Both the position numbers and the translations under genes were made by a program. Below, piece after piece: positions 1-64,000 of a DNA stretch of 64,000 nt; the stretch's first letter is position 1; each line of letters opens with the position of its first letter. The notes beneath the pieces were generated by a model, which saw nothing but the letters and a program-made list of their open reading frames with translations, was not told where the DNA came from and ran no database searches. This stretch comes from a virus. The stretch covers positions 1-64,000 of the IMG/VR virus record IMGVR_UViG_3300020411_000483. One strand, 5' to 3'.

Positions 1-1035
1 GTTGTTACCATTAAGAGCAGGAGCGTAGTCAAGAACGCCAGCCATTCCAAGAGCAGAAGCCACATCAGCAGAGCAGATGAGGATGTTGCCCTTCCCGCGA
101 CGAGTTTGCTGACCGATAGCGTTAGCATCTCGCTCTATCTGGAATAGAAGACCTTTAAATTTCTCAACAGACCATCTACCATTGGAGTCAACGTCTAAGT
201 CAAACTTACCAGCAGTAGCTGTGTTGTTTTGAGCACCAGCAACAGCGTTAGTATAGATTGTTCTAACGACTTCCCTGTTAATTTCAGCAAGGATTTCTGT
301 TGATAGGATGTTTGCAAGCTCCTGCTCGGCATCCAATCCATGAATTGCCTTGAGGTCTTGAGCCATCTCTATGCTGTACTCAGCTTTTAACGCACGGGCA
401 CGAGCAGTAACAGTTACTTTCTCGATTGAGAATCCCATCTCACGGAAGGCCGTGTTGGTGGCATTGCTGTCATCAAGAGCTTCAACTGTAGCAGTTGTCA
501 TACCAGTAGCATCACCTGTCTGCTCATATGTTCCAGCAGGGGAATCATTGAGAAGTGCAGGGTTGTTGCCTTCTGCGTCGTTGTTTGCAGATGAAGAAGC
601 ACCTGGATCGTAAGTGTTTCCACCACCACCAGAGAAACCTGCGTTAGGCTCATCGAAGAATGCTTCATCGTAACCACCAGCGGCTGGAGCACGCTCTGCA
701 CCGTAGTTGGTTCTCATTGCAAAGATAAGTCCTGTAGGACCTGTCATTGGTTGTACGCCTGCAACGTCATATGCAATAAGCATAGGCATTGAGCGTCTGA
801 TTAGGCTAATCAATACTGGGTCGAAACCTGCAACTGGACCAGTTGCTGTGTCGCCAGCAGTGTAACCTGTGGTTTGAAGAGTCTCAGTAAGTATCTTACC
901 CTCTTCACTAATTGCTTTTTCTTGGTTTTCAAGAAGTTGTGCGACTACGCCTTTCTTATAGGTATCACCGATCTCTGGAAGAGCGTCGTGATTCAGAACG
1001 GGTGCCCACTTTTCTTGGAGTGATTTAAGTGACAT
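1..1035 (-). CDS. gp23: Major capsid protein gp23 (3' part cut off by window edge)
   Basis: Forms the hexameric lattice of the T4-type head; cleaved by the gp21 protease during maturation. The visible 345 codons begin MSLKSLQEKWAPVL and run without a stop to the window edge, so the C-terminal part is missing. The N-terminal start, the stretch after 'LISLIRRSMPMLIAYDV' and the 'MRTNYGAERAP' segment match the T4-like cyanophage gp23 family. A Leu-Pro-Glu at residues 19-21 fits the L/I-X-E cleavage rule of gp21 and could be a processing site (inference). A GAGGAG ribosome site lies about 6 nt before the ATG. It is last in the order portal, core, protease, scaffold, capsid, as in T4, with a near-consensus late promoter in the gap before it. 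Confidence 0.95.
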   Translation of the reverse strand, partial: MSLKSLQEKWAPVLNHDALPEIGDTYKKGVVAQLLENQEKAISEEGKILTETLQTTGYTAGDTATGPVAGFDPVLISLIRRSMPMLIAYDVAGVQPMTGPTGLIFAMRTNYGAERAPAAGGYDEAFFDEPNAGFSGGGGNTYDPGASSSANNDAEGNNPALLNDSPAGTYEQTGDATGMTTATVEALDDSNATNTAFREMGFSIEKVTVTARARALKAEYSIEMAQDLKAIHGLDAEQELANILSTEILAEINREVVRTIYTNAVAGAQNNTATAGKFDLDVDSNGRWSVEKFKGLLFQIERDANAIGQQTRRGKGNILICSADVASALGMAGVLDYAPALNGNN

Positions 1036-1059
1036 TTGTCTCCTCTAAAAGTAGTTATT

Positions 1060-1067
1060 AATTTATA
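1060..1067 (-). promoter_or_regulatory. Late-promoter-like box before gp23
   Basis: Minus-strand TATAAATT, one base off the T4 late consensus TATAAATA, 25 nt upstream of the gp23 ATG and just after the gp22 stop. The spacing matches the other late boxes in the window. The mismatch makes this weaker than the rest. Confidence 0.5.
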
Positions 1068-1068
1068 A

Positions 1069-2109
1069 TCATTTAGACCAATTGCTTAAAGCATCAACGT
1101 ACTTAGACATTGATGTGCTATTGGTATCTTCCACAAGGGGTTCCCCTTTGTCTTCGGTAGGATCTGCAACCTCGGTTGCTTCCTTGCGAGCAAAGTAGCT
1201 TTCCTTGATTGTCTCGACCTTATTTCTAAAGTCTTCTTCAGTTTCAAACTCAACACCCTCGGCTAGAGAAGCGAGCTTCTCTCTCTGAGTTTCAGCAAGA
1301 CCTGCTGATACCTCATTCACGATTTCCATTCTTGTAAGTTGTCCAAGTCTCTTATTGAGTTGGACGTTAGCGTCGATTTGCTCATTGAGTTTTGCTTCCA
1401 TCTCATCAAGCTCTCCAACCATACCGTCAAGTAGGTTGAATTTTTCTTCGGGCACAGTCAAGTTGTGCTCTACGAAGAGTCCTTTTAGACCAGCAAAGAA
1501 TGATTCTGCCATCTCTACCTTAATACCGTGCTCGACAGCTAGTGCATTTTCTTCTAGCCAAGTCTTAGCAGCGTAGGAGATGTAATCATCAACCTTTTCG
1601 GCCAATTCTGTTTTGATTTTCTCTGTCTCTTCAGTCAGAGTTTCGTCAAATGCTTGTTGTACAATCTTAAGTTCCTCGTTAACCTTAGAGGTTACTGCGG
1701 CTTCAAAGATCGTTACGGCTCTGGCTCTGAATTCTTCTGATAATTCTTCACCAGCGACAAGAGCGTCAACATCTTCAGTAAAGTCGTATTTGGTTTCAGG
1801 CTCTTCTTGGATGACTTCTTCGTCATTCTCGACTTCCTCCTGCTTAGATGATGCGTCCGAAGGCTTCGTCTTCAGGGACTTATCCTTCTCTACACTAACA
1901 GAGTTAGCAGCAGATTTTCCAGCGTTTTTGGTGCCAGCGGCTCCTTCAAGTGAATCCGTATCTACGTGGACAACTTTCTTACCACTGCCACCCAGAGAAT
2001 CAGATGACCCAGAGGTGTCAATCTTTTCGGCTGGTTTAGCATTTTTGGTAACAACGTTAGAACCCTCAGACACTTCTTCCATATTATCTAATTTCTGATT
2101 GTCAGACAT
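1069..2109 (-). CDS. gp22: Prohead scaffold (core) protein gp22
   Basis: Main internal scaffold of the prohead; in T4 it is degraded by gp21 after assembly. The 346-aa product is highly charged. It has a low-complexity Ser/Lys/Asp/Glu N-terminal third (about residues 1-105) and a long Glu/Lys-rich helical stretch with coiled-coil character (about 110-290), as expected of the family. No enzymatic motif is visible. Position between protease gp21 and capsid gp23 is the canonical T4 arrangement. GGAG lies about 10 nt upstream of the ATG and a perfect late promoter box is 36 nt upstream. The assignment relies on position plus composition, since scaffold sequences diverge fast. Confidence 0.88.
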   Translation of the reverse strand: MSDNQKLDNMEEVSEGSNVVTKNAKPAEKIDTSGSSDSLGGSGKKVVHVDTDSLEGAAGTKNAGKSAANSVSVEKDKSLKTKPSDASSKQEEVENDEEVIQEEPETKYDFTEDVDALVAGEELSEEFRARAVTIFEAAVTSKVNEELKIVQQAFDETLTEETEKIKTELAEKVDDYISYAAKTWLEENALAVEHGIKVEMAESFFAGLKGLFVEHNLTVPEEKFNLLDGMVGELDEMEAKLNEQIDANVQLNKRLGQLTRMEIVNEVSAGLAETQREKLASLAEGVEFETEEDFRNKVETIKESYFARKEATEVADPTEDKGEPLVEDTNSTSMSKYVDALSNWSK

Positions 2110-2144
2110 TTGTTTTTACTCCGTTCAGTGCTTTAGTCTTTGAT

Positions 2145-2152
2145 TATTTATA
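2145..2152 (-). promoter_or_regulatory. Late promoter of gp22
   Basis: Minus-strand TATAAATA, an exact T4-type late promoter box, in the gap between the gp21 stop and the gp22 start, 36 nt before the gp22 ATG. In T4 such boxes are read by sigma gp55 with gp33 and the gp45 clamp. Confidence 0.8.
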
Positions 2153-2153
2153 A

Positions 2154-2798
2154 TTATAAACTCTTTAGAAACTTACTGAATGCGGAAACCTTCCGTTCTT
2201 GTAAGTTTATTAGAGTTGCCTCATCAATTTCCTGCTTAATTTGAGCAACAGCAGACTCTTTTAGTAAGCCGTTATCCCAAACCCACTCCTTTCCTTCCAT
2301 GATTCCATCTACAAATGCATCTGGAGCCGAAGGATCCGCTACTATATCAGCAGCAGTGGCAAGCATGAAGTCATCACAAACTATGTTACAGCCCTCTTCT
2401 TTCTTAAGAGAACCCATCCCACGACTAGAAACTCCTAGTCTTACACCTTCATCAAGTAAGTTTTTAGCAATTGATCCCATTGGTGTGTCAAGAATCTTGG
2501 CTCTACCAATGAAATTATTACCTTCTTGCTTTAGTGACTCGATCTTGTGGGACACACGATCAAGATTTATGCTAGGACCGTCGGGATGTCCTAACTCACC
2601 TAGAGCACGACCCTTTTGGATATGATGCTCATCATATTTAGCGACTTCTCTTTCGAGAGTCTTGACAGGATACTTCCTACCATTTTTATTTTGAAGTTCA
2701 GCCTGAAGGAATACACCTTCTATGAAGTGATTCTTCTTGCCTTCCTTTTCCTCAGATAGAAATTTAACCTGAGTTATTTCTTCAGCTATCAGTCTCAT
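2154..2798 (-). CDS. gp21: Prohead maturation protease gp21
   Basis: Serine protease that cleaves scaffold and capsid proteins once the prohead is complete. The 214-aa product has the family features: 'NKNGRKYP' near residue 38, the His motif GELGHPDGP with His71, and the Ser motif GVSSRGMG with Ser124/125, the expected catalytic His and Ser. It overlaps the upstream core-protein gene by 17 nt, so the two are probably translationally coupled. Its length matches T4 gp21 (about 212 aa). No promoter lies directly upstream; it should be read from the box at 3181-3188. Confidence 0.93.
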   Translation of the reverse strand: MRLIAEEITQVKFLSEEKEGKKNHFIEGVFLQAELQNKNGRKYPVKTLEREVAKYDEHHIQKGRALGELGHPDGPSINLDRVSHKIESLKQEGNNFIGRAKILDTPMGSIAKNLLDEGVRLGVSSRGMGSLKKEEGCNIVCDDFMLATAADIVADPSAPDAFVDGIMEGKEWVWDNGLLKESAVAQIKQEIDEATLINLQERKVSAFSKFLKSL

Positions 2799-3153
2799 CT
2801 TCGGGTTCCTCCTCTTGGTTTACTTCATCAGTCTCAGCAGATGCCTCTACTGATGCTGGGGTTCCAGGAGCTTCCTCACCTTCTGGGGGATCTTCTGGAA
2901 GACGCACACCAGATGTATCTACATCTGTTACTTCAGCATCACCTACTCCGTCAATAGATTTCTCTACTTCATCAGCAGATGCCTGAGCAGTGTCGTCTAG
3001 GTCAAAGCCCATCTGCTTTGCAAACTCAAGCTTCTTTGCTTGAATCATGTCATATGTAGTCGCTGAAATAGCGTCATTGGTGGCATCAATAGCCGAAGCT
3101 TTCTGGTCACCAAATATTTTATCTACAATATCAAGGGCTGCATCTGATGGCAT
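2782..3153 (-). CDS. Small acidic prohead core protein (gp67/gp68-like)
   Basis: A 123-aa protein lying between portal gp20 and protease gp21, where T4 has core genes 67 and 68. The N-terminal half (about residues 1-50) looks helical and contains 'AKKLEFAKQMGFD'. The C-terminal half is extremely acidic and rich in Pro, Ala and Glu (about 65-123). An acidic tail is a known property of T4 gp67. I infer a prohead core role from position and composition; sequence alone does not separate gp67 from gp68. A CTAAATAG late box lies 28 nt upstream of the start. Confidence 0.7.
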   Translation of the reverse strand: MPSDAALDIVDKIFGDQKASAIDATNDAISATTYDMIQAKKLEFAKQMGFDLDDTAQASADEVEKSIDGVGDAEVTDVDTSGVRLPEDPPEGEEAPGTPASVEASAETDEVNQEEEPEDETDS

Positions 3154-3180
3154 AACGATAAATCCTAGTCAATACAACAA

Positions 3181-3188
3181 CTATTTAG
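3181..3188 (-). promoter_or_regulatory. Late promoter of the core protein/gp21 pair
   Basis: Minus-strand CTAAATAG, the CTAAATA variant of the late box, between the gp20 stop and the core-protein start, 28 nt before that ATG. Confidence 0.65.
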
Positions 3189-3191
3189 CAA

Positions 3192-4793
3192 TTAAAACTC
3201 TGCTCTTTTCAAATCTGCGGGGTCAGGTTGAATTTCTTCCTGTGCAGGAGCTGCTTCTGCGCCAGCAGCAGGGTCAATTCCTGCCTCCATTGCAGCTAAT
3301 TCTTCAGGGCTTTGTATGATACCTGCTTCAGTTTCTTCTTCTATCTGCTTATCAATTTCCTTGATTTCAACGTCTGTCTGCTTAAGTACTTGACGACGAA
3401 TGTAGTCCACAGAGAAGTATTTGCCTACAAATGGATCCATTGTAGCAACTTGATTCATCCTCTCATTGCGGATTTCAATCTCTTTTAATTCTGTGAAGTA
3501 GTTGTCAGCAACATAATCAAACTGGATATGCTCCTTCATGGTATCCCAGTCTTCAAGTGTTACAATACCTTTAAGAACAAGTTGAGTTTTGAGCAAATCA
3601 ATAAACATCTCAGAGAAACGTTTACGCAATCTTGCGACAAACTTCTGGAATTTAACTTCGTCTCTGGTTATCTCAGCAGCACGACCAATGTTAAATGTAG
3701 TCTCTGTCTCCAGTCTGGAGTTAGGTACGTTTAATGACTTGTATAATTTCTTCTGGAAATACTTAACGTCTTCTAATTCACCTAAGTTTTGTCCACCTGG
3801 TAGTGTAGTAATCTCAGTACCTCTACCACCTTCTCTCCTAGGTAACCAGAAATCTTCTAGCATAGAAAGGAATTTCTTATCATCCTTAATCTCACCAGTG
3901 TTAGCATCATATACAAGTTTGTTTCTGTAACGACCCATTACCTCACGGAGGTATTGCTCTGCTTTATTCTTAGGTAAGTTACCAACATCGATGTAGAATA
4001 TTCTACGCTCTGGTGCTCTTGACAATCTGTATATAACAAGAGAGTCTTCAATCATCCTTAACTGGTTGACTGCTTTAATTGCTTTATGCAAATGACTCAA
4101 TGTCATGTTCTTATTCAAGTCCATGATACCTGAATGAACATAACAAATAGAATCTGGAGCAATCTTTAATCCCTGTGTAGGAGTTTGATTCTTCAGACCC
4201 TTTGGATCGTATAGGTAGTATGATGCAGACCTTTGAGTCAACATCTCATTGATTCCTAATCCTGGTCTTAAATCCTGTTTCTTCTTCTCGTGCTCTGAAA
4301 CCTTACGGATTTTACGAGGATCAATGTAACGTAATTCTATTAGACCTTCTCTAGGTTTCTTAGGGTCTATTACCTTATGATAAAATAATCTCCCATCAAC
4401 ATACCAGCGACGGAAGATTTCATAACTTCTATTTTCAAAATCTAATAAGCGAAGAATCTCTTGGAATTCCTCCCTCATTATTTTCTTAATCTTTTCTCCA
4501 ACCTTTAAGTTGGACAATTCTAATTCTACTGGGACATCATCAAAGTTACCACAAATAGTTTCATTAACGATATCATCAACAGCAGCATCACACTCAGGTT
4601 GTAGAACCATCTCTCTATAACGAGAGATTAATTGAAATTCATTTCTTACCTGACCATCAAAATCGATAGAGTAACCATAGTGACCACCCCCTGCAACGGG
4701 TTGTGATCCATCCAGGTTATCTTTTTGCACGAAGGAAGGCCCCTTCGGAGCCTTCTTCTTGCGATCTAACGAAAAACCAAATAGCTGAGACAT
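3192..4793 (-). CDS. gp20: Portal vertex protein gp20
   Basis: Dodecameric portal through which DNA is packaged and ejected; it also nucleates the prohead. The 533-aa product has the family opening (MSQLFGFS, then a 'GGHYGYSIDFDG' segment) and conserved central stretches such as 'RRWYVDGRLFYHKVIDPK' and 'RAPERRIFYIDVGNLPK', long used as marker regions for cyanophage typing. Length is near T4 gp20 (524 aa). The C-terminal about 60 residues are acidic and Ala/Pro/Glu-rich. A perfect late box lies 33 nt upstream of the ATG, and the gene is followed directly by the core protein. Confidence 0.96.
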   Translation of the reverse strand: MSQLFGFSLDRKKKAPKGPSFVQKDNLDGSQPVAGGGHYGYSIDFDGQVRNEFQLISRYREMVLQPECDAAVDDIVNETICGNFDDVPVELELSNLKVGEKIKKIMREEFQEILRLLDFENRSYEIFRRWYVDGRLFYHKVIDPKKPREGLIELRYIDPRKIRKVSEHEKKKQDLRPGLGINEMLTQRSASYYLYDPKGLKNQTPTQGLKIAPDSICYVHSGIMDLNKNMTLSHLHKAIKAVNQLRMIEDSLVIYRLSRAPERRIFYIDVGNLPKNKAEQYLREVMGRYRNKLVYDANTGEIKDDKKFLSMLEDFWLPRREGGRGTEITTLPGGQNLGELEDVKYFQKKLYKSLNVPNSRLETETTFNIGRAAEITRDEVKFQKFVARLRKRFSEMFIDLLKTQLVLKGIVTLEDWDTMKEHIQFDYVADNYFTELKEIEIRNERMNQVATMDPFVGKYFSVDYIRRQVLKQTDVEIKEIDKQIEEETEAGIIQSPEELAAMEAGIDPAAGAEAAPAQEEIQPDPADLKRAEF

Positions 4794-4825
4794 TATATTT
4801 TTTGACTTAGTTTAAATCCCTACCT

Positions 4826-4833
4826 TATTTATA
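4826..4833 (-). promoter_or_regulatory. Late promoter of gp20
   Basis: Minus-strand TATAAATA in the gap between gp19 and gp20, 33 nt before the gp20 ATG. The box sits in the loop of an imperfect inverted repeat (about 4811-4841). Confidence 0.78.
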
Positions 4834-4849
4834 GGGGTTTGGAAGTCGG

Positions 4850-5452
4850 TTATTTCTTAGCCGCTTCAGGAGTCCAGTATTGGACTTGTAGCTCAACAGT
4901 GAATTCTTCCACTGCGTCGTTACTTCCGAAGTCTAAGTCTATTGCAGCAACGTTACTTGGGAATACGTTGTAGAATTTATAACCTTTAAGAATCTTAGGA
5001 GCCTCAGTCTTATTACCTGTTGCTACAGTTGCACCTGTGTCTCTGGCAAGTTGCCAAACACTCATGTCTGCAAAGTAACCAGTTGAATCACTGTCGTCAC
5101 CTAATGTGCCAGCAGCAGTAAAGTTTTCATTACTTGCTTGAATTGCGTCAACCCATAACTCGAATGCATTCCTTAAGACGAAACCAGAATCATTCATGAT
5201 TGTGATTGTCCATGGCTCGAATGTACGGTCTCCAGCAATCTTTAATACTCTTCCTCGGAAGGGTACTTCAATTACTCCGATTTGTGATGCGGGTAAATTA
5301 GCAGCTCTAACTGTAAACTTTCCAAGGTTTGAAAGTGCTGCGTCGTTTATTATACCTGTTGGGAAGTTTAAATCCACCTGAAACAGGTTAGGGCGAGCGA
5401 AGTCGGATACAACACTTGCCTTAAAGTCATCAATAGTGCCTCTAATTGCCAT
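4850..5452 (-). CDS. gp19: Tail tube protein gp19
   Basis: Hexameric rings of gp19 form the inner tail tube. The 200-aa product begins MAIRGTIDDFKASV and continues with 'DFARPNLFQVDLNFP', as in the T4-like tube family; T4 gp19 is 163 aa. The segment 'PFRGRVLKIAGDRTFEPW' at about residues 64-81 is a family signature. It has its own CTAAATAG late box 25 nt upstream and is separated from sheath gene gp18 by a strong terminator, so tube and sheath are transcribed as independent units here. Confidence 0.95.
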   Translation of the reverse strand: MAIRGTIDDFKASVVSDFARPNLFQVDLNFPTGIINDAALSNLGKFTVRAANLPASQIGVIEVPFRGRVLKIAGDRTFEPWTITIMNDSGFVLRNAFELWVDAIQASNENFTAAGTLGDDSDSTGYFADMSVWQLARDTGATVATGNKTEAPKILKGYKFYNVFPSNVAAIDLDFGSNDAVEEFTVELQVQYWTPEAAKK

Positions 5453-5476
5453 TGTTTTTTATAGCTCCGTTTGCAA

Positions 5477-5484
5477 CTATTTAG
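5477..5484 (-). promoter_or_regulatory. Late promoter of gp19
   Basis: Minus-strand CTAAATAG, 25 nt before the gp19 ATG and directly downstream of the gp18 terminator. Confidence 0.68.
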
Positions 5485-5503
5485 ACTTTCCGCTTTTTTG
5501 ACA

Positions 5504-5530
5504 CAAAAAAAGAGACCCCGTAGGGTCTCT
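5504..5530 (-). terminator. Rho-independent terminator after gp18
   Basis: Perfect 8-bp stem (5511-5518 with 5523-5530; AGAGACCC pairing GGGTCTCT) closing a 4-nt loop that reads UACG on the transcribed strand, a UNCG-class stable tetraloop with C-G closing pair. It is followed on the minus strand by seven U (5510-5504). It lies between the gp18 stop (5549) and the gp19 promoter. Confidence 0.93.
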
Positions 5531-5548
5531 TGATTGTTTTTATTTAAT

Positions 5549-7807
5549 TTAACCAGCAACCTCAGCGAAAGAAACGCCAGTTCTTGTTGCTACGAATGTT
5601 AGAGTAATGTAGTTAATCGTGCGAGTTGGTTTCACGAATATCTCTGCGTAGAATTCTCCACGGTCAACAGATGCTGGTGGGTTATTCTCCTCGTCACACT
5701 TGACTAAGAAGTCTGTTACACCACGACGACCTTGGACATCTCTCAAGTATGGCTCAACAATGTTGAGGAAGAGATTTCTTTGTGCCTCATCGTTTTGCTC
5801 GAAGAGTTGTGTCTTAGCAGCAGTGCTAATAACTCTCTCGATAACAAGGAATAAGCGACGGACGTTGATTCTATCGAATGCACTTGCGAATCCTTGAGCA
5901 GTTTTGTCACCGAATAATACGATGCCTTGTCCTGGGAAGGAAACAACAGGGTTAATTCTATTTGCATAGAGGGTATCACGCTGTGTCTTGTTAGGTGAAT
6001 ATGCAATTTTAATTGCATTTCTTAATCCACCACGAGAGAAACCAGCAGGTGAGAACCATGGTTCTGCTATCTCAGCAGTTTGAAGTACTAGTCCAGCAAT
6101 GTCTCCGTTGCAAGGGACATAACGATAAACATCATTATACTTGTCATAGATGTACTTGTAACCAGAGTCAAATACGCAATAGTTACTTGAAGGTAACTGG
6201 TCGAAGTAATCAACTATATTTGTTGTAATTTGTGCAGGGTCAGTTATACCAATAACGTCTGCTCTTGTTGGTGAGAAGAATGCCATGCAGTCACGACGCT
6301 CTTCAACAATGTTTGTAATTGATGTTGCCTTAGCAATAGCAGCAGCATCCGTTGCACCAGCTGGTCCAGAAAGGATGAAGTCAATTGTTTGTGATTCAGG
6401 GTCATCAACTAAACCATATGCAGTAGCGATGTCAGTATTAGAAACTGTATATACACCTGAGCCAGTTGTATATGTTGCACCACTTGCTAGGCGATAGTAG
6501 TGTGTTGAGTTGGACTTAGATCCAATTGTGATAGCACCACTTGGATATGCAGTAGTACCAGCAGCGGAACGAAGTAGGTTAAATCTGCGGTTGATAGCAG
6601 ATAGTGACCAGTTACCATCTGAAGCAGTTGCGTTTCCTGTGAAAGGAGCAGCTTCATCAGATCCCCAATAGATGTATTGTGACTTCTGCTTGATAACTTC
6701 TTTGTAGTAGTTAACTTCACCAACAGAAGACTTACCGTCAGTTGCTTTAGATACACCAACGAATCTTTCTAAGATTGATCCAGGGTTACCAGTAATTTCT
6801 CCGTCAACGTCAACAACCAAGATATGTAATTCATCATTCTCTCCACCAACTGAGTTAGCGTAGATAGAAGTTCCAGGTCTTGGAGCAACGTTAATCCACT
6901 TAGAACCAGGTAGATACTCACGCTCTGCATACTCATTTCTTACTGAAGTAACAGTAGCAGCGTTAGATGCACTGTCTGTAAGAGCATCAGAAGCAGCGAA
7001 GTCGATGCTTGCTTTGTCCTTACCAATGTAAAGAAGACGAGTAATACCAGCAGTACCGATAACAGCAGTGTTACTTCCTTGAGTTACAGTCTGACCATCA
7101 GCGATGATACCAGTAACACCACCTGAAGGAATACCGATTTCAAGAATCTTGTTACCTGCATCCCATGCTAGGACATCAACTGCTTCAGCAGAACCACCAA
7201 TTCCGATACTTGTAGAAGCACCAGGTACGAATGTTCCAACTAGAGTTGTTACTGTTAGACGAATTGAATACTTATATACTTTACCTTTTGCACCTGATGC
7301 AGCAGTTAGAGCTAAATCTTCAGCATATCTCCACTCGTTACCTGATCCAGGAGCAGGGATTACAGCAATCTGGTCAGGACCAGCGTCTGTTGCGAAGATA
7401 CCTAGGGAGTTTCCAAGTAAGCCAGGAGTTCTCGATGCATAAGTCCAAGCGTTGCTATTGCTACTCTCGTAAGTTGTCTCGTAGTCTTGTAAATTCTTGA
7501 TTAAAGGAGCAGTACCTGTATCAACAGCATTCTTCAATGCACTGTCATTGATACGGATAGTCTTTAAGATACCACCATAGGATAAAAACTGTGCAGCAGT
7601 AAACCAGAACTCATAGTTGTTCTCATTCGGCTCACCGAAAACTGAAACCAGACTCCTTTCAGAAGCGATTTGCACAATCTCTTCGACTGGCCCTTGTGCA
7701 AATGGAGCTGCTAAAACTCCGATATTAAAACCAGCTGGAGCAGTTACGGTGGTAAGATCCCTTTCCTGTACTACTACACCTGGAGAAAGCTGATTAGAAA
7801 CGCCCAT
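5549..7807 (-). CDS. gp18: Contractile tail sheath protein gp18
   Basis: Sheath subunit that contracts to drive the tube through the host envelope. The 752-aa product begins MGVSNQLSPGVVVQERDLTT, the classical sheath N-terminus, and its C-terminal region (about residues 560-752, containing 'NPVVSFPGQGIVLFGDKT' and 'NVRRLFLVIERVI') is the conserved sheath core that makes the handshake interactions. It is about 90 aa longer than T4 gp18 (659 aa). Much of the extra length is a Gly/Val/Thr-rich beta segment at about residues 185-270, resembling small modules in other structural proteins here. It has its own late box 42 nt upstream and a strong terminator downstream. Confidence 0.95.
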   Translation of the reverse strand: MGVSNQLSPGVVVQERDLTTVTAPAGFNIGVLAAPFAQGPVEEIVQIASERSLVSVFGEPNENNYEFWFTAAQFLSYGGILKTIRINDSALKNAVDTGTAPLIKNLQDYETTYESSNSNAWTYASRTPGLLGNSLGIFATDAGPDQIAVIPAPGSGNEWRYAEDLALTAASGAKGKVYKYSIRLTVTTLVGTFVPGASTSIGIGGSAEAVDVLAWDAGNKILEIGIPSGGVTGIIADGQTVTQGSNTAVIGTAGITRLLYIGKDKASIDFAASDALTDSASNAATVTSVRNEYAEREYLPGSKWINVAPRPGTSIYANSVGGENDELHILVVDVDGEITGNPGSILERFVGVSKATDGKSSVGEVNYYKEVIKQKSQYIYWGSDEAAPFTGNATASDGNWSLSAINRRFNLLRSAAGTTAYPSGAITIGSKSNSTHYYRLASGATYTTGSGVYTVSNTDIATAYGLVDDPESQTIDFILSGPAGATDAAAIAKATSITNIVEERRDCMAFFSPTRADVIGITDPAQITTNIVDYFDQLPSSNYCVFDSGYKYIYDKYNDVYRYVPCNGDIAGLVLQTAEIAEPWFSPAGFSRGGLRNAIKIAYSPNKTQRDTLYANRINPVVSFPGQGIVLFGDKTAQGFASAFDRINVRRLFLVIERVISTAAKTQLFEQNDEAQRNLFLNIVEPYLRDVQGRRGVTDFLVKCDEENNPPASVDRGEFYAEIFVKPTRTINYITLTFVATRTGVSFAEVAG

Positions 7808-7848
7808 TAGTAAAACTCCGTTTGATTAGTGCATCGTTTGTCTAAGAA

Positions 7849-7856
7849 TATTTATA
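7849..7856 (-). promoter_or_regulatory. Late promoter of gp18
   Basis: Minus-strand TATAAATA, exact consensus, in the gp17-gp18 gap, 42 nt before the gp18 ATG. Confidence 0.8.
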
Positions 7857-7867
7857 ATTTTGAAACG

Positions 7868-9541
7868 TCACCTATACTCCCACATGTAAGAACTATCCCC
7901 GTACTCTCCTACAGATGCGGAATTCTCAGCAACCTTCCACACATCTCCCTGAGCATCTTTAAAAACTTCTTCCTCAAATCCGTCGCTCACAAAACCGAAT
8001 GGAGCCATGTCTTGCTCAATTGCTTCTCTCTGATCTCTATAGATTCTTGCTCTAACATCAGTATCATTAAGCTCTTTAAAGTATTGCTGCATAGCAAGCC
8101 AAGCAAAAATAACCATACACATAGCAAGGTCATCGTTACATCCTTCTTCCGCTTGGAATGATTGTCCCTTTTGAATGAATGTAGTTAACTCTGCAATACA
8201 TTCATAATCTGGAATCAATAATTTATTATCTTCTACTAATACTTTTAAGTTGGAACAACCAACTTGCTTAACAGCAGTAGACATCTTGACTCCCATCTGT
8301 GTCTTCTTACCTGAGAATCCTTGTCCTACCTGTTGTCCTGCTCTACCCCGCATTGCACACATGAGTAGATTATCATACTCTAAATCATACTGAATAATAT
8401 CCGCTACCTGACCACCAACATCATTTACTTCTACTAATATAAATGCACCATTATAATTTCTAGCAACATCTACCAGTATGTTAGGGAATAGAATAGGTTT
8501 AACATCATTATTTCTATATCTAGCAACTATCTTATAGGGGATTGTTGTTGTATCAACCACCAGAAATGCAGAATAATCACCAGATACGCCCCTTGCAACG
8601 TCAGCAGTGATAACGTAGTTATGCTTTTCCTCGACATTTTCATAAATTGCTAGACCTTTGTTTTCATTAAGTGGATCCTCATATGTCATAGTCCTCAATG
8701 CAGTAGGACTAATAAGAGTGTCAACTGATCCTAAGAATTCACACTCAAACTCAACTTTGAATTGCTGCTCTGAAGTGTTTGCAATGGTTTGCTCTTTCCA
8801 TCTAGCATCTCTACCAGGTACTTGAGACCAATGAACCTCAGTTGGTACATATTCATTCTTCTTTCTTTCAGCATCATGCCAAAGTTTATAAAACATATTC
8901 ATACCGTGTGGGGTAGAAATGATTATAACTTTAGTTTTCTTACCAGAAGATATAGTAGGATAAACTGAACTAAAGAATTGGTCAGCAATATGATTCGGTA
9001 CGAATGCAAATTCGTCTAAGAATATAACGTTGAATGACATACCACGAACTGCTGATGCAGAAGTGGATGCTGCCATAATCTTACTACCATTCTCTAATTC
9101 CAGACTACCTTTATTCCATTCGTTAATACCCTGTTGCAACCAACGTGGTAAATTTTCATAAGATAATTGGAGACGACCAAGCATTTCCCTAGCCGTTGCA
9201 GCTTTGTTTGCAAGAATTGCTACGTTTACATTCTGATTAAACAGGACATACCATAAAAGATATGCTGTAACAATTGTTGACTTCCCAGACTGTCTAGGTA
9301 ACTTTGCTATATTGAATCTTTCAGTATGAAACTTCTGCACCATTTCCTCTTGGAAATCGTACATATCAAAAGAGACTAAACCTTCATCCAGAGATACAAT
9401 CTTTAAGTACTGTCTGATAAAGTATATTGGATCATCAGCACATTTAAGATATTCCTGAATCTGATCAGGTGTAAAGTCCTCAGAAACGTTTGCCTTTTTA
9501 AGGTTCGGGTTACCTAAGTATATGTCTTGGGCTTTAGCCAT
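7868..9541 (-). CDS. gp17: Terminase large subunit gp17
   Basis: ATP-driven packaging motor and headful nuclease. The 557-aa product has a Walker A-type loop PRQSGKST at residues 82-89, a Walker B VIFLDE at 172-177, and a nuclease-domain start around 'ITADVARG', where the first catalytic Asp is expected. Length is close to T4 gp17 (610 aa). Its first codons overlap the end of the 63-aa membrane protein gene by 8 nt, so they are likely coupled. No late box directly precedes it; the nearest one (10223-10230) precedes the nuclease gene two genes upstream. Unlike in T4, gp17 is separated from the small subunit gp16 by a cargo island of about 2.3 kb. Confidence 0.97.
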   Translation of the reverse strand: MAKAQDIYLGNPNLKKANVSEDFTPDQIQEYLKCADDPIYFIRQYLKIVSLDEGLVSFDMYDFQEEMVQKFHTERFNIAKLPRQSGKSTIVTAYLLWYVLFNQNVNVAILANKAATAREMLGRLQLSYENLPRWLQQGINEWNKGSLELENGSKIMAASTSASAVRGMSFNVIFLDEFAFVPNHIADQFFSSVYPTISSGKKTKVIIISTPHGMNMFYKLWHDAERKKNEYVPTEVHWSQVPGRDARWKEQTIANTSEQQFKVEFECEFLGSVDTLISPTALRTMTYEDPLNENKGLAIYENVEEKHNYVITADVARGVSGDYSAFLVVDTTTIPYKIVARYRNNDVKPILFPNILVDVARNYNGAFILVEVNDVGGQVADIIQYDLEYDNLLMCAMRGRAGQQVGQGFSGKKTQMGVKMSTAVKQVGCSNLKVLVEDNKLLIPDYECIAELTTFIQKGQSFQAEEGCNDDLAMCMVIFAWLAMQQYFKELNDTDVRARIYRDQREAIEQDMAPFGFVSDGFEEEVFKDAQGDVWKVAENSASVGEYGDSSYMWEYR

Positions 9542-9725
9542 TCGCTTCTTTTATTGCCTCAACTATAATCTTTTTCAATTGTCTGCTTTTCTTTCTACCT
9601 AGACCAGCAGATGTATCTATCTTTACCTTAACCCAGTAAAGACCAATTAATACAAGGACAAATGGAATAGCATCTCCCCATGAGATTTCATTCCATGCCT
9701 CTACAACATTCAATACTCCAAACAT
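9534..9725 (-). CDS. Small one-helix membrane protein next to gp17
   Basis: A 63-aa protein of unknown function. Residues about 17-35 form one hydrophobic helix (core 'AIPFVLVLIGLYWVKV'), followed by a strongly basic tail ('GRKKSRQLKKII'). This suggests an N-terminus outside and a basic cytoplasmic or nucleic-acid-facing tail (inference). It starts 2 nt after the nuclease stop and overlaps the gp17 start by 8 nt, so it is embedded in the packaging unit. No enzymatic motif is seen. Confidence 0.75.
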   Translation of the reverse strand: MFGVLNVVEAWNEISWGDAIPFVLVLIGLYWVKVKIDTSAGLGRKKSRQLKKIIVEAIKEANG

Positions 9726-9727
9726 AA

Positions 9728-10192
9728 TTAACCCTCATTAAGTGTCCCAAAGGATCTACGAATCTCTCGTAAATCCTCGAAGTTTTTTTGCTTAGTTCCA
9801 CCATCGTAAGGCCAAGCATAACCTTCATCAATCATTTGCTCATTGAGTGAGATTGATTCCTCCCCAACGTAAAGCCAACCCAGAAGCCGACCGTACTTGC
9901 CGACACCACCATGAAGCTCAGTGCGAATAGTGAGCTCATCATCGCCAGCCAGAGTGCTTTCCAATTTTTCTTTGAGCCAGTTTGTTGCATCTATTCCCAG
10001 TTCCTTTTCTTCCAAGTCTCTTGTTCTTTTCTCTGGCGTATCAACTCCTGCAATTCTAACTCTTTCTTTCTTGTATAGATCAAACCCGAGATCAATAGTA
10101 ACGTCAATAGTGTCACCATCAAGTACCTTGTTTATCTCCGTCACCCTGAAGTTGTAACAGCTCTTCCTGCTCGGTGGAGTCATCGCACCCAT
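9728..10192 (-). CDS. SNase-like (thermonuclease family) nuclease
   Basis: A 154-aa protein with the staphylococcal nuclease signature. It has DGDT at residues 25-28 (metal-binding Asp), RIAGVDTPE at 46-54 (catalytic Arg and Glu), and GKYGRLLG at 98-105 (second catalytic Arg). All key residues are present, so it is probably an active calcium-dependent DNA/RNA phosphodiesterase. There is no signal peptide. It is the first gene of the unit leading into gp17, with a perfect late box 31 nt upstream. Late expression beside the terminase suggests a role in DNA processing at packaging or in host DNA breakdown; neither can be proven here. A start at the second Met (residue 4) is also possible. Confidence 0.9.
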   Translation of the reverse strand: MGAMTPPSRKSCYNFRVTEINKVLDGDTIDVTIDLGFDLYKKERVRIAGVDTPEKRTRDLEEKELGIDATNWLKEKLESTLAGDDELTIRTELHGGVGKYGRLLGWLYVGEESISLNEQMIDEGYAWPYDGGTKQKNFEDLREIRRSFGTLNEG

Positions 10193-10222
10193 GTTCTTCC
10201 ATCTCCAATTCTAGTATTGAAG

Positions 10223-10230
10223 TATTTATA
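10223..10230 (-). promoter_or_regulatory. Late promoter of the nuclease/63-aa/gp17 unit
   Basis: Minus-strand TATAAATA, exact consensus, 31 nt before the nuclease ATG and after the stop of the 48-codon gene at 10249. Confidence 0.75.
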
Positions 10231-10248
10231 GATTCCTCAACAGGGGTT

Positions 10249-10395
10249 CTATTCTGCTCCGAGTGCCAATCCCTCATCCTCTGAATCCACTCTCCTGGTG
10301 TGGGAGTCATCAATATGGGGGTTAGGATACCAATCATCGTATTTAAAGATCCAAAATATAGTGTAGCCGACTGCTACTAACAGTATAGCACACAT
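10249..10395 (-). CDS. Small single-helix membrane protein between petE and nuclease
   Basis: A 48-codon frame from ATG at 10395 to TAG at 10249. The N-terminus is a hydrophobic helix (MCAILLVAVGYTIFWIF) followed by 'KYDDWYPNPHIDD' and an acidic tail ending in GLALGAE. A TTG at 10425, overlapping the petE stop, would give 58 aa by adding LSEVVWSINI in the same frame. The gene fills the gap between petE and the late promoter at 10223-10230 exactly, which supports it over the longer overlapping frame at 10119-10337. Function unknown; a small membrane protein just after plastocyanin could relate to photosynthetic membranes, but that is speculation. Confidence 0.65.
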   Translation of the reverse strand: MCAILLVAVGYTIFWIFKYDDWYPNPHIDDSHTRRVDSEDEGLALGAE

Positions 10396-10417
10396 TATAT
10401 TTATTGACCAGACTACT

Positions 10418-10780
10418 TCACTCAACGTGAATCACCCCCTTCATTCCAGCACCAGCATGTGGATCACATTGAAACTCAAAATCTCCTGCTTCTGTAAAAG
10501 TAACTGGAAATTGCTCTCCACTCATAAATGCTAAGTCGGGATGAGATAACTCATCATGTCCTGCAAATACTACATTGTGAGGAGGTAACTCACCATTCAC
10601 AAATGTAACTGTATCTCCAACACTAACTGTTAATTCATTTGGTTCAAAAATTAAATTTCCCCCAGAACCCATTTGTATAGTATCAGCAGCATATGCTTTT
10701 GCTGCCAACGTCATTGATAATGCTAAAGATGTTAGCATGATAGTGATTCTACTCATCCACCACATTATTTGGTGTTTCAT
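10418..10780 (-). CDS. petE: Plastocyanin (photosynthetic electron carrier)
   Basis: Type-1 copper protein carrying electrons from cytochrome b6f to photosystem I in the thylakoid lumen. The 120-aa product has an N-terminal basic/hydrophobic signal peptide with a likely cleavage after AYA (residues 29-31), leaving about 89 residues. All four copper ligands are present: His68 in PPHNVVF, Cys105, His108 and Met113 in QCDPHAGAGM (Cys-X2-His-X4-Met). It is therefore expected to be functional, an auxiliary gene known from several marine cyanophages. A strong Shine-Dalgarno AAGGAGGA lies 7 nt before the ATG, inside the 3' end of the preceding 53-codon gene. No late box lies directly upstream, so it probably depends on the promoter at 10979-10986. 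Confidence 0.97.
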   Translation of the reverse strand: MKHQIMWWMSRITIMLTSLALSMTLAAKAYAADTIQMGSGGNLIFEPNELTVSVGDTVTFVNGELPPHNVVFAGHDELSHPDLAFMSGEQFPVTFTEAGDFEFQCDPHAGAGMKGVIHVE

Positions 10781-10783
10781 AAT

Positions 10784-10945
10784 TTATTCCTCCTTTAGGA
10801 TGTAATCAAAAAAATGAGGATGCTCCCTTAGATATGGGACATCCTCTTTGCTGTGTTGCATTGCTTCGTATGCATCTTGGGCATACTCGCAGATTTCTAA
10901 ATGTTGTTGGTCGAGGGTATGATACCCTACAGTGTAATGAGACAC
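10784..10945 (-). CDS. Conserved-looking 53-aa protein upstream of petE
   Basis: A short frame from GTG at 10945 to TAA at 10784, 53 aa, beginning VSHYTVGYHTLDQQHLE and ending in HPHFFDYILKEE. Composition is rich in His, Tyr and acidic residues, with no membrane segment. It sits 34 nt downstream of an exact late promoter box, and its last codons contain the petE ribosome site, so the two genes are translationally linked. I recognise no domain. Oddity: a terminator-like hairpin plus seven U lies inside its coding sequence. The GTG start lacks an obvious Shine-Dalgarno, so the start is less sure than the frame. Confidence 0.7.
   Translation of the reverse strand: MSHYTVGYHTLDQQHLEICEYAQDAYEAMQHSKEDVPYLREHPHFFDYILKEE
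10788..10795 (-). promoter_or_regulatory. Strong ribosome binding site of petE
   Basis: Minus-strand AAGGAGGA, 7 nt before the petE ATG and within codons of the upstream 53-aa gene. It is among the strongest Shine-Dalgarno sequences in the window and fixes the petE start. Confidence 0.85.
10808..10846 (-). terminator. Terminator-like hairpin inside the 53-aa gene
   Basis: Minus-strand GAGGATGTCCC (10846-10836) pairs with GGGAGCATCCTC (10827-10816): 11 bp with one bulged G and an 8-nt loop, followed after one A by seven U (10814-10808). It has the form of a rho-independent terminator or attenuator but lies in the coding sequence just before petE. If it acts, it would reduce petE transcription from the upstream late promoter. 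Confidence 0.6.
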
Positions 10946-10978
10946 GATTTATAGCCGTGGGCTCGCTTAATACACTTT

Positions 10979-10986
10979 TATTTATA
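10979..10986 (-). promoter_or_regulatory. Late promoter of the 53-aa gene and petE
   Basis: Minus-strand TATAAATA, exact consensus, 34 nt before the GTG of the 53-aa gene and just after the stop of the overlapping frame at 10994-11128. Confidence 0.75.
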
Positions 10987-10993
10987 AGTAATA

Positions 10994-11128
10994 TTACTCA
11001 ATGTCGTTTCGGTTTGAAGACGCTGTTCGTATCTCCTTACATTTCTTTTTGAAGTCTACCTGATCAAGTAGTCTCTGAGTTGCAGCCAGTCTTTCTGCCT
11101 TTTCTTTTGGACTTTCCTTCCGTTCCAT
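10994..11128 (-). CDS. Overlapping 44-aa frame, candidate frameshift extension of the 80-aa protein
   Basis: ATG at 11128 to TAA at 10994 gives 44 aa, shifted +1 relative to the preceding gene and overlapping its last 65 nt. The product is coding-like and helical (MERKESPKEKAERLAATQRL, then 'DQVDFKKKCKEIRTA'). By contrast, the tail of the upstream frame in the same DNA reads as an unstructured run (GKSKRKGRKTGCNSETT). It ends 8 nt before a late promoter, exactly where a gene should end. No convincing Shine-Dalgarno precedes the ATG. It may be an independent overlapping gene, the second half of a protein made by +1 frameshift, or the trace of a recent indel. Confidence 0.5.
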   Translation of the reverse strand: MERKESPKEKAERLAATQRLLDQVDFKKKCKEIRTASSNRNDIE

Positions 11129-11306
11129 AGTTTTCGATGAATTGCTTGTAAGTCAACGGTGGCTTGACCATTTCCTTTTGGGCTAACTTATTAGCCGTAG
11201 CATACATCACTTCCTTGTCACGTTTACCATAAAGTCTTTTAAAGTCAGAGGAACGACGTTTCATTCCTTTGACTATTTTTTCAGCTTTCTGATTTACAAG
11301 AGGCAT
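11064..11306 (-). CDS. Small basic protein of unknown function
   Basis: An 80-aa Lys/Arg-rich protein beginning MPLVNQKAEKIVKGMKRRSS. The start at 11306 is preferred over an in-frame TTG at 11318 because GGAGGT lies 4 nt before it. The first about 60 residues look like a compact helical basic domain; the tail after 'IENYG' looks non-native, while another frame over the same bases looks coding (see 10994-11128). Upstream, the 178-aa protein gene ends at 11308, immediately before this start. DNA or RNA binding is possible from charge alone. Confidence 0.75.
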   Translation of the reverse strand: MPLVNQKAEKIVKGMKRRSSDFKRLYGKRDKEVMYATANKLAQKEMVKPPLTYKQFIENYGTEGKSKRKGRKTGCNSETT

Positions 11307-11307
11307 A

Positions 11308-11844
11308 TCAACCTCCAACTACTTGTACCTCTTCAACTATAATTGCTTGACCACCAGCAGTTATTTTAACTGCTCTCTGTACTATTGCTTGGTTACCAGA
11401 GTAAGCATAGGTGTAGTCAGCACTAGCTGATGAAGAGTCAATATCTGTACTTATTGTAGTATCTGTTGCTGCTGTTACCTTTTTACCAGCAGTTACTGCT
11501 GATAAGAAATTACTGTCAATAGCAGGAGAAGTGCTGTCATCCACCACAGCGATATAATCTCCTGTTGAAAAAGGATGTGTTGCAGACCTTTCTCCAAGAT
11601 TAGTTCCTAACTGATAATCTGCTGTTGAATCATCAACTGCTTTTTGTATCCTTGCTTGTCCAGGCTTAGCATTACCCTTTAAAAGTACTGGGGAGTTTGC
11701 AAAAACTTGGATTACTGGTCCTGCTCCAAATTGTACTGTAGATGCTGCTGTAGCACTTACACGATAGAAACCAGTTTGTACCACTTGATACTCAGATTGA
11801 GATGCACTTATAGAATTTGTGCTTAATACGTTAAGGACTGTCAT
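11308..11844 (-). CDS. Hypothetical structural-type protein, 178 aa
   Basis: A Ser/Thr/Ala/Val-rich protein with beta character and no Cys. The N-terminal part ('EYQVVQTGFYRVSATAAST', 'VIQVFANSPVLLKGNAKPGQ') suggests a virion surface or decoration protein (inference). I recognise no domain. It follows gp16 directly, with a GATAAATA late box 25 nt upstream inside the end of gp16, and precedes the small basic protein with a 1-nt gap. Confidence 0.75.
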   Translation of the reverse strand: MTVLNVLSTNSISASQSEYQVVQTGFYRVSATAASTVQFGAGPVIQVFANSPVLLKGNAKPGQARIQKAVDDSTADYQLGTNLGERSATHPFSTGDYIAVVDDSTSPAIDSNFLSAVTAGKKVTAATDTTISTDIDSSSASADYTYAYSGNQAIVQRAVKITAGGQAIIVEEVQVVGG

Positions 11845-11851
11845 GTCGGGT

Positions 11852-12277
11852 CTATGTAGATTCGATATTATTTATCTCTTTTTGCTTCTTCAACATCTTT
11901 TGTAGGTCAGCAGTGCTTCCTACAAACATAGTATTATTAATTGTTGATGGTCCTTTCTTATCTTCTTTATCCAATTCTTTCATCTTACCTTGCAAGTCAA
12001 TCAACTTGTCTGTCGTATCTGCCACGTGTTTGATGAGTTGACCAGCAACTTCATAAGCACGAGGATGATCAGACGCTCGTGCCACATCAAGTATGCCATC
12101 TACTGCCTCCTGTCCTTTCATTACTAAGTTATGTAGATTAGCACGACTCATTTCATAGTCTTGCTTAATGTCTTGCGTCTCACTCTTCTTGAGTGATGGC
12201 TTGACTGCTTCTACATGCTTCTGTAATTCAGAAGGTTCTGCTCCAAATACTTTGTCTAGTCCATCGAAAGTTGCCAT
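11852..12277 (-). CDS. gp16: Terminase small subunit gp16
   Basis: DNA-recognition subunit of the packaging motor. The 141-aa product has the T4 gp16-type central segment 'DYEMSRANLHNLVMKGQEA' and 'DHPRAYEVAGQLIKHVADT' (about residues 40-95), followed by a Lys/Glu-rich helical tail that would form the oligomerising coiled coil. T4 gp16 is 164 aa. It lies 2 nt after gp15. In T4, gene 16 abuts 17; here about 2.3 kb of other genes lie between. Confidence 0.9.
   Translation of the reverse strand: MATFDGLDKVFGAEPSELQKHVEAVKPSLKKSETQDIKQDYEMSRANLHNLVMKGQEAVDGILDVARASDHPRAYEVAGQLIKHVADTTDKLIDLQGKMKELDKEDKKGPSTINNTMFVGSTADLQKMLKKQKEINNIEST
11869..11876 (-). promoter_or_regulatory. Late-type promoter of the 178-aa gene
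   Basis: Minus-strand GATAAATA, 25 nt before the 178-aa gene start and overlapping the 3' end of gp16. Confidence 0.55.
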
Positions 12278-12279
12278 AA

Positions 12280-13311
12280 TTAAATTGCCTCATCTGCACC
12301 ACTTAAAGGATTACGTTTCTTCATGTCAGTGAAGTCAGAATACAATTCGCCGAATCCGAAATCGTCATCAGCTTCGATGGTTGCATGATCTGCCTCATCG
12401 ATTTCAAGTATTCCTGATCCAGCAACGTGACCTGCAATAGTACTACCATTCCATCCACGTTTAACATGTAAGGTGCTACCGACAATCCTATCGATACGCA
12501 TTACCTCAGTGTCAATTTGAATGTTGGTATTCTCTGCAAGACTGGATACATCTCCGACTGTAATAATACCGTCGTTGATATCCATAGCATTGGTAAGTGT
12601 AGTAACTGCTGCACCAGTAACGTTGGTCAAAGCAACTGGAGTTGCCTGATAACGTACTTGTCTTGGTGCTGCTGTAGTGCTTGTAGAAGTATAGTAATCT
12701 GTGATAGCCTTCTTGATAACTTTGCTGTCTGTAACAGGACCGTATAGGTAAGTCTTTGCTGTAAACTGTAGAGTCCAAATGATTGCTCTACGTTGAGTAA
12801 ATTCTCCTTCGTAATCATCCTCATAGTCTACACTGTTTAGTGTTACTGGAACATCCTTAACTTCATTTACAGTAGTCAAGAGTTTGATAGAAAGATTATA
12901 ATGTGGTTGGAAGTATGGTAGTATCTGCTCTATAATCTGCAAACCATCTTCCTGATTCTTTGCAATGATTGCCAATTCAAATCCTACATTGTAGGGTACT
13001 GGCATAAATGCATTCTTATTCTTGGTTGTCGTACTAGCAATTTTAATCTTTTGAGTAGGTGATACCTTCCTTGATGAATCATAGGTAATCCCATTCATTT
13101 CAAATGAGATTCTAGGAAGAGTAATCTGCACTCTTTTATTGGTAGGGTCAGGCATCTGATCCAACCTTGCCAAGAATTTCTGCTTAGGACCATATGCCAA
13201 AGGCACTTTCATGACCTCGTTTGCTCTCCTCAATTCGATGTTATTAAACATCGTACCAAAGGCAACGACAGTCTTCCTAAAAATTTCGTGATAACTATAT
13301 GTGCCTAACAT
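12280..13311 (-). CDS. gp15: Tail completion / sheath stabiliser gp15
   Basis: Hexamer that caps the tube and sheath and joins tail to head. The 343-aa product begins MLGTYSYHEIFRKTVVAFGT, the conserved gp15 start. T4 gp15 is 272 aa. Much of the extra length is a beta module at about residues 238-304 with 'IQIDTEVMRIDRIV' and 'LHVKRGWNGSTIAGH'. The same kind of module occurs in the 1,382-aa, 2,408-aa and giant proteins of this window. It overlaps gp14 by 1 nt. Confidence 0.92.
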   Translation of the reverse strand: MLGTYSYHEIFRKTVVAFGTMFNNIELRRANEVMKVPLAYGPKQKFLARLDQMPDPTNKRVQITLPRISFEMNGITYDSSRKVSPTQKIKIASTTTKNKNAFMPVPYNVGFELAIIAKNQEDGLQIIEQILPYFQPHYNLSIKLLTTVNEVKDVPVTLNSVDYEDDYEGEFTQRRAIIWTLQFTAKTYLYGPVTDSKVIKKAITDYYTSTSTTAAPRQVRYQATPVALTNVTGAAVTTLTNAMDINDGIITVGDVSSLAENTNIQIDTEVMRIDRIVGSTLHVKRGWNGSTIAGHVAGSGILEIDEADHATIEADDDFGFGELYSDFTDMKKRNPLSGADEAI

Positions 13312-14237
13312 TAGATTGTAGTGTCAGTAAGTGATCCAACAGAACCAAATGGATTTGTCTCAGAGAAGTCAATGATATCATTATCTCCTATTTCGTAATC
13401 AGCGTTTTGGTCATATTCTGAGTTGGTATTATTTATCGTGTTGTAAGATGCTGTTGTCCAGGAGGCACTTGATGTCCCACCTGTAATAGTTTCTGGAATC
13501 TGGAAAGTCCCAGAGCGATTGATAACAATAAGAGTGCGTGTAGCATTATCCCAAGACTTAACCTCAGCAGTAACATTACTTGTTCCTCCAGTGACAGTCT
13601 CACCAACGGTGAAGTCGCCACTACCACCTGCTACGAGACCAACAGTAATTGCATTAGCAAACGCAGTCTCGATAGCATCAATCTCAGCGATTCCAGTATC
13701 AATTTGCTCATCAGCATACTGGAAGAGCTCACACTGACATTCCCAAACATATCCTTTTCCTAGTTGGTAGAAAGGTTTCTCTACTTCTACAAACTGTATC
13801 TCAAACAAATGCTTTGTTACGGGGAAGTAAATTAAATCCCCCTCATTTGGTCGTCCCTCGACATTAAGTGTAACATTGTCGTCCACTTTTTCTTTAAACT
13901 TTTTACGGGATAAGATAAACGTCGTCTTATCTTCGACTCGTACGCCAAATTTGCTAAGAAGTTCTCCTTGGCCCTCCCATCCTTCGACATTATTGACATA
14001 TGCTCGGATTGGGTAGTTGGTCGAAAAAGTGCTGTTATCAACTTCATCTAGTATAGTGTCCCTGTTAATATAAGTCCTAGGTAAATAATACACGTTTTGG
14101 CCATAAATTTCAATAGTCTCAACTATAAGATTTTCTATAAATCCTTGCTCTTGTGATGATCCGTTGATATTAACCCGACATGCACTGGTATAATCGGACT
14201 GGACACAAGGGTTTGCTGGAGAATTACTGTATGCCAT
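13311..14237 (-). CDS. gp14: Neck protein gp14
   Basis: Head-completion/neck protein. The 308-aa product opens with 'NPCVQSDYTSACRVNINGSS' unlike T4, but the core ('LIVETIEIYGQNVYYLPRTY', 'FGVRVEDKTTFILSRKKF', 'FEIQFVEVEKPFYQLG') is the gp14 family signature. T4 gp14 is 256 aa; the extra residues at about 203-268 form a beta module with 'FTVGETVTGGTS' and 'ETITGGTSSASW', the same motif found in large fibre-type proteins here. The stop is 1 nt from the gp15 start, and gp13 precedes by 1 nt. Confidence 0.93.
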   Translation of the reverse strand: MAYSNSPANPCVQSDYTSACRVNINGSSQEQGFIENLIVETIEIYGQNVYYLPRTYINRDTILDEVDNSTFSTNYPIRAYVNNVEGWEGQGELLSKFGVRVEDKTTFILSRKKFKEKVDDNVTLNVEGRPNEGDLIYFPVTKHLFEIQFVEVEKPFYQLGKGYVWECQCELFQYADEQIDTGIAEIDAIETAFANAITVGLVAGGSGDFTVGETVTGGTSNVTAEVKSWDNATRTLIVINRSGTFQIPETITGGTSSASWTTASYNTINNTNSEYDQNADYEIGDNDIIDFSETNPFGSVGSLTDTTI

Positions 14238-14238
14238 A

Positions 14239-15045
14239 TTAGCCTACTAAATCCATTGGTGGTATTTCATAACGATCACGAAGTTGTGTTTCTAAATCTG
14301 TTTTAAATGTAGAAGCATCTTCGAGTATTTGACGACCATTGAGTGTCACACCACCCAACATTTGAATACCGTCATATTTACTTAGGTTCCTTCCCCACTG
14401 TTGTTGGAATAATGCTTCAATATAATCCTTCAACCAGTTATCATTAAACATATCTGTAAAGGTTGTAGGGTCTTGACGCATCTTCATATCGACCATTATA
14501 TAATCACCTGCTTGTAAGTCACCCCAATCGAAGTCAAGATATAATCTATTGCTATGCTCATTCCATCTAACTCTTCTATTTGCTTGAGAGTTAGTAATCC
14601 AGTCTAATGTTTCAAGATACTGGGATGTCATAAAGTAATGTAATATCTGACCATGAGTCATGGCATAGATATCATTCAAGAAAATCTGGTATTTGATATT
14701 AAAAATATTTCCAGGTACAACACTAGATGCTCCTATACCTGTGAATACTTGATTAATACCTAAAACTCCTGGTGGAGTTGATATGTAATTCTTTTGGCCA
14801 TACCATGTGGTAGACCCTTCTTGATCCCACTCTTGTGCAGCAGTCTTAATTGCATCAGTAACTTCTACTCTCATGAAAGCATCATAACTTCCATTGTAAT
14901 GATACTCTTGATAGTAATCAATTCCTTCTTCGATTAAGTCATCCAGTTGTTCATCACAAACGTTAATATCAATCGCAGGATAACCTAGTCTGCGAAGTGC
15001 ATACAATTTTAATTCTGCTTTAGTGGCTGGTCTTGTAGCTGACAT
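14239..15045 (-). CDS. gp13: Neck protein gp13
   Basis: Joins the portal and, with gp14, seals the packaged head. The 268-aa product has family stretches 'LYALRRLGYPAIDINVCDEQ' (residues about 14-33) and 'LDDLIEEGIDYYQEYHYNG'. Length is near T4 gp13 (309 aa). The gp13, gp14, gp15, gp16 order is the T4 order. Confidence 0.94.
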   Translation of the reverse strand: MSATRPATKAELKLYALRRLGYPAIDINVCDEQLDDLIEEGIDYYQEYHYNGSYDAFMRVEVTDAIKTAAQEWDQEGSTTWYGQKNYISTPPGVLGINQVFTGIGASSVVPGNIFNIKYQIFLNDIYAMTHGQILHYFMTSQYLETLDWITNSQANRRVRWNEHSNRLYLDFDWGDLQAGDYIMVDMKMRQDPTTFTDMFNDNWLKDYIEALFQQQWGRNLSKYDGIQMLGGVTLNGRQILEDASTFKTDLETQLRDRYEIPPMDLVG

Positions 15046-15050
15046 TTATT

Positions 15051-18000
15051 TTAAGCGAATGAGGAAATAGTCAAGTTAGTTACATCATTAGCACCAACGG
15101 TCTCTCCTTTCTTGAAGAATCCATCTACATTATCAACGGTAATTGCGTTAGTACCAAGTGCGGTAATAACAGCAGTTGTACCAGAGGTTCCCCCTGTTAC
15201 TGTTGCACCAACTTCCATCGTTGTGATATCTGAAAGTGCGAATGTTGCATTAACAAATACGGTAGCAATATCAATCGTTGCACCGTTTCCATGAATTGCA
15301 GAAACTGGGATAGTAGCATTTCCACCACCACCTGAGATAGTGATGACTTCAGATGCAGCGTAACCAGATCCATCATTATTAATTGTGACACCCGTTACTG
15401 CACCAGCAGAAGTTGTAATATCAACTGTCAATCCTGTACCAGATCCACTAGAAGATGTAGCAACTCCAGTTGCATTAGAGTATCCACTACCACCAGCACT
15501 GATGCTTCCAAGTGTCTTAACACCAGATGCGTTAGCATTAGCAATAGTTATTGTGTTTCCAGCAGCATATCCTGAGCCAGCAGTGTTAACTGTGACTCCA
15601 GTAATACCACCACTAGATGCTGTAATATCGACTGTTAGACTTGATCCATCACCTCCTGTTGCAGAAATGTTAGTACCTGAAGCGTATCCTGTGCCAGCAG
15701 TTAATGTTGCGTTGTTAAAGGTCTTAACACCACCAGCATTAGGGTTAGCGATTGAAAGTGTATCTCCAATTAGATATCCACTACCAGCAGCATTCAGAGC
15801 GATTGCAGTAATCACTCCACCTACTGTAGTAGTATCAACTGTTAGTCCACTACCTGTGCCTCCAGTGGTAGCAACTCCAGTGCCATTAGAGAATCCACCA
15901 ACACCATCGTTGGAAATGGATCCGAGAGTTACAACGGATCCAGGTGTTGGGTCTCCAGAGAGATTTAATGTTAATGTTGTTGAGGTCGCAAGGTTATTCA
16001 ACATTGCTCTTAATTGCTCATAAGCATTGTCGAGTTTTGCTTGGACTCTTGCCTCTGTATAGTAGAGGTTAGTTCCTTCTGCAAGACCACCAGTATTGTG
16101 GTTGGTTAGGTTTGCTGCCTGAGTAGCAGTTGCAGGAGTAATGTTAGCACTACCATCGAATGATGTGCCACCGATTGTCCTTGCTGTTGCTAGAGCAGTT
16201 GCAGTTGCTGCGTTTCCACTTGTGTCTTGACTACCAGCAGCATTAACGCCTGGTAGGTTGATATTGGCAGACCCATCAAAGGATACTCCACCAATCGTGC
16301 GAGCAGTTGCAAGTTTAGTTGCAGTTCCAGCATTACCTGTTGCATCACCAGTCACGTTACCAGTGATAGGACCAGCGAATCCTGTTGCAGTCAGAATTCC
16401 AGTCGCAGAGTTAAAGGTTAGGTTTGTACCAGTCTTAGGTGCTAGGTTACCAGTGGCACCTGTTGCGAATAGGACGTTACATGATGTATCTGTAGATTCA
16501 TCAGCAAGTGTAACGGTTGTTGCTATAGCAGCAGTACCAGAAGTATCTTGGTTACCAGCAGCGTTAACGCCTGGTAGATTAATGTCAGCAGAGCCATTGA
16601 AGGATACACCACCAATATTTCTTGCTGTTTCTAAAGTCGTAGCAGTGTCAGCGTTTCCAGTAAGGTCACCAGTTACATCTCCTGTTAACGTTCCGACGAT
16701 GTTTGTTGCCGAAAGAGTGTTAGTAGAAGGATTGTAAGTGATACCAGCGTCAGTATATACAGTCTCAGCAGTAGCTGAACCGTTGTCACTGTTGACAAAA
16801 GTTGGATAGTATGATGCATTGCCAGATCCTTGGATAGTCTTGACCTGCGTTGCTGTATCAGCATTACCAGTTAGGTCACCAGTTACATTACCTGTTAAGG
16901 TTGCAGTAATAGTGCCAGCAGCAAAGTTGCCTGATCCGTCTCTTAGGACTAAGTTATTCGCAGAGTTGGATGCTGTTGAAGCAACGTTAATTGTTGTGTT
17001 ACCTGAAACACCATCAGCATTTGTAAGAGTAACACCAGAGTTAGCTGTAACAGCTAATGTGCGTTGTGCATATGTATTTGCAGCAGTCCTTACAACGTAT
17101 CCTGTGCCAGACATTCCTGCTAAAGCAGTAATATCAGCATCAACAAATGTTGTAGTAATGCTTACGTCTGCACTACCGTTGAATGCAACGGTACCAGAAA
17201 CAGCTCCAGCAACAGCAATATTTCGTGCTGTCTGTAAAGTTGTTGCTGTAGATGCATTACCAGTTAAGGCAGCAGTAATTGTACCTGCTGCGAAGTTACC
17301 AGATGCATCACGATTAACAACTGTAGATGCAGTATTTGCAGTAGCAGTTGTCATGCCATCTAACAAGTCTGCGTTTAGATTGTTAATCTTATCTGTTGTT
17401 GGAATAACAAGTGCAGGACCAGATGAAACCTGTGAGATGATTTGACCATCTACAGTTAGTGTGCCATCTATATTTGCATTGTTATCAATGTCAACTGATG
17501 TACCAGCACCAGTTACATTAATAGACCCAACTCTTAAAGCACCATCGGTGCCTGCCATTACCTCAGCAGTATTTGTAACTGTTGTTAGGAATGTGAACTG
17601 TTGGGAGGATCTATCGAATCCGAAGAAACCAATTTTCGCTGAGCCGTCGTAATAACGGAATTCAACACCACGATCCTTAGCGTCGTCAGACGACGGTGCT
17701 GTGTCACCACCCAAAGTAATAACAGGGTCGTCGAGAGTAGTGACCGTGCTGTTGACAGTAGTGGTTGTGCCATTTACAATTAGGTTACCTCCAACCGTCA
17801 TGTCGTTGTGTAGAGTAGCATCTCCTGTGCTTACATCTACCATAAATGCGTTGCGTGTGTTAGCAGAATCATATACGATAAAGTCTCCACCAACGTAGGT
17901 GTTCTTATCGATTGTTGCACCACCAGCAACTTGCAATGCAACTGATCCATCTGCTAGAGATGTTGCTTCGTCTGTATTACTTACTACTAAATTACCTGAT

Positions 18001-21000
18001 ATATCTGCACTGTTGTTAAGGTCTAAAGTACCTGTCAACTCTGTATTGCCGTAGACTCGTGCCCCGCCACCAACTGCTAGGTTTTTAGCTAGTCCTATAC
18101 CACCAGAGAATCTTGCAGCACCATCAGCAGCATATGATCCTGTTAGAGTTTGCTCTGTGTTATTAGTATGTGTGTTGACACCTGATGTGCCAAATGTATC
18201 GTTAATCTGTGTCGCATCACCAACGGTTAATGTACCAATAATGTTAGTGTTACCGTTGTCAGTATCAACTTCAAACTTAGTAACAGCAGAACCGTTTTGG
18301 ACCGTAAGAGTTTTATTAGCATCGTTAATTAATACACCTGATGTGATTGTAACTGCTTCATCTACGGTAAGTGTGCCGTCAATAACGGTATTACCAGTTG
18401 CAGCAGCAATAGTAAACTTGTTTGTGCCAATATCAAAGTTTCCATCAATTCCTACAGCACTTGTTACATCTAATGTACCAGCTATTACTGTATTACCATT
18501 ATCTGAATCGACAGTAAACTTATCTGCTCCAGCATTATTTTCGATGGTAAACATCTTACCATCACCATTGATGTTAACGTTACTTTGGAAAGTAGCATTA
18601 CCATCTACATTTAAAGTCGTATCAAAATCACCTGCACCATTTACAGTGAGGTCACCTGCAACAACTGTATTACCATTGTCTGTATCAATAGTAAACTTGT
18701 CAGCAGATGAATTGTTTTGTACTTTAAAGAATTTGTTATCTGCGTTGATAGTAACATTGTCTTGGAATGTTGCTCCACCATCAACGTTTAGAGTCGAATC
18801 AAAGTCAACTCCATTTGTTACATCAAGAGTACCTTGAATTTCTGTATTACCTGTAGCACCTAGGACACTAAACTTAACTGTGTCTCCAGAGTTTTTCTTA
18901 CCAACGAAAAGACCTTCGCCAGATCCTGTAGCACCAATATGTAAATTCTGAGCAATACCTCCACCACCATATACTCTTAGGTTAGAAGTATTGTGTGTAG
19001 CATAAGTTGGATTGTAAGCAACACTACTACCAACCCTAAACTTATATCTTACCTGCAACCAGTTCCGTAAACCCCAACTCTCTGTTCCACTATCTCTCTG
19101 GTTGAAGTTACCATTTAGATAGATGTCATTATTAAATAACACATCCTTAGCAAAGTAACCACCACCATCACATCTTAATGCACCATAGTCACTACTCTGA
19201 ATTTCATAAAGGTTTGTGCTGTTGTTTAGAGCAACGTTAGGCTCATCAGTTGATTCAAAGTAAACTAAAGATGCTACGTTTAGATTAGCATTAGCATCGA
19301 TATTACCAGTGTTAGTTAAGACACCACCAATCTCAGCATTACCTGTTGTAGTATGGAAGGTAGTTTTAGTTGTGCCACTACCATTCTTTAATTCAAATGT
19401 CTTAGAAGCACCTTGGAATACAATATTATCATCAAATCTACTTGTAGAGTTGGCACGGAATGTCCCATCTACATCTAAAAGTCCACCAATATTAACTGCT
19501 TGTCCAATACCAGCACCACCTGCTACTACCAAATCTCCAGTAGTATTAGATGTTGAGTTAGTATTTGTTGTAAGTTTTAAATTACCAGCGATGATCCCTG
19601 CATCTGTTCCAGAGAATACTTCTGAGGTATTTGTGGCATTGTAGAGGAAGGAGAATGCTCCTGTATGACCTCCAAGATCAGAGGCCGAATCGTCGTAACC
19701 AAAGAATCCAATTCTTGCTTGAGAGTCATAGTATCTGAATTCAACTCCTCGATCCTTATTGTCGTCCGAAGTTGGAGCAGTATCACCGCCAAGAGTAAGA
19801 ATAACATCATCCACCTGCATAGTAGTGGAATTAACTGTTGTAGTCGTGCCATCTACTTGTAAATCTCCATGTATCCTACAGGTACCAGAGACAGCTCTAT
19901 CATCACCTGGGTCGAGGTGTAAAGTAGCACCAGTTGATCCTATGTAATCAGCTTGGAATTTTGTCCCTTCAACATGTACCTTACCATTAGTTCCTTCAGT
20001 TGCTTTAATATCAACTAAGTCTTCTGCTGTAATATTAAGTGTGCTTGATCCTGCACCAGAGTTAGTAACACCTAAATTAAATGTTCTAGCATTACTTGAA
20101 TTCTGTGTAGACTGAATAGTGAAGTTTCCATCACCAGTCTTGTCTATAGTTTGTGAAGCCCCTCCGTCGAAGGTAACGTCTGGATCACTGAAATAGGATC
20201 TGACGTTGACATCAATCTCTCCAGCACCACCATCACCCGTATTATTTGCGCCAAACAGTAAAGCACCACTTGTGTTATTAACCTTGACATAGTTAAGATA
20301 GTTAAAACCTTTGTTTGCTGTAGCAGCAGTCTTCTCACTGTCTAACGAGAAGTCTTCCTTCGTATTGCTATCAGAGAAGGATATTTTATTGTTTTGAAGT
20401 TGAGTATTGTCAACACCAGCAGCAGAAATGCTAACATGACCTGCTGCTGATACATCAAAATCTTCTTGAGCAAAGGAAGCGAGTCCTTTTTGTTGTGTTG
20501 TAACAGCACCCAAGTATCTCCACGATCCAGCATCGCTAGTATCTGAATGAGTTGGTGCCCCAGCTCCTGCCGAAATACCCGCAATGGCTTGATAAAGCTT
20601 CGATGCGTTAGTAATCTTATCGTCTCTGGAATAGGTCGTTGCTGCATTATATGCTGCTGCTGTAGTTCCTTCTACTGCTGTTGCAATAGGAAGTGTCGCT
20701 GATGCTGTTAGTCTACCATATGCATCAACTGTATAGTTTGTAGCGTTAACAGTCTGTGATCCACCAGCAGATGTTAATGATGCTGCGTTATATTCAGCAG
20801 CAGTTACAGCAGTTGTAATTAGGTCAATGGTTGGGTTTGCTGATATACCACCACCATCTGAAATTTGAATTCTTTGTGCAGTACCAGTGATAGTCCTGGT
20901 TGCCATAGTACCAGCAGAAGTCCTAGAAATTAATCCAGTAGTTGTTAATCCTGCAACAGCAATCAGATCATTATCATATGGTTGAGCAGATGATCCCTCA

Positions 21001-21509
21001 ACTGTACCGTCGAGACCATATGCAGCAAGAGTAGTTGGGTTTGAAGCATTTGTAATTCTACCTTTAGCATCAACTACTACTTTAGTATATGTCCCAGTAG
21101 GTGTTGCTGTGCCATCATAATGAGGCAGAGTAGAAATAAGTGAAAGAGAAGTATTAAGCGTTAGGTTTGCACTACCATCAAAAACACCAGTAGCAGAAAC
21201 GTCATCAGCTAATTGAAATTGTCTAGTTGAAGCAAGTCTTGAAGCAGTAGAAGAGTTACCAATAAGCGTTGAAGTAATTGTGCCAGCAGCAAAGTTACCG
21301 TCGGCATCTCGTTGTACTAAAGTATTTGCAGTGTTTGAAGTTGATTCTACTGGTCTCTCATAACGTAATGAGTTCCATGCGGTTACACCATCTCCGATTT
21401 TAAACCGACCAGTATCCAACTCTATACCTAACTCACCTTGTGCTAGTGTAGGGTTGGCGTTTGCCCATTCTTGGGCACCACCTCGTCTTAATTGAATTCT
21501 ATTTGCCAT
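15051..21509 (-). CDS. Large repetitive fibre-like structural protein, 2,152 aa
   Basis: Probable long fibre or adhesin. Residues 1-50 (MANRIQLRRGGAQEWANANP, then 'GELGIELDTGRFKIGDG') are the N-terminal attachment motif common in phage tail-fibre and tropism-determinant proteins. The shaft is built of repeats: 'ARNIGGVSFNGSADINLPG' units, 'NGNTVIAGTLDV' units, and two copies of a motif with 'TLGGDTAP' and 'RGVEFRYYD' (about residues 555-650 and 1245-1330). The C-terminal about 280 residues carry GSGY beta repeats and a final VGATVTGG module. No chaperone or peptidase domain is visible at the end. It lies where whisker/neck accessory genes sit relative to gp13. It has its own late box 35 nt upstream. 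Host recognition is inference. Confidence 0.8.
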   Translation of the reverse strand: MANRIQLRRGGAQEWANANPTLAQGELGIELDTGRFKIGDGVTAWNSLRYERPVESTSNTANTLVQRDADGNFAAGTITSTLIGNSSTASRLASTRQFQLADDVSATGVFDGSANLTLNTSLSLISTLPHYDGTATPTGTYTKVVVDAKGRITNASNPTTLAAYGLDGTVEGSSAQPYDNDLIAVAGLTTTGLISRTSAGTMATRTITGTAQRIQISDGGGISANPTIDLITTAVTAAEYNAASLTSAGGSQTVNATNYTVDAYGRLTASATLPIATAVEGTTAAAYNAATTYSRDDKITNASKLYQAIAGISAGAGAPTHSDTSDAGSWRYLGAVTTQQKGLASFAQEDFDVSAAGHVSISAAGVDNTQLQNNKISFSDSNTKEDFSLDSEKTAATANKGFNYLNYVKVNNTSGALLFGANNTGDGGAGEIDVNVRSYFSDPDVTFDGGASQTIDKTGDGNFTIQSTQNSSNARTFNLGVTNSGAGSSTLNITAEDLVDIKATEGTNGKVHVEGTKFQADYIGSTGATLHLDPGDDRAVSGTCRIHGDLQVDGTTTTVNSTTMQVDDVILTLGGDTAPTSDDNKDRGVEFRYYDSQARIGFFGYDDSASDLGGHTGAFSFLYNATNTSEVFSGTDAGIIAGNLKLTTNTNSTSNTTGDLVVAGGAGIGQAVNIGGLLDVDGTFRANSTSRFDDNIVFQGASKTFELKNGSGTTKTTFHTTTGNAEIGGVLTNTGNIDANANLNVASLVYFESTDEPNVALNNSTNLYEIQSSDYGALRCDGGGYFAKDVLFNNDIYLNGNFNQRDSGTESWGLRNWLQVRYKFRVGSSVAYNPTYATHNTSNLRVYGGGGIAQNLHIGATGSGEGLFVGKKNSGDTVKFSVLGATGNTEIQGTLDVTNGVDFDSTLNVDGGATFQDNVTINADNKFFKVQNNSSADKFTIDTDNGNTVVAGDLTVNGAGDFDTTLNVDGNATFQSNVNINGDGKMFTIENNAGADKFTVDSDNGNTVIAGTLDVTSAVGIDGNFDIGTNKFTIAAATGNTVIDGTLTVDEAVTITSGVLINDANKTLTVQNGSAVTKFEVDTDNGNTNIIGTLTVGDATQINDTFGTSGVNTHTNNTEQTLTGSYAADGAARFSGGIGLAKNLAVGGGARVYGNTELTGTLDLNNSADISGNLVVSNTDEATSLADGSVALQVAGGATIDKNTYVGGDFIVYDSANTRNAFMVDVSTGDATLHNDMTVGGNLIVNGTTTTVNSTVTTLDDPVITLGGDTAPSSDDAKDRGVEFRYYDGSAKIGFFGFDRSSQQFTFLTTVTNTAEVMAGTDGALRVGSINVTGAGTSVDIDNNANIDGTLTVDGQIISQVSSGPALVIPTTDKINNLNADLLDGMTTATANTASTVVNRDASGNFAAGTITAALTGNASTATTLQTARNIAVAGAVSGTVAFNGSADVSITTTFVDADITALAGMSGTGYVVRTAANTYAQRTLAVTANSGVTLTNADGVSGNTTINVASTASNSANNLVLRDGSGNFAAGTITATLTGNVTGDLTGNADTATQVKTIQGSGNASYYPTFVNSDNGSATAETVYTDAGITYNPSTNTLSATNIVGTLTGDVTGDLTGNADTATTLETARNIGGVSFNGSADINLPGVNAAGNQDTSGTAAIATTVTLADESTDTSCNVLFATGATGNLAPKTGTNLTFNSATGILTATGFAGPITGNVTGDATGNAGTATKLATARTIGGVSFDGSANINLPGVNAAGSQDTSGNAATATALATARTIGGTSFDGSANITPATATQAANLTNHNTGGLAEGTNLYYTEARVQAKLDNAYEQLRAMLNNLATSTTLTLNLSGDPTPGSVVTLGSISNDGVGGFSNGTGVATTGGTGSGLTVDTTTVGGVITAIALNAAGSGYLIGDTLSIANPNAGGVKTFNNATLTAGTGYASGTNISATGGDGSSLTVDITASSGGITGVTVNTAGSGYAAGNTITIANANASGVKTLGSISAGGSGYSNATGVATSSSGSGTGLTVDITTSAGAVTGVTINNDGSGYAASEVITISGGGGNATIPVSAIHGNGATIDIATVFVNATFALSDITTMEVGATVTGGTSGTTAVITALGTNAITVDNVDGFFKKGETVGANDVTNLTISSFA
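15350..15910 (-). repeat. GSGY beta repeats at the fibre C-terminus
   Basis: Three to four degenerate in-frame units of about 50 codons, each with an 'AGSGYAAGNTITIANANA'-type core and a Gly-rich turn. They match the GSGY units in gp8, the 1,382-aa protein and the giant protein. Confidence 0.75.
16080..17300 (-). repeat. In-frame 'ARTIGG' repeat block in the fibre gene
   Basis: Repeated units around 'LATARTIGGVSFDGSANI', 'GVNAAGSQDTSGNA' and 'GTITATLTGN', about 50-70 codons each with near-identical stretches of DNA. Such direct repeats could promote length variation by recombination (inference). Confidence 0.75.
18230..18870 (-). repeat. Four tandem 'NGNTVIAGTLTV' units in the fibre gene
   Basis: Four successive units of about 45-55 codons with the pattern 'ADKFTIDTDNGNTVVAGDLT' followed by an 'LNVDGNATFQSNVNINGD'-type stretch; the DNA copies are visibly similar. 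Confidence 0.8.
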
Positions 21510-21543
21510 TTTGTTAGGACAACGCTAGTACTTGCTTCCAAGT

Positions 21544-21551
21544 TATTTATG
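21544..21551 (-). promoter_or_regulatory. Late-type promoter of the fibre gene and gp13-gp16
   Basis: Minus-strand CATAAATA, 35 nt before the fibre ATG and directly after the terminator of the upstream unit. Confidence 0.65.
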
Positions 21552-21555
21552 TCAT

Positions 21556-21578
21556 TAAAAAGGGGGACTTACTCCCCC
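21556..21578 (-). terminator. Rho-independent terminator after the coiled-coil pair
   Basis: Six-bp GC-rich stem (21562-21567 with 21573-21578, GGGGGA/TCCCCC) with a 5-nt loop, followed on the minus strand by a short U run. The stop codon of the 76-aa gene lies in the hairpin. Confidence 0.8.
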
Positions 21579-21799
21579 GTGACTATTTCGTCTGTTACGT
21601 TAGTGTTTTCAGGTTCTTCTGGTTTCTCTATAAAGTAATCCAGTGTCTCTAAAGCACCTTGTAATTTCAGGGCAGTAACTTCATTTTCTCTAATTTTTGC
21701 AGCCAATTTTTTGTTTTCTTCTAGCAAGGCAGTGTACCTTGTTTGAAACTGTGACTGCATTTCCTCTTGGGAAACCTTTTCAACTGGTTGGTCTGTCAT
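21569..21799 (-). CDS. Small coiled-coil protein, 76 aa
   Basis: Begins MTDQPVEKVSQEEMQSQFQT and contains a heptad-like helix at about residues 15-58 ('YTALLEENKKLAAKIREN'), then an acidic tail. No known domain. It overlaps the preceding 78-aa gene by 20 nt and ends in a terminator hairpin. It may be an accessory structural or assembly helper for the large proteins around it (inference from position only). Confidence 0.75.
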   Translation of the reverse strand: MTDQPVEKVSQEEMQSQFQTRYTALLEENKKLAAKIRENEVTALKLQGALETLDYFIEKPEEPENTNVTDEIVTGE

Positions 21800-22016
21800 G
21801 ATCTTTAGCTAACGTTAGTAATAAGGATTTAATTTCACCCAATTCAGATTTTAACTCAGAAACATCATTTTGTAAAGTGTTAATCTTCTTTTCTTTAGCC
21901 TTCTCAGCATTTACTCCTGCCATATATTTTAAATATGCTGATTGATTTCCTAAATCAACCCCTCCAGAGTCGGTATCTTTAAACCATCCCTGTAGGTCTT
22001 TCACTGGCACTTTCAT
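21780..22016 (-). CDS. Small protein with C-terminal coiled coil, 78 aa
   Basis: Begins MKVPVKDLQGWFKDTDSGGV; residues about 35-70 are a Lys/Glu/Leu helix ('LQNDVSELKSELGEIKSLLL'). Its ATG overlaps the stop of the 2,408-aa gene (TAATG), a typical coupling arrangement. Function unknown; assembly helper is a guess. Confidence 0.75.
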   Translation of the reverse strand: MKVPVKDLQGWFKDTDSGGVDLGNQSAYLKYMAGVNAEKAKEKKINTLQNDVSELKSELGEIKSLLLTLAKDHDRPTS

Positions 22017-25000
22017 TAGATTGCTAAAGCGATTCCTCTAAAGTCTTTAATTACAGGACTGTATGCTTGACTTGGTGAAGCGAATACAATCTTAATCTGG
22101 AATTGGTCAAACGACAAACCAGAAACCTCATATTCATAATCCTTAAACACGTAGTTATCAGTTGTACCAGGTACTATCTGATTAGCGGTAGGGAAGAATT
22201 CAAACCCGAATTTTTCAATTGGGTCAGTGTTTCCAGTTGGACGCACTCTATATAGGACTCTAATAATAGCATTAGTTGGGCGGAAAGCCGCAAACATTGC
22301 TTTAATAGCACCAGAAGAGTTTGTCAATGTAGCAGTTCTTGTTATATAAACTGCTTCATGCTCATCACCAGTAGAAAGTTTAGCAGAATCTATATTACTT
22401 GGGTTATTAATTCGGTTAGAAACTAATACTGCACTCATCCTATCAGTATCAATAATAGGAGAAACGTTAGTTGCTGTTGTCTTTAAGTTTAAATCTAACC
22501 TTAAAGACTTCTCACCACTCAATTCTTCAGATTCATTAATCTGTGAACAAATCAGTTTAGGTGAGGTCAACTGATTGTTGTTTTGTATTAGAAGGTCATA
22601 GAAGATTCCATCATTTGCAAAAGAACCAGATAGTGATGTTGCACCATCGTTAATAGATGTGCCACTAATAAAGTTTGCTCTTGCTGTAATAGAAGTCTTA
22701 GGTAGAATCATCCTCTGGATTTGAGGAACGATATTCTCAAACTGTAAGTTTTGAGTAGCAGTTGCATTTGCACCACCACCTCTAATACCTACATCACCAA
22801 GAGATGTAACTGCAATTTCATAAGAATCCAATGTAGGATTCTGAATAGCAGCATGTGTCTTATTCAATTCTGGTAAAGGAATACCATCAAGGTTATAACA
22901 TGACACTACAGACTCATCTGCATGAGATGCAGCAGTTGTATTATCTTGTGCTCTTGCTTGAATAGTCATTGTCTTACCATCATTAGAGATAGCAGAGTAT
23001 GACATTATTTCAGTACCAATCTTAATAAATCCTACGTTAGATGCACTAATTGCTTGTCCATTAATTGTCTTATGGAATGCACTAGCATCATTAACTGTTA
23101 TGGATGTATCTGTTGCTGAAATAGCAGCAGTTAGATATGTATCACTAATCTCAGATATCAAACCTGTCAATGTGACATTGTTTGAGATGTCATGCATTGC
23201 ATGATTAGTATGATACACCTTAATCTTCCTTTGATCAGTAGTATATGTTGGTGTAACGTCAGGGAATGCATCGGAAATTGCTCCAGTCTCTACAGCGTCA
23301 CCAGATGGAGTGAAGACATTAACAGTTGCAGTCTTACCAGATGTGCCACCTGTTATAACTTCAGTTGAGTTGGTAAAGTCATCAGAGACAGATGTCAATG
23401 CAAACGTTGCTGCACCACCACCATTGTCTGTCCAAGTACCTACAACAGCAGTTGGAGCACCAGAGGAGTTACCAGTAATGGTTTCTCCAACAGTAAATGC
23501 ACCAGATGCACCTGTTACAGTCATTGCAGCAGTTGTCTTAGATGATACGATACGGTTAGTTACGGTACCACCAGCAGAAGAACCTTGTGCAAATGTACCT
23601 GAGATATTATCTAATGTAATAGCAACACCAGCAGTTAAGGTTTCAACTTTAACAATTGTACCTTCTGCAAGAGTTGTCTTCTGATAAACTCTAGCACCAA
23701 CAGTATATGGTAGTGTTGTAGAGTTAAGTACTAAACGAATTTGAGGTTGGAAAGTTTCAATAGGATCTCTTCTCAGTGCTAATACACCTTTATTACCAAC
23801 ACCTAGTTTAGCGTTGTTTAATGTAACCTGAGTATTACCACTATTATCGAATTCTGCTCTATAGATACTAAACTTCAAATCTTCGTATTGGTCAGCAGTC
23901 CATGTAGATGCGTTTTGTGATTTGAATAACACACCAGCATATGGCTGCTCAGATATAGTCCTGTCTCCAGTAATATCTAACTCACCCATTCGAGATATCC
24001 AAACCTGATATGAGTTGGAGTCAGAGAGCAATACGAAACAATGCTCTTGAGACTGAGGAATATAAACTGGTGCTCTGAATGTAAACTTAGTAGCAACCGC
24101 ACCAACTTCAGATAACTGAACTTGTGATGGGTTTAAAGTTGTATCAGAGAATGGAAGAATGGTCTTCGTAGGATAACCATTTTCCATAGTCCTTATCTGC
24201 ATTGAGATAGGGATGTTTGTATCTTTTGTATTGAAGTAAACGTCAACAGAAGTTAGATATACACCACCTTCTTCGTCACAAATAAATGATTGTGCAAGAG
24301 GGTCATACCAACCAATCTGTCTTGTCTCTGTCCTAGTGGTATTAATAACTCTTTCTTCTGTTACTGTATCACGGACAACTTCAGCATTTCTTATAGCAAG
24401 AATATTTTCTTGGACTGTATTTAATGTACCTGTTGCTGAGTATTCAGTTTCAGCAGATGAATCTACTGTACCAGCAAGTCTACTATCTGAATCAGATGTA
24501 GTAAAACGTAATGTCCTACTACCAGTAGCCCAACGTGGGTTAGTATTTACACCTGGATTTGGAATAAAGAATGACCCAGAGAATTGACCTAATCTATCAG
24601 AAAGGACTCTTCTATCTTTAACAACTGCTTTAGCACCTGAAGCACCTGTTAGAATCTCACCAACTTGCATATTACCATAGTAATCACCAACTGCTTGCTC
24701 TGCAAGAGAGTCAAGGTCGATGTTTAGATATGCAGTAGTTGATGCATATGATGTAGCAGTTGCAGTATCATCATATGGACTGTATTCAAACTTATCATTA
24801 GGTGCTGCAACTTTAAATCTTACACCACTTGTCTCACCTACAACGGTTTCTCCAATAACAAATGGAGTTGAGTTTGTCCTAGCATCCACAGCAGGATCCT
24901 TAACTAACTCAATAATCTTAGGCATTATATAACCATCTATATTTGTGCCATCAAAGAATGTGAAGAATTGAGTCCTAGGCTTCATACGGACAACATTCAC

Positions 25001-28000
25001 AGCAAGGTTTCTTGACCTTACCCAAGGTATAGTAGTTGCAGATATAAGTCTATCACCCTGTGATACTCTATCAATCCTTGGTACAACTCTAGTCCTAATA
25101 CCTTCTCTTGACTGACCTGCATTAACTCTAATCGTAGTAACTCTGTTAATACGACGCATACCACGACCATCCCATACATCAGGTCGAGGTGACTTACCAA
25201 TATCTTCTGCTATCCAATGCTGGTTATGTACAACCTCAGAGGAAATAACTTCTTCATCACCACCCCAGTTAGTCTGCCATGATCCCCACTCAATAGGTAA
25301 CATTCCATTCTGGTCAACACCTAATTCACCAGATACTTGTTGGAAATCACCCTCAGTTGGGATAACTCTTTCAGGTAGTCTTTCAGTATCAATCCAATCA
25401 TCAGATGATGGAGTTAAATCAATACGTCCAATATATGTGAAGACGTTAAATGGGTTAACGTTTTCAACTCTGGAAGCATAAGGTTGGTCAATGATTTTAA
25501 ATTCTGTATAAGGTAACGAGATTAGTGGACCAGTTACCTGATAGTTTGTTGATAATGTAGTATTAAGTATTAAGGCAACGTTAGTTGTATAGTGAGATGC
25601 TCTACAAATACCTTCTCTAAAGTCTAATGAAGCACCAAAATCTTCATGGGATGTATCTGACTTACTATGATCTGCAAAGTCATCAACAATAAATCCATTT
25701 TTGAAACGATCCTTACCAGTAGAATCTACAATAGTAGTATTGAAAGTATCAGTTTCAAGCATGTTGAGTGAAGTATAATACTCAACTTGGTCTAATCTAC
25801 GCTCAAGAGCACCAATGTCTCTCATAGTATAGCGTCTATTATCAGACCTCTTAATTACGGTATCGTTATCATCTCCAAATCCATATGGTCTATGCTTAAG
25901 GGTAGCAAGATGCATACCATCTTTTAGACTATCTGGGTCTTGTGGTTCAGATGATGACTTACCTTTAACAATCTGGAATTCACCATTAGGAAGTAAGAAT
26001 ATCTTATCAGTCCTAGGTAGATACCAATCAAAGTCACAACGGAAATCACTATCTAACTTAGGAATATCAAAGATAGTAGAGTTAGTTGTGCCACCAATCG
26101 TGAATACTCTTGACTTAAAGTCAAAAGTAGAGCAGTTTACATATGCAGGAGTATTAATTGTACCTGCATCACTATAAAGATTCTTAGCACCTGGTCTCCA
26201 ATCTAAGTAATCTGCCAAGAAGTTGACATTAAAGAATGGAATATCTGTATATGCTGTATTAAGATATGATTGACCAGAGAAGTAATCACCTGTAGAAGAA
26301 TGCTGATAGAAATCACAAACAATCTTCAACTGACGAATTGGTTTTGAAACACCTTTCTTACGAATACATCTTGCTGTATCGTATATAAATCCTGTCTGAC
26401 CATCTTCTAAGTAGAAGTTGTCAGTAACAACTTTAGATCCTTTAACAACTGATGCTGCACCGTCATTGATAATACCAGTGATTGCATTTCCTGCACTATC
26501 TTGACCAGTAATAGTTTCACCTGGTACAAACTGAGTATCACCAACATAAACAAGACTTAGTTTCAAACTTGCAGATGCAAATTCAACAACCTTTGCTCTT
26601 GCTGCTGATGTTCTACCTGTAACGATAGTATTAGTAGCAAAGAATACTGGCTCAACTAGAGTTACACTTGGTACAACTGCTTCATTATCATCATATGATT
26701 CGTAGATAGCATGTAATCTATATGCATCAACTAAACCTAATGATATATCTTTATCTTCAATTCTTGTGCCATACAGTGTGGAGAATGTCAAACCATACTG
26801 AGGCTTATCGAGACTTCTAATTGTCTTATTAACTTTCAAGACAAACATCTCTTTCATTGATTTTGTCTTCTTAGTAGTTACGTTCTTAGATACTGTTGCT
26901 GTAACTTTAATAGAAGTAATGTTTGTTAGGTTAGCAATCGATAGAGTAGTCCTATCAGATGTTGTGAATGTGCAATAACCTACACTACCAGAGTTAGTAG
27001 TGTTAATAGCAAGTTGGTCACCTACAGGGTGTGTGCTATTACTACCTGCTAATACAGTAATATTATAATGCTCTTGGTCTAATGCAACAAACTGCTCATT
27101 CTCAGGTAGAGTTATTGATACAGCATTTGAAGCAACAGTTTGTGCATCAAATGTCCTTCTAACAATAGATGATTCGTCAGAAATACTCTTGATGTATTTC
27201 TTAGGCATTGGACTGAATAGGTCAGCATTATCAATACCTTGTAATTTACCACGGTATCTAACCAATACTGTATATTCTCCAGCAGAAGGGGCAGCAGCAC
27301 CAGCACCAGGAGTTACATTAGCAGTCTGGTTACCATAATTAAATATGCTAGACATACCAGTAGAACTTAAACTACCTGGAGTTACCTTATCAATATCAAC
27401 ATACTTAGTTGAGCTAAAGTAAACTCTATCACCAGGACGTAAGTCAATAGCGAAGTTAGAGTTTAAACCAGTAATCTTTTCAGAACCACCAGTAGCATCA
27501 TAAGTGAATGAGTCACCTTCTAGTCTAAGAATATCTTCAAGAACCAAGTCAGCAGTAAATTCAACTGCACTTGTGCTCTCATCTCTTGTAAGTAACTGAC
27601 GAGTGTCAGAGAACTTATAACTATGGACATCAGCAATGGTGTCAACATTTTCACCATTGAGTAAAAGCATCTCTCCTTTTACGAATGTACCTTCTACTTG
27701 ATATAAAATCCAATCATCATTGGATGATACTGTGTTAACAATATATCCTCTTGCACCAGATGTACCACCTACAAGTATTGACCCTTGGTCAACTGACTTA
27801 GCAGATGATAGAGTAACCAAAGTAAACATCTGTACATCAAAGATGTTTATCTTATATTTGTCATCAGGGTTACCGAAAGTATTATCAGGGTCTTCAACAT
27901 GCTCAATAGCAGCAGTACGAGCATATCCAATAAGATTACCTTGCTGGTCACCAGGAGTACCTGAATAAGTATCACGCAACTCAATAACTTGATAGTTATT

Positions 28001-29242
28001 TTGTACAGTAGAACCTGTTAGATTAGGGAAACCATACATGTTGTTAATTCTTGCCCAGTTACCCAATTCAAATGGAATGATTTTGTTTTGTACTGAGTCT
28101 GTATCCCTTGGTTTTTCTAAGTCAACATAAGTTGGGGATAACGTTTTAATTCTATAACCTCTAACATAAGCAAGACCTGGACCTAACTCTACTGAAAATA
28201 GATTCTCAGCAGCAGTTACACCACCAGAAGTAGTCTGACCAGTAGTATAAACACCATTATTAAAACCATCAGAGAGGTTTTGTCTCATGGTGATCTGGAA
28301 ATCAGATACAACATAGTTGCCAGATTCTTCGTATGTCCTTAATGCTAATGATTTCTCTAACTCATCATAAGCTGAACGGTCAACGAGTTTCTCAATCTTA
28401 GACCCATTGATACGAAGTAATTCAATGAAATCTTTATCTGCGTCGTCTGTTAAAAGTTTCTTATTTAATTTTGTGGTTATTCGGAACCTATGAGCACCAG
28501 GAGCAGCATAATTAGATGTGCCTGCTGCGTTATCATTGAGTGATAAGTCATCTTCGGGGGTGATGATAGACTCTTGGATGTCAAGTCCGACTCGATAGGA
28601 TGGGGTGTTTCCATATTGATCTAATAAAATATACTGATAAGGTACGTCTACAAAGAAACCACGAATGTAGTAGACACCTGTTTGGACATAAGCAACACTA
28701 CCAGTTTGTAATGCAGCAGTAGGAAGTAATTGTGCAAATGGTGAACCAATCTCAATTAGAGTTGTACCAAATGTAATTTCCTTCTCTGTAATTAACTGCT
28801 CGTTATTGGAGAATGTTCCTTGGTCATTTTTTGTACCACCTGATTCGATATACTTAACGTAGATAGTAATATATCCTTTATCTGAATCGGTAGATGAAAT
28901 ACTATATAATACTTTTGCTCTAACACCAGATGTTAGACCTTCTATAATTAAACCGTCTAATTGAGACCTATAATTTTCAACTTCTGCTCCTAAGAAACTC
29001 TCCTGTAGCATGATACAATCGACATTCAGGTCATAACCAACTTGACCTGGAATAACCATTGCACCATCTTTAAAGAGATGACCACCAATGTTTTCTATCT
29101 GGTTTTGTAAGATGGACTGTGAAGTAGTTAACTCTCTAGCTTGTATCGGGAAGCCAGGGCGATATAACACTCGATAAAAGTTTTTACTTTTATCAAAGTC
29201 GTCATAATAGGGAGTGACGTTTAGGTTGGTATTCTGTGCCAT
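22016..29242 (-). CDS. Large virion structural protein (DUF4815-like), 2,408 aa
   Basis: Begins MAQNTNLNVTPYYDDFDKSK, followed by 'FYRVLYRPGFPIQARELTT', the N-terminal signature of the DUF4815 family found in many T4-like cyanophages. It lies downstream of gp8, where T4 has gp9/gp10, so a baseplate-rim or fibre-attachment role is likely (inference). The middle and C-terminal parts contain several small beta modules of the 'FVIGETVVGETSG' and 'GAFTVGETITGNSSG' type, plus one 'TSITVNDASAFHK' module near residue 2040. The last about 150 residues ('AMFAAFRPTNAIIRVLYRVR', 'FEFFPTANQIVPGTTDNY') look like a compact receptor or oligomerisation domain. The ATG is 1 nt after the gp8 stop. Confidence 0.8.
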   Translation of the reverse strand: MAQNTNLNVTPYYDDFDKSKNFYRVLYRPGFPIQARELTTSQSILQNQIENIGGHLFKDGAMVIPGQVGYDLNVDCIMLQESFLGAEVENYRSQLDGLIIEGLTSGVRAKVLYSISSTDSDKGYITIYVKYIESGGTKNDQGTFSNNEQLITEKEITFGTTLIEIGSPFAQLLPTAALQTGSVAYVQTGVYYIRGFFVDVPYQYILLDQYGNTPSYRVGLDIQESIITPEDDLSLNDNAAGTSNYAAPGAHRFRITTKLNKKLLTDDADKDFIELLRINGSKIEKLVDRSAYDELEKSLALRTYEESGNYVVSDFQITMRQNLSDGFNNGVYTTGQTTSGGVTAAENLFSVELGPGLAYVRGYRIKTLSPTYVDLEKPRDTDSVQNKIIPFELGNWARINNMYGFPNLTGSTVQNNYQVIELRDTYSGTPGDQQGNLIGYARTAAIEHVEDPDNTFGNPDDKYKINIFDVQMFTLVTLSSAKSVDQGSILVGGTSGARGYIVNTVSSNDDWILYQVEGTFVKGEMLLLNGENVDTIADVHSYKFSDTRQLLTRDESTSAVEFTADLVLEDILRLEGDSFTYDATGGSEKITGLNSNFAIDLRPGDRVYFSSTKYVDIDKVTPGSLSSTGMSSIFNYGNQTANVTPGAGAAAPSAGEYTVLVRYRGKLQGIDNADLFSPMPKKYIKSISDESSIVRRTFDAQTVASNAVSITLPENEQFVALDQEHYNITVLAGSNSTHPVGDQLAINTTNSGSVGYCTFTTSDRTTLSIANLTNITSIKVTATVSKNVTTKKTKSMKEMFVLKVNKTIRSLDKPQYGLTFSTLYGTRIEDKDISLGLVDAYRLHAIYESYDDNEAVVPSVTLVEPVFFATNTIVTGRTSAARAKVVEFASASLKLSLVYVGDTQFVPGETITGQDSAGNAITGIINDGAASVVKGSKVVTDNFYLEDGQTGFIYDTARCIRKKGVSKPIRQLKIVCDFYQHSSTGDYFSGQSYLNTAYTDIPFFNVNFLADYLDWRPGAKNLYSDAGTINTPAYVNCSTFDFKSRVFTIGGTTNSTIFDIPKLDSDFRCDFDWYLPRTDKIFLLPNGEFQIVKGKSSSEPQDPDSLKDGMHLATLKHRPYGFGDDNDTVIKRSDNRRYTMRDIGALERRLDQVEYYTSLNMLETDTFNTTIVDSTGKDRFKNGFIVDDFADHSKSDTSHEDFGASLDFREGICRASHYTTNVALILNTTLSTNYQVTGPLISLPYTEFKIIDQPYASRVENVNPFNVFTYIGRIDLTPSSDDWIDTERLPERVIPTEGDFQQVSGELGVDQNGMLPIEWGSWQTNWGGDEEVISSEVVHNQHWIAEDIGKSPRPDVWDGRGMRRINRVTTIRVNAGQSREGIRTRVVPRIDRVSQGDRLISATTIPWVRSRNLAVNVVRMKPRTQFFTFFDGTNIDGYIMPKIIELVKDPAVDARTNSTPFVIGETVVGETSGVRFKVAAPNDKFEYSPYDDTATATSYASTTAYLNIDLDSLAEQAVGDYYGNMQVGEILTGASGAKAVVKDRRVLSDRLGQFSGSFFIPNPGVNTNPRWATGSRTLRFTTSDSDSRLAGTVDSSAETEYSATGTLNTVQENILAIRNAEVVRDTVTEERVINTTRTETRQIGWYDPLAQSFICDEEGGVYLTSVDVYFNTKDTNIPISMQIRTMENGYPTKTILPFSDTTLNPSQVQLSEVGAVATKFTFRAPVYIPQSQEHCFVLLSDSNSYQVWISRMGELDITGDRTISEQPYAGVLFKSQNASTWTADQYEDLKFSIYRAEFDNSGNTQVTLNNAKLGVGNKGVLALRRDPIETFQPQIRLVLNSTTLPYTVGARVYQKTTLAEGTIVKVETLTAGVAITLDNISGTFAQGSSAGGTVTNRIVSSKTTAAMTVTGASGAFTVGETITGNSSGAPTAVVGTWTDNGGGAATFALTSVSDDFTNSTEVITGGTSGKTATVNVFTPSGDAVETGAISDAFPDVTPTYTTDQRKIKVYHTNHAMHDISNNVTLTGLISEISDTYLTAAISATDTSITVNDASAFHKTINGQAISASNVGFIKIGTEIMSYSAISNDGKTMTIQARAQDNTTAASHADESVVSCYNLDGIPLPELNKTHAAIQNPTLDSYEIAVTSLGDVGIRGGGANATATQNLQFENIVPQIQRMILPKTSITARANFISGTSINDGATSLSGSFANDGIFYDLLIQNNNQLTSPKLICSQINESEELSGEKSLRLDLNLKTTATNVSPIIDTDRMSAVLVSNRINNPSNIDSAKLSTGDEHEAVYITRTATLTNSSGAIKAMFAAFRPTNAIIRVLYRVRPTGNTDPIEKFGFEFFPTANQIVPGTTDNYVFKDYEYEVSGLSFDQFQIKIVFASPSQAYSPVIKDFRGIALAI

Positions 29243-29243
29243 C

Positions 29244-30776
29244 TTAGAATTCTATTACGATTTTAATGTCTTCGATTTGGTCGTTTGCACGACTAATGGA
29301 TCTCCTGTTATCGATGTAAATGATTTGACCATCGTTGGATTTAATTTCAGGTTTTGCATAACCATTGTTAAATTTCATACCCAAATCATATTCAGTATTG
29401 TTGATGGTACGTGAGGAGGAATTAGGGACGGCTGGGAAGTTAACATCAGGAGCACCTGCTGCACCACTCGTCGCACCACTAATTACGTTAGATCCATCAA
29501 ATTCATTAAGAGTACCAGTTACTTCTGGGAATATACCATCAACTGCGTTTTGATAGTATTTCAAAAGCTTTGTAGTTGCATTCCATGAAATGACTCTACC
29601 ACGAGCCGTAACGTTAGTACCTCCGACTACTCTTGTCTGAGTGATGATTTCATCAGGGACGTAGTTACCTTGGAATGTAGGTGAGAAAATAACTGCTTTA
29701 GCTGCTGATACAGTTAAGTCAGCAAGTAATTCAGTTGTGCCGAATTTTAATGGGTTAGTGATAAGACCAATTCGACGATAGTCATTATCTACAGGGAAGT
29801 CACCAGCACCCTCATCATATGAGAGTTTGGCATTAATCATTACCCTGAACGCTCCCATCTCCACCACTGGATCATATCCATGACCACCAGGAGGAGGAAT
29901 GATAACGTCCACCTGACCGCCAGTACCAGTACCAATACCTGTAATATTGTCAATACTAATTTTACCAAAGGTATAGCCAGTACCACCAGAAGTAACAGTA
30001 GCAGAAATAATGCGACCACCATCGACGACAATTGAGACACGACCACCAGTCCCATCGCCGTTAATAGCAACATTGTCATAGGTTCCATTGTTATATCCTG
30101 ACCCTGCTGAGTTTATCACAACGGTATCAATTTCACCAGCAACAGCATTTGTCTTCACCGCATCATTGGTGAAAACAGGCATATAGTCATTACTAAAGAA
30201 TTTTAAAACGGAAGCAACAGGAATAGTATAAAGATACTTCCAACGATAGCTATCGGCGGTAGTGATAATACTTGTTGAAGTACCTGTCGGCTCCACTGTG
30301 GAAGGTTTACCATTTGGGTCGGATGGACTTGTACCGTTATATATGCACTTATAGACTTGATACTGACTGTTTACAACATAAAAGTCAGAATCGTATAGTT
30401 TTGTAGCACCAGATGATGCTGTTTTACTTGGTGAGTAATCGTGACGATACATGTCATAGGTGAAACCTAGACCACCAGTAGTTTGCTCAGGACTTACCCA
30501 GTCGATACGACGTACCACTTGAACCGTGTCGGCAGCTAATACACGCTTCAGTGAAATCATATCGTCATAGGAAGACGAAAATTCCAAAAAGGAGTCTACT
30601 GCTTGTGGAGGTGAGTTTTCATCATCCCAAGCTTGAGGTCTACCAATAAAGATATAAACCCTGTCTCTAGTTGCTCCAGCATCGGAGTCACTCTGTGTCG
30701 ATATTGGACCTTCGAGTGCTTTAATGAATTTTTGAGCAGAAAAGATTCTAAATTGATCTGTTAATAACGCTGCCAT
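29244..30776 (-). CDS. gp8: Baseplate wedge protein gp8
   Basis: Wedge component of the T4-type baseplate. The 510-aa product starts MAALLTDQFRIFSAQKFIKA and continues with 'DRVYIFIGRPQAWDDENSPP' and the 'YDMYRHDYSPSKTASSGATK' segment, which match gp8. T4 gp8 is 334 aa. The extra length includes GSGY repeats at about residues 215-298 ('VINSAGSGYNNGTYDN', 'TSGGTGYTFGK') and a 'VISGATSGA' stretch near 455. A GATAAATA late box lies 30 nt upstream. Confidence 0.88.
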   Translation of the reverse strand: MAALLTDQFRIFSAQKFIKALEGPISTQSDSDAGATRDRVYIFIGRPQAWDDENSPPQAVDSFLEFSSSYDDMISLKRVLAADTVQVVRRIDWVSPEQTTGGLGFTYDMYRHDYSPSKTASSGATKLYDSDFYVVNSQYQVYKCIYNGTSPSDPNGKPSTVEPTGTSTSIITTADSYRWKYLYTIPVASVLKFFSNDYMPVFTNDAVKTNAVAGEIDTVVINSAGSGYNNGTYDNVAINGDGTGGRVSIVVDGGRIISATVTSGGTGYTFGKISIDNITGIGTGTGGQVDVIIPPPGGHGYDPVVEMGAFRVMINAKLSYDEGAGDFPVDNDYRRIGLITNPLKFGTTELLADLTVSAAKAVIFSPTFQGNYVPDEIITQTRVVGGTNVTARGRVISWNATTKLLKYYQNAVDGIFPEVTGTLNEFDGSNVISGATSGAAGAPDVNFPAVPNSSSRTINNTEYDLGMKFNNGYAKPEIKSNDGQIIYIDNRRSISRANDQIEDIKIVIEF

Positions 30777-30805
30777 TTAACTATAGGTACTTAATGTCCT
30801 TTGTC

Positions 30806-30813
30806 TATTTATC
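30806..30813 (-). promoter_or_regulatory. Late-type promoter of gp8
   Basis: Minus-strand GATAAATA in the gap after the 1,382-aa gene, 30 nt before the gp8 ATG. Confidence 0.62.
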
Positions 30814-30817
30814 AAGG

Positions 30818-33800
30818 TTACTGAGTCCTTGCTATTGTTTGGAACTCGATGCTCTTAATTCGATAAGAAGCACCACCGTTTCCTACCAGTTTTTCACCAC
30901 CTAAAATCGCTTGTGCAACTGCGGTTGTGCCACTTGAAGGTGCAGCGATTGTTATTGTTGGGTGAATATTATATGTATTGTCTACAGTCTGTTTATATCC
31001 ATAACCACCATTAGTTATGGTTATAGATGCAACTTGGTCTCCAGCAGCAGTTAAGACTGCTGTACCTGTTGCCTGTATATCACCAATAGCTTCAATAGTA
31101 ACTCCTGGTACTGAGCTATAGTTAGTACCAGCATTCTGTATATTGAAATCTATTATAGTTCCTGTATCGGAGAATTTATACAAGTAACCAGCAACACCAA
31201 CGTTAACATTACCTGTATTAAATGGTATGATATCACCAACTATCAGTTTACCTGTGCTTGGGTTCCAAGACACTACAGTGCCTTTAACACCAGATACATC
31301 ACCAGTTACCACTTCATTAACTGCATAATTATTTCCATTACCATCATTAGCATCAATAGTGATTTCCATTAATGCTGTATGAGGCACACCTTCATTCAAT
31401 GCACCAGCAGATGTAATTGTTGCATACTTGAATGGAATGTCTGCATCTTTAATACTGTCTCCAGCTTGGAATAGGGTTGTGTTTGTGCCACCCTGAGTTT
31501 CCTCAATACCATAAAGTGAACTGAATATACCACCTTCGAGTGATATTTGGTTTTCAAATTCTGTTCCTGTATTTACTAGGTCAGGAATACCGTCTCCAGC
31601 ACCAGAGTTTTCTGCGATATCTTGGAATTTCTTATCTTGTAATGTTGTAATAGGTACTGTTAATGTAGTAATAACATCACCAGGTGAGTTTAATACCACG
31701 TGTGGTTGGAATCCTGAGTTAGCAGAATCAGCAACACCAGCATCAAACTGTACAATTGCATCTTCTGTAGATGGAATACCTGCATCAATGAATGCCAATT
31801 CATCAACTTCAAATGCTACAAGTAATTCTCTTGTCTGAGCATTCCAGTCATATACTTTTGCTATCTTGTTCTGGGCATTTTCAACCCTTCTAATTACTCG
31901 GTCACCAACATTAAACTTATAGTTTGAAGTGCCATCAGATAGATTCTGTCCACTATCAAGAATAACACGTTGGTCATAGTTGAAATTAAGACCTCTTGTT
32001 ACATTACTAAACTTCTCTCTTGATTTGGAAGAATATGAAACTGTCTCATTTCCAATAATTAATTTACCTGAACCTGGATATGCGTCTGTAGAATCAACAT
32101 ATATCTCAGTCTGACTAGCAGTCATATTTGCTAGTAGTCCAGTTAGATAGAATGCTGTAGAGTTAAGTGACTGTCTAGCAGCAGTCTTCCTCTTAAGATT
32201 AACTAACTTAGTAAAGATAACATTAGGAGCAGAGGTAAATCCTTGACCTTGCTCTGTTACTGTAATACCAGTAATTTTACCTTGACTTACTTGAGCAGTT
32301 GCTCTAGCACCAATACCGCCACCACCAGTAATTAAAACATAAGGTGGTTCTTGATAGAATTCACCAGCATTTACAACACTAATAGATGTAACCTTACCTG
32401 TAACATCAATCTTTGCAGCACCTTTAGCGTTTTGTCCACCACCACCTTCAACAATTAGAGTAGGAGGAGTAGCAAAACTTCTACCTGGGTTTAATAATGC
32501 AAGACCTGTAACAGTTTGGACGGTAGGAGTTGCAGTAGCACCAGTACCTCCACCACCTAAAATCTTTGCTTCTGCTGTACCAAAGTAACCATCACCAAAT
32601 TTCTCCATCCTAATGTAAGAAACTTTACCAGCATCAGCACCTGTTCCCAATACAACTTCACCTTCTGCACCACTAGGGAATTCTGTAGGAACATCTCCTA
32701 AAGTATCACCTTCAAATGTAGGTACTCCTCTAAACTGAGGTCCAATAACATAAGGATAAACAGGATTACCTGAACTATCCTCTGTCATAAAGTAAGCATA
32801 AGTGCCGTTTGGATACTCTGGAGTAGTAGCAAATCTACCATTAAACTTATCTAAAGTTGCACCAGAAACAGCAGAATCCCAGATATAGTCTTGAGTTAGG
32901 TCACCCATTAAGTAACCATCTTGGACTAATCTAAATCCCATATCAGCTGTTGAATATGAGAATGTATAAAGTAGTCTAGGGCAATCTGTTCTGGGAGCAA
33001 ATGTTAAACGTCTTTGGGTTGCAGCATTAAATCCTGAAATATATTCTGTATATGTCTTAGCAACTCCATCTAACTCATAGGTAACACCTTCTGTATGTAA
33101 GATTGAAGTATCACCATTAGCAGTACCAGCCGCTTGCCAACCATTTTCTTGTGTGCTTAATAACAGGAAGTTACTATTATTAGTAGCATGATCCTGATTG
33201 AAAACGTATGTCTTACCTCTGAATAAATTTAAGAATTGTACTTCACTACCACCGACATAGAATTTGCCATTAGATACGGTAATAGTCTGTGTTACTGTAG
33301 ATGCTGTAACAACAGCAGGTCTAGCACCGTCAATTTCAACACCAGTTTTTAATCTATATCCTGATACTTCTCTAGCAGCAACACCAGAAGAATTGTATCC
33401 CCAAGGTCCATAGATTGGATATCCATCATAGGACATACCTAAAATCTTAGAATGTCCATCTGCATGTCTACCGTAGTCAGGACCAGTAGCAAAGAAATCT
33501 GTAACGTAATAATTATTAGTTGGTGTAAAATTCTCTACTGTAGAATCAAGAATCATATATCCTTCATCACCAGTATATCCAGACATATATCTGTGATACT
33601 TACAGTAATAATAGATTCTATTAGTCTCATCAGCATTCATCAAGAAGAGTGGCATAAACTCATTCTCGTAATCAGTTGCCCAACCAGCATCTGATCCAGT
33701 GCTATTTGTGTATAGTGTGCCACCATTTAACAGACCATCTTGTGTGGTACTGAATTGCATTGGGTGACCATGTTGATGTGTCTGAGAAGGTTGGTTACTT

Positions 33801-34966
33801 GTATCAGATTGATTCCACTTAATTAGATAATTTCTTTGAACCTTAATGTTTTCAGGTGATAGATACCATCCATTAACATCAAAACTACCAAATTCAGCAG
33901 CATCAGGTCCAAAATTAATATAGAAAAGACCATTAGGGAATGTAGTAGGGTCATTATTAATGGTCATTTGGAAACCATTTGCACCTAACAGATTATCTCC
34001 ATTAGCAAATGTGCCATTAACAAGTCTTACATATACTCTCTGGACAATACCAGAACCATTTCTAACAATTTTTGCAACTTCACATGTTGCATTACCACCA
34101 ACTTTTTCAATAAGTCTACCAACTTCAACACTTCCCATCGTCTCAGAGACGTTACCAACAGGAAGCATTAAGTTATCAAATTCTGTTTTAATATTCCAAG
34201 TGAATGTTTGTATGAAACCATTTTGAAATGGTCCATTCTTTAATGCTAAATGATTGATTAGTTTATTTGAATGATAATAATAAACGTTATTATCAACTGC
34301 ACCACCATAAACATCACTATTTTTAATGAATGATGACTTTACAGTATCTAAACTGAATCCTACAGGGACATCACTATGTCCTTGTCCCCATTCTGGAGTA
34401 TGGAGTAACACTCCATTTGCCATAATACCCAAAGCCTTATTCTTCTGGTCAGGTCTTGGTTCAGCAGCAGGTACGTCCTTACCACCTCTATATACGAATG
34501 CTTGATTGAAATTTCTATCTACTAAAGGTCCACCACCTGGTGCTCTTTCTGTGCCATAGTCAGCAGGTTTTGGATGATTATCTGAAACAATAGTTAGTCT
34601 GTCTGTTGCTCCTGAAAATGATGCTGTTGTCGTTGACTGCGGATTGCTTTGCCATATTCTATTAATGTCAAATGACGTAACAACGTTTGGCGTATCAGAA
34701 GTTGGTAAAATGTTGAGTCTGAGTGGATCATAACCCCTCCCTTTGTTTAATACTCGTACATGGACAATCCTACCTGACGCATCGTCAATGATAGGATAGA
34801 GTATTGCTTCTTCATCTGGTGTGCCACAACCAGTAACAGTTAGTCTTGGTGGATCCGCAGAAGTATAATCCTTCCCTCCTTCCAAAACTTCGACTGCTCT
34901 AACACCAAATACTTCGTTGAATAATGGTTTGATAGAAGCACCAGAACCAGGTATCGTCCTCGCCAT
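30818..34966 (-). CDS. Virion structural protein with cupredoxin-like and YHYH domains, 1,382 aa
   Basis: Starts MARTIPGSGASIKPLFNEVF. A beta region at about residues 370-465 ends in YYYCKYHRYMSGY, with the Cys-X2-His-X2-Met ligand pattern of amicyanin-type copper sites; a His-rich HQHGHPMQF segment about 50 residues earlier could supply the fourth ligand. A YHYH domain begins at 'SYDGYPIYGPWGYN' (about residue 515) and its second half ('FNGRFATTPEYPNGTYAYF') appears at about 700-725. Between them is an insert of about 115 residues with 'FRGKTYVFNQDHATNNSNF', again cupredoxin-like. The second half of the protein has GSGY-type repeats, one 'QTEIYVDSTDAYPGSGK' module (about 960) and VTGDVSG modules. 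No leader peptide. It is a probable tail or baseplate adhesin, unassigned in T4. Confidence 0.8.
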   Translation of the reverse strand: MARTIPGSGASIKPLFNEVFGVRAVEVLEGGKDYTSADPPRLTVTGCGTPDEEAILYPIIDDASGRIVHVRVLNKGRGYDPLRLNILPTSDTPNVVTSFDINRIWQSNPQSTTTASFSGATDRLTIVSDNHPKPADYGTERAPGGGPLVDRNFNQAFVYRGGKDVPAAEPRPDQKNKALGIMANGVLLHTPEWGQGHSDVPVGFSLDTVKSSFIKNSDVYGGAVDNNVYYYHSNKLINHLALKNGPFQNGFIQTFTWNIKTEFDNLMLPVGNVSETMGSVEVGRLIEKVGGNATCEVAKIVRNGSGIVQRVYVRLVNGTFANGDNLLGANGFQMTINNDPTTFPNGLFYINFGPDAAEFGSFDVNGWYLSPENIKVQRNYLIKWNQSDTSNQPSQTHQHGHPMQFSTTQDGLLNGGTLYTNSTGSDAGWATDYENEFMPLFLMNADETNRIYYYCKYHRYMSGYTGDEGYMILDSTVENFTPTNNYYVTDFFATGPDYGRHADGHSKILGMSYDGYPIYGPWGYNSSGVAAREVSGYRLKTGVEIDGARPAVVTASTVTQTITVSNGKFYVGGSEVQFLNLFRGKTYVFNQDHATNNSNFLLLSTQENGWQAAGTANGDTSILHTEGVTYELDGVAKTYTEYISGFNAATQRRLTFAPRTDCPRLLYTFSYSTADMGFRLVQDGYLMGDLTQDYIWDSAVSGATLDKFNGRFATTPEYPNGTYAYFMTEDSSGNPVYPYVIGPQFRGVPTFEGDTLGDVPTEFPSGAEGEVVLGTGADAGKVSYIRMEKFGDGYFGTAEAKILGGGGTGATATPTVQTVTGLALLNPGRSFATPPTLIVEGGGGQNAKGAAKIDVTGKVTSISVVNAGEFYQEPPYVLITGGGGIGARATAQVSQGKITGITVTEQGQGFTSAPNVIFTKLVNLKRKTAARQSLNSTAFYLTGLLANMTASQTEIYVDSTDAYPGSGKLIIGNETVSYSSKSREKFSNVTRGLNFNYDQRVILDSGQNLSDGTSNYKFNVGDRVIRRVENAQNKIAKVYDWNAQTRELLVAFEVDELAFIDAGIPSTEDAIVQFDAGVADSANSGFQPHVVLNSPGDVITTLTVPITTLQDKKFQDIAENSGAGDGIPDLVNTGTEFENQISLEGGIFSSLYGIEETQGGTNTTLFQAGDSIKDADIPFKYATITSAGALNEGVPHTALMEITIDANDGNGNNYAVNEVVTGDVSGVKGTVVSWNPSTGKLIVGDIIPFNTGNVNVGVAGYLYKFSDTGTIIDFNIQNAGTNYSSVPGVTIEAIGDIQATGTAVLTAAGDQVASITITNGGYGYKQTVDNTYNIHPTITIAAPSSGTTAVAQAILGGEKLVGNGGASYRIKSIEFQTIARTQ

Positions 34967-34969
34967 TTA

Positions 34970-36196
34970 TTAAGTTACTACGTTGATTGTACCGTTCATC
35001 AATGCATGTAATGTGCATTGGTAATATAGAGTTGTTGGAGCATCCATAGGGACAGTCCAATATAAAACTGTGATTCCACTACCAGTTTGACCAGCAGTAT
35101 ATGGAGTCCCAGCTAATCCAGTTGTGCTCTGAATTCTGAATGGGTGACCAGCACCTTGGACAGAATTATCAAATGCATAAGTTTGTCCTCTCTGGACATA
35201 TAACGTTGGGTCATTTGTAGCAGCAGAGAAACCTGGTCCAGAGAATGTATAATGGTCTGCACCATCAGCATTCACTTCCCACCAAGTAATTGGACTACGG
35301 GTTGGTACCCAGTTTGTGCCATTGTAGAAGAGTGAATCTCCTTGGACAAGACCACCAATATTTGTATCAGTCAGAGCAGCAAATGTTGTAGTCAGAGTTC
35401 CAGAGAAATTAACTGTCAAAGTATCCCCAGAAACGGCTGTGGTAATGTTTGTACCACCAGCAATCGTTAGAGTATCAGATTGTGTATTAGCAGTAGTGGA
35501 TCCTGTATCACCAGCAACTGATGCCCAAAGGTTAAGTGAGGATATACCTGAGTCATCATCAGCAGGTGCCCACTTACTTGTAGAAGAATTCCACTTTAAA
35601 ACTTGATTATTTGTAGGTGCAGCAGTATTTGTATCAACGTCAACCAAATCATTAACACCTGAATATTGTGTCAATAATTTTGCTTGGGTAGCACCAACAC
35701 CACCAGCAGTAATATTAATGTTTACATATGGATTATCATCACCGTTAACTGTAAAGAAATATCCCTTATATGATGCAGCAGCAGGAGAAGCAGCAAGTGA
35801 TGCCCACTCATTCTTATACTTTACTGTCGTAGGGAAATCAATTCCTCCACCAGAACCCGCAAATGTATTGGTAACACCACCAACGCCAAGTGTTAAGTTA
35901 CCCGTGCCATTCGGAGCGATATTGATATTTCCATTACTTGAAGAAACAATACTATTACCGTTAACATCCAAACCAGCAGTGAGGTTTGTATAGTCAGATG
36001 GAAGAAATGTCGATCCATTATATCTAAGTACCTGTCCTACAGCAGCATTGGTAACACTAAGTTGCAACGTAGTGCCATTACCTATACCAGTGTATATTTC
36101 GTTAAAATTGTCATTAATCTTGTCACCACCAACTCTCAGGGTATCACCCGTGTTGTCGTTAGCTGCAGTACCAAGACCTAGCGTTTGTTTAGCCAT
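34970..36196 (-). CDS. Virion structural protein with C-terminal cupredoxin-like domain, 408 aa
   Basis: The N-terminus (MAKQTLGLGTAANDNTGDTL, then 'KINDNFNEIYTGIG') is a widespread attachment motif of cyanophage fibre-type proteins. The middle is Ser/Thr/Gly-rich. The last about 110 residues ('PTLYVQRGQTYAFDN' to 'TINVVT') fit a cupredoxin fold with His351 in HPFRI, Cys394, His397 and Met400 in QCTLHALM, that is Cys-X2-His-X2-Met. All four ligands of a type-1 copper site are therefore present. It lacks a signal peptide and is followed 3 nt later by the 1,382-aa gene with the same motif. Copper binding or electron transfer is untested inference. Confidence 0.8.
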   Translation of the reverse strand: MAKQTLGLGTAANDNTGDTLRVGGDKINDNFNEIYTGIGNGTTLQLSVTNAAVGQVLRYNGSTFLPSDYTNLTAGLDVNGNSIVSSSNGNINIAPNGTGNLTLGVGGVTNTFAGSGGGIDFPTTVKYKNEWASLAASPAAASYKGYFFTVNGDDNPYVNINITAGGVGATQAKLLTQYSGVNDLVDVDTNTAAPTNNQVLKWNSSTSKWAPADDDSGISSLNLWASVAGDTGSTTANTQSDTLTIAGGTNITTAVSGDTLTVNFSGTLTTTFAALTDTNIGGLVQGDSLFYNGTNWVPTRSPITWWEVNADGADHYTFSGPGFSAATNDPTLYVQRGQTYAFDNSVQGAGHPFRIQSTTGLAGTPYTAGQTGSGITVLYWTVPMDAPTTLYYQCTLHALMNGTINVVT

Positions 36197-36215
36197 TTAC
36201 CTTACAATTTTTAGT

Positions 36216-36223
36216 TATTTATG
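36216..36223 (-). promoter_or_regulatory. Late-type promoter of the 408-aa gene
   Basis: Minus-strand CATAAATA overlapping the stop of the giant gene, 20 nt before the 408-aa ATG. Confidence 0.6.
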
Positions 36224-39200
36224 GGATTATCTCAGGGTCAATTACTTCTTCACCATATTGACTTAAGTCTGGAGCAGTCCAATCATCAGGGACTGAAGTA
36301 TCAACCGATATACCAGGAGCAGAATATCCACTTCCTTGGTTAGAAATTACACACTCACCAACACCAACCAGTGCCTTAATCTGTGCGTCAAATCCAGAGA
36401 TGGAGTCAACCCTTACAGATGGTCTAGTTGTATATCCAGATCCAACAGAGGTAACTTGGACACTAGCGATAGACCCACTTGTAATCGTTGCAGATCCAAC
36501 TGCGTCCTTACCAAAGACTGATCCGAGATAGTCGAATGTGATTAGAGAGTTAGAAGATTCAATAACAGCAACTTCTCTGTCTGAAGTCTCACCTTGAATG
36601 TCAATAAAGTCACCTGGTTCAATTGGTGGGACAACTTCAGCAGCGTCAACGTCTGCCTCACTACCCACGTAAGAGAATGCAACGAATGTAGACCCAACAC
36701 GAGGTATTTCAGAGAAGATTATTCGAGAACCAACAAGCTCGAAACCTACGCCTGGTTCCTGAATAACACCATTGAGTGAAACGATGATATTATTTTCTGG
36801 ACGTATAACCGTAGACTGGACACCATCGGTAAGTGTTAGTGAGTAGAATACTCCATTACGCTTGAGGTTGAATGACTGTCTCAATGAGTCGAAGTCGAAT
36901 GAGATGTCATCTAACTGTCTCAACTTACCAACGTAGAATCCTGTGAATGCAGACCCTATCGTAGGTGCTTCAGTAAACTGAATTGTGTCTGAGAATGCTG
37001 TGTATGCGTTAGCTGCACCTGGAGGTTGTAGAATACCATTAACAAATATGAGCATATGTCCTTCAGAGTCAGGCAAGTATGCTGTACCATTATTCTGTGT
37101 AAGTTTGAATTGTGTTTGGACACCATCGAATCCCTTGAAGGATCTCTTAACACGTGCCTTAATATCTTGCTTACTCTTAACAACTGCCTTATATCCATTA
37201 AGTGACTTGATTGCGTCCTTAGTATCGAAGGTACCTACGATGTCACTCATGTAGATACGCTTGTTAACACCAACTGTCTCAATGTCTTGGACAAGAGCAC
37301 CAGCAGCACCTGCTGTTACAACAGAAGTTGTAATGGTTGCGTAACCAACTGGGAAGGATTCACCTTGACCGTAGTCACCAACGATATCACCGTTAGTTAG
37401 TGATCCCATTACAGGAGCGTAGTAGATGTAGTTATTGCTTAGGTCAACTGAAGTAATGATACCGTAATTTGCAGTATCTTGGACACCTGATACAACCTTA
37501 TAAAGTCTGTTACCAACAGTGAAGTTATTCAAGTTGGTTAGTATGCTAATACCAATTCTTGTGTATCCGTCTGATACAATTCTATTACCGATAGCAACAT
37601 CTAAACCACCAAACTTAGCAACCTCTAAGTATTGTCTTGAGCTTTCTGCGTAAACAACAGCAGTCTTCTCAAATGTTCCTAATAGAGATGCAGTATCAAC
37701 AACTAACTTACCACCAGTGTTTGTAAGGACAGCAGCTTCAGCAGTGATATTTGCGTTAACATCAGCAGTAGCACCCGAAGTATATCCTTGGAATCCTACA
37801 TTAGCATCAAATGTACCAATCTTATCGATGATATGCATTCTTGTCTCAATGTTACTAATCTGACAAGTAGTTGAGTTAGCAGCACCGACTATAGTGTCTA
37901 GGACTGCGAATGTACCAGCAGTAATCTTAACATCGACATACTTGAAGTTAGCATCTTCATGGAATCCATAAACAATACCTGTCTTAGTGTTATCACCTTG
38001 CTTTTGAATTGCCTCATTCATTGTGAATGGACCATCAGTGATAGTGCCATCAATTCTGAATCTGGAGTAGACTTGGACAATCTTACCTTCATTCCTTGTG
38101 ATTGATTCAACTTCAGCATATGCACCTGAAGTACCACCAAAGAAGTTGTCAGCATTATTAATTCCACCACCAAGAGGTATTGGAATATCTCTAGTGCCGT
38201 ATGTCTTAGCAGGAGTAACAATACCAGTTTGATTGGTAATATTTGTATAATGAGCGTTATTAACAAGTTGCTTCTTAACCATACCTAAGAGATATCTCAC
38301 AACTCTCATAATTGAGAGAGTGTTATAATCTTTTGCTAAAGTAGCAGAGGTGAATGCGTAGAAGGAAGCACCAGGAGAAGGAGAAGTTAGACTTTGAGAA
38401 AGTGCTCCATCAATCTGTGTTTCTAATGTCTCAAGAATGTAATTCTTAATGTTGAAATCGTTATCAGCATAGAATGTTGTGCCGTATGCAGAAACATATG
38501 GGTCAAGTGCAGACTTAGTTAGTTTTGCACCCCAAACATATACACCACTTACACCATCACCAGCGTAGTTAGTTGAACCACCAGCATTCTTAACGATAAC
38601 CTTGTTAGTTAAGGTTGTGAAACCGAAGGAGAATGTAATTTGAATATATGCTCTTATCCATCCACCACCAACAGGGACTGATCCATATGCGTTAGCAGTA
38701 ATACCTTGCTGAGGTGTGAATATGCTACCGAAGGATGCGTTACTTAAATCAAGGTCAAAGAATGCATTCTGCTCTGCTGATGTACCAGTATCCAATGTCA
38801 TTTGGAATCTAACCTTATCAAATTCTGCTTTCTTAATGAATGCAGAGAATGTGAATGTCTGAGCAGTAGTAATAGCACCTTCGTCAAACTTCTGACCTGT
38901 AGTATCCCACTTGATAGAAGTATCATCAAATGTATCGTAAGCAGTTAGACTATAATTTCTTGAAATTGTATGCTCACCAGTGCTACTATCAACTACAACC
39001 TTCTCAGCAAGTAATTGATCGTCTGGGTCAGCAGTTACATTACCGTCTATACTAGAACCGCTTGCAGTCCAGTTAGCAGTAAAGTCTTCAGGATTAGTAA
39101 AGAGGTTAATACCTGCAACTTGATCAGCAATACCTGTTGTTATAATTCTTGTAGAAGCAAGTGACTGGACGTTAGCAACAGTTGTGTAGTAATCGTAGGT

Positions 39201-42200
39201 AGGACCAACAACATTAACTACAGCAGTTGCACCGCTAGTGCCAGTTAAGTCATCTACAGATGCCCAATTTGTACCTGTAACATCACCAATAACCAACATC
39301 TGAGTCTCAGTGATATATTCCTTAACAGATGCATAACCACCACCAGATGAAGTTACAACTTCACCCTCAGAGAATTCTCCAATTACATTGGTAAGAGTGA
39401 TGTTTCTAGCATTACCAAACTTAGATGTATCAGTAATTGCTAAGTCATGAATTACATCATTAACTGTAGTCTCTAGGAATGTATTGATATCTGCTGACCA
39501 TGCACCAGAACCCCACTGACTGTTAACTAGATTTTCTAATTCTTGGTCGTAGTAATTCTTGTTATTAAGAATCATTCTACCAGCAGACCTACCAGCATCA
39601 TCTGAAGGAGATAGAGTATCAATTGCGATATCCATCAAGTTCTCAAATGCGTTAACTGCATCAATACAATCATCACTTAAGTATGCAGTATCACCCTTAC
39701 TATCGGTAATAGTTGCATCACGGTATGCAACTTCTGTAGTCCACATAGCAGCATACTGGTCACCAGTTAATCCAGTTATACCTTGGTTATAAAGGTTATT
39801 GATTATTGCTAGTTTACCAAGTTTCTTAACTTGCTGGAAGGCATACATGGTTGAGAGTAATTGATCCTCAACTTGTTTGATACCACCAGAAGTAGCAATA
39901 TAATTTTCAATTGCTCTAATAGTATTACTGTTACCACCAGTTTGTAGGTCACTGATGACACTATCAAGCAATAGTTTAATATCTTTCTTACATGTATCTC
40001 TACCAGTAGCACCACCTGGATACTGGAAGGATTGATAAAGGATGTTGTTTAGAGTATATGAGAATTCAGCATCTAGTAAACCAACTGCCTCTTCAGCAAT
40101 GTAATCCTTATTGAAGTGTAGAAGGTCACCTGCATCTCTATATCTGTCACCATTAGGAGCAAGAGTCTCATTTGCCAATAGGACTAAAGTATCAAGTGCA
40201 TCCTTAACGTTTGTGCAATCGCCAGGGGCAGTTACAGAGTTAGCAACAGCAGATACAAATGTATGAGCATAGTTACCACCTGTGACTATAGCATTAGCAG
40301 AAGCAGAAACAAATAGGTGTGCAGTTGTGTTAGTAGATGTACCAACGTTAACTGTGATTGTATTATCATCAACAGCAGTAATTGCTACAGCATCGTTGTA
40401 TGCAGGGTCATCTGCGGATGCTCCACCTTGTCCATTAGCACGAGGATATTGGTGATTAGATCCATGACTGTCCTGAGCACAAGTGAATGTTAATGATTGT
40501 TGTGCAATCTGAATTGCTGTGCCAACTGCTAAGTTATGAGCACCGATTGTTAATACCAATACACCTGTAGTAGGATCGTATGTTGCAGCAGTAGGAGTAA
40601 AGTATTTGGTAGGTGATGCACCAATGTTAACTGTAATAGTTGTTGCAGTAACTGCCTTAATTAAAATATTCTTGTTATACCAAGGGTCAGATGCTCTTGG
40701 ATAATCCTTAGCAGAACTGTTACCATCCATTGCACAAGTGAATTTCAATCCACCAGCAGCAATGTTAATCTTTCTACCAACTGTCAAACTGTGTGTTCCA
40801 ATGGTTAATACCATGTCACCAGTTACAGGATCGTATGTTGCAGCAGTAGGACTAAAGTTAGTAGCAGTATCTTGGGTAATACCCCAATCACCAATGATAA
40901 CAGAATCAGTATTAGCGTCAGTTAAATCACCTGTTACTGATTGCTTGGCATAGAATCCAAGTCTGTTATGAGCATATAGAGATTGAAGTAGTTGGAGTCT
41001 AACGTGTTGAATCTCATCGTTAGTTCCAAGGTAATTCTTAACTGCAATTAGAGTATTGAAGTTACCACCATCTTCGATGTCATTTGCAATAGCATCTAAG
41101 ATAATTCCTAAGTCAGTCTTACAACGTAGAGTACCAGCACCACTACCATCAGCATTTCTAGGCATTCCTAGAGTCAACTCAGGATAACGAGCAATCATAT
41201 CAGCAGCAGTCTTATCTACGATAGGACCACGATTGAGTCTGATTAGATTTGCAGCATCACGGAATCTGTCTCTAGTTGCTAGGTCAACTCTTTGTGTATA
41301 AGCAAGACCAGTAGCAACGTCATCGATGTTAAATGGTATTTCTAAGAATGCATCAGCAGTTGCACCAACATACTCATGTTGTGGAGTTAGTTTTGTAATA
41401 GTTGCTAGATGGTCTACAGCAACTGCCTGATTTGCTTCAATCAATGTATCAATAACAACTGATAATAGGTTATCAACAGTAGATTGTACGTCTGAGCAAT
41501 CACCGTTACTGTATCCAAGGACCTTAACGCAATCAGCGACTGCCTTAACCCACTTATGAGTATGCAACCATTTCTTAATAGCACCACCCTTAGCACTTAC
41601 AAATAAGTGTGAAGAGTTTGGAGTGTAAGAAACAGCGTTAGAAGCAGCAGTTACAAATGTATGAGCATAGTCACCACCTGCGTGGATTACTGCTCTCTTA
41701 ATTCCATTTGCAGTAGCAGAAACGAATGTATGTGCAGAAACGTTTGTGGAAGGTAGAGAATCTAATACTTGTACTTGGAATGTGTTTGTAGTAACTCCAG
41801 AAATAGTTAACCACTTACCAGATACAGGATCACTTGGTCTTGGATATGTGTGGTTAGTAGCATTACTATCCTTAGCACAACTGAAAGTTAAAGAGTTATC
41901 TGCAATCTTAATTCTTTCTCCATTAACGAAACCATGACCATTAACAGTCAATGTCAATAGACCTGTAGTTGGACTATAAGTTGCACCAGTTGCAGTATAG
42001 TTACTATTTGCACTTACAAATGTATGTGCAGTTGTGTTAGAAGAAGTTCCAACGTTTAGAGTAATTGTTGTTGCTGTTACAGCAGTAATTGTTACAGCAT
42101 CGTTGTATGCTGGATCGTCAGCAGATGCACCACCTTGACCGTTTGCACGAGGATAAGTGTGGTTGGATCCATGACTATCTTGAGCACATGTAAAGGTTAG

Positions 42201-45200
42201 AGAATTATTTGCAATTCTAACCTTATGATTTGTAGTGAGGTCATGCTCACCGATTGTTACTGTTAGAAGTCCAGTAGCAGGTACGAATGATGCAGCAGAT
42301 ACATCGTAACCGATAGCAGGAGACTTACCAACATTAACTGTAATTACACCTGACTGCTTTCTAATACCGTTTGTAGCAGCAGAGACGAATGAATGAGTTG
42401 TAGTATCAGATGATATACCAACATTAACTTGGAAAGTATCTGTAGCAACGTTAGAAATCTTTAACCACTTACCGTAATATGGGTCTGTCTTTCTAGGATA
42501 TGCATGGTCTGTCTGATTTCCATCAAGAGCACATCTCATTACTAGAGACCCTTCAACGATTTGAATGTAATCGTTATTGGAGTATCCATGAGAAGGAACT
42601 GTAATTACCATTACACCTGTAGAAGGTGTATAAGCAACGTTAGTAGCAGTAGTAGAAACATATCCTACTTCATCAACACGAATAGACTTGCTTTGACCAT
42701 ATGGGTCTGTAGCACGAGGATAAGTCTTATTAGAAGACCCTCCGTCCATTGTGCAGTTGAATGTTAATGAATCATTAGCAAGGACAATGTTAGATCCAAC
42801 CTGAATGCCATGCTGACCAATAGTCAGTGTCATGTCACCAGTTACAGCATTGTAAGTAGCAGCAGATGGAGTAAACTGTGCGTTTGTACCAGCAGCACCA
42901 ACATTAACTGTAATCTGACCATTCTGCCTCTTCATTCCGTTATTTAAAGCAGAAGCAAAGTTATGAGCAGTAGTATTAGTTGAAGTACCAACTTGAATAT
43001 CAAATTGAGTTGTAGTTACATTAGTAATCTTTAACCACTTACCGAATGTTGGGTCAGTAGTCCTTGGATATGCATGGTTAGTAGCATTACTGTCTTGTGC
43101 ACAAGTAAAGGTTACAGCACCAGCATCAAACTTAACTCTATCACCAGCAGAGAATCCATGAGCATCTAGGGTAATTGTCATTACACCTGTAGTTGGATTA
43201 TATGCTGCAAAACTTGGAGTATGACTTGTTGAACCAATAGCAGTTACAGCCTTCAACTTACCTGAAGTCCTAGTATCATGTCCAGGACGAGGATATGTCT
43301 TCTGAGACTGGTTATTGTCCATTGCACAAGTGAATGTCAATGAATTATCATCAATCTCAACGAAGTCATCTGTAGTAATATCATGTGTACCAATGGTTAA
43401 TACCATATCACCAGTTGCAGGATCATAAGTTGCAGCAGATGGAGTATATGGAATATAATCATCAGGTTGAGTTGACTTACCTACATTAACTGTAAATGTG
43501 TTGGTAGTTGCTTTAACAATTGGTAATACCTTATTGTAGAAAGGATCAGATGTCCTTGGATATGTGTGCTCTGAACCAAACTCATCTAAAGCACATTCAA
43601 ATGTAAGTGATTCTTTATCGATAGTGATAGAAGAACCTTCCTTATGGAATGCATTAGTCTTACCAGATACAAATGTATGAGCATGGTCTCCACCAGACAT
43701 TATGACTGCTCTGCTAACACATCCAGAAATTGCAGAAACGAATGTATGAGTTGAAGTATTAGAAGAAGCACTCACATTTACATTAAATGTATTTGTAGTT
43801 ACACCAGAAATCTTCAACCACTTACCAGAAGCAGGGTCTCTAGTTTGAATACCATTTGCACTAGCAGAAACAAATGTATGAGTTGAGGTATTAGAAGATG
43901 GAGTGATGTCTAATACTTGGACATCGAATGATGTAGATGCTACGTTAGAAACTTTTAACCACCTAGCACTTACAGGGTCAGAAGCACGAGGATAGGTTTT
44001 ATTAACTGTATTGCCATCCATTGCACATGTAAATGTCAATGAATCATTAGCAATCTTAATCTCATCACCATTTGCTAGGTTATGAGCAGCAGTTGTAGTA
44101 ATGCTTAAGATACCTGTTGTTGGGTTATAAGCAGTACCAGTTGTTGCTGTAAATTGAGCACCAGCAGCACGAGGATAGGTATGGTTTGTTGCGTTGCTAT
44201 CCTGAGCACAGGTAAAGGTTAATCCATTATCAGCAATCTTAACCCACTCACCATTCTGGAATCCATGACCATTAATGGTTAGTGTTAAAACACCTGTTGC
44301 AGGGGTGTAAGACGCTGTAGATGGTGTATATGTGTTATTTGCATTCTTGAATGTATGAGCATAAACTCCACCTGCCTTAACTGCACCAGCAGTAGCAGAT
44401 ACGAATGCGTGAGTTGTAGTATTAGAAGAAATACCAACGTTAACTGAGATAACACCAGTTTGCTTCTTAATTCCGTTAGAAGTTGCAGAAACGAATGTGT
44501 GAGCAGAAGTGTTAGTAGATGGTCCTGTGTTAACATCAAATGTGTTAGTTGTTACTCCAGTAACAGGCACCCATTGTGATGCAAGAGGATCAGTTACACG
44601 AGGATATGTGTGGTTAGTAGCATTACTATCCTTAGCACATGTAAATGTTAATGAATCTGCATCAAACTTAACCATATCTCTTGCTCTGAGCAATCCATTA
44701 GATGCCCAAGAGATGAAGGTATGTGCAGAAAGGTCTTGTGACTTATGAACGTCAACTGTAAATGAATTAGTATCAATCTTAGTAATTGGTAACCACTTAC
44801 CAGATACAGGATCAGATGAGCGAGGATATGTATGGAATGTAGCATCACTATCCTTAGCACAAGTCATAGTCAATGAATTGTCTACGATTTGTATTCTGTC
44901 ACCGTTAGAGAATCCATGACTTGATAAAGTAATGGTTAATATACCAGTAGCAGGAGCATAAGATGCAGCAGTTGGAGTATGTTGTGTAGCTCCAGTCAAT
45001 CCATGACTGTTGCTGGTAATTGTTAACTTACCAGTAGTAGGTGTATATGCAGCAGTAGATGCAGTTAGGTTTGTAGTACCAACTCCAGTAACCTCTATTG
45101 CAGTATCATATGCTCTATCTTTCTTCTGCTTAACTCCATTAGAAACAGCAGATACAAATGTATGAGCAGAAGTGTTAGTAGAAGGTGCAGAATCTAATAC

Positions 45201-48200
45201 CTGAATATCAAAGCCATTTGTAGATACGTTAGAAACTTGAATCCACTTATTAGCAATTGGGTCAGTTGACCTTGGATATGTGTGGTTAGTTTGGTTAGAG
45301 TCAGCAGCACAAGTGAATGTTAAGCAATTAGCATCTAACTTAACCCAATCACCATCCAACATGCCATGACCACCAACAGTAAGACTTAAAATACCTGTTG
45401 TAGGGTTATATGTAGCATTGGTTGGTGTATGATTTAAAATATCTGTTCTTGGATAGGTATGGTTTGTAGCATTACTATCCTGTGCACAAGTAAATGTTAG
45501 AGAGTTATCTGCAAACTTGATGCTATCACCAACTAATAGGTTATGAGATCCAATAGTGATGTCCAAAGCACCTGAAGCAGGTGTAAATGAAGCAGCAGAA
45601 ACGTCATGCTGAATTATTGGAGACTTACCAACATCTAATTGTATAGTATTATCTTTCTTAACTACGCTGTTATGATCCCATCTTAGATAAGTATGTGCAG
45701 AAATATCAGGAGACTTACCAACGTTAATTGTAAATGTATTAGTAGTTACAGCAGAAATTGTTATCCAACTATTAGCAACTGGGTCTGTTGCTCTAGGATA
45801 TGAATGATCAGACTGGTTATTATCCTTAGCACAACTGAAAGTTACAGCACCATCAGAAAGTTTAACTTGGTCATTAACTGCAAATCCATGTCCTATTAAG
45901 GTAACAATCATTTCACCTGTTGTAGGTGTATAAACTGCATTAGTAGGAGTATATGGAGTACCTTCATACTTGATAGGAATTGCTTCTTCATATACTGGGT
46001 CAGTTGACCTTGGATAAGACTTAATTGCATTATTGTCATCCATCGCACAAGTAAAGTTGAGCGAATTATTTGCCAACTTAATTGTTTGACCAGCAGCGAA
46101 GTTATGATCACCAATGGTTAATGACATCAAACCAGTTGCAGCATCGTAAGTAGAAGCAGTTGGTTTGTAAGCAACTAAAGGTTTCTTACCAACGAATATT
46201 TCAAAAGTATTTGTTGATACTACACCAACTTCAATCCATTTCTCTGATGCAGGATCCTCTGGTCTAGGATATGCGTGCTCGGACTTATTACCGTCCATAT
46301 CACAAGTCATTGTGACTGCACCATCTTCCATCTTGACCTTATCGCCAGGATTTAAACCATGACCGTTAGAAGTAACGACCATAATACCTGTGTTGGCATC
46401 ATAAGTTGCACCTGTTGCTGTGATAGCAGCACCAGCAGTCAAACCATGAGCTGCCTTGGTTAGAGTCAATTCTCCAGTTGAGGTATCATAAGATCCTGTG
46501 GTAGGAGTAATTGTTGATGGAGAAGCGTTAGTAGAATCAGTAATAGTTGTATCAGTGACCTGAGTTAATCCATGATCACCTAATATTTGAATATGTTGGT
46601 TAGTAATAATTTGCTGTGCTAACCTAGATAACTCTTCATGTACCCAGATTGTCTCTTCTACTTCAGTTTCAATGTGGTTAACAGTGATAGGAGATACATT
46701 TCTATTAACATAAAGTGCAGCAGCATCCCAAAGATAACTGTTACCACCGTTTCTTACATCTTTTATTAGAGCATCGATGATATCTTGTACGTCATCAGTG
46801 CAATTTACAGTGCCAGTAAGGACATTGAATGGTGAATAAGGTGACTGATGCTCCAATCTCCATACAACTTCCTTAGCAAGGAATTCCTTATTACTATTAA
46901 GTAAATCAGCAGCATTAAGATATCTGTGAGTATTCAGACTATGAGCAGATAGGTTACCACCTGTCTTTCTCTTAGTAGCAAGAATAGCATCATTATTAAA
47001 GTAATCTCCATCTACCCAAGTTCCAGTACCAGACCAATCATCAACATAAGTTGCTGCGTCAGGACCATCAAAGTGATATAGTAATTTTGTATTACTATCT
47101 CCTTGGAAAATACCAGTTGGAAGAGTATAAGCACCTGTATATCTTGCAGTTGTTGAAACTCTTACTTCATCAATATGACCATTAAATCCTGTAGCACCTG
47201 CATAGTCAGCACCGATATAAACTGGTTTAGAAGCACCGTAGTTGTTATTATCAGTATAGGTACTACCAACCTGTGCTCCATTTACAAATATCTTAGTTGA
47301 AGTGCCAGTCTTAGTAACAGCAACATGATACCATGTGTTTATTGCAAGAGTGCCACCATTAGCAGCAGCTGTATTTCCTACAGCAACTTTAAGTGCAGTG
47401 CCATCAGTATAAAGTCTAAGAGCAGTATCTGTAGCAGATGCACTTCTAGTATCAATAATTGTATGCTCTCCAGTTACATTAGCAGGACGAATCCATGCTT
47501 CAAGAGTAAGAGCACCAGTGCCGAATCCAAATTCTTGGTTTGCAGCAACAAGTAAGTAGTCACCAGTACCATCAAGTAATAGAGATGCAGTGCCCCACTT
47601 CTTCTGAGCAGTGTCTAATTGTGCTCCACCATTGAATGTAACAGTATGGAAGTCAGAACCAGAAGCAGTTGACCTACCCATCTTACCTAGGTAAACAGTG
47701 CTTCTTGCTTGGTTATAACCAATAACTTCTGCCTTAGAATTCCTAGACCTAATTACATTACCTTGGTTAAAGAATCCAGCACCTTGCTTATCAGTAAAGG
47801 TTAGTTTTCTTACAAAACCTTCTTCATTTTCTAGGAAAGTACCAGAGTTATTTCCATAATCAATTTTATAATTTCTAATAAACTCATTTTCTTGGAATGT
47901 TCCAGTAATATTTGTTGTCTTAATAACGTAGTTGTTAATCAACTCGTTAGCAGGGAATTTAGAATCAAATGCTGTTAGATTATCAGTAAAGTCAACAATA
48001 GAAATCTGAGACTGTGAAATATCATCCAATACAACGTTTGGATAAGTCTGAGATGCAATTCTGTTGAATAGTAGACCGAAGAATGAGGATCCTTCAGATA
48101 TATTGACCTGACTAATAAATTCGTTAGTTACAGGGTCTTGATAAGGACTTGTAGATGCAATTGTTGCAACAACACCAGACTTAGCAGCAATGATAACATC

Positions 48201-51200
48201 ATTTAACTGAATATCAAATAGACCTGGAGTAGACTGATAAGTACCAGTTGTCTTACTCAAGACCAAAGCATTGGTAATAGTAATGTCTGTGCCGTATAAT
48301 GGAGTATTCTCTAACTGTGCAGTAGCAGCAGTACCAAGTTGTGCTCTTGTTACTCCAAGAGTTGTAGACTCTGCACCATCAGTAATAGTATCAACTCTGA
48401 ATATTTCAGAACCAAACTGGTAATTCTTAGTAGCAACGAATGTGCCAGCAGGTAAAGCAGCAGCAGCACCAGTTACAGGTACTACTTCAAATGATGTTGT
48501 GGATTGACCGATTGTATAACGTAGTTTTGCAAGAGGAGTTTCTTGACCTTTTGCTAGGTTAATTTCTTCAATCTTAGCAGTATTACCCTCAAAGTTAGTA
48601 ATAGTCTCACCAAACATGAATAGACCATTATTAACAACGTCTGTTTGACTATTCAGTGTTGCTGAGAAACCAGTTGCACTAACGTTAACTAATTCACCAA
48701 TAGTGAATGTACCTTCAGTGATATAACCAAAGATATCGTTACCAACAACAGAAGTTACTCTAAACTTAGCAGCAGAAGAAGATCCAACTACATATTGACC
48801 TGCTATTGGGAAGATACCACTAATATTACTAAAGACGAATTTCTTAGTTGCAATCTGTGTAATAGTTACAGATGCATACTTAATACTTGCAGGTGGTTGA
48901 GGTGGCTCACTAAAGACGATGTTGTCACTCTGGACTTGGAAAGAAATACCAGGAGTCTGTGCAATACCGTTAAGAATAATCATCAACTGGTTTGCGTTTG
49001 CAACAACGTTGTCTCCAGAAACTGTTAGAGGGAATGCAATTCTTTCACCGTCAAATAGGTTAGAAATATCATCAATTCTCTGGACAACAGAAGTCAAGAT
49101 ATTCTCAGAAGATGTTAATCTCTTCTGTCTGAATAATACCTCAGTGTTATTAAATTCTTGATAGACTGGCTCAACTAGAGCAAAGTTTTGAATATTTGGA
49201 ACAATTGCTGATTGTGCCAATTCAACTGACTTAGTTAACTGGAATGCAGTTTCTTTGTTTGGAATTGACCCATATTCTTGTAGATTTAATTCTCCAAATA
49301 CCTTAAATGATGCAGGGTGGACATTTCTAAGTAGAATATCTTTCCACTCACTAATAGAAGTAGCAGAGTTAACTGCATAAGAGAAGTCCTGATAATAGTA
49401 GGAGTCTTGAATCTTCTGAATGATTTCTGAAGGTTTACCTACGTCATCGATAAATTGACCTGTAGTTTGAGTGATAGACCCGATTTCTAGGACACCCTTA
49501 GCAATATTGAGGTCAGAGATAACACCAGAAGACTTAGAGATAACACCAGTTATCTTTTGTCCTTCAATGAAATCACCAGTGTAGTCAACAATCTTAAGGA
49601 TTCTAGGTCCAATCTGCCAACCATTGTTTTCAGAAACATATCCAGTAGCAGTTGCAGTAGCAAATGTATCACCTTGATATACTAATTCACCTTCGTCAAA
49701 GACTGAAGTTGCAACGTTAGCAGTAGCAGCACCACCGAAGGATTCGGTCAATACTTGCTGTCTTCCAGTACCTGCGTTAACGAAGCTAATAGCATCTCCT
49801 AAAGCTGCGTTACTAGCAGTAATTGCCAGTTTCAACTGGTCAGTTTCTAATGAGTTTGCTGCTCCAGCAATAGCATAGTAAGTAGTAGAAGAGTTTAATC
49901 TACCAATAGCACCAGCAGCAAGAGGATACTCAGCACCATCACCAGTATCAACTACATTAAGTGTTACAGCAGATCCATTCGCAATACCATGTGGGAAAGC
50001 AAACTGTAGTAATCCCAAGTCAAGGTTTACAACATAGTTAAATGCAGACCTTAAAGCAATTGTAGGTGTAGATGAATATCCAGCACCTGGATCCTTAACG
50101 ATTATATTATCTAATCTACCATTCTTAATAGATGCTTCAGCAACAGCACCAGATCCACCACCACCTGTAATTACAACAGCAGGTGCTTGTGAATACCCAG
50201 AACCTGGGTCAGTAACTGTAATACTAGCAAGTATAGATGTGCTAGTTAATTGACAGTTTAGAGGGAAAGTAATCTCAGGACGTAAAGTATAGTCATGAGG
50301 ATAATCATAACCAAAGTTATTATTCTTAAGTTTCTTAATTTTACCAACTTTATCTCCTTTAGTGAAAATAGATGCACCACTACCAGAGGAAGGAATGACA
50401 ACAGTCAATTCTGCTCCAGAACCAGTTAGTCCACTACCAAGTATGCCAGGAATTGAGTCAATGTCAATAGATGCAGTAGTATAATTCTTACCTGGAGAAG
50501 TAACAGCAACACTGTTAATCTGACCTGGAATTGTTACACCTTCAGCATCAGTGCCATCTGCAACTGTAATTGATACTAAACCACCTTCACCATCACCAGC
50601 AATAGGTACTCCAGTGTATTCTCCTACAGCATATTCAGTACCTGGAGTCTTAATATCAACTCTCTCAATCTTTCTTGTTGATTCAATATTAGAAATAATA
50701 GGTAATTTAGTATAGAAACCACCTGAGTTAACAATACGAATAGAAGCAATTGAACCAACTGCCTTAACAGAACTGGTAGAGTAACTAGAAGGAGATACTT
50801 CAGCAGCACCTTCTGGCTCATTTGCCAATATGAATCGCATAGCATCATCACCTCTAGTAATTGTCGCACCAGAAGTAGATGAAATTTCAAATGTACCCTT
50901 ATAAGGAGAATCTACAACATCAAGATAACTTCCTGGAATTACAGGAGATGTATCAGATGTAGTCCTAGATGGGTCGAAATAGTAAGAAATATTAGTAACA
51001 ACATCACCATCAACTTTAAACTTAACAGATGGAGTAGGTACACCTTGACCAGTTACTCCAGGTGTTCCAATTCTTTCAATGCTGTTAAAGGAATATTCGA
51101 GTTTATAGAGACTATCTTTAGCAAAGGATAGGTTACCACCAACCAAAGATGAATGGCTGAGGTCAAAGATATATTGGTGTCCATAGAACATCTTCAGAGT

Positions 51201-54200
51201 TGGGGACTTCACAAAGATGCTAACATTACCAGGAGTTGTAGCAGGATCAGTTACTGCTGCCTGTGGCAGTTTGTAAGTGAATTCCTTAACACTAATAACA
51301 TCTTTTACAAAGAATGCACCATCATATTCATCATAAACTACAGAGTTATATGTCTGTGATGGGTTACCATCAACATAAACCATTTCACCAGGTGTGAGAT
51401 AATGACTTGTAGATGTAATTACATAAACTTGGTCACTATTAGCAACTGAAGAAACTTGAAGAATCTTAGTTAAATTTGCAACAAGAGTAATCTTAGTAAC
51501 AGCAGTCAATCCAGTGATTTGAAGAGTGCTGTATGCAGCATTAAATGAAGTCTGGTTAGCAGGGACATCTACAACAGATCCAACAATATATGCTGACCCT
51601 CCTGCAACTTCATCGATTCTTACAGTATAGTCACTACCAGACCATGCTTTAAACTTAGCAAAACTATCAAGGTTTTGACTACCACCAGCATTATAAGTGC
51701 CGTCTAAATTATAATCGTCTAGGTCAATATCAAATGTACCAGGAGTTGTGTTATTAACTTCTGCAAATGTATATGCAGCAATTTCATTGGTATCATTTGG
51801 TATAGGACCACGAATACCATAAGTGGATTGCTCATCAAATCTTTCTGTAGAAAGTTGACCTGTATTGGTATCGTTAGTCCAAACATTATTATTAACAGCA
51901 ACGTAAACCTTATTATTATCCTTATCAACACTGGTAATATAACCACTATTAATAAAGGTGTTGCCATTCTTGAGCATCAACTTAGCACCAACAGTAAAGT
52001 TGAATGCTTGGTTGATAGTTAATTCTTGTATATTATCAATCTTAGAAGTATCTGTTACCTTAAAGAAGTAACGGTCTTTAACCTTAGCAGTTGCATTAAC
52101 CTTAGTAGAACCAGGAGAAGGAACTGTACCTGTCCTAGATGACCAAATATCTTGGACATAAGTCATTGATTCAGTTGCTTCAGTATATGCTACGTTAGCA
52201 TCGTCAAAGTCTAGTGACTGGAATCCAGCATCACCTAATGATAGACCAACATTACCGATAGTCAAAGTTGACCCTGTAACAGGAGTAATAGCAGTCCTTG
52301 TTAGAGAAAGTTGTGTATTTGTAAATGCAGTTTTAACACCTAATCTTGCAGCATCAGCATTCTTATCAACTTTCAGTCCAACAGCATTAAAGTCAATGTA
52401 ATCATACTTATTAAGATGATTAGTAAACCATGCATCATCTACCCAGTCAAATGTTAAACCATAACTTGCTACTGGAGGTAGAGTTGTAATATCAGAAGGA
52501 ACTGTAGGAACAAGTGCCCTATTTCTCAATCTAATGTTATCAATATAGAATTGTCCTTGCTTACCAGCAGAGAAATCTGTTGCACCACTACCGAAACCAA
52601 TCTGGTTACCAAAGTAGAGTGTCTTATTACCGAGTGAAGTATTTGATTGTGTGCCACTTAATACTTCAATACCATTAACATATGCTTTAAATGTATCACC
52701 ATTCTTACTTACTCCAATTGTCTGCCAACTGTTATTAGCATACATTGTTGTCTGAGTAGACTCAATAGCACTACCAGCAGCAATTGTAGTAGAATTATTA
52801 GTTACAACGAAAGTTAACTTACCGTTAGAAGTATTATATCCTAACCATAGTCCACCAGTTGCATCTTGAGCACCACCAATACCTACAAGAGTTTGGAAAC
52901 CTTGAGATAAAGTCTGTGATTCACTAGCATTCTTATAGATGAAGAATTCAAGAGTCCAGTTATCACCTAGTTTTGTACCTAATTGAGTATTAGTTACAGA
53001 AAGATATGAATTGACCCATGTAGAGTTAGATCCAGCAGGGTTATATCCATATATCTTCGCCATATTATCGGCGACTGTAACTGAGTTAGTAGTTTGTCCA
53101 ATTCCAAGTGTATAATGACCTGTTATATCAGTTGTTTGGTTACTTGCAAAGTCGTATATAAATTCGTTTCTATTATGAGATGCCTGACCAAATACATGAA
53201 GGTCACCTGAATTATCAATATCAAGTGAATGTGCAGTCCATCCCTCAGTAGTATTTGCGGTAGCAGTATCAACACGGAATTCATTACTTGTATGATTTAA
53301 CATCGTGCCATCATACTTAATCTTAGCAGTGTTAACTATCTTCTTACCATCTACCTGAGAGGCAGAATGAGTATAAGCAACGTTAACATCACCAAAGATA
53401 TCAACTCTAGTCTTACCAACTACTTCAATATCTCTTGCTTCTGCAACATATCTCTTATTCCAAAGTACTGCACCAGCAGCATCAAACTTACAAATCCAGA
53501 AACTATCCTTAGTTACATCATCAGACTTAAGTCTACAAGTAGCAGTAACATAGAATTCGTTAAATTCATCAAAACATACACTAGCATTCTGGAAGGAATA
53601 TAGAGTATTGCTTATTTCTTTAATCCATTCAATCGTAATTACATTAATACCTACAGTTGCTTTACCAAAGGATACGTTAATATCATTTGAAGCAGCAGAT
53701 GTAGATGTCTCCATAGTAAAGTAAACTGAACCATCACTAGCAACTGTAATGTCAGTAATCTTCTCATTTCCAGCAGCAGTTGCTAATTTTCTCTTAACAA
53801 CGAAAGAACCAGCAGTATCAGTAACTGCTAAGAATGCATCATAAGGATTAGCAGAGTTAGTATTAGTATAACCACCCATTATGAAACGAGTAGGATTGCT
53901 AGACAACTTAGTCAGAGCAGTTACATAATCTTCTCTAGTAGAACCTGAAATACCAGCATATGCCTTCTGAATTGCTAATCCAGCACTCAAACCATTTGAT
54001 GCTTCAAGATACTTACATAGGATTACATCAGGGTTATATGCATCCAATACAGTAATATTTGGTCTATTAGTACCAGCAACCCAAATATCATTACCATCAA
54101 CGTAAATCTTATTAAATTCTAGGTAAGTTGTGCCTGTGTTAGGAGCAGTAGATTCTAATGTCTTCTCCCATTCCTTAACACCAGTAGCAGACAGTTTTGC

Positions 54201-57200
54201 AACTATACCTACAGTATTACCAGAAGTATCCTTTGTCTTACCACAAACATATACTTCTTTAGTAGTATTGACGAAAATATCGTTAATCTTAACGAAATCG
54301 TTATTACTAATCAATGAAGCATAATAATCACACTTCTTGAATACCTGTGGGTGAGATAGAATAACACGAGGGTTACTTGTATATCCAGACCCTGAATTTA
54401 GAATCTTGAATGATTCAATAGATCCAACAGAAGAAACAACTGCTTCTATAGATCCACCAGTACCGCTATCACTATCAATAGTAACAGTAGGAGGAATGTC
54501 TGTGTTATATCCACTTCCGATTGTATTAACAATAACTTCTTCTATACCTTTGTATTGACGGACTACAAATGTCTTATTTGTATTGTCCATTGTAGGAGCA
54601 TAGTCTACAAAGACTGTATCTCCAGCAACTAGGTTATGAGGATTAACTGAGGTTAAAATACCATAGTTAACTCCATCAAGGGTTTCATAAGTATATGACT
54701 CAACTGCTTCACCTTTAATTCTTGCAACACGAGCAGAAACACCACTACCATCAGTATCAGTGTTATCAAATATTAGACGGTCATTAACCTGATAAGATAT
54801 ACCTGGGTTTTCAACAGTAAATCCAGTTACAGATGCATCTTCAAACTTGGTAATAGTATCAACTTCAATATCAACCTTAGAATCAAATCTTACTTTAGGG
54901 AAGTAATCAAACAGTTGTAGAGGTGCTTCCTCAAACATCTGTTCTGGATCTGCGGTCTCATCAGCAGTAATAACACCATCTCTATTTTCGTCTTCTGGGT
55001 CAAATAGGAGTATATCACCTGCTTCAGTAGTTAAAGCGTTTGTAGAGGCATTTGGAGTCCTCTCAACGTCAATATCTACATTCTCGTATGGGTCTCTATA
55101 ACGGACAACACCAGTAGGAATATTCTGTTGGACAGCATCATCTACTAGGTTCCATGTATCAACTACAGAGTTATAACTTGGTCCTAAAATATAAGGGAAT
55201 TTTGGATTACCTGCTTCAGCAGCATCAATAGTAACGAAATAGCAGTATCTACCAGCAGAGAATTCAGGAGTCTTACAGAAACGTCCATTATACTGGTCTA
55301 AGTCACCACTACCAAATACATATTCGTAGTCTTCAACAAACTTACCAGCAGCTTCGTCTGTTAGTAAAGGACCATCAGTTCTTACAGGATATGGGTTTGA
55401 AACAGCATCATAGACTAGATTTGTCTTAAGACTATAAGATGTGTTTAATCTTTGTACCTGTGAAGTCTGATTAGTTGGGTCAGAGTAACCATAAGGTCCA
55501 TAAATTGGGTTACCATCAAATGCCCACCCAATAATAGGTGAGTGTGTTAACTGGACATCCTGCTCAAGGATTGTACCAGATTCTGATTCATATAGATTAT
55601 CACCTAAAATATATCTTAATTTCTGTGGGTTAGAGAGGTGAGCATATTCTCCACCATATTGTACGTTAAATCCTTCAAATACAGATCCTTTCGCAGTATC
55701 GAAGGTAGAAGTCTCTTGTAAATTATAAGTCCACTCAAATACGTTTGCTGTAAAGGTAGCATTAATACCAATAGAAGTGAGGTTAATTAATGTTGTACCT
55801 TGAATATATCCAATACCTTTGTTGGTAATAGTGATACCAGTAACTTTACCAGCATTCTCACCGTCAACATCGATAGTTGCTTTTGCTACAGCACCAAATC
55901 CTTGACCCTGTATGCTAACTTCAGGAGCAGTAGTGTATCCGCTACCAGCAGAAATAATAGCAATCGATATAATTCTACCATTGTTAACAATTGCCTGAGC
56001 AACAGCACCACTACCAGATGATAGTTTTACATTTGGTTTTGAAGTATAAGATGCACCACCATTGGTGATATTAACAGTCTTAATTGGACCTCTGACAGAT
56101 GCAGTAGCAGTTGCCCCAGATCCACCTCCACCGACTATAGTTATCTCAGGTTGAGAAGTATATCCACTTCCTCCAGCATTTATTAGTACTCTTGAAACGA
56201 CTCCTTTCGTTATAATCGCAGTTGCAGCAGCACCTGAGCCACCTCCACCAACGATAGAAACAAGAGGTGAAGAAGTGTAACCACTACCACCTGCTGTTAC
56301 ATCAATAGAAGAAATTGCACCGTCAACTGTAACAGTTGCAGTTGCTCCAGATCCACCACCCCCAGTAAGGGTCATTGCAGGAGGAGAAGCAGCATCGTAA
56401 CCTTCACCAGCAGCAGAAATGCTAATAGAGGTTACAGCACCAAAGGTTTTAGTTTGTTTAGACTTATAAGACCAAATTGATACACCATTAACCCATGTTC
56501 CAATTGGACCAGGGACAATAGCAGTCTTAGTTGAAATAGTAGTAGGAAGTAAGGCAAACCTGTTTAATTTACGTTGGTTGCCTGGTAATAAAGCAGATCC
56601 AGGGAATGGACCAATTTCATAGTTTGGAATACCAGTAGATGCAACATAAACGTAACTGGTATTGAAAAATGTATTCTGAACGTTAGTAGTGTAAGGTCCA
56701 ATAGCATTACTAATTGCAGTATTAACTGACTTACCTTTGTTAAGGTCAACTGAAATTAGAATATTACCCTGTGGCACAACTTGTGCTGGTTGAGGTAATT
56801 GATATTGGAATACAGTCGTGGAATCCCTTGATGTTACTAGGAAACTTCCGTTATAAAGAATTGGGTTTGCACCATAAATTGTAACTTGGTCTCCAACCAA
56901 TAAACCATGAGGGTTAGCACAAGTAACTGTAGCAGACTGATTATTAACACCACCATAAGCAATGCTAGTTACATTAATGAGTTTCTTAACGTTATACAAC
57001 CAAGTTGTTAGTTGAGGTTGTGTAGATGTGCCTCCCAACTTAGAAACAGTTAATTTATCTCCTGGTAGGTAGTAAGAACCTGTATCAGTTAATGTAGTTT
57101 GGTTAGCATCAACGATACCAACCACATTCATCACAACTTCTTGTAATGTGCCTTTATTGAGGTAAACTACGAAATTAGACTTAACTACTGTAGCAGAGTC

Positions 57201-59795
57201 CCAAATTTGTGCATTTGATGCTCTAGTACACTCAATAAACTGGTTTAATGACTTTTCTTTATATCTAACCGTCTCTTTGTCACCAATGACTATTTCACCG
57301 TTCCTTTCTGGCCAACCGATGGTGGAGTCAACCGTAATAATGTCACTGGTGGCTGTGAGAGGCTCAGCGAGTTTTGTTTTGTAAGGTACAATAAATGTGC
57401 CTTGAATAGTTTCTTCTGATAGGACTAATTCAAATATCTCTAGGTCAGAAGTCTTAATTGAAATATAGTTTTCAACCAATGCAGATGCTGCTTTAATATT
57501 AGGGTCAGCAATATCAGCAACCTGTTGAATTAAAGCATCTTGAATGTTGCGAGGGTCACCTGAAACCAGTGTAGCACGCAAAATTGTGTTAATAGACCAA
57601 GTAGCAGCAGATGGCTTAGTAATTTGGTCTTTTGGATATGAAATACTTACACTTTCACCATATAGTAACTTAAAGAGATAAGCAATACTAAATGATGTGC
57701 CTTTTGTTGAATAGAAGGTCTTAATGTGCTTAATAGCACTTCTTACATCAATACTATCATAATCTAACTGAGGAACATCAGGAAGGAATTGCTCTGTGTA
57801 CTTATCAAGCAATCTCTTAACAAATAGTGCATCAAGACACTTAACTTCAGAATCAACAGCATGTGCAGCAGCAGAAGTGTCTCCAGAGAATACTGCGTTA
57901 CCTTCTTCAGTATATTCCTTAATACCACTAGCAGCTCTAGCACAACCAGTTAGTTTACATTTGGTGTAATTGGCACCAGCATTGATAACTTGGAAACCAG
58001 TTACTTCACCCAAACCAATATCTACAGATGCAGAAGCATGTGGAGGTGGTTGAATAAAGACTTTTGGAGGATTAGCAGCACTATAACCACTACCAAAGGC
58101 AGTTATGTTAATATCAGTAATAGCACCGTTAAAAATGGATGCAGCAGCAGTTGCTCCTGATCCTGGATTTGTAGTCCTTTCATCAACGATATAAACAGAT
58201 GGAATATCCTCATATCCACTGCCACCAGATAATAATTCGATGTCAGTGATTCTTCCATCACCATCAACCTTAGTTTCTAGTATTTGAGCACCAACTGGGT
58301 CAATAACTGCAACCCTTGGTGTTGTTTCATAACCTTGACCAGCATTCAATACAGTTATACTTGCAAGTTCTCCAGTAGGAGTTAATACAGTCTGGAATGA
58401 TGCTTTAATACCATTTAACCCAGTAGGCTCATCAACATAGATTGCTGGAGGTGTAGTATATCCAAATCCATTCTTAGTAATAGGAGGAGCAGCAGCAAAA
58501 CTACCAGCAGTGATAGTTGGGGTGCCTAATTCAGCTCCACCAGGTTGCACAAAGGTTAATCTTGGTGTAAAGGTGTATCCTGACCCACTACTGGTGACAG
58601 TAAGAGCAGTAACAGCACCATCTACAACTGTTGCATTAACAGTAGCAGCAGTTGAACCTTCTTTGGTTGGAGTTTGAATTTGGACGACTGGAGGGTTGGA
58701 TGTAGAATATCCAGCACCACCTGTTAGTAGTGATACAGATTTAACACCATTAATTAATGGTTTTACAGAAGCATCTCTACCAGTCGTTGATTTGACTGAA
58801 ATCTTAGGTGGAAACTCAAATCTATAATTTTTACCAGTATTATTAACTTCAACTGAACTTAGTGCTCCTAATGCATCAACACGAGAGAATCCAACAGCAC
58901 CAGTACCAAAAGAAGGAATTGGTGCTTCAATTGAGAATACATCTAGTCTTCTACCTGCAATAGGAGTAAATCCTAGGGTAATATATGTCTCGTCAAACGT
59001 AAAATCAACTTTTGGTGTTAAAAGTCTGTTATCATAAATCGCAATACAATATTCGTCTACAATCGGTGCATAAGGTAAATTTGCAACCGTCATTTGGAAA
59101 GTTTTCTTACCATCTCCAAATGAACCTGAAATATTATCTAATGCTACAATACTATTCTCAATAAAACCATTGAGATATGTGATATTAGTTGCTGTTGTAT
59201 CATCTGATGCAAGTCTAGTCCTTGGTGCAACACTGAATACAATACTTGTGCCATCTATAGTATAATCAACGCCTGGTACCTGTATTTCACCATATACCTT
59301 TACTATTAGGTGTTGAGCACTTGGAGGTGCTACAGGAGCGTCCTGAGAGGTTAATGAAAACCTTTGTGTGTTACCATCAAACTGATTAATAATATTAGCA
59401 AGAGTAATCCACTTAAGTTTTACCTGCTCATATGAAATACCTGGTGAAAGTGCAATACTTGGAGAAGCAACTGCTTTTTCATAGAAGATGATCTCATCTC
59501 CTATCATCACACTACCATTATCAGTTAAAAATTTATCTACGTTCTCAACAACAATCTCTGTATCATCTATTAATGAAGCTTCAACAATCTTTGTAGCACC
59601 ACCTAATATCCCAACATCTAGTTTATCAATATCGAGATAATTTAGAAAATTATTAAGTATATTTTGTCCAAACCCTGTCTTCTCTTGTGACTTATAATAA
59701 TACTCCAGAAACTTGTCAAACAGGGGATACCCGTCCGAAATGAACTGAGGGGTCTGTCTTGCTATCGCTTGCGATACCTTACTACTTGTCGTCAT
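36219..59795 (-). CDS. Giant mosaic virion protein, 7,858 aa
   Basis: One uninterrupted frame of 23.6 kb after gp6, where T4 has gene 7; no gp7 similarity was recognised. Approximate layout by residue: beta modules 1-300; GSGY repeats 310-620; helical segment 645-720; 'SDIITVDSTIGWPERNGEI' module 812; GSGY repeats 1120-1330; YHYH domain 1420-1520 ('WAFDGNPIYGPYGYS'); probable beta-propeller 1820-2230; LamG-like 2230-2435; GSGY repeats 3000-3250; second LamG-like 4050-4235 ('LEAWIRPANVTGEHTIIDT'); helical module 4280-4410; 18 Cys/YPR repeats 4450-6520; more helical modules to 6800; carbohydrate-binding-like sandwich 6890-7105 ('NLFTNPEDFTANWT', 'VYVWGAKL'); 'FVNGILQPPG' modules near the C-terminus. 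No signal peptide or protease domain. Likely a tail or baseplate adhesin. The start follows the gp6 stop by 6 nt. Confidence 0.88.
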   Translation of the reverse strand: MTTSSKVSQAIARQTPQFISDGYPLFDKFLEYYYKSQEKTGFGQNILNNFLNYLDIDKLDVGILGGATKIVEASLIDDTEIVVENVDKFLTDNGSVMIGDEIIFYEKAVASPSIALSPGISYEQVKLKWITLANIINQFDGNTQRFSLTSQDAPVAPPSAQHLIVKVYGEIQVPGVDYTIDGTSIVFSVAPRTRLASDDTTATNITYLNGFIENSIVALDNISGSFGDGKKTFQMTVANLPYAPIVDEYCIAIYDNRLLTPKVDFTFDETYITLGFTPIAGRRLDVFSIEAPIPSFGTGAVGFSRVDALGALSSVEVNNTGKNYRFEFPPKISVKSTTGRDASVKPLINGVKSVSLLTGGAGYSTSNPPVVQIQTPTKEGSTAATVNATVVDGAVTALTVTSSGSGYTFTPRLTFVQPGGAELGTPTITAGSFAAAPPITKNGFGYTTPPAIYVDEPTGLNGIKASFQTVLTPTGELASITVLNAGQGYETTPRVAVIDPVGAQILETKVDGDGRITDIELLSGGSGYEDIPSVYIVDERTTNPGSGATAAASIFNGAITDINITAFGSGYSAANPPKVFIQPPPHASASVDIGLGEVTGFQVINAGANYTKCKLTGCARAASGIKEYTEEGNAVFSGDTSAAAHAVDSEVKCLDALFVKRLLDKYTEQFLPDVPQLDYDSIDVRSAIKHIKTFYSTKGTSFSIAYLFKLLYGESVSISYPKDQITKPSAATWSINTILRATLVSGDPRNIQDALIQQVADIADPNIKAASALVENYISIKTSDLEIFELVLSEETIQGTFIVPYKTKLAEPLTATSDIITVDSTIGWPERNGEIVIGDKETVRYKEKSLNQFIECTRASNAQIWDSATVVKSNFVVYLNKGTLQEVVMNVVGIVDANQTTLTDTGSYYLPGDKLTVSKLGGTSTQPQLTTWLYNVKKLINVTSIAYGGVNNQSATVTCANPHGLLVGDQVTIYGANPILYNGSFLVTSRDSTTVFQYQLPQPAQVVPQGNILISVDLNKGKSVNTAISNAIGPYTTNVQNTFFNTSYVYVASTGIPNYEIGPFPGSALLPGNQRKLNRFALLPTTISTKTAIVPGPIGTWVNGVSIWSYKSKQTKTFGAVTSISISAAGEGYDAASPPAMTLTGGGGSGATATVTVDGAISSIDVTAGGSGYTSSPLVSIVGGGGSGAAATAIITKGVVSRVLINAGGSGYTSQPEITIVGGGGSGATATASVRGPIKTVNITNGGASYTSKPNVKLSSGSGAVAQAIVNNGRIISIAIISAGSGYTTAPEVSIQGQGFGAVAKATIDVDGENAGKVTGITITNKGIGYIQGTTLINLTSIGINATFTANVFEWTYNLQETSTFDTAKGSVFEGFNVQYGGEYAHLSNPQKLRYILGDNLYESESGTILEQDVQLTHSPIIGWAFDGNPIYGPYGYSDPTNQTSQVQRLNTSYSLKTNLVYDAVSNPYPVRTDGPLLTDEAAGKFVEDYEYVFGSGDLDQYNGRFCKTPEFSAGRYCYFVTIDAAEAGNPKFPYILGPSYNSVVDTWNLVDDAVQQNIPTGVVRYRDPYENVDIDVERTPNASTNALTTEAGDILLFDPEDENRDGVITADETADPEQMFEEAPLQLFDYFPKVRFDSKVDIEVDTITKFEDASVTGFTVENPGISYQVNDRLIFDNTDTDGSGVSARVARIKGEAVESYTYETLDGVNYGILTSVNPHNLVAGDTVFVDYAPTMDNTNKTFVVRQYKGIEEVIVNTIGSGYNTDIPPTVTIDSDSGTGGSIEAVVSSVGSIESFKILNSGSGYTSNPRVILSHPQVFKKCDYYASLISNNDFVKINDIFVNTTKEVYVCGKTKDTSGNTVGIVAKLSATGVKEWEKTLESTAPNTGTTYLEFNKIYVDGNDIWVAGTNRPNITVLDAYNPDVILCKYLEASNGLSAGLAIQKAYAGISGSTREDYVTALTKLSSNPTRFIMGGYTNTNSANPYDAFLAVTDTAGSFVVKRKLATAAGNEKITDITVASDGSVYFTMETSTSAASNDINVSFGKATVGINVITIEWIKEISNTLYSFQNASVCFDEFNEFYVTATCRLKSDDVTKDSFWICKFDAAGAVLWNKRYVAEARDIEVVGKTRVDIFGDVNVAYTHSASQVDGKKIVNTAKIKYDGTMLNHTSNEFRVDTATANTTEGWTAHSLDIDNSGDLHVFGQASHNRNEFIYDFASNQTTDITGHYTLGIGQTTNSVTVADNMAKIYGYNPAGSNSTWVNSYLSVTNTQLGTKLGDNWTLEFFIYKNASESQTLSQGFQTLVGIGGAQDATGGLWLGYNTSNGKLTFVVTNNSTTIAAGSAIESTQTTMYANNSWQTIGVSKNGDTFKAYVNGIEVLSGTQSNTSLGNKTLYFGNQIGFGSGATDFSAGKQGQFYIDNIRLRNRALVPTVPSDITTLPPVASYGLTFDWVDDAWFTNHLNKYDYIDFNAVGLKVDKNADAARLGVKTAFTNTQLSLTRTAITPVTGSTLTIGNVGLSLGDAGFQSLDFDDANVAYTEATESMTYVQDIWSSRTGTVPSPGSTKVNATAKVKDRYFFKVTDTSKIDNIQELTINQAFNFTVGAKLMLKNGNTFINSGYITSVDKDNNKVYVAVNNNVWTNDTNTGQLSTERFDEQSTYGIRGPIPNDTNEIAAYTFAEVNNTTPGTFDIDLDDYNLDGTYNAGGSQNLDSFAKFKAWSGSDYTVRIDEVAGGSAYIVGSVVDVPANQTSFNAAYSTLQITGLTAVTKITLVANLTKILQVSSVANSDQVYVITSTSHYLTPGEMVYVDGNPSQTYNSVVYDEYDGAFFVKDVISVKEFTYKLPQAAVTDPATTPGNVSIFVKSPTLKMFYGHQYIFDLSHSSLVGGNLSFAKDSLYKLEYSFNSIERIGTPGVTGQGVPTPSVKFKVDGDVVTNISYYFDPSRTTSDTSPVIPGSYLDVVDSPYKGTFEISSTSGATITRGDDAMRFILANEPEGAAEVSPSSYSTSSVKAVGSIASIRIVNSGGFYTKLPIISNIESTRKIERVDIKTPGTEYAVGEYTGVPIAGDGEGGLVSITVADGTDAEGVTIPGQINSVAVTSPGKNYTTASIDIDSIPGILGSGLTGSGAELTVVIPSSGSGASIFTKGDKVGKIKKLKNNNFGYDYPHDYTLRPEITFPLNCQLTSTSILASITVTDPGSGYSQAPAVVITGGGGSGAVAEASIKNGRLDNIIVKDPGAGYSSTPTIALRSAFNYVVNLDLGLLQFAFPHGIANGSAVTLNVVDTGDGAEYPLAAGAIGRLNSSTTYYAIAGAANSLETDQLKLAITASNAALGDAISFVNAGTGRQQVLTESFGGAATANVATSVFDEGELVYQGDTFATATATGYVSENNGWQIGPRILKIVDYTGDFIEGQKITGVISKSSGVISDLNIAKGVLEIGSITQTTGQFIDDVGKPSEIIQKIQDSYYYQDFSYAVNSATSISEWKDILLRNVHPASFKVFGELNLQEYGSIPNKETAFQLTKSVELAQSAIVPNIQNFALVEPVYQEFNNTEVLFRQKRLTSSENILTSVVQRIDDISNLFDGERIAFPLTVSGDNVVANANQLMIILNGIAQTPGISFQVQSDNIVFSEPPQPPASIKYASVTITQIATKKFVFSNISGIFPIAGQYVVGSSSAAKFRVTSVVGNDIFGYITEGTFTIGELVNVSATGFSATLNSQTDVVNNGLFMFGETITNFEGNTAKIEEINLAKGQETPLAKLRYTIGQSTTSFEVVPVTGAAAALPAGTFVATKNYQFGSEIFRVDTITDGAESTTLGVTRAQLGTAATAQLENTPLYGTDITITNALVLSKTTGTYQSTPGLFDIQLNDVIIAAKSGVVATIASTSPYQDPVTNEFISQVNISEGSSFFGLLFNRIASQTYPNVVLDDISQSQISIVDFTDNLTAFDSKFPANELINNYVIKTTNITGTFQENEFIRNYKIDYGNNSGTFLENEEGFVRKLTFTDKQGAGFFNQGNVIRSRNSKAEVIGYNQARSTVYLGKMGRSTASGSDFHTVTFNGGAQLDTAQKKWGTASLLLDGTGDYLLVAANQEFGFGTGALTLEAWIRPANVTGEHTIIDTRSASATDTALRLYTDGTALKVAVGNTAAANGGTLAINTWYHVAVTKTGTSTKIFVNGAQVGSTYTDNNNYGASKPVYIGADYAGATGFNGHIDEVRVSTTARYTGAYTLPTGIFQGDSNTKLLYHFDGPDAATYVDDWSGTGTWVDGDYFNNDAILATKRKTGGNLSAHSLNTHRYLNAADLLNSNKEFLAKEVVWRLEHQSPYSPFNVLTGTVNCTDDVQDIIDALIKDVRNGGNSYLWDAAALYVNRNVSPITVNHIETEVEETIWVHEELSRLAQQIITNQHIQILGDHGLTQVTDTTITDSTNASPSTITPTTGSYDTSTGELTLTKAAHGLTAGAAITATGATYDANTGIMVVTSNGHGLNPGDKVKMEDGAVTMTCDMDGNKSEHAYPRPEDPASEKWIEVGVVSTNTFEIFVGKKPLVAYKPTASTYDAATGLMSLTIGDHNFAAGQTIKLANNSLNFTCAMDDNNAIKSYPRSTDPVYEEAIPIKYEGTPYTPTNAVYTPTTGEMIVTLIGHGFAVNDQVKLSDGAVTFSCAKDNNQSDHSYPRATDPVANSWITISAVTTNTFTINVGKSPDISAHTYLRWDHNSVVKKDNTIQLDVGKSPIIQHDVSAASFTPASGALDITIGSHNLLVGDSIKFADNSLTFTCAQDSNATNHTYPRTDILNHTPTNATYNPTTGILSLTVGGHGMLDGDWVKLDANCLTFTCAADSNQTNHTYPRSTDPIANKWIQVSNVSTNGFDIQVLDSAPSTNTSAHTFVSAVSNGVKQKKDRAYDTAIEVTGVGTTNLTASTAAYTPTTGKLTITSNSHGLTGATQHTPTAASYAPATGILTITLSSHGFSNGDRIQIVDNSLTMTCAKDSDATFHTYPRSSDPVSGKWLPITKIDTNSFTVDVHKSQDLSAHTFISWASNGLLRARDMVKFDADSLTFTCAKDSNATNHTYPRVTDPLASQWVPVTGVTTNTFDVNTGPSTNTSAHTFVSATSNGIKKQTGVISVNVGISSNTTTHAFVSATAGAVKAGGVYAHTFKNANNTYTPSTASYTPATGVLTLTINGHGFQNGEWVKIADNGLTFTCAQDSNATNHTYPRAAGAQFTATTGTAYNPTTGILSITTTAAHNLANGDEIKIANDSLTFTCAMDGNTVNKTYPRASDPVSARWLKVSNVASTSFDVQVLDITPSSNTSTHTFVSASANGIQTRDPASGKWLKISGVTTNTFNVNVSASSNTSTHTFVSAISGCVSRAVIMSGGDHAHTFVSGKTNAFHKEGSSITIDKESLTFECALDEFGSEHTYPRTSDPFYNKVLPIVKATTNTFTVNVGKSTQPDDYIPYTPSAATYDPATGDMVLTIGTHDITTDDFVEIDDNSLTFTCAMDNNQSQKTYPRPGHDTRTSGKLKAVTAIGSTSHTPSFAAYNPTTGVMTITLDAHGFSAGDRVKFDAGAVTFTCAQDSNATNHAYPRTTDPTFGKWLKITNVTTTQFDIQVGTSTNTTAHNFASALNNGMKRQNGQITVNVGAAGTNAQFTPSAATYNAVTGDMTLTIGQHGIQVGSNIVLANDSLTFNCTMDGGSSNKTYPRATDPYGQSKSIRVDEVGYVSTTATNVAYTPSTGVMVITVPSHGYSNNDYIQIVEGSLVMRCALDGNQTDHAYPRKTDPYYGKWLKISNVATDTFQVNVGISSDTTTHSFVSAATNGIRKQSGVITVNVGKSPAIGYDVSAASFVPATGLLTVTIGEHDLTTNHKVRIANNSLTFTCAQDSHGSNHTYPRANGQGGASADDPAYNDAVTITAVTATTITLNVGTSSNTTAHTFVSANSNYTATGATYSPTTGLLTLTVNGHGFVNGERIKIADNSLTFSCAKDSNATNHTYPRPSDPVSGKWLTISGVTTNTFQVQVLDSLPSTNVSAHTFVSATANGIKRAVIHAGGDYAHTFVTAASNAVSYTPNSSHLFVSAKGGAIKKWLHTHKWVKAVADCVKVLGYSNGDCSDVQSTVDNLLSVVIDTLIEANQAVAVDHLATITKLTPQHEYVGATADAFLEIPFNIDDVATGLAYTQRVDLATRDRFRDAANLIRLNRGPIVDKTAADMIARYPELTLGMPRNADGSGAGTLRCKTDLGIILDAIANDIEDGGNFNTLIAVKNYLGTNDEIQHVRLQLLQSLYAHNRLGFYAKQSVTGDLTDANTDSVIIGDWGITQDTATNFSPTAATYDPVTGDMVLTIGTHSLTVGRKINIAAGGLKFTCAMDGNSSAKDYPRASDPWYNKNILIKAVTATTITVNIGASPTKYFTPTAATYDPTTGVLVLTIGAHNLAVGTAIQIAQQSLTFTCAQDSHGSNHQYPRANGQGGASADDPAYNDAVAITAVDDNTITVNVGTSTNTTAHLFVSASANAIVTGGNYAHTFVSAVANSVTAPGDCTNVKDALDTLVLLANETLAPNGDRYRDAGDLLHFNKDYIAEEAVGLLDAEFSYTLNNILYQSFQYPGGATGRDTCKKDIKLLLDSVISDLQTGGNSNTIRAIENYIATSGGIKQVEDQLLSTMYAFQQVKKLGKLAIINNLYNQGITGLTGDQYAAMWTTEVAYRDATITDSKGDTAYLSDDCIDAVNAFENLMDIAIDTLSPSDDAGRSAGRMILNNKNYYDQELENLVNSQWGSGAWSADINTFLETTVNDVIHDLAITDTSKFGNARNITLTNVIGEFSEGEVVTSSGGGYASVKEYITETQMLVIGDVTGTNWASVDDLTGTSGATAVVNVVGPTYDYYTTVANVQSLASTRIITTGIADQVAGINLFTNPEDFTANWTASGSSIDGNVTADPDDQLLAEKVVVDSSTGEHTISRNYSLTAYDTFDDTSIKWDTTGQKFDEGAITTAQTFTFSAFIKKAEFDKVRFQMTLDTGTSAEQNAFFDLDLSNASFGSIFTPQQGITANAYGSVPVGGGWIRAYIQITFSFGFTTLTNKVIVKNAGGSTNYAGDGVSGVYVWGAKLTKSALDPYVSAYGTTFYADNDFNIKNYILETLETQIDGALSQSLTSPSPGASFYAFTSATLAKDYNTLSIMRVVRYLLGMVKKQLVNNAHYTNITNQTGIVTPAKTYGTRDIPIPLGGGINNADNFFGGTSGAYAEVESITRNEGKIVQVYSRFRIDGTITDGPFTMNEAIQKQGDNTKTGIVYGFHEDANFKYVDVKITAGTFAVLDTIVGAANSTTCQISNIETRMHIIDKIGTFDANVGFQGYTSGATADVNANITAEAAVLTNTGGKLVVDTASLLGTFEKTAVVYAESSRQYLEVAKFGGLDVAIGNRIVSDGYTRIGISILTNLNNFTVGNRLYKVVSGVQDTANYGIITSVDLSNNYIYYAPVMGSLTNGDIVGDYGQGESFPVGYATITTSVVTAGAAGALVQDIETVGVNKRIYMSDIVGTFDTKDAIKSLNGYKAVVKSKQDIKARVKRSFKGFDGVQTQFKLTQNNGTAYLPDSEGHMLIFVNGILQPPGAANAYTAFSDTIQFTEAPTIGSAFTGFYVGKLRQLDDISFDFDSLRQSFNLKRNGVFYSLTLTDGVQSTVIRPENNIIVSLNGVIQEPGVGFELVGSRIIFSEIPRVGSTFVAFSYVGSEADVDAAEVVPPIEPGDFIDIQGETSDREVAVIESSNSLITFDYLGSVFGKDAVGSATITSGSIASVQVTSVGSGYTTRPSVRVDSISGFDAQIKALVGVGECVISNQGSGYSAPGISVDTSVPDDWTAPDLSQYGEEVIDPEIIP
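40240..46450 (-). repeat. 18 tandem in-frame Cys/YPR repeats in the giant gene
   Basis: Eighteen degenerate units, mostly 80-110 codons, each with 'LTFTCAQDSNATNHTYPR' or a close variant. Most are followed by a DP motif, a 'KWLKISNVTTNTF'-type strand and 'NVGTSSNTTAHTFVSA'. They are preceded by a 'YTPTTGVLTLTINGHGF'-type stretch. The DNA copies share many short identical blocks. One helical module interrupts the array (about 40870-41500). Confidence 0.9.
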
Positions 59796-59801
59796 TATAC
59801 C

Positions 59802-61862
59802 TTAGAAACAAGATTGTGTTGTAGTGCTGCCAACGTTGGTAACAGTAATAGGATCGAGTGTAGTTGGTGTGCTCGAAGTCTCAAAAATGGTTGGCGTAAG
59901 ACTATTTAGTGGGATACTGGTAGGTGGAGTAGTACCAATCGCACCAATGTCAATCGTTGGGTTTATTACACCGATAATAGTATCTGGACTTGGAGTAGGT
60001 ATTTGAGATGCGTTTGCAGGAATAATCTGTACAGGAATGTTTAAATCTCCTAATGCAGCAAGGTTTGCAGCAGAAGAATCTACTGTGCCACCTTCAAATA
60101 CACCGTCTGCATCAGTATCAACTGCTGTACCTGCTAATACTCCCAAATTATTACCTGCTGCACCTGTTACATTTGCAGGACCAAAACAGATATCACCAGT
60201 TGTATAGTTAACTGTACCAGCAGAAGAATTAGTAATAACTTTTCTATTACCACTGTTGTAATAAGTTCTTAAGTTTCCAAACCCATCATCCTCGAAATAC
60301 TGGTCTACAGTAGGACGATCAGCGAGTCTAAACCTACCAGAAACGATTACAGGCTCTTTGACACAACCATCTGCATTAGAAGTCTTACCTGGAGCACTAT
60401 CGTAGATAGGAGCACCAGTTGATATACAGTATGTGTTTGTTTCTGCTGGTTTTGGATTAATATATTTTAGTAGTGAGACTTGAGTCGAAACATCAGAAAT
60501 ACACTTATCTGCAAGTGTTATTGCCTTCTGGAATTTCGCAAGACTGAATGAAGAATTGAAGTTGTTAACTTTAGAAGCAACTGCCCACTCATTAATAGCA
60601 TTTTGAGCATTTGATTCGATAGCAGAGACGCTTCTAGCAGAGCAAGCAGGGTCATAAGTGATAAACACTTTAGGATAGACGTAAATGCTCTCAGCATCGG
60701 TTACAACGGGTTCAATCGATGCCATAGCGTATGCTCTCAACTGTTTAGAGAGGTTTATCTTTGTTGCATCGTTTAATTTAGATCCTGTCTTAGTTTTGAC
60801 TGCGATGTAGACTTTTCCATATACAGGAGGATATAATTCATCTCCACCATAAGCGACAACGCTTGCCACGTTATCATATATCTTTTGCATGATAACTTCG
60901 TAATCCTTTGAAGTAACTGCACGATATTGGGCAGAATAGTATCTTGGAGCATTATATTTGATGGATTCAACGCTTTCTTCATCAGAACCTCCGTAGGATG
61001 TATTCTTAACTATTACGTCTACATCAGATGCAGAATAGTTAACACCATTACTATCAGAGATTAAACCGATAAATGCAAAGCTTGTTACATCATTTGCACC
61101 TTTTCCAGCAGTTACAAGGTATTCAAGGTCAATAACCTCACCATCAGTTAATTTTCTACCAATTACATCATCACCAAAAGTCAATTCATATCTCATATCC
61201 TCTGTTTCGGATAAGAAATAAACCCTGTCAGTTGCTGTTACATTAGTAACATTTTCTACTTTATTATAAACGTCTGAGCTAGTGCTACTTTCGTTTGCTC
61301 TAACACTAACTTTTAGAGTGGCAATATCTGCATCAGATGTTGGTACCACATAATTCTGTTTAGCAAATGTGTTAACAAGATACGAGAAGTTGATAACGCT
61401 ACCTTCTTGTATCAATACACATTTTAATGTTGCAATTCCTGTTGTTTGATCAACCTCAGCAGTGAATGGCTCTAGTCTATTCCAAGTGTAATTACCACCA
61501 GTAGCAACGGATCCCTTCGCTAAAGTGACTGAAGCAGGCCAAGCACCAGCAGTTTGATTAGTTTGTATCGCTAATTCCAAATACGCCTTAGAAGCAGTAA
61601 CAGAATTAGGTGTATAGTTTAAAAGCTTCGCAATATTGACAATATTATCTCTTACAGTAGATGATGCTATAAATGCCTCATTCATTGACATATTTGCCAT
61701 GAATGCACTATAATAAGTGTTATAAGCAAGAGTATCAATTAAATACGACAGACCTGACCCTTCAAAGTCATAATCTGAAAATTCACTACGAGTTCGCAGA
61801 TATGCCTTGATAGAAGACTTAATATCTGTAAAATCTAATGCTGTTAAATTATTCGGTTGCAT
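59802..61862 (-). CDS. gp6: Baseplate wedge protein gp6
   Basis: Forms the inner ring that holds the baseplate wedges together. The 686-aa product begins MQPNNLTALDFTDIKSSIKA, with 'YLRTRSEFSDYDFEGSGLSY' and 'AFMANMSMNEAFIASSTVRD', the gp6/J-like signature. Length is close to T4 gp6 (660 aa). The last about 80 residues are Pro/Thr/Ser-rich low complexity, which T4 gp6 lacks as far as I know. It overlaps gp25 by 1 nt. Confidence 0.93.
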   Translation of the reverse strand: MQPNNLTALDFTDIKSSIKAYLRTRSEFSDYDFEGSGLSYLIDTLAYNTYYSAFMANMSMNEAFIASSTVRDNIVNIAKLLNYTPNSVTASKAYLELAIQTNQTAGAWPASVTLAKGSVATGGNYTWNRLEPFTAEVDQTTGIATLKCVLIQEGSVINFSYLVNTFAKQNYVVPTSDADIATLKVSVRANESSTSSDVYNKVENVTNVTATDRVYFLSETEDMRYELTFGDDVIGRKLTDGEVIDLEYLVTAGKGANDVTSFAFIGLISDSNGVNYSASDVDVIVKNTSYGGSDEESVESIKYNAPRYYSAQYRAVTSKDYEVIMQKIYDNVASVVAYGGDELYPPVYGKVYIAVKTKTGSKLNDATKINLSKQLRAYAMASIEPVVTDAESIYVYPKVFITYDPACSARSVSAIESNAQNAINEWAVASKVNNFNSSFSLAKFQKAITLADKCISDVSTQVSLLKYINPKPAETNTYCISTGAPIYDSAPGKTSNADGCVKEPVIVSGRFRLADRPTVDQYFEDDGFGNLRTYYNSGNRKVITNSSAGTVNYTTGDICFGPANVTGAAGNNLGVLAGTAVDTDADGVFEGGTVDSSAANLAALGDLNIPVQIIPANASQIPTPSPDTIIGVINPTIDIGAIGTTPPTSIPLNSLTPTIFETSSTPTTLDPITVTNVGSTTTQSCF

Positions 61863-62278
61863 TATGGTCTCTGTAAGACGAAGGTGATATTCTCAATTAC
61901 TGGAAGACCAACTATTTGGTATTCTAGGTCAACGGTTATAGCGTTGTCATCATAATCAGGTACGCACTCTAGGCTAGTAATCTTTATACGTGGCTCGTGT
62001 TGCTGTAATGTATTTAGTATCTCACTATGGATCGAGTCAATTAAAAATGGGTCTAACGGCTCAAATAGCATTTGAGATACATTAGAACCAAAATTAGGTT
62101 GAAATGGTTTTTCTCCAGGAGTTGTTAATATAATATTTTTGACCGCTTGTTTTATTGCTTGGTCATTTTTAGTAGGTTGTACGTCTTTCGTAAATGGGTT
62201 CTTGGTAAAACCGACGGGAATGTCCTTAAACGCTCTCGACTTATTAAATTCCTTACCTGTTATCGGTTTTAATGCCAT
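61862..62278 (-). CDS. gp25: Baseplate wedge protein gp25
   Basis: Wedge component that anchors the sheath initiator, conserved across contractile systems. The 138-aa product has the diagnostic EPR triplet in 'LQQHEPRIKITSLECVPD', and 'LLTTPGEKPFQPNFG'-like spacing ('IILTTPGEKPFQPNFGSNV'). Length matches T4 gp25 (132 aa). It overlaps both neighbours by 1 nt in a coupled series with the SET-like gene upstream and gp6 downstream. Confidence 0.95.
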   Translation of the reverse strand: MALKPITGKEFNKSRAFKDIPVGFTKNPFTKDVQPTKNDQAIKQAVKNIILTTPGEKPFQPNFGSNVSQMLFEPLDPFLIDSIHSEILNTLQQHEPRIKITSLECVPDYDDNAITVDLEYQIVGLPVIENITFVLQRP

Positions 62279-62562
62279 TAGACTTCATAGAAAGTATATC
62301 TCAAGAATAGTTCCTCCATAGGACCTATAGACCTAATGGTCTTAACATAATATTTGTTTCCGACTTGATACTTAACACAATTAGGGTTTATGCTATGATT
62401 TAGAAATCCACCTAGGGGTGTTCTGTATATTTCGCCGTTTTCAAGGTAATGTGACATACCAAGCTCTTTGCCTTCGGTTAATTCATATCGTGTGAATATA
62501 CCTTGTCCTGCTACTGGACTATTTTGCACAAAAAGTCCTTCAGGAAGTGCTCTGTAGGTCAC
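62278..62562 (-). CDS. Minimal SET-domain-like protein (putative lysine methyltransferase)
   Basis: A 94-aa protein with SET hallmarks in order: 'GQGIFTRYELTEG' (about 19-31; SET motif I usually reads GxG-x-F), 'GGFLNHSINPNCVKY' (51-65; the NHS-x-x-PN motif that binds cofactor and substrate), and 'IRSIGPMEELFLRYTFYE' (76-93; the GEEL-x-x-x-Y motif). SET enzymes transfer methyl groups from S-adenosylmethionine to protein lysines. The start is GTG at 62562, because an in-frame stop lies two codons upstream. It is very short for a SET protein, lacking pre- and post-SET parts. It sits at the head of the gp25/gp6 unit behind a GATAAATA box. Target unknown. Confidence 0.78.
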   Translation of the reverse strand: MTYRALPEGLFVQNSPVAGQGIFTRYELTEGKELGMSHYLENGEIYRTPLGGFLNHSINPNCVKYQVGNKYYVKTIRSIGPMEELFLRYTFYEV

Positions 62563-62583
62563 TATTCATAATGTAACTAATTA

Positions 62584-62778
62584 TTATTTATCAGAGAAAC
62601 GGACACCTTTGCATCCCTCTTTAGAACAGTAGTATCTTCCTTCACCTTGATTAGGTGTCAAATAGTCAACACCTTCTGCCCATTCATCCATTGCTTCTCT
62701 CACAATAGACTTTATTTCATTACGAATATACTCTTTCTGCTTTTCTCTACGCTCTTTAATCTTTTTGAAGTTAAACAT
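62584..62778 (-). CDS. Small basic protein with paired cysteines, 64 aa
   Basis: Begins MFNFKKIKERREKQKEYIRN, a strongly charged helix to about residue 35, then a C-terminal segment with 'YYCSKEGCKGVRF' (Cys-X4-Cys) that could bind metal. It starts in the ho1 stop (TAATG). Function unknown. Confidence 0.65.
   Translation of the reverse strand: MFNFKKIKERREKQKEYIRNEIKSIVREAMDEWAEGVDYLTPNQGEGRYYCSKEGCKGVRFSDK
62585..62592 (-). promoter_or_regulatory. Late-type promoter of the SET/gp25/gp6/giant unit
   Basis: Minus-strand GATAAATA overlapping the end of the 64-aa gene, 23 nt before the SET-like GTG start. Confidence 0.6.
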
Positions 62779-63455
62779 TAGTTTCCCCGTAAAAAACCTA
62801 ATAACACTTTCCAGAATCCTTTAGTAGCAGATCCTTGAATTTCATCAAATAGGTACATATTTAACCTAAATGCATAATTTGCCTCTGTAATTAGTGCATT
62901 TGTTTGAGATTCATCTAAACCAAGATTATCTAAAACGTTCCTATAGTTATTCTTAAACTCTTTAGCATCAGGTATCTTACTAAAATCGTAAAACCATAAT
63001 CCTTCACCTTTAGGTGGATTAAGTGCTTTTTGAGCAATATTGCATAAAATCTGTCCTCCAGACAAATCACCGATATATCTCGTGTAATGATGTCCTATTA
63101 ATAGGTAAGGTTCATCATTAGCAACTTGATTAATTCTATAACAATATGTGTTACATGCCTCAGTAGGTATCTGTAATGCTCTCCAATTAGGACCATAGAA
63201 GTATCTAAGGTCTCTTTCTAAGTTATTAACACGCTCTAACTCACCTTGGAATCCACTTATTATTTTCACCCAAGGATCCTCGGATTTCCTAATTTGCTCC
63301 TCCATCGTCTGATAGACGTAATAGAAATTAGTCAATAATTGACGATATTGCTCAGGGTCTAACACCCCTTTAAGGAATCCAGAAACAAATTTAGTGTTTT
63401 CTGCTGCTGAATGGGACTTTTTAGTCCCTTCCTTCAATGCTAGTGCTAATCCCAT
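62778..63455 (-). CDS. ho1: Heme oxygenase (biliverdin-forming)
   Basis: Opens heme with O2 and reduced ferredoxin to biliverdin IX-alpha, CO and iron, the first step towards phycobilin pigments. The 225-aa product has the proximal His15 in 'KKSHSAAENT', the distal-helix 'GDLSGGQ' at 129-135 and 'GHHYTRYIGDL' before it; the length is typical of cyanobacterial HO1. It is a known auxiliary gene of cyanophages, often near bilin reductases pebS or pcyA, but none is seen in this window. It overlaps the 60-aa gene upstream and the 64-aa gene downstream by 1 nt each. Confidence 0.97.
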   Translation of the reverse strand: MGLALALKEGTKKSHSAAENTKFVSGFLKGVLDPEQYRQLLTNFYYVYQTMEEQIRKSEDPWVKIISGFQGELERVNNLERDLRYFYGPNWRALQIPTEACNTYCYRINQVANDEPYLLIGHHYTRYIGDLSGGQILCNIAQKALNPPKGEGLWFYDFSKIPDAKEFKNNYRNVLDNLGLDESQTNALITEANYAFRLNMYLFDEIQGSATKGFWKVLLGFLRGN

Positions 63456-63637
63456 TATTCTGTCTCCGCAGTTTCAAATTCTTCAATTTGGTCAACATAC
63501 ACCTCATTTCCAGCAATGCGGTATTTGTGACCTCTTTCATCCTCACCAAGATATTCAAGACTATTCTCACCAGAGAAACTATGCTCTCTTAGAACAGCTT
63601 GAAGTCTATAGTGGAGCAAATCAACGTGTGATATCAT
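63455..63637 (-). CDS. Hypothetical 60-aa acidic protein
   Basis: Begins MISHVDLLHYRLQAVLREHS and has 'YLGEDERGHKYRIAGNEVYV', a probable small alpha/beta fold, then an acidic end. Its ATG overlaps the TGA of the upstream 49-aa gene (ATGA), and its stop overlaps the ho1 start. No domain recognised. Confidence 0.7.
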   Translation of the reverse strand: MISHVDLLHYRLQAVLREHSFSGENSLEYLGEDERGHKYRIAGNEVYVDQIEEFETAETE

Positions 63638-63783
63638 CTACCCTGTCCTCTATAACGCTTCTTTGCGTTATTGCGGGAAGTAGCAGACAACTTAGTGTGC
63701 ATACTTGAGCCTTGTCTAGTCTTTTTAGGGTTTGGTTGCACATAGTTAGTGGTAATCCATGCACCACCTTTTGCTTTTGCCAT
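63634..63783 (-). CDS. Small basic protein, 49 aa
   Basis: ATG at 63783 to TGA at 63634. The protein begins MAKAKGGAWITTNYVQPNPK and ends in 'SRNNAKKRYRGQGR'. Highly basic with no acidic residue, which suggests nucleic acid or virion packing (inference). It follows the PAAR-like gene by 2 nt and overlaps the next start by 3 nt. The tight fit between neighbours supports it despite its size. Confidence 0.75.
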   Translation of the reverse strand: MAKAKGGAWITTNYVQPNPKKTRQGSSMHTKLSATSRNNAKKRYRGQGR

Positions 63784-63785
63784 AG

Positions 63786-64000
63786 TTAATCACCTACGAA
63801 TACATTATTAGAAGCACCTGCAATGGTAGAGTAACACTCACCTTCAATACCTCCGTTTAGAGGATCACCGAATCTATTTGCCAATTTTCCCATTATATAC
63901 ACTGTTTTAGTGGTTGCGTGGGAAACTCGCTTATGTTTACCGCCATCACGGACATCTTCAGAGGTAAGGTACTTACCATTACAGATATCTGGTGGAGGTG
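63786..64000 (-). CDS. PAAR-like spike protein, 5' part beyond window edge
   Basis: The last 70 codons of a gene whose start lies beyond the window. The end pattern 'KTVYIMGKLANRFGDPLNGG' followed by 'STIAGASNNVFVGD' resembles PAAR-type repeats (a V-x-x-x-G-K-x-A-x-R-x-GD strand turn, then I-x-x-x-S-x-N-V-F-V). PAAR proteins sharpen the baseplate spike (T4 gp5.4). The conserved metal-binding His/Cys triad cannot be confirmed from this fragment, so the call is tentative. Confidence 0.5.
   Translation of the reverse strand, partial: PPPDICNGKYLTSEDVRDGGKHKRVSHATTKTVYIMGKLANRFGDPLNGGIEGECYSTIAGASNNVFVGD

Follow-up and report, generated by a model that had tools for sequence, protein, structure and literature searches.

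A candidate type-1 copper site in a cupredoxin-like domain of the baseplate protein gp9 of a T4-like cyanophage

The C-terminal domain of the baseplate protein gp9 of a T4-like cyanophage is rather likely to be a true cupredoxin, whose intact His-Cys-His-Met type-1 site would hold a structural copper at the joint with the tail fibre. This reading combines ligand conservation among homologues, a predicted structure and analogy with phage T4. The gene lies in a stretch of 64,000 nucleotides (hereafter the window) taken from an IMG/VR virus record of 74,020 bases, the gene content of which is that of a T4-like cyanophage. Both the fold and the site are known ones; their location, in the virion baseplate, is new. 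No description of a phage virion cupredoxin was found in the open literature searched, which includes few subscription journals or preprints.

The identity of the protein was examined with family profiles. The 408-aa open reading frame at 34970..36196 (minus strand) matches the full-length family profile of the baseplate wedge/tail-fibre connector, phrog_677, over residues 1-407 (E 1.5e-191), and its N-terminus matches PF07880, T4_gp9_10_N (E 4.7e-8, score 33.7 for a cut-off of 25). It is 66-74% identical to the annotated gp9 of most cultured Kyanoviridae isolates. Judged by these matches it is gp9, the connector of baseplate and long tail fibres in a T4-like cyanophage. An earlier note on this DNA, made from the letters alone, had called it a probable tail or fibre protein; it is a virion protein as the note supposed, not a generic fibre but the fibre connector of the baseplate. 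The cupredoxin-like stretch forms the final ~95 residues, and the domain itself was placed at residues ~315-405 (34982..35254, minus strand) from the AF2 model, the Foldseek and VIA matches and a comparison of the family profile with PDB sequences.

The putative copper ligands were located by residue check and alignments. They are His351 (codon 35144..35146), within the stretch GHPFRIQ; Cys394 (35015..35017), the candidate thiolate ligand and the sole cysteine of gp9; His397 (35006..35008), the second histidine; and Met400 (34997..34999), the candidate axial ligand, all on the minus strand and with the spacing H-x42-C-x2-H-x2-M. Residues 351, 394, 397 and 400 do read H, C, H and M, as the earlier note had it, and the C-x2-H-x2-M loop has the amicyanin spacing that it described. 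Its further statement that order and separation suit a blue-copper site agrees with the family profile, in which all four residues align with the ligands of plastocyanins. Chance was considered as a source of the motif and rejected: when the pooled proteome of the window (19,903 aa) was shuffled 2000 times, the pattern H-x34-54-C-x2-H-x2-M arose in 6 shuffles, the actual proteome holds two occurrences, one in gp9 and one in gp10, and the motif is conserved in homologues. An intrachain disulphide was also ruled out as the reason for the conserved cysteine, since no other Cys is present in 73 of the 76 complete and distinct gp9 sequences.

Structure was predicted with AF2 for residues 290-408, on an alignment of 31 sequences whose members, like those of the family profile compared with the PDB, had been chosen for carrying the four ligands. 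The model (pLDDT 82.3, pTM 0.79) places these residues at canonical cupredoxin positions; at this level, that of strands and loops, the ligands are not set apart in the predicted fold, the outcome that the earlier note had named as refuting its proposal. In model numbering, strand 100-105 is closed by the Cys (105), the next strand runs from 112 to 118, and His (108) and Met (111) occupy the intervening loop; the first His (62) stands just ahead of strand 64-67, which is the cupredoxin arrangement. All the top-ranking matches, from Foldseek and VIA alike, are cupredoxins. Foldseek against the PDB gave rusticyanin (E 8.6e-5) as well as AcoP, amicyanin and pseudoazurin; VIA gave the N-terminal domain of the Hyphomicrobium nitrite reductase (Z 10.4, rmsd 2.7 over 99 residues), rusticyanin (Z 8-9.4) and also laccases. 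With the family profile, plastocyanins came on top of the PDB sequences (E 0.0019, four ligands aligned), followed by copper nitrite reductases, pseudoazurin and amicyanins. In the Pfam search the gp9 domain of the window did not reach the cut-off of PF00127 (Copper-bind), and its sole match, PF25489, scored 16.7 bits, under the cut-off of 27. A P-SSM2 relative does reach PF00127 (23.3 versus 21.2), but no single stretch of it passes E 0.01 alone. The model and the profile matches support a cupredoxin (blue-copper) fold for the end domain, with the predicted ligands at their standard positions.

Conservation of the ligands was followed through several sets of homologues. As a control for bias, 43 distinct complete gp9 C-termini were gathered with gp9 residues 1-192 as query, i.e. 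blind to the domain, and all 43 carry the four ligands in the order H...C-x2-H-x2-M; so do all 76 distinct complete gp9 sequences, and HP...C-x2-H-x2-M was read in each of eight further isolates inspected singly. Across ten divergent domains from myoviruses and one podovirus (27-66% identical to the first), only seven columns are invariant: H, P, G, Y, C, H and M. When all collected copies were grouped and made non-redundant at 90%, ~124 of the 130 copies outside the second domain of gp10 kept all four ligands at a median pairwise identity of 37%, one truncated read being among the exceptions. The conservation that the earlier note had named as a check on its proposal is found in these sets; one alignment (A4) was built from ligand-bearing copies exclusively, so that the invariance of the ligands there holds by construction and is no evidence of conservation. 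The proline after the first His is present in 120 of 121 copies. The ligands are retained despite loop variants (C-x2-H-x2-M, C-x2-H-x3-M, C-x2-H-x6-M, and C-x4-H-x2-M in S-SKS1) and a His-Cys distance that ranges from 43 to 64 residues. Two alignment-based classes, HCHG and HCHA, had been taken for losses of the methionine; this was wrong, the Met being present at a longer spacing.

Where ligands are lost, the losses are mostly all-or-none. The fibre copy of S-B43 has lost H, C and H jointly. The gp10 copy of S-RIM4 retains H, C and H and has lost the Met alone, which resembles type-1 sites lacking the axial Met. A few partial losses were seen, namely a copy reading RCFM (L164) and copies on a Prochlorococcus sp. 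AG-418-C09 contig (L263). The latter contig, of 189 kb and of either host or phage origin, encodes at 3393-9062 a protein of 1890 aa that contains the domain four times, with the ligands lost to differing degrees.

This pattern bears on a first alternative, according to which the domain is a metal-free beta-sandwich of copper-protein descent that keeps the four residues for packing or hydrogen bonds only. Phages assemble in a cytoplasm with almost no free copper, which counts against copper loading and for such a sandwich, as does His-Pro in place of His-Asn at the first ligand. Packing alone, however, predicts frequent single substitutions, whereas the ligands are kept or mostly lost together, and they survive loop insertions. 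The neighbouring gene adds evidence on both sides. It adjoins the gp9 gene at 30818..34966 (minus strand) and encodes a gp10-like baseplate wedge subunit of 1382 aa (phrog_708, E 0 over residues 1-1381; PF14240, YHYH, E 2.1e-15) that contains two further copies of the domain. The first, at residues 371-463 (33578..33856, minus strand; family HMM E 1.2e-25), is an intact cupredoxin-type domain with H401, C455, H458 and M461, and the four ligands are kept in 52 of 52 aligned copies. The second, at residues 577-667 (32966..33238, minus strand; family HMM E 1.1e-13), is a ligandless cupredoxin-like domain: none of its 37 non-redundant copies has all four ligands, and the His position is freely N, Q, E, D, S, L, F or K. 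The model of gp10 residues 352-760 was poor overall (pLDDT 56) and its better stretches were used alone; the best match of the ligandless stretch in this low-confidence model is auracyanin (Z 6.8, weak by the tool's own note). From these sequences and this model, the sandwich fold would seem not to require the four residues. The ligandless copies show that the sandwich can serve as a structural unit, which speaks for the metal-free alternative; they also show that the second copy tolerates the loss of the ligands, which speaks against it. Because the ligandless copy keeps the fold, something else must account for retention of the ligands elsewhere, most simply selection for a metal site. On balance we regard the metal-free sandwich as unlikely.

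Other features were recorded in gp10 and beyond the gp9 gene. The YHYH domain (PF14240) has its best stretch at residues 685-731 (32774..32914, minus strand) by Pfam match, and the YHYH domain of gp10 is a predicted zinc-dependent hydrolase (PMC7824862). Residues ~353-760 bring together the intact cupredoxin, the YHYH domain and, beside or inside the latter, the ligandless cupredoxin, i.e. two possible metal centres in one protein. ARAGORN reports a tRNA-Ile (anticodon aat) at 32848-32936 (minus strand), within the gp10 coding sequence; this call is probably spurious. On the other side of the gp9 gene, a 7858-aa open reading frame (36219-59795, minus strand) probably encodes a giant virion protein; short segments such as SLTFTCAxDSNxTxHTYPR recur in it many times, and one stretch of it (WAFDGNPIYGPYGY) is YHYH-like.

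The candidate site was compared with known copper proteins. Like plastocyanin, amicyanin and pseudoazurin (PF00127), the gp9 domain has the predicted cupredoxin fold and the same ligand order; unlike plastocyanin-type proteins, which are free electron carriers, it is part of a large multi-domain virion protein. Its best structural matches, rusticyanin and the N-terminal cupredoxin domain of the Hyphomicrobium denitrificans nitrite reductase (2dv6), share only 22-25% identity with it and belong to respiratory electron chains, not to a virion. The context of the first ligand also differs, being His-Asn in plastocyanins and His-Pro in the phage domain, a difference that could affect the hydrogen bond normally made to the Cys sulphur. 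Multicopper oxidases have His-Pro (HPF) at their first type-1 ligand, so that His-Pro in the phage domain does not exclude copper. The likeness to their type-1 centres extends to the laccase structural matches; the gp9 domain differs in being a single domain without the ligands of a trinuclear cluster. A Cys-His2-Met site filled by another metal (Zn, Ni or Co) was considered in this context, recombinant cupredoxins being able to take Zn instead of Cu. We hold this to be very improbable, Cys-His-His-Met in a cupredoxin fold being the type-1 copper signature and the nearest folds and sequences found all being copper proteins.

The window also encodes a plastocyanin, as the earlier note had reported: petE, at 10418..10780 (minus strand), is a separate cupredoxin that matches PF00127 (E 1.8e-20) and phrog_515 PetE. 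The tie that had been drawn between this gene and the virion domain is not supported. Among Prochlorococcus-phage records, 21 match the domain and only 8 match petE, and the gp9 domain is present in phages without petE; the presence of petE in the window is incidental to the virion domain. Comparison of the family with the single window plastocyanin by hhalign was uninformative (probability 3.7, E 0.012, 25 columns), the family profile search of PDB sequences being the more sensitive of the two.

The distribution of the domain extends well beyond gp9. The gp9 domain is matched by 351 phage records, nearly all marine cyanophages, and the gp10 copy by 216. It was also found in fibre and spike proteins of P-SSM2, in the fibre of the podovirus P-GSP1, in S-TIM5 and in others; the carrier proteins include tail fibres, baseplate wedges and spikes, the last with S74 chaperone domains. 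On this evidence, tail fibres, spikes and baseplates of marine phages share the domain as a mobile module. It is also present, together with cadherin, Ig-like or lectin domains, in large proteins encoded on SAR86, Bacteroidetes and Prochlorococcus contigs. Proteins of ~2,650 aa with one four-ligand domain each are encoded on four SAR86 contigs (L255, L257, L260 and L269); in the one scanned, from L257, it is accompanied by cadherin and RTX repeats, which puts the module in apparent cellular surface proteins. Fold matches of the gp9 domain in BFVD include "beta-sandwich proteins" of Marseillevirus and pithovirus.

Such company is what one would expect of a receptor-binding or copper-bridged adhesion module, in which the domain, or an exposed copper His, would touch the host surface; its occurrence in fibres, S74-chaperone spikes and baseplate wedges, and next to cadherin, Ig-like or lectin domains in large cellular proteins, is in favour of this. 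The gp9 copies are nevertheless well conserved (mean column conservation of 85% in 43 non-redundant gp9), when receptor-binding tips are usually variable, and in T4 the C-terminal part of gp9 grips the fibre, not the host (PMC3004832). We give adhesion a low probability.

The structural role that we favour is modelled on T4. There, gp9 serves as the long-tail-fibre socket, binding gp7 through its N-terminal domain and receiving the fibres coaxially on its C-terminal domain (PMC3004832). The window gp9 has the same annotated baseplate role and a homologous N-terminal part (PF07880; PDB 1pdp, E 0.0012). The sequence alignment with T4 gp9 covers residues 3-61 only, and beyond this N-terminal part no sequence similarity to T4 gp9 was detectable. 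The fibre-socket role is an analogy with T4 gp9, though the part of gp9 shared with T4-like phages other than marine cyanophages is just the N-terminal ~45 to 64 residues (the first ~45 in those of enterobacteria and vibrios). By this analogy, the N-terminal part would be anchored at the baseplate rim with the long tail fibre docking on the C-terminal domain, and the cupredoxin would most likely be the fibre-socket joint, or else an adjacent host-facing adsorption module. In P-GSP1 and P-SSM2 one copy of the domain is located close to the N-terminus of a fibre protein, a position that fits the role of a joint. Copper, acquired from seawater or from the host as it lyses, would be mainly a tightly held structural cofactor that braces the sandwich at its loop end, with one ion per gp9 chain, or about three per trimer. 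Electron transfer is a weaker possibility for this site.

One form of electron transfer would be a redox-active or sensing copper, exchanging electrons with the host surface or periplasm, or being reduced by it, and thereby helping to trigger the baseplate switch. Type-1 sites are classically electron carriers, intact sites are present in both gp9 and gp10, and T4 gp9 binds the C-terminal domain of gp10 during the switch (PMC3004832). Neither a redox partner nor an electron path is known, however; podovirus fibres contain the domain as well, as do spikes without this baseplate, and the copper-type domain of gp10 is not established as the equivalent of the C-terminal domain of T4 gp10. This makes a redox or sensing role quite unlikely, and structural copper at the fibre joint remains the preferred reading.

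Since the ligands are unchanged in very distant relatives, cyanophage virions probably carry copper. The Ferrojan Horse hypothesis reportedly places iron in phage tail-fibre proteins; the present case is similar in that metal ions, here putative, would be built into the adsorption apparatus, and different in that the iron is in fibre proteins while the copper would sit in a cupredoxin-type site of a globular domain. The paired intact and ligandless copies of gp10 constitute a natural control for the contribution of the metal. A bolder view, to which we attach little credence, would make copper metalloparticles of the virions of the dominant marine T4-like cyanophages, with loaded type-1 sites in gp9 and gp10 whose redox state or occupancy controls fibre docking or baseplate triggering at host contact. 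Few viruses in the sunlit ocean are as numerous as the T4-like cyanophages. If the present reading is true, copper would be located inside virus particles, and a copper site in the adsorption machinery would tie cyanophage infectivity to a trace metal that, in the same waters, is scarce yet toxic at slightly higher levels.
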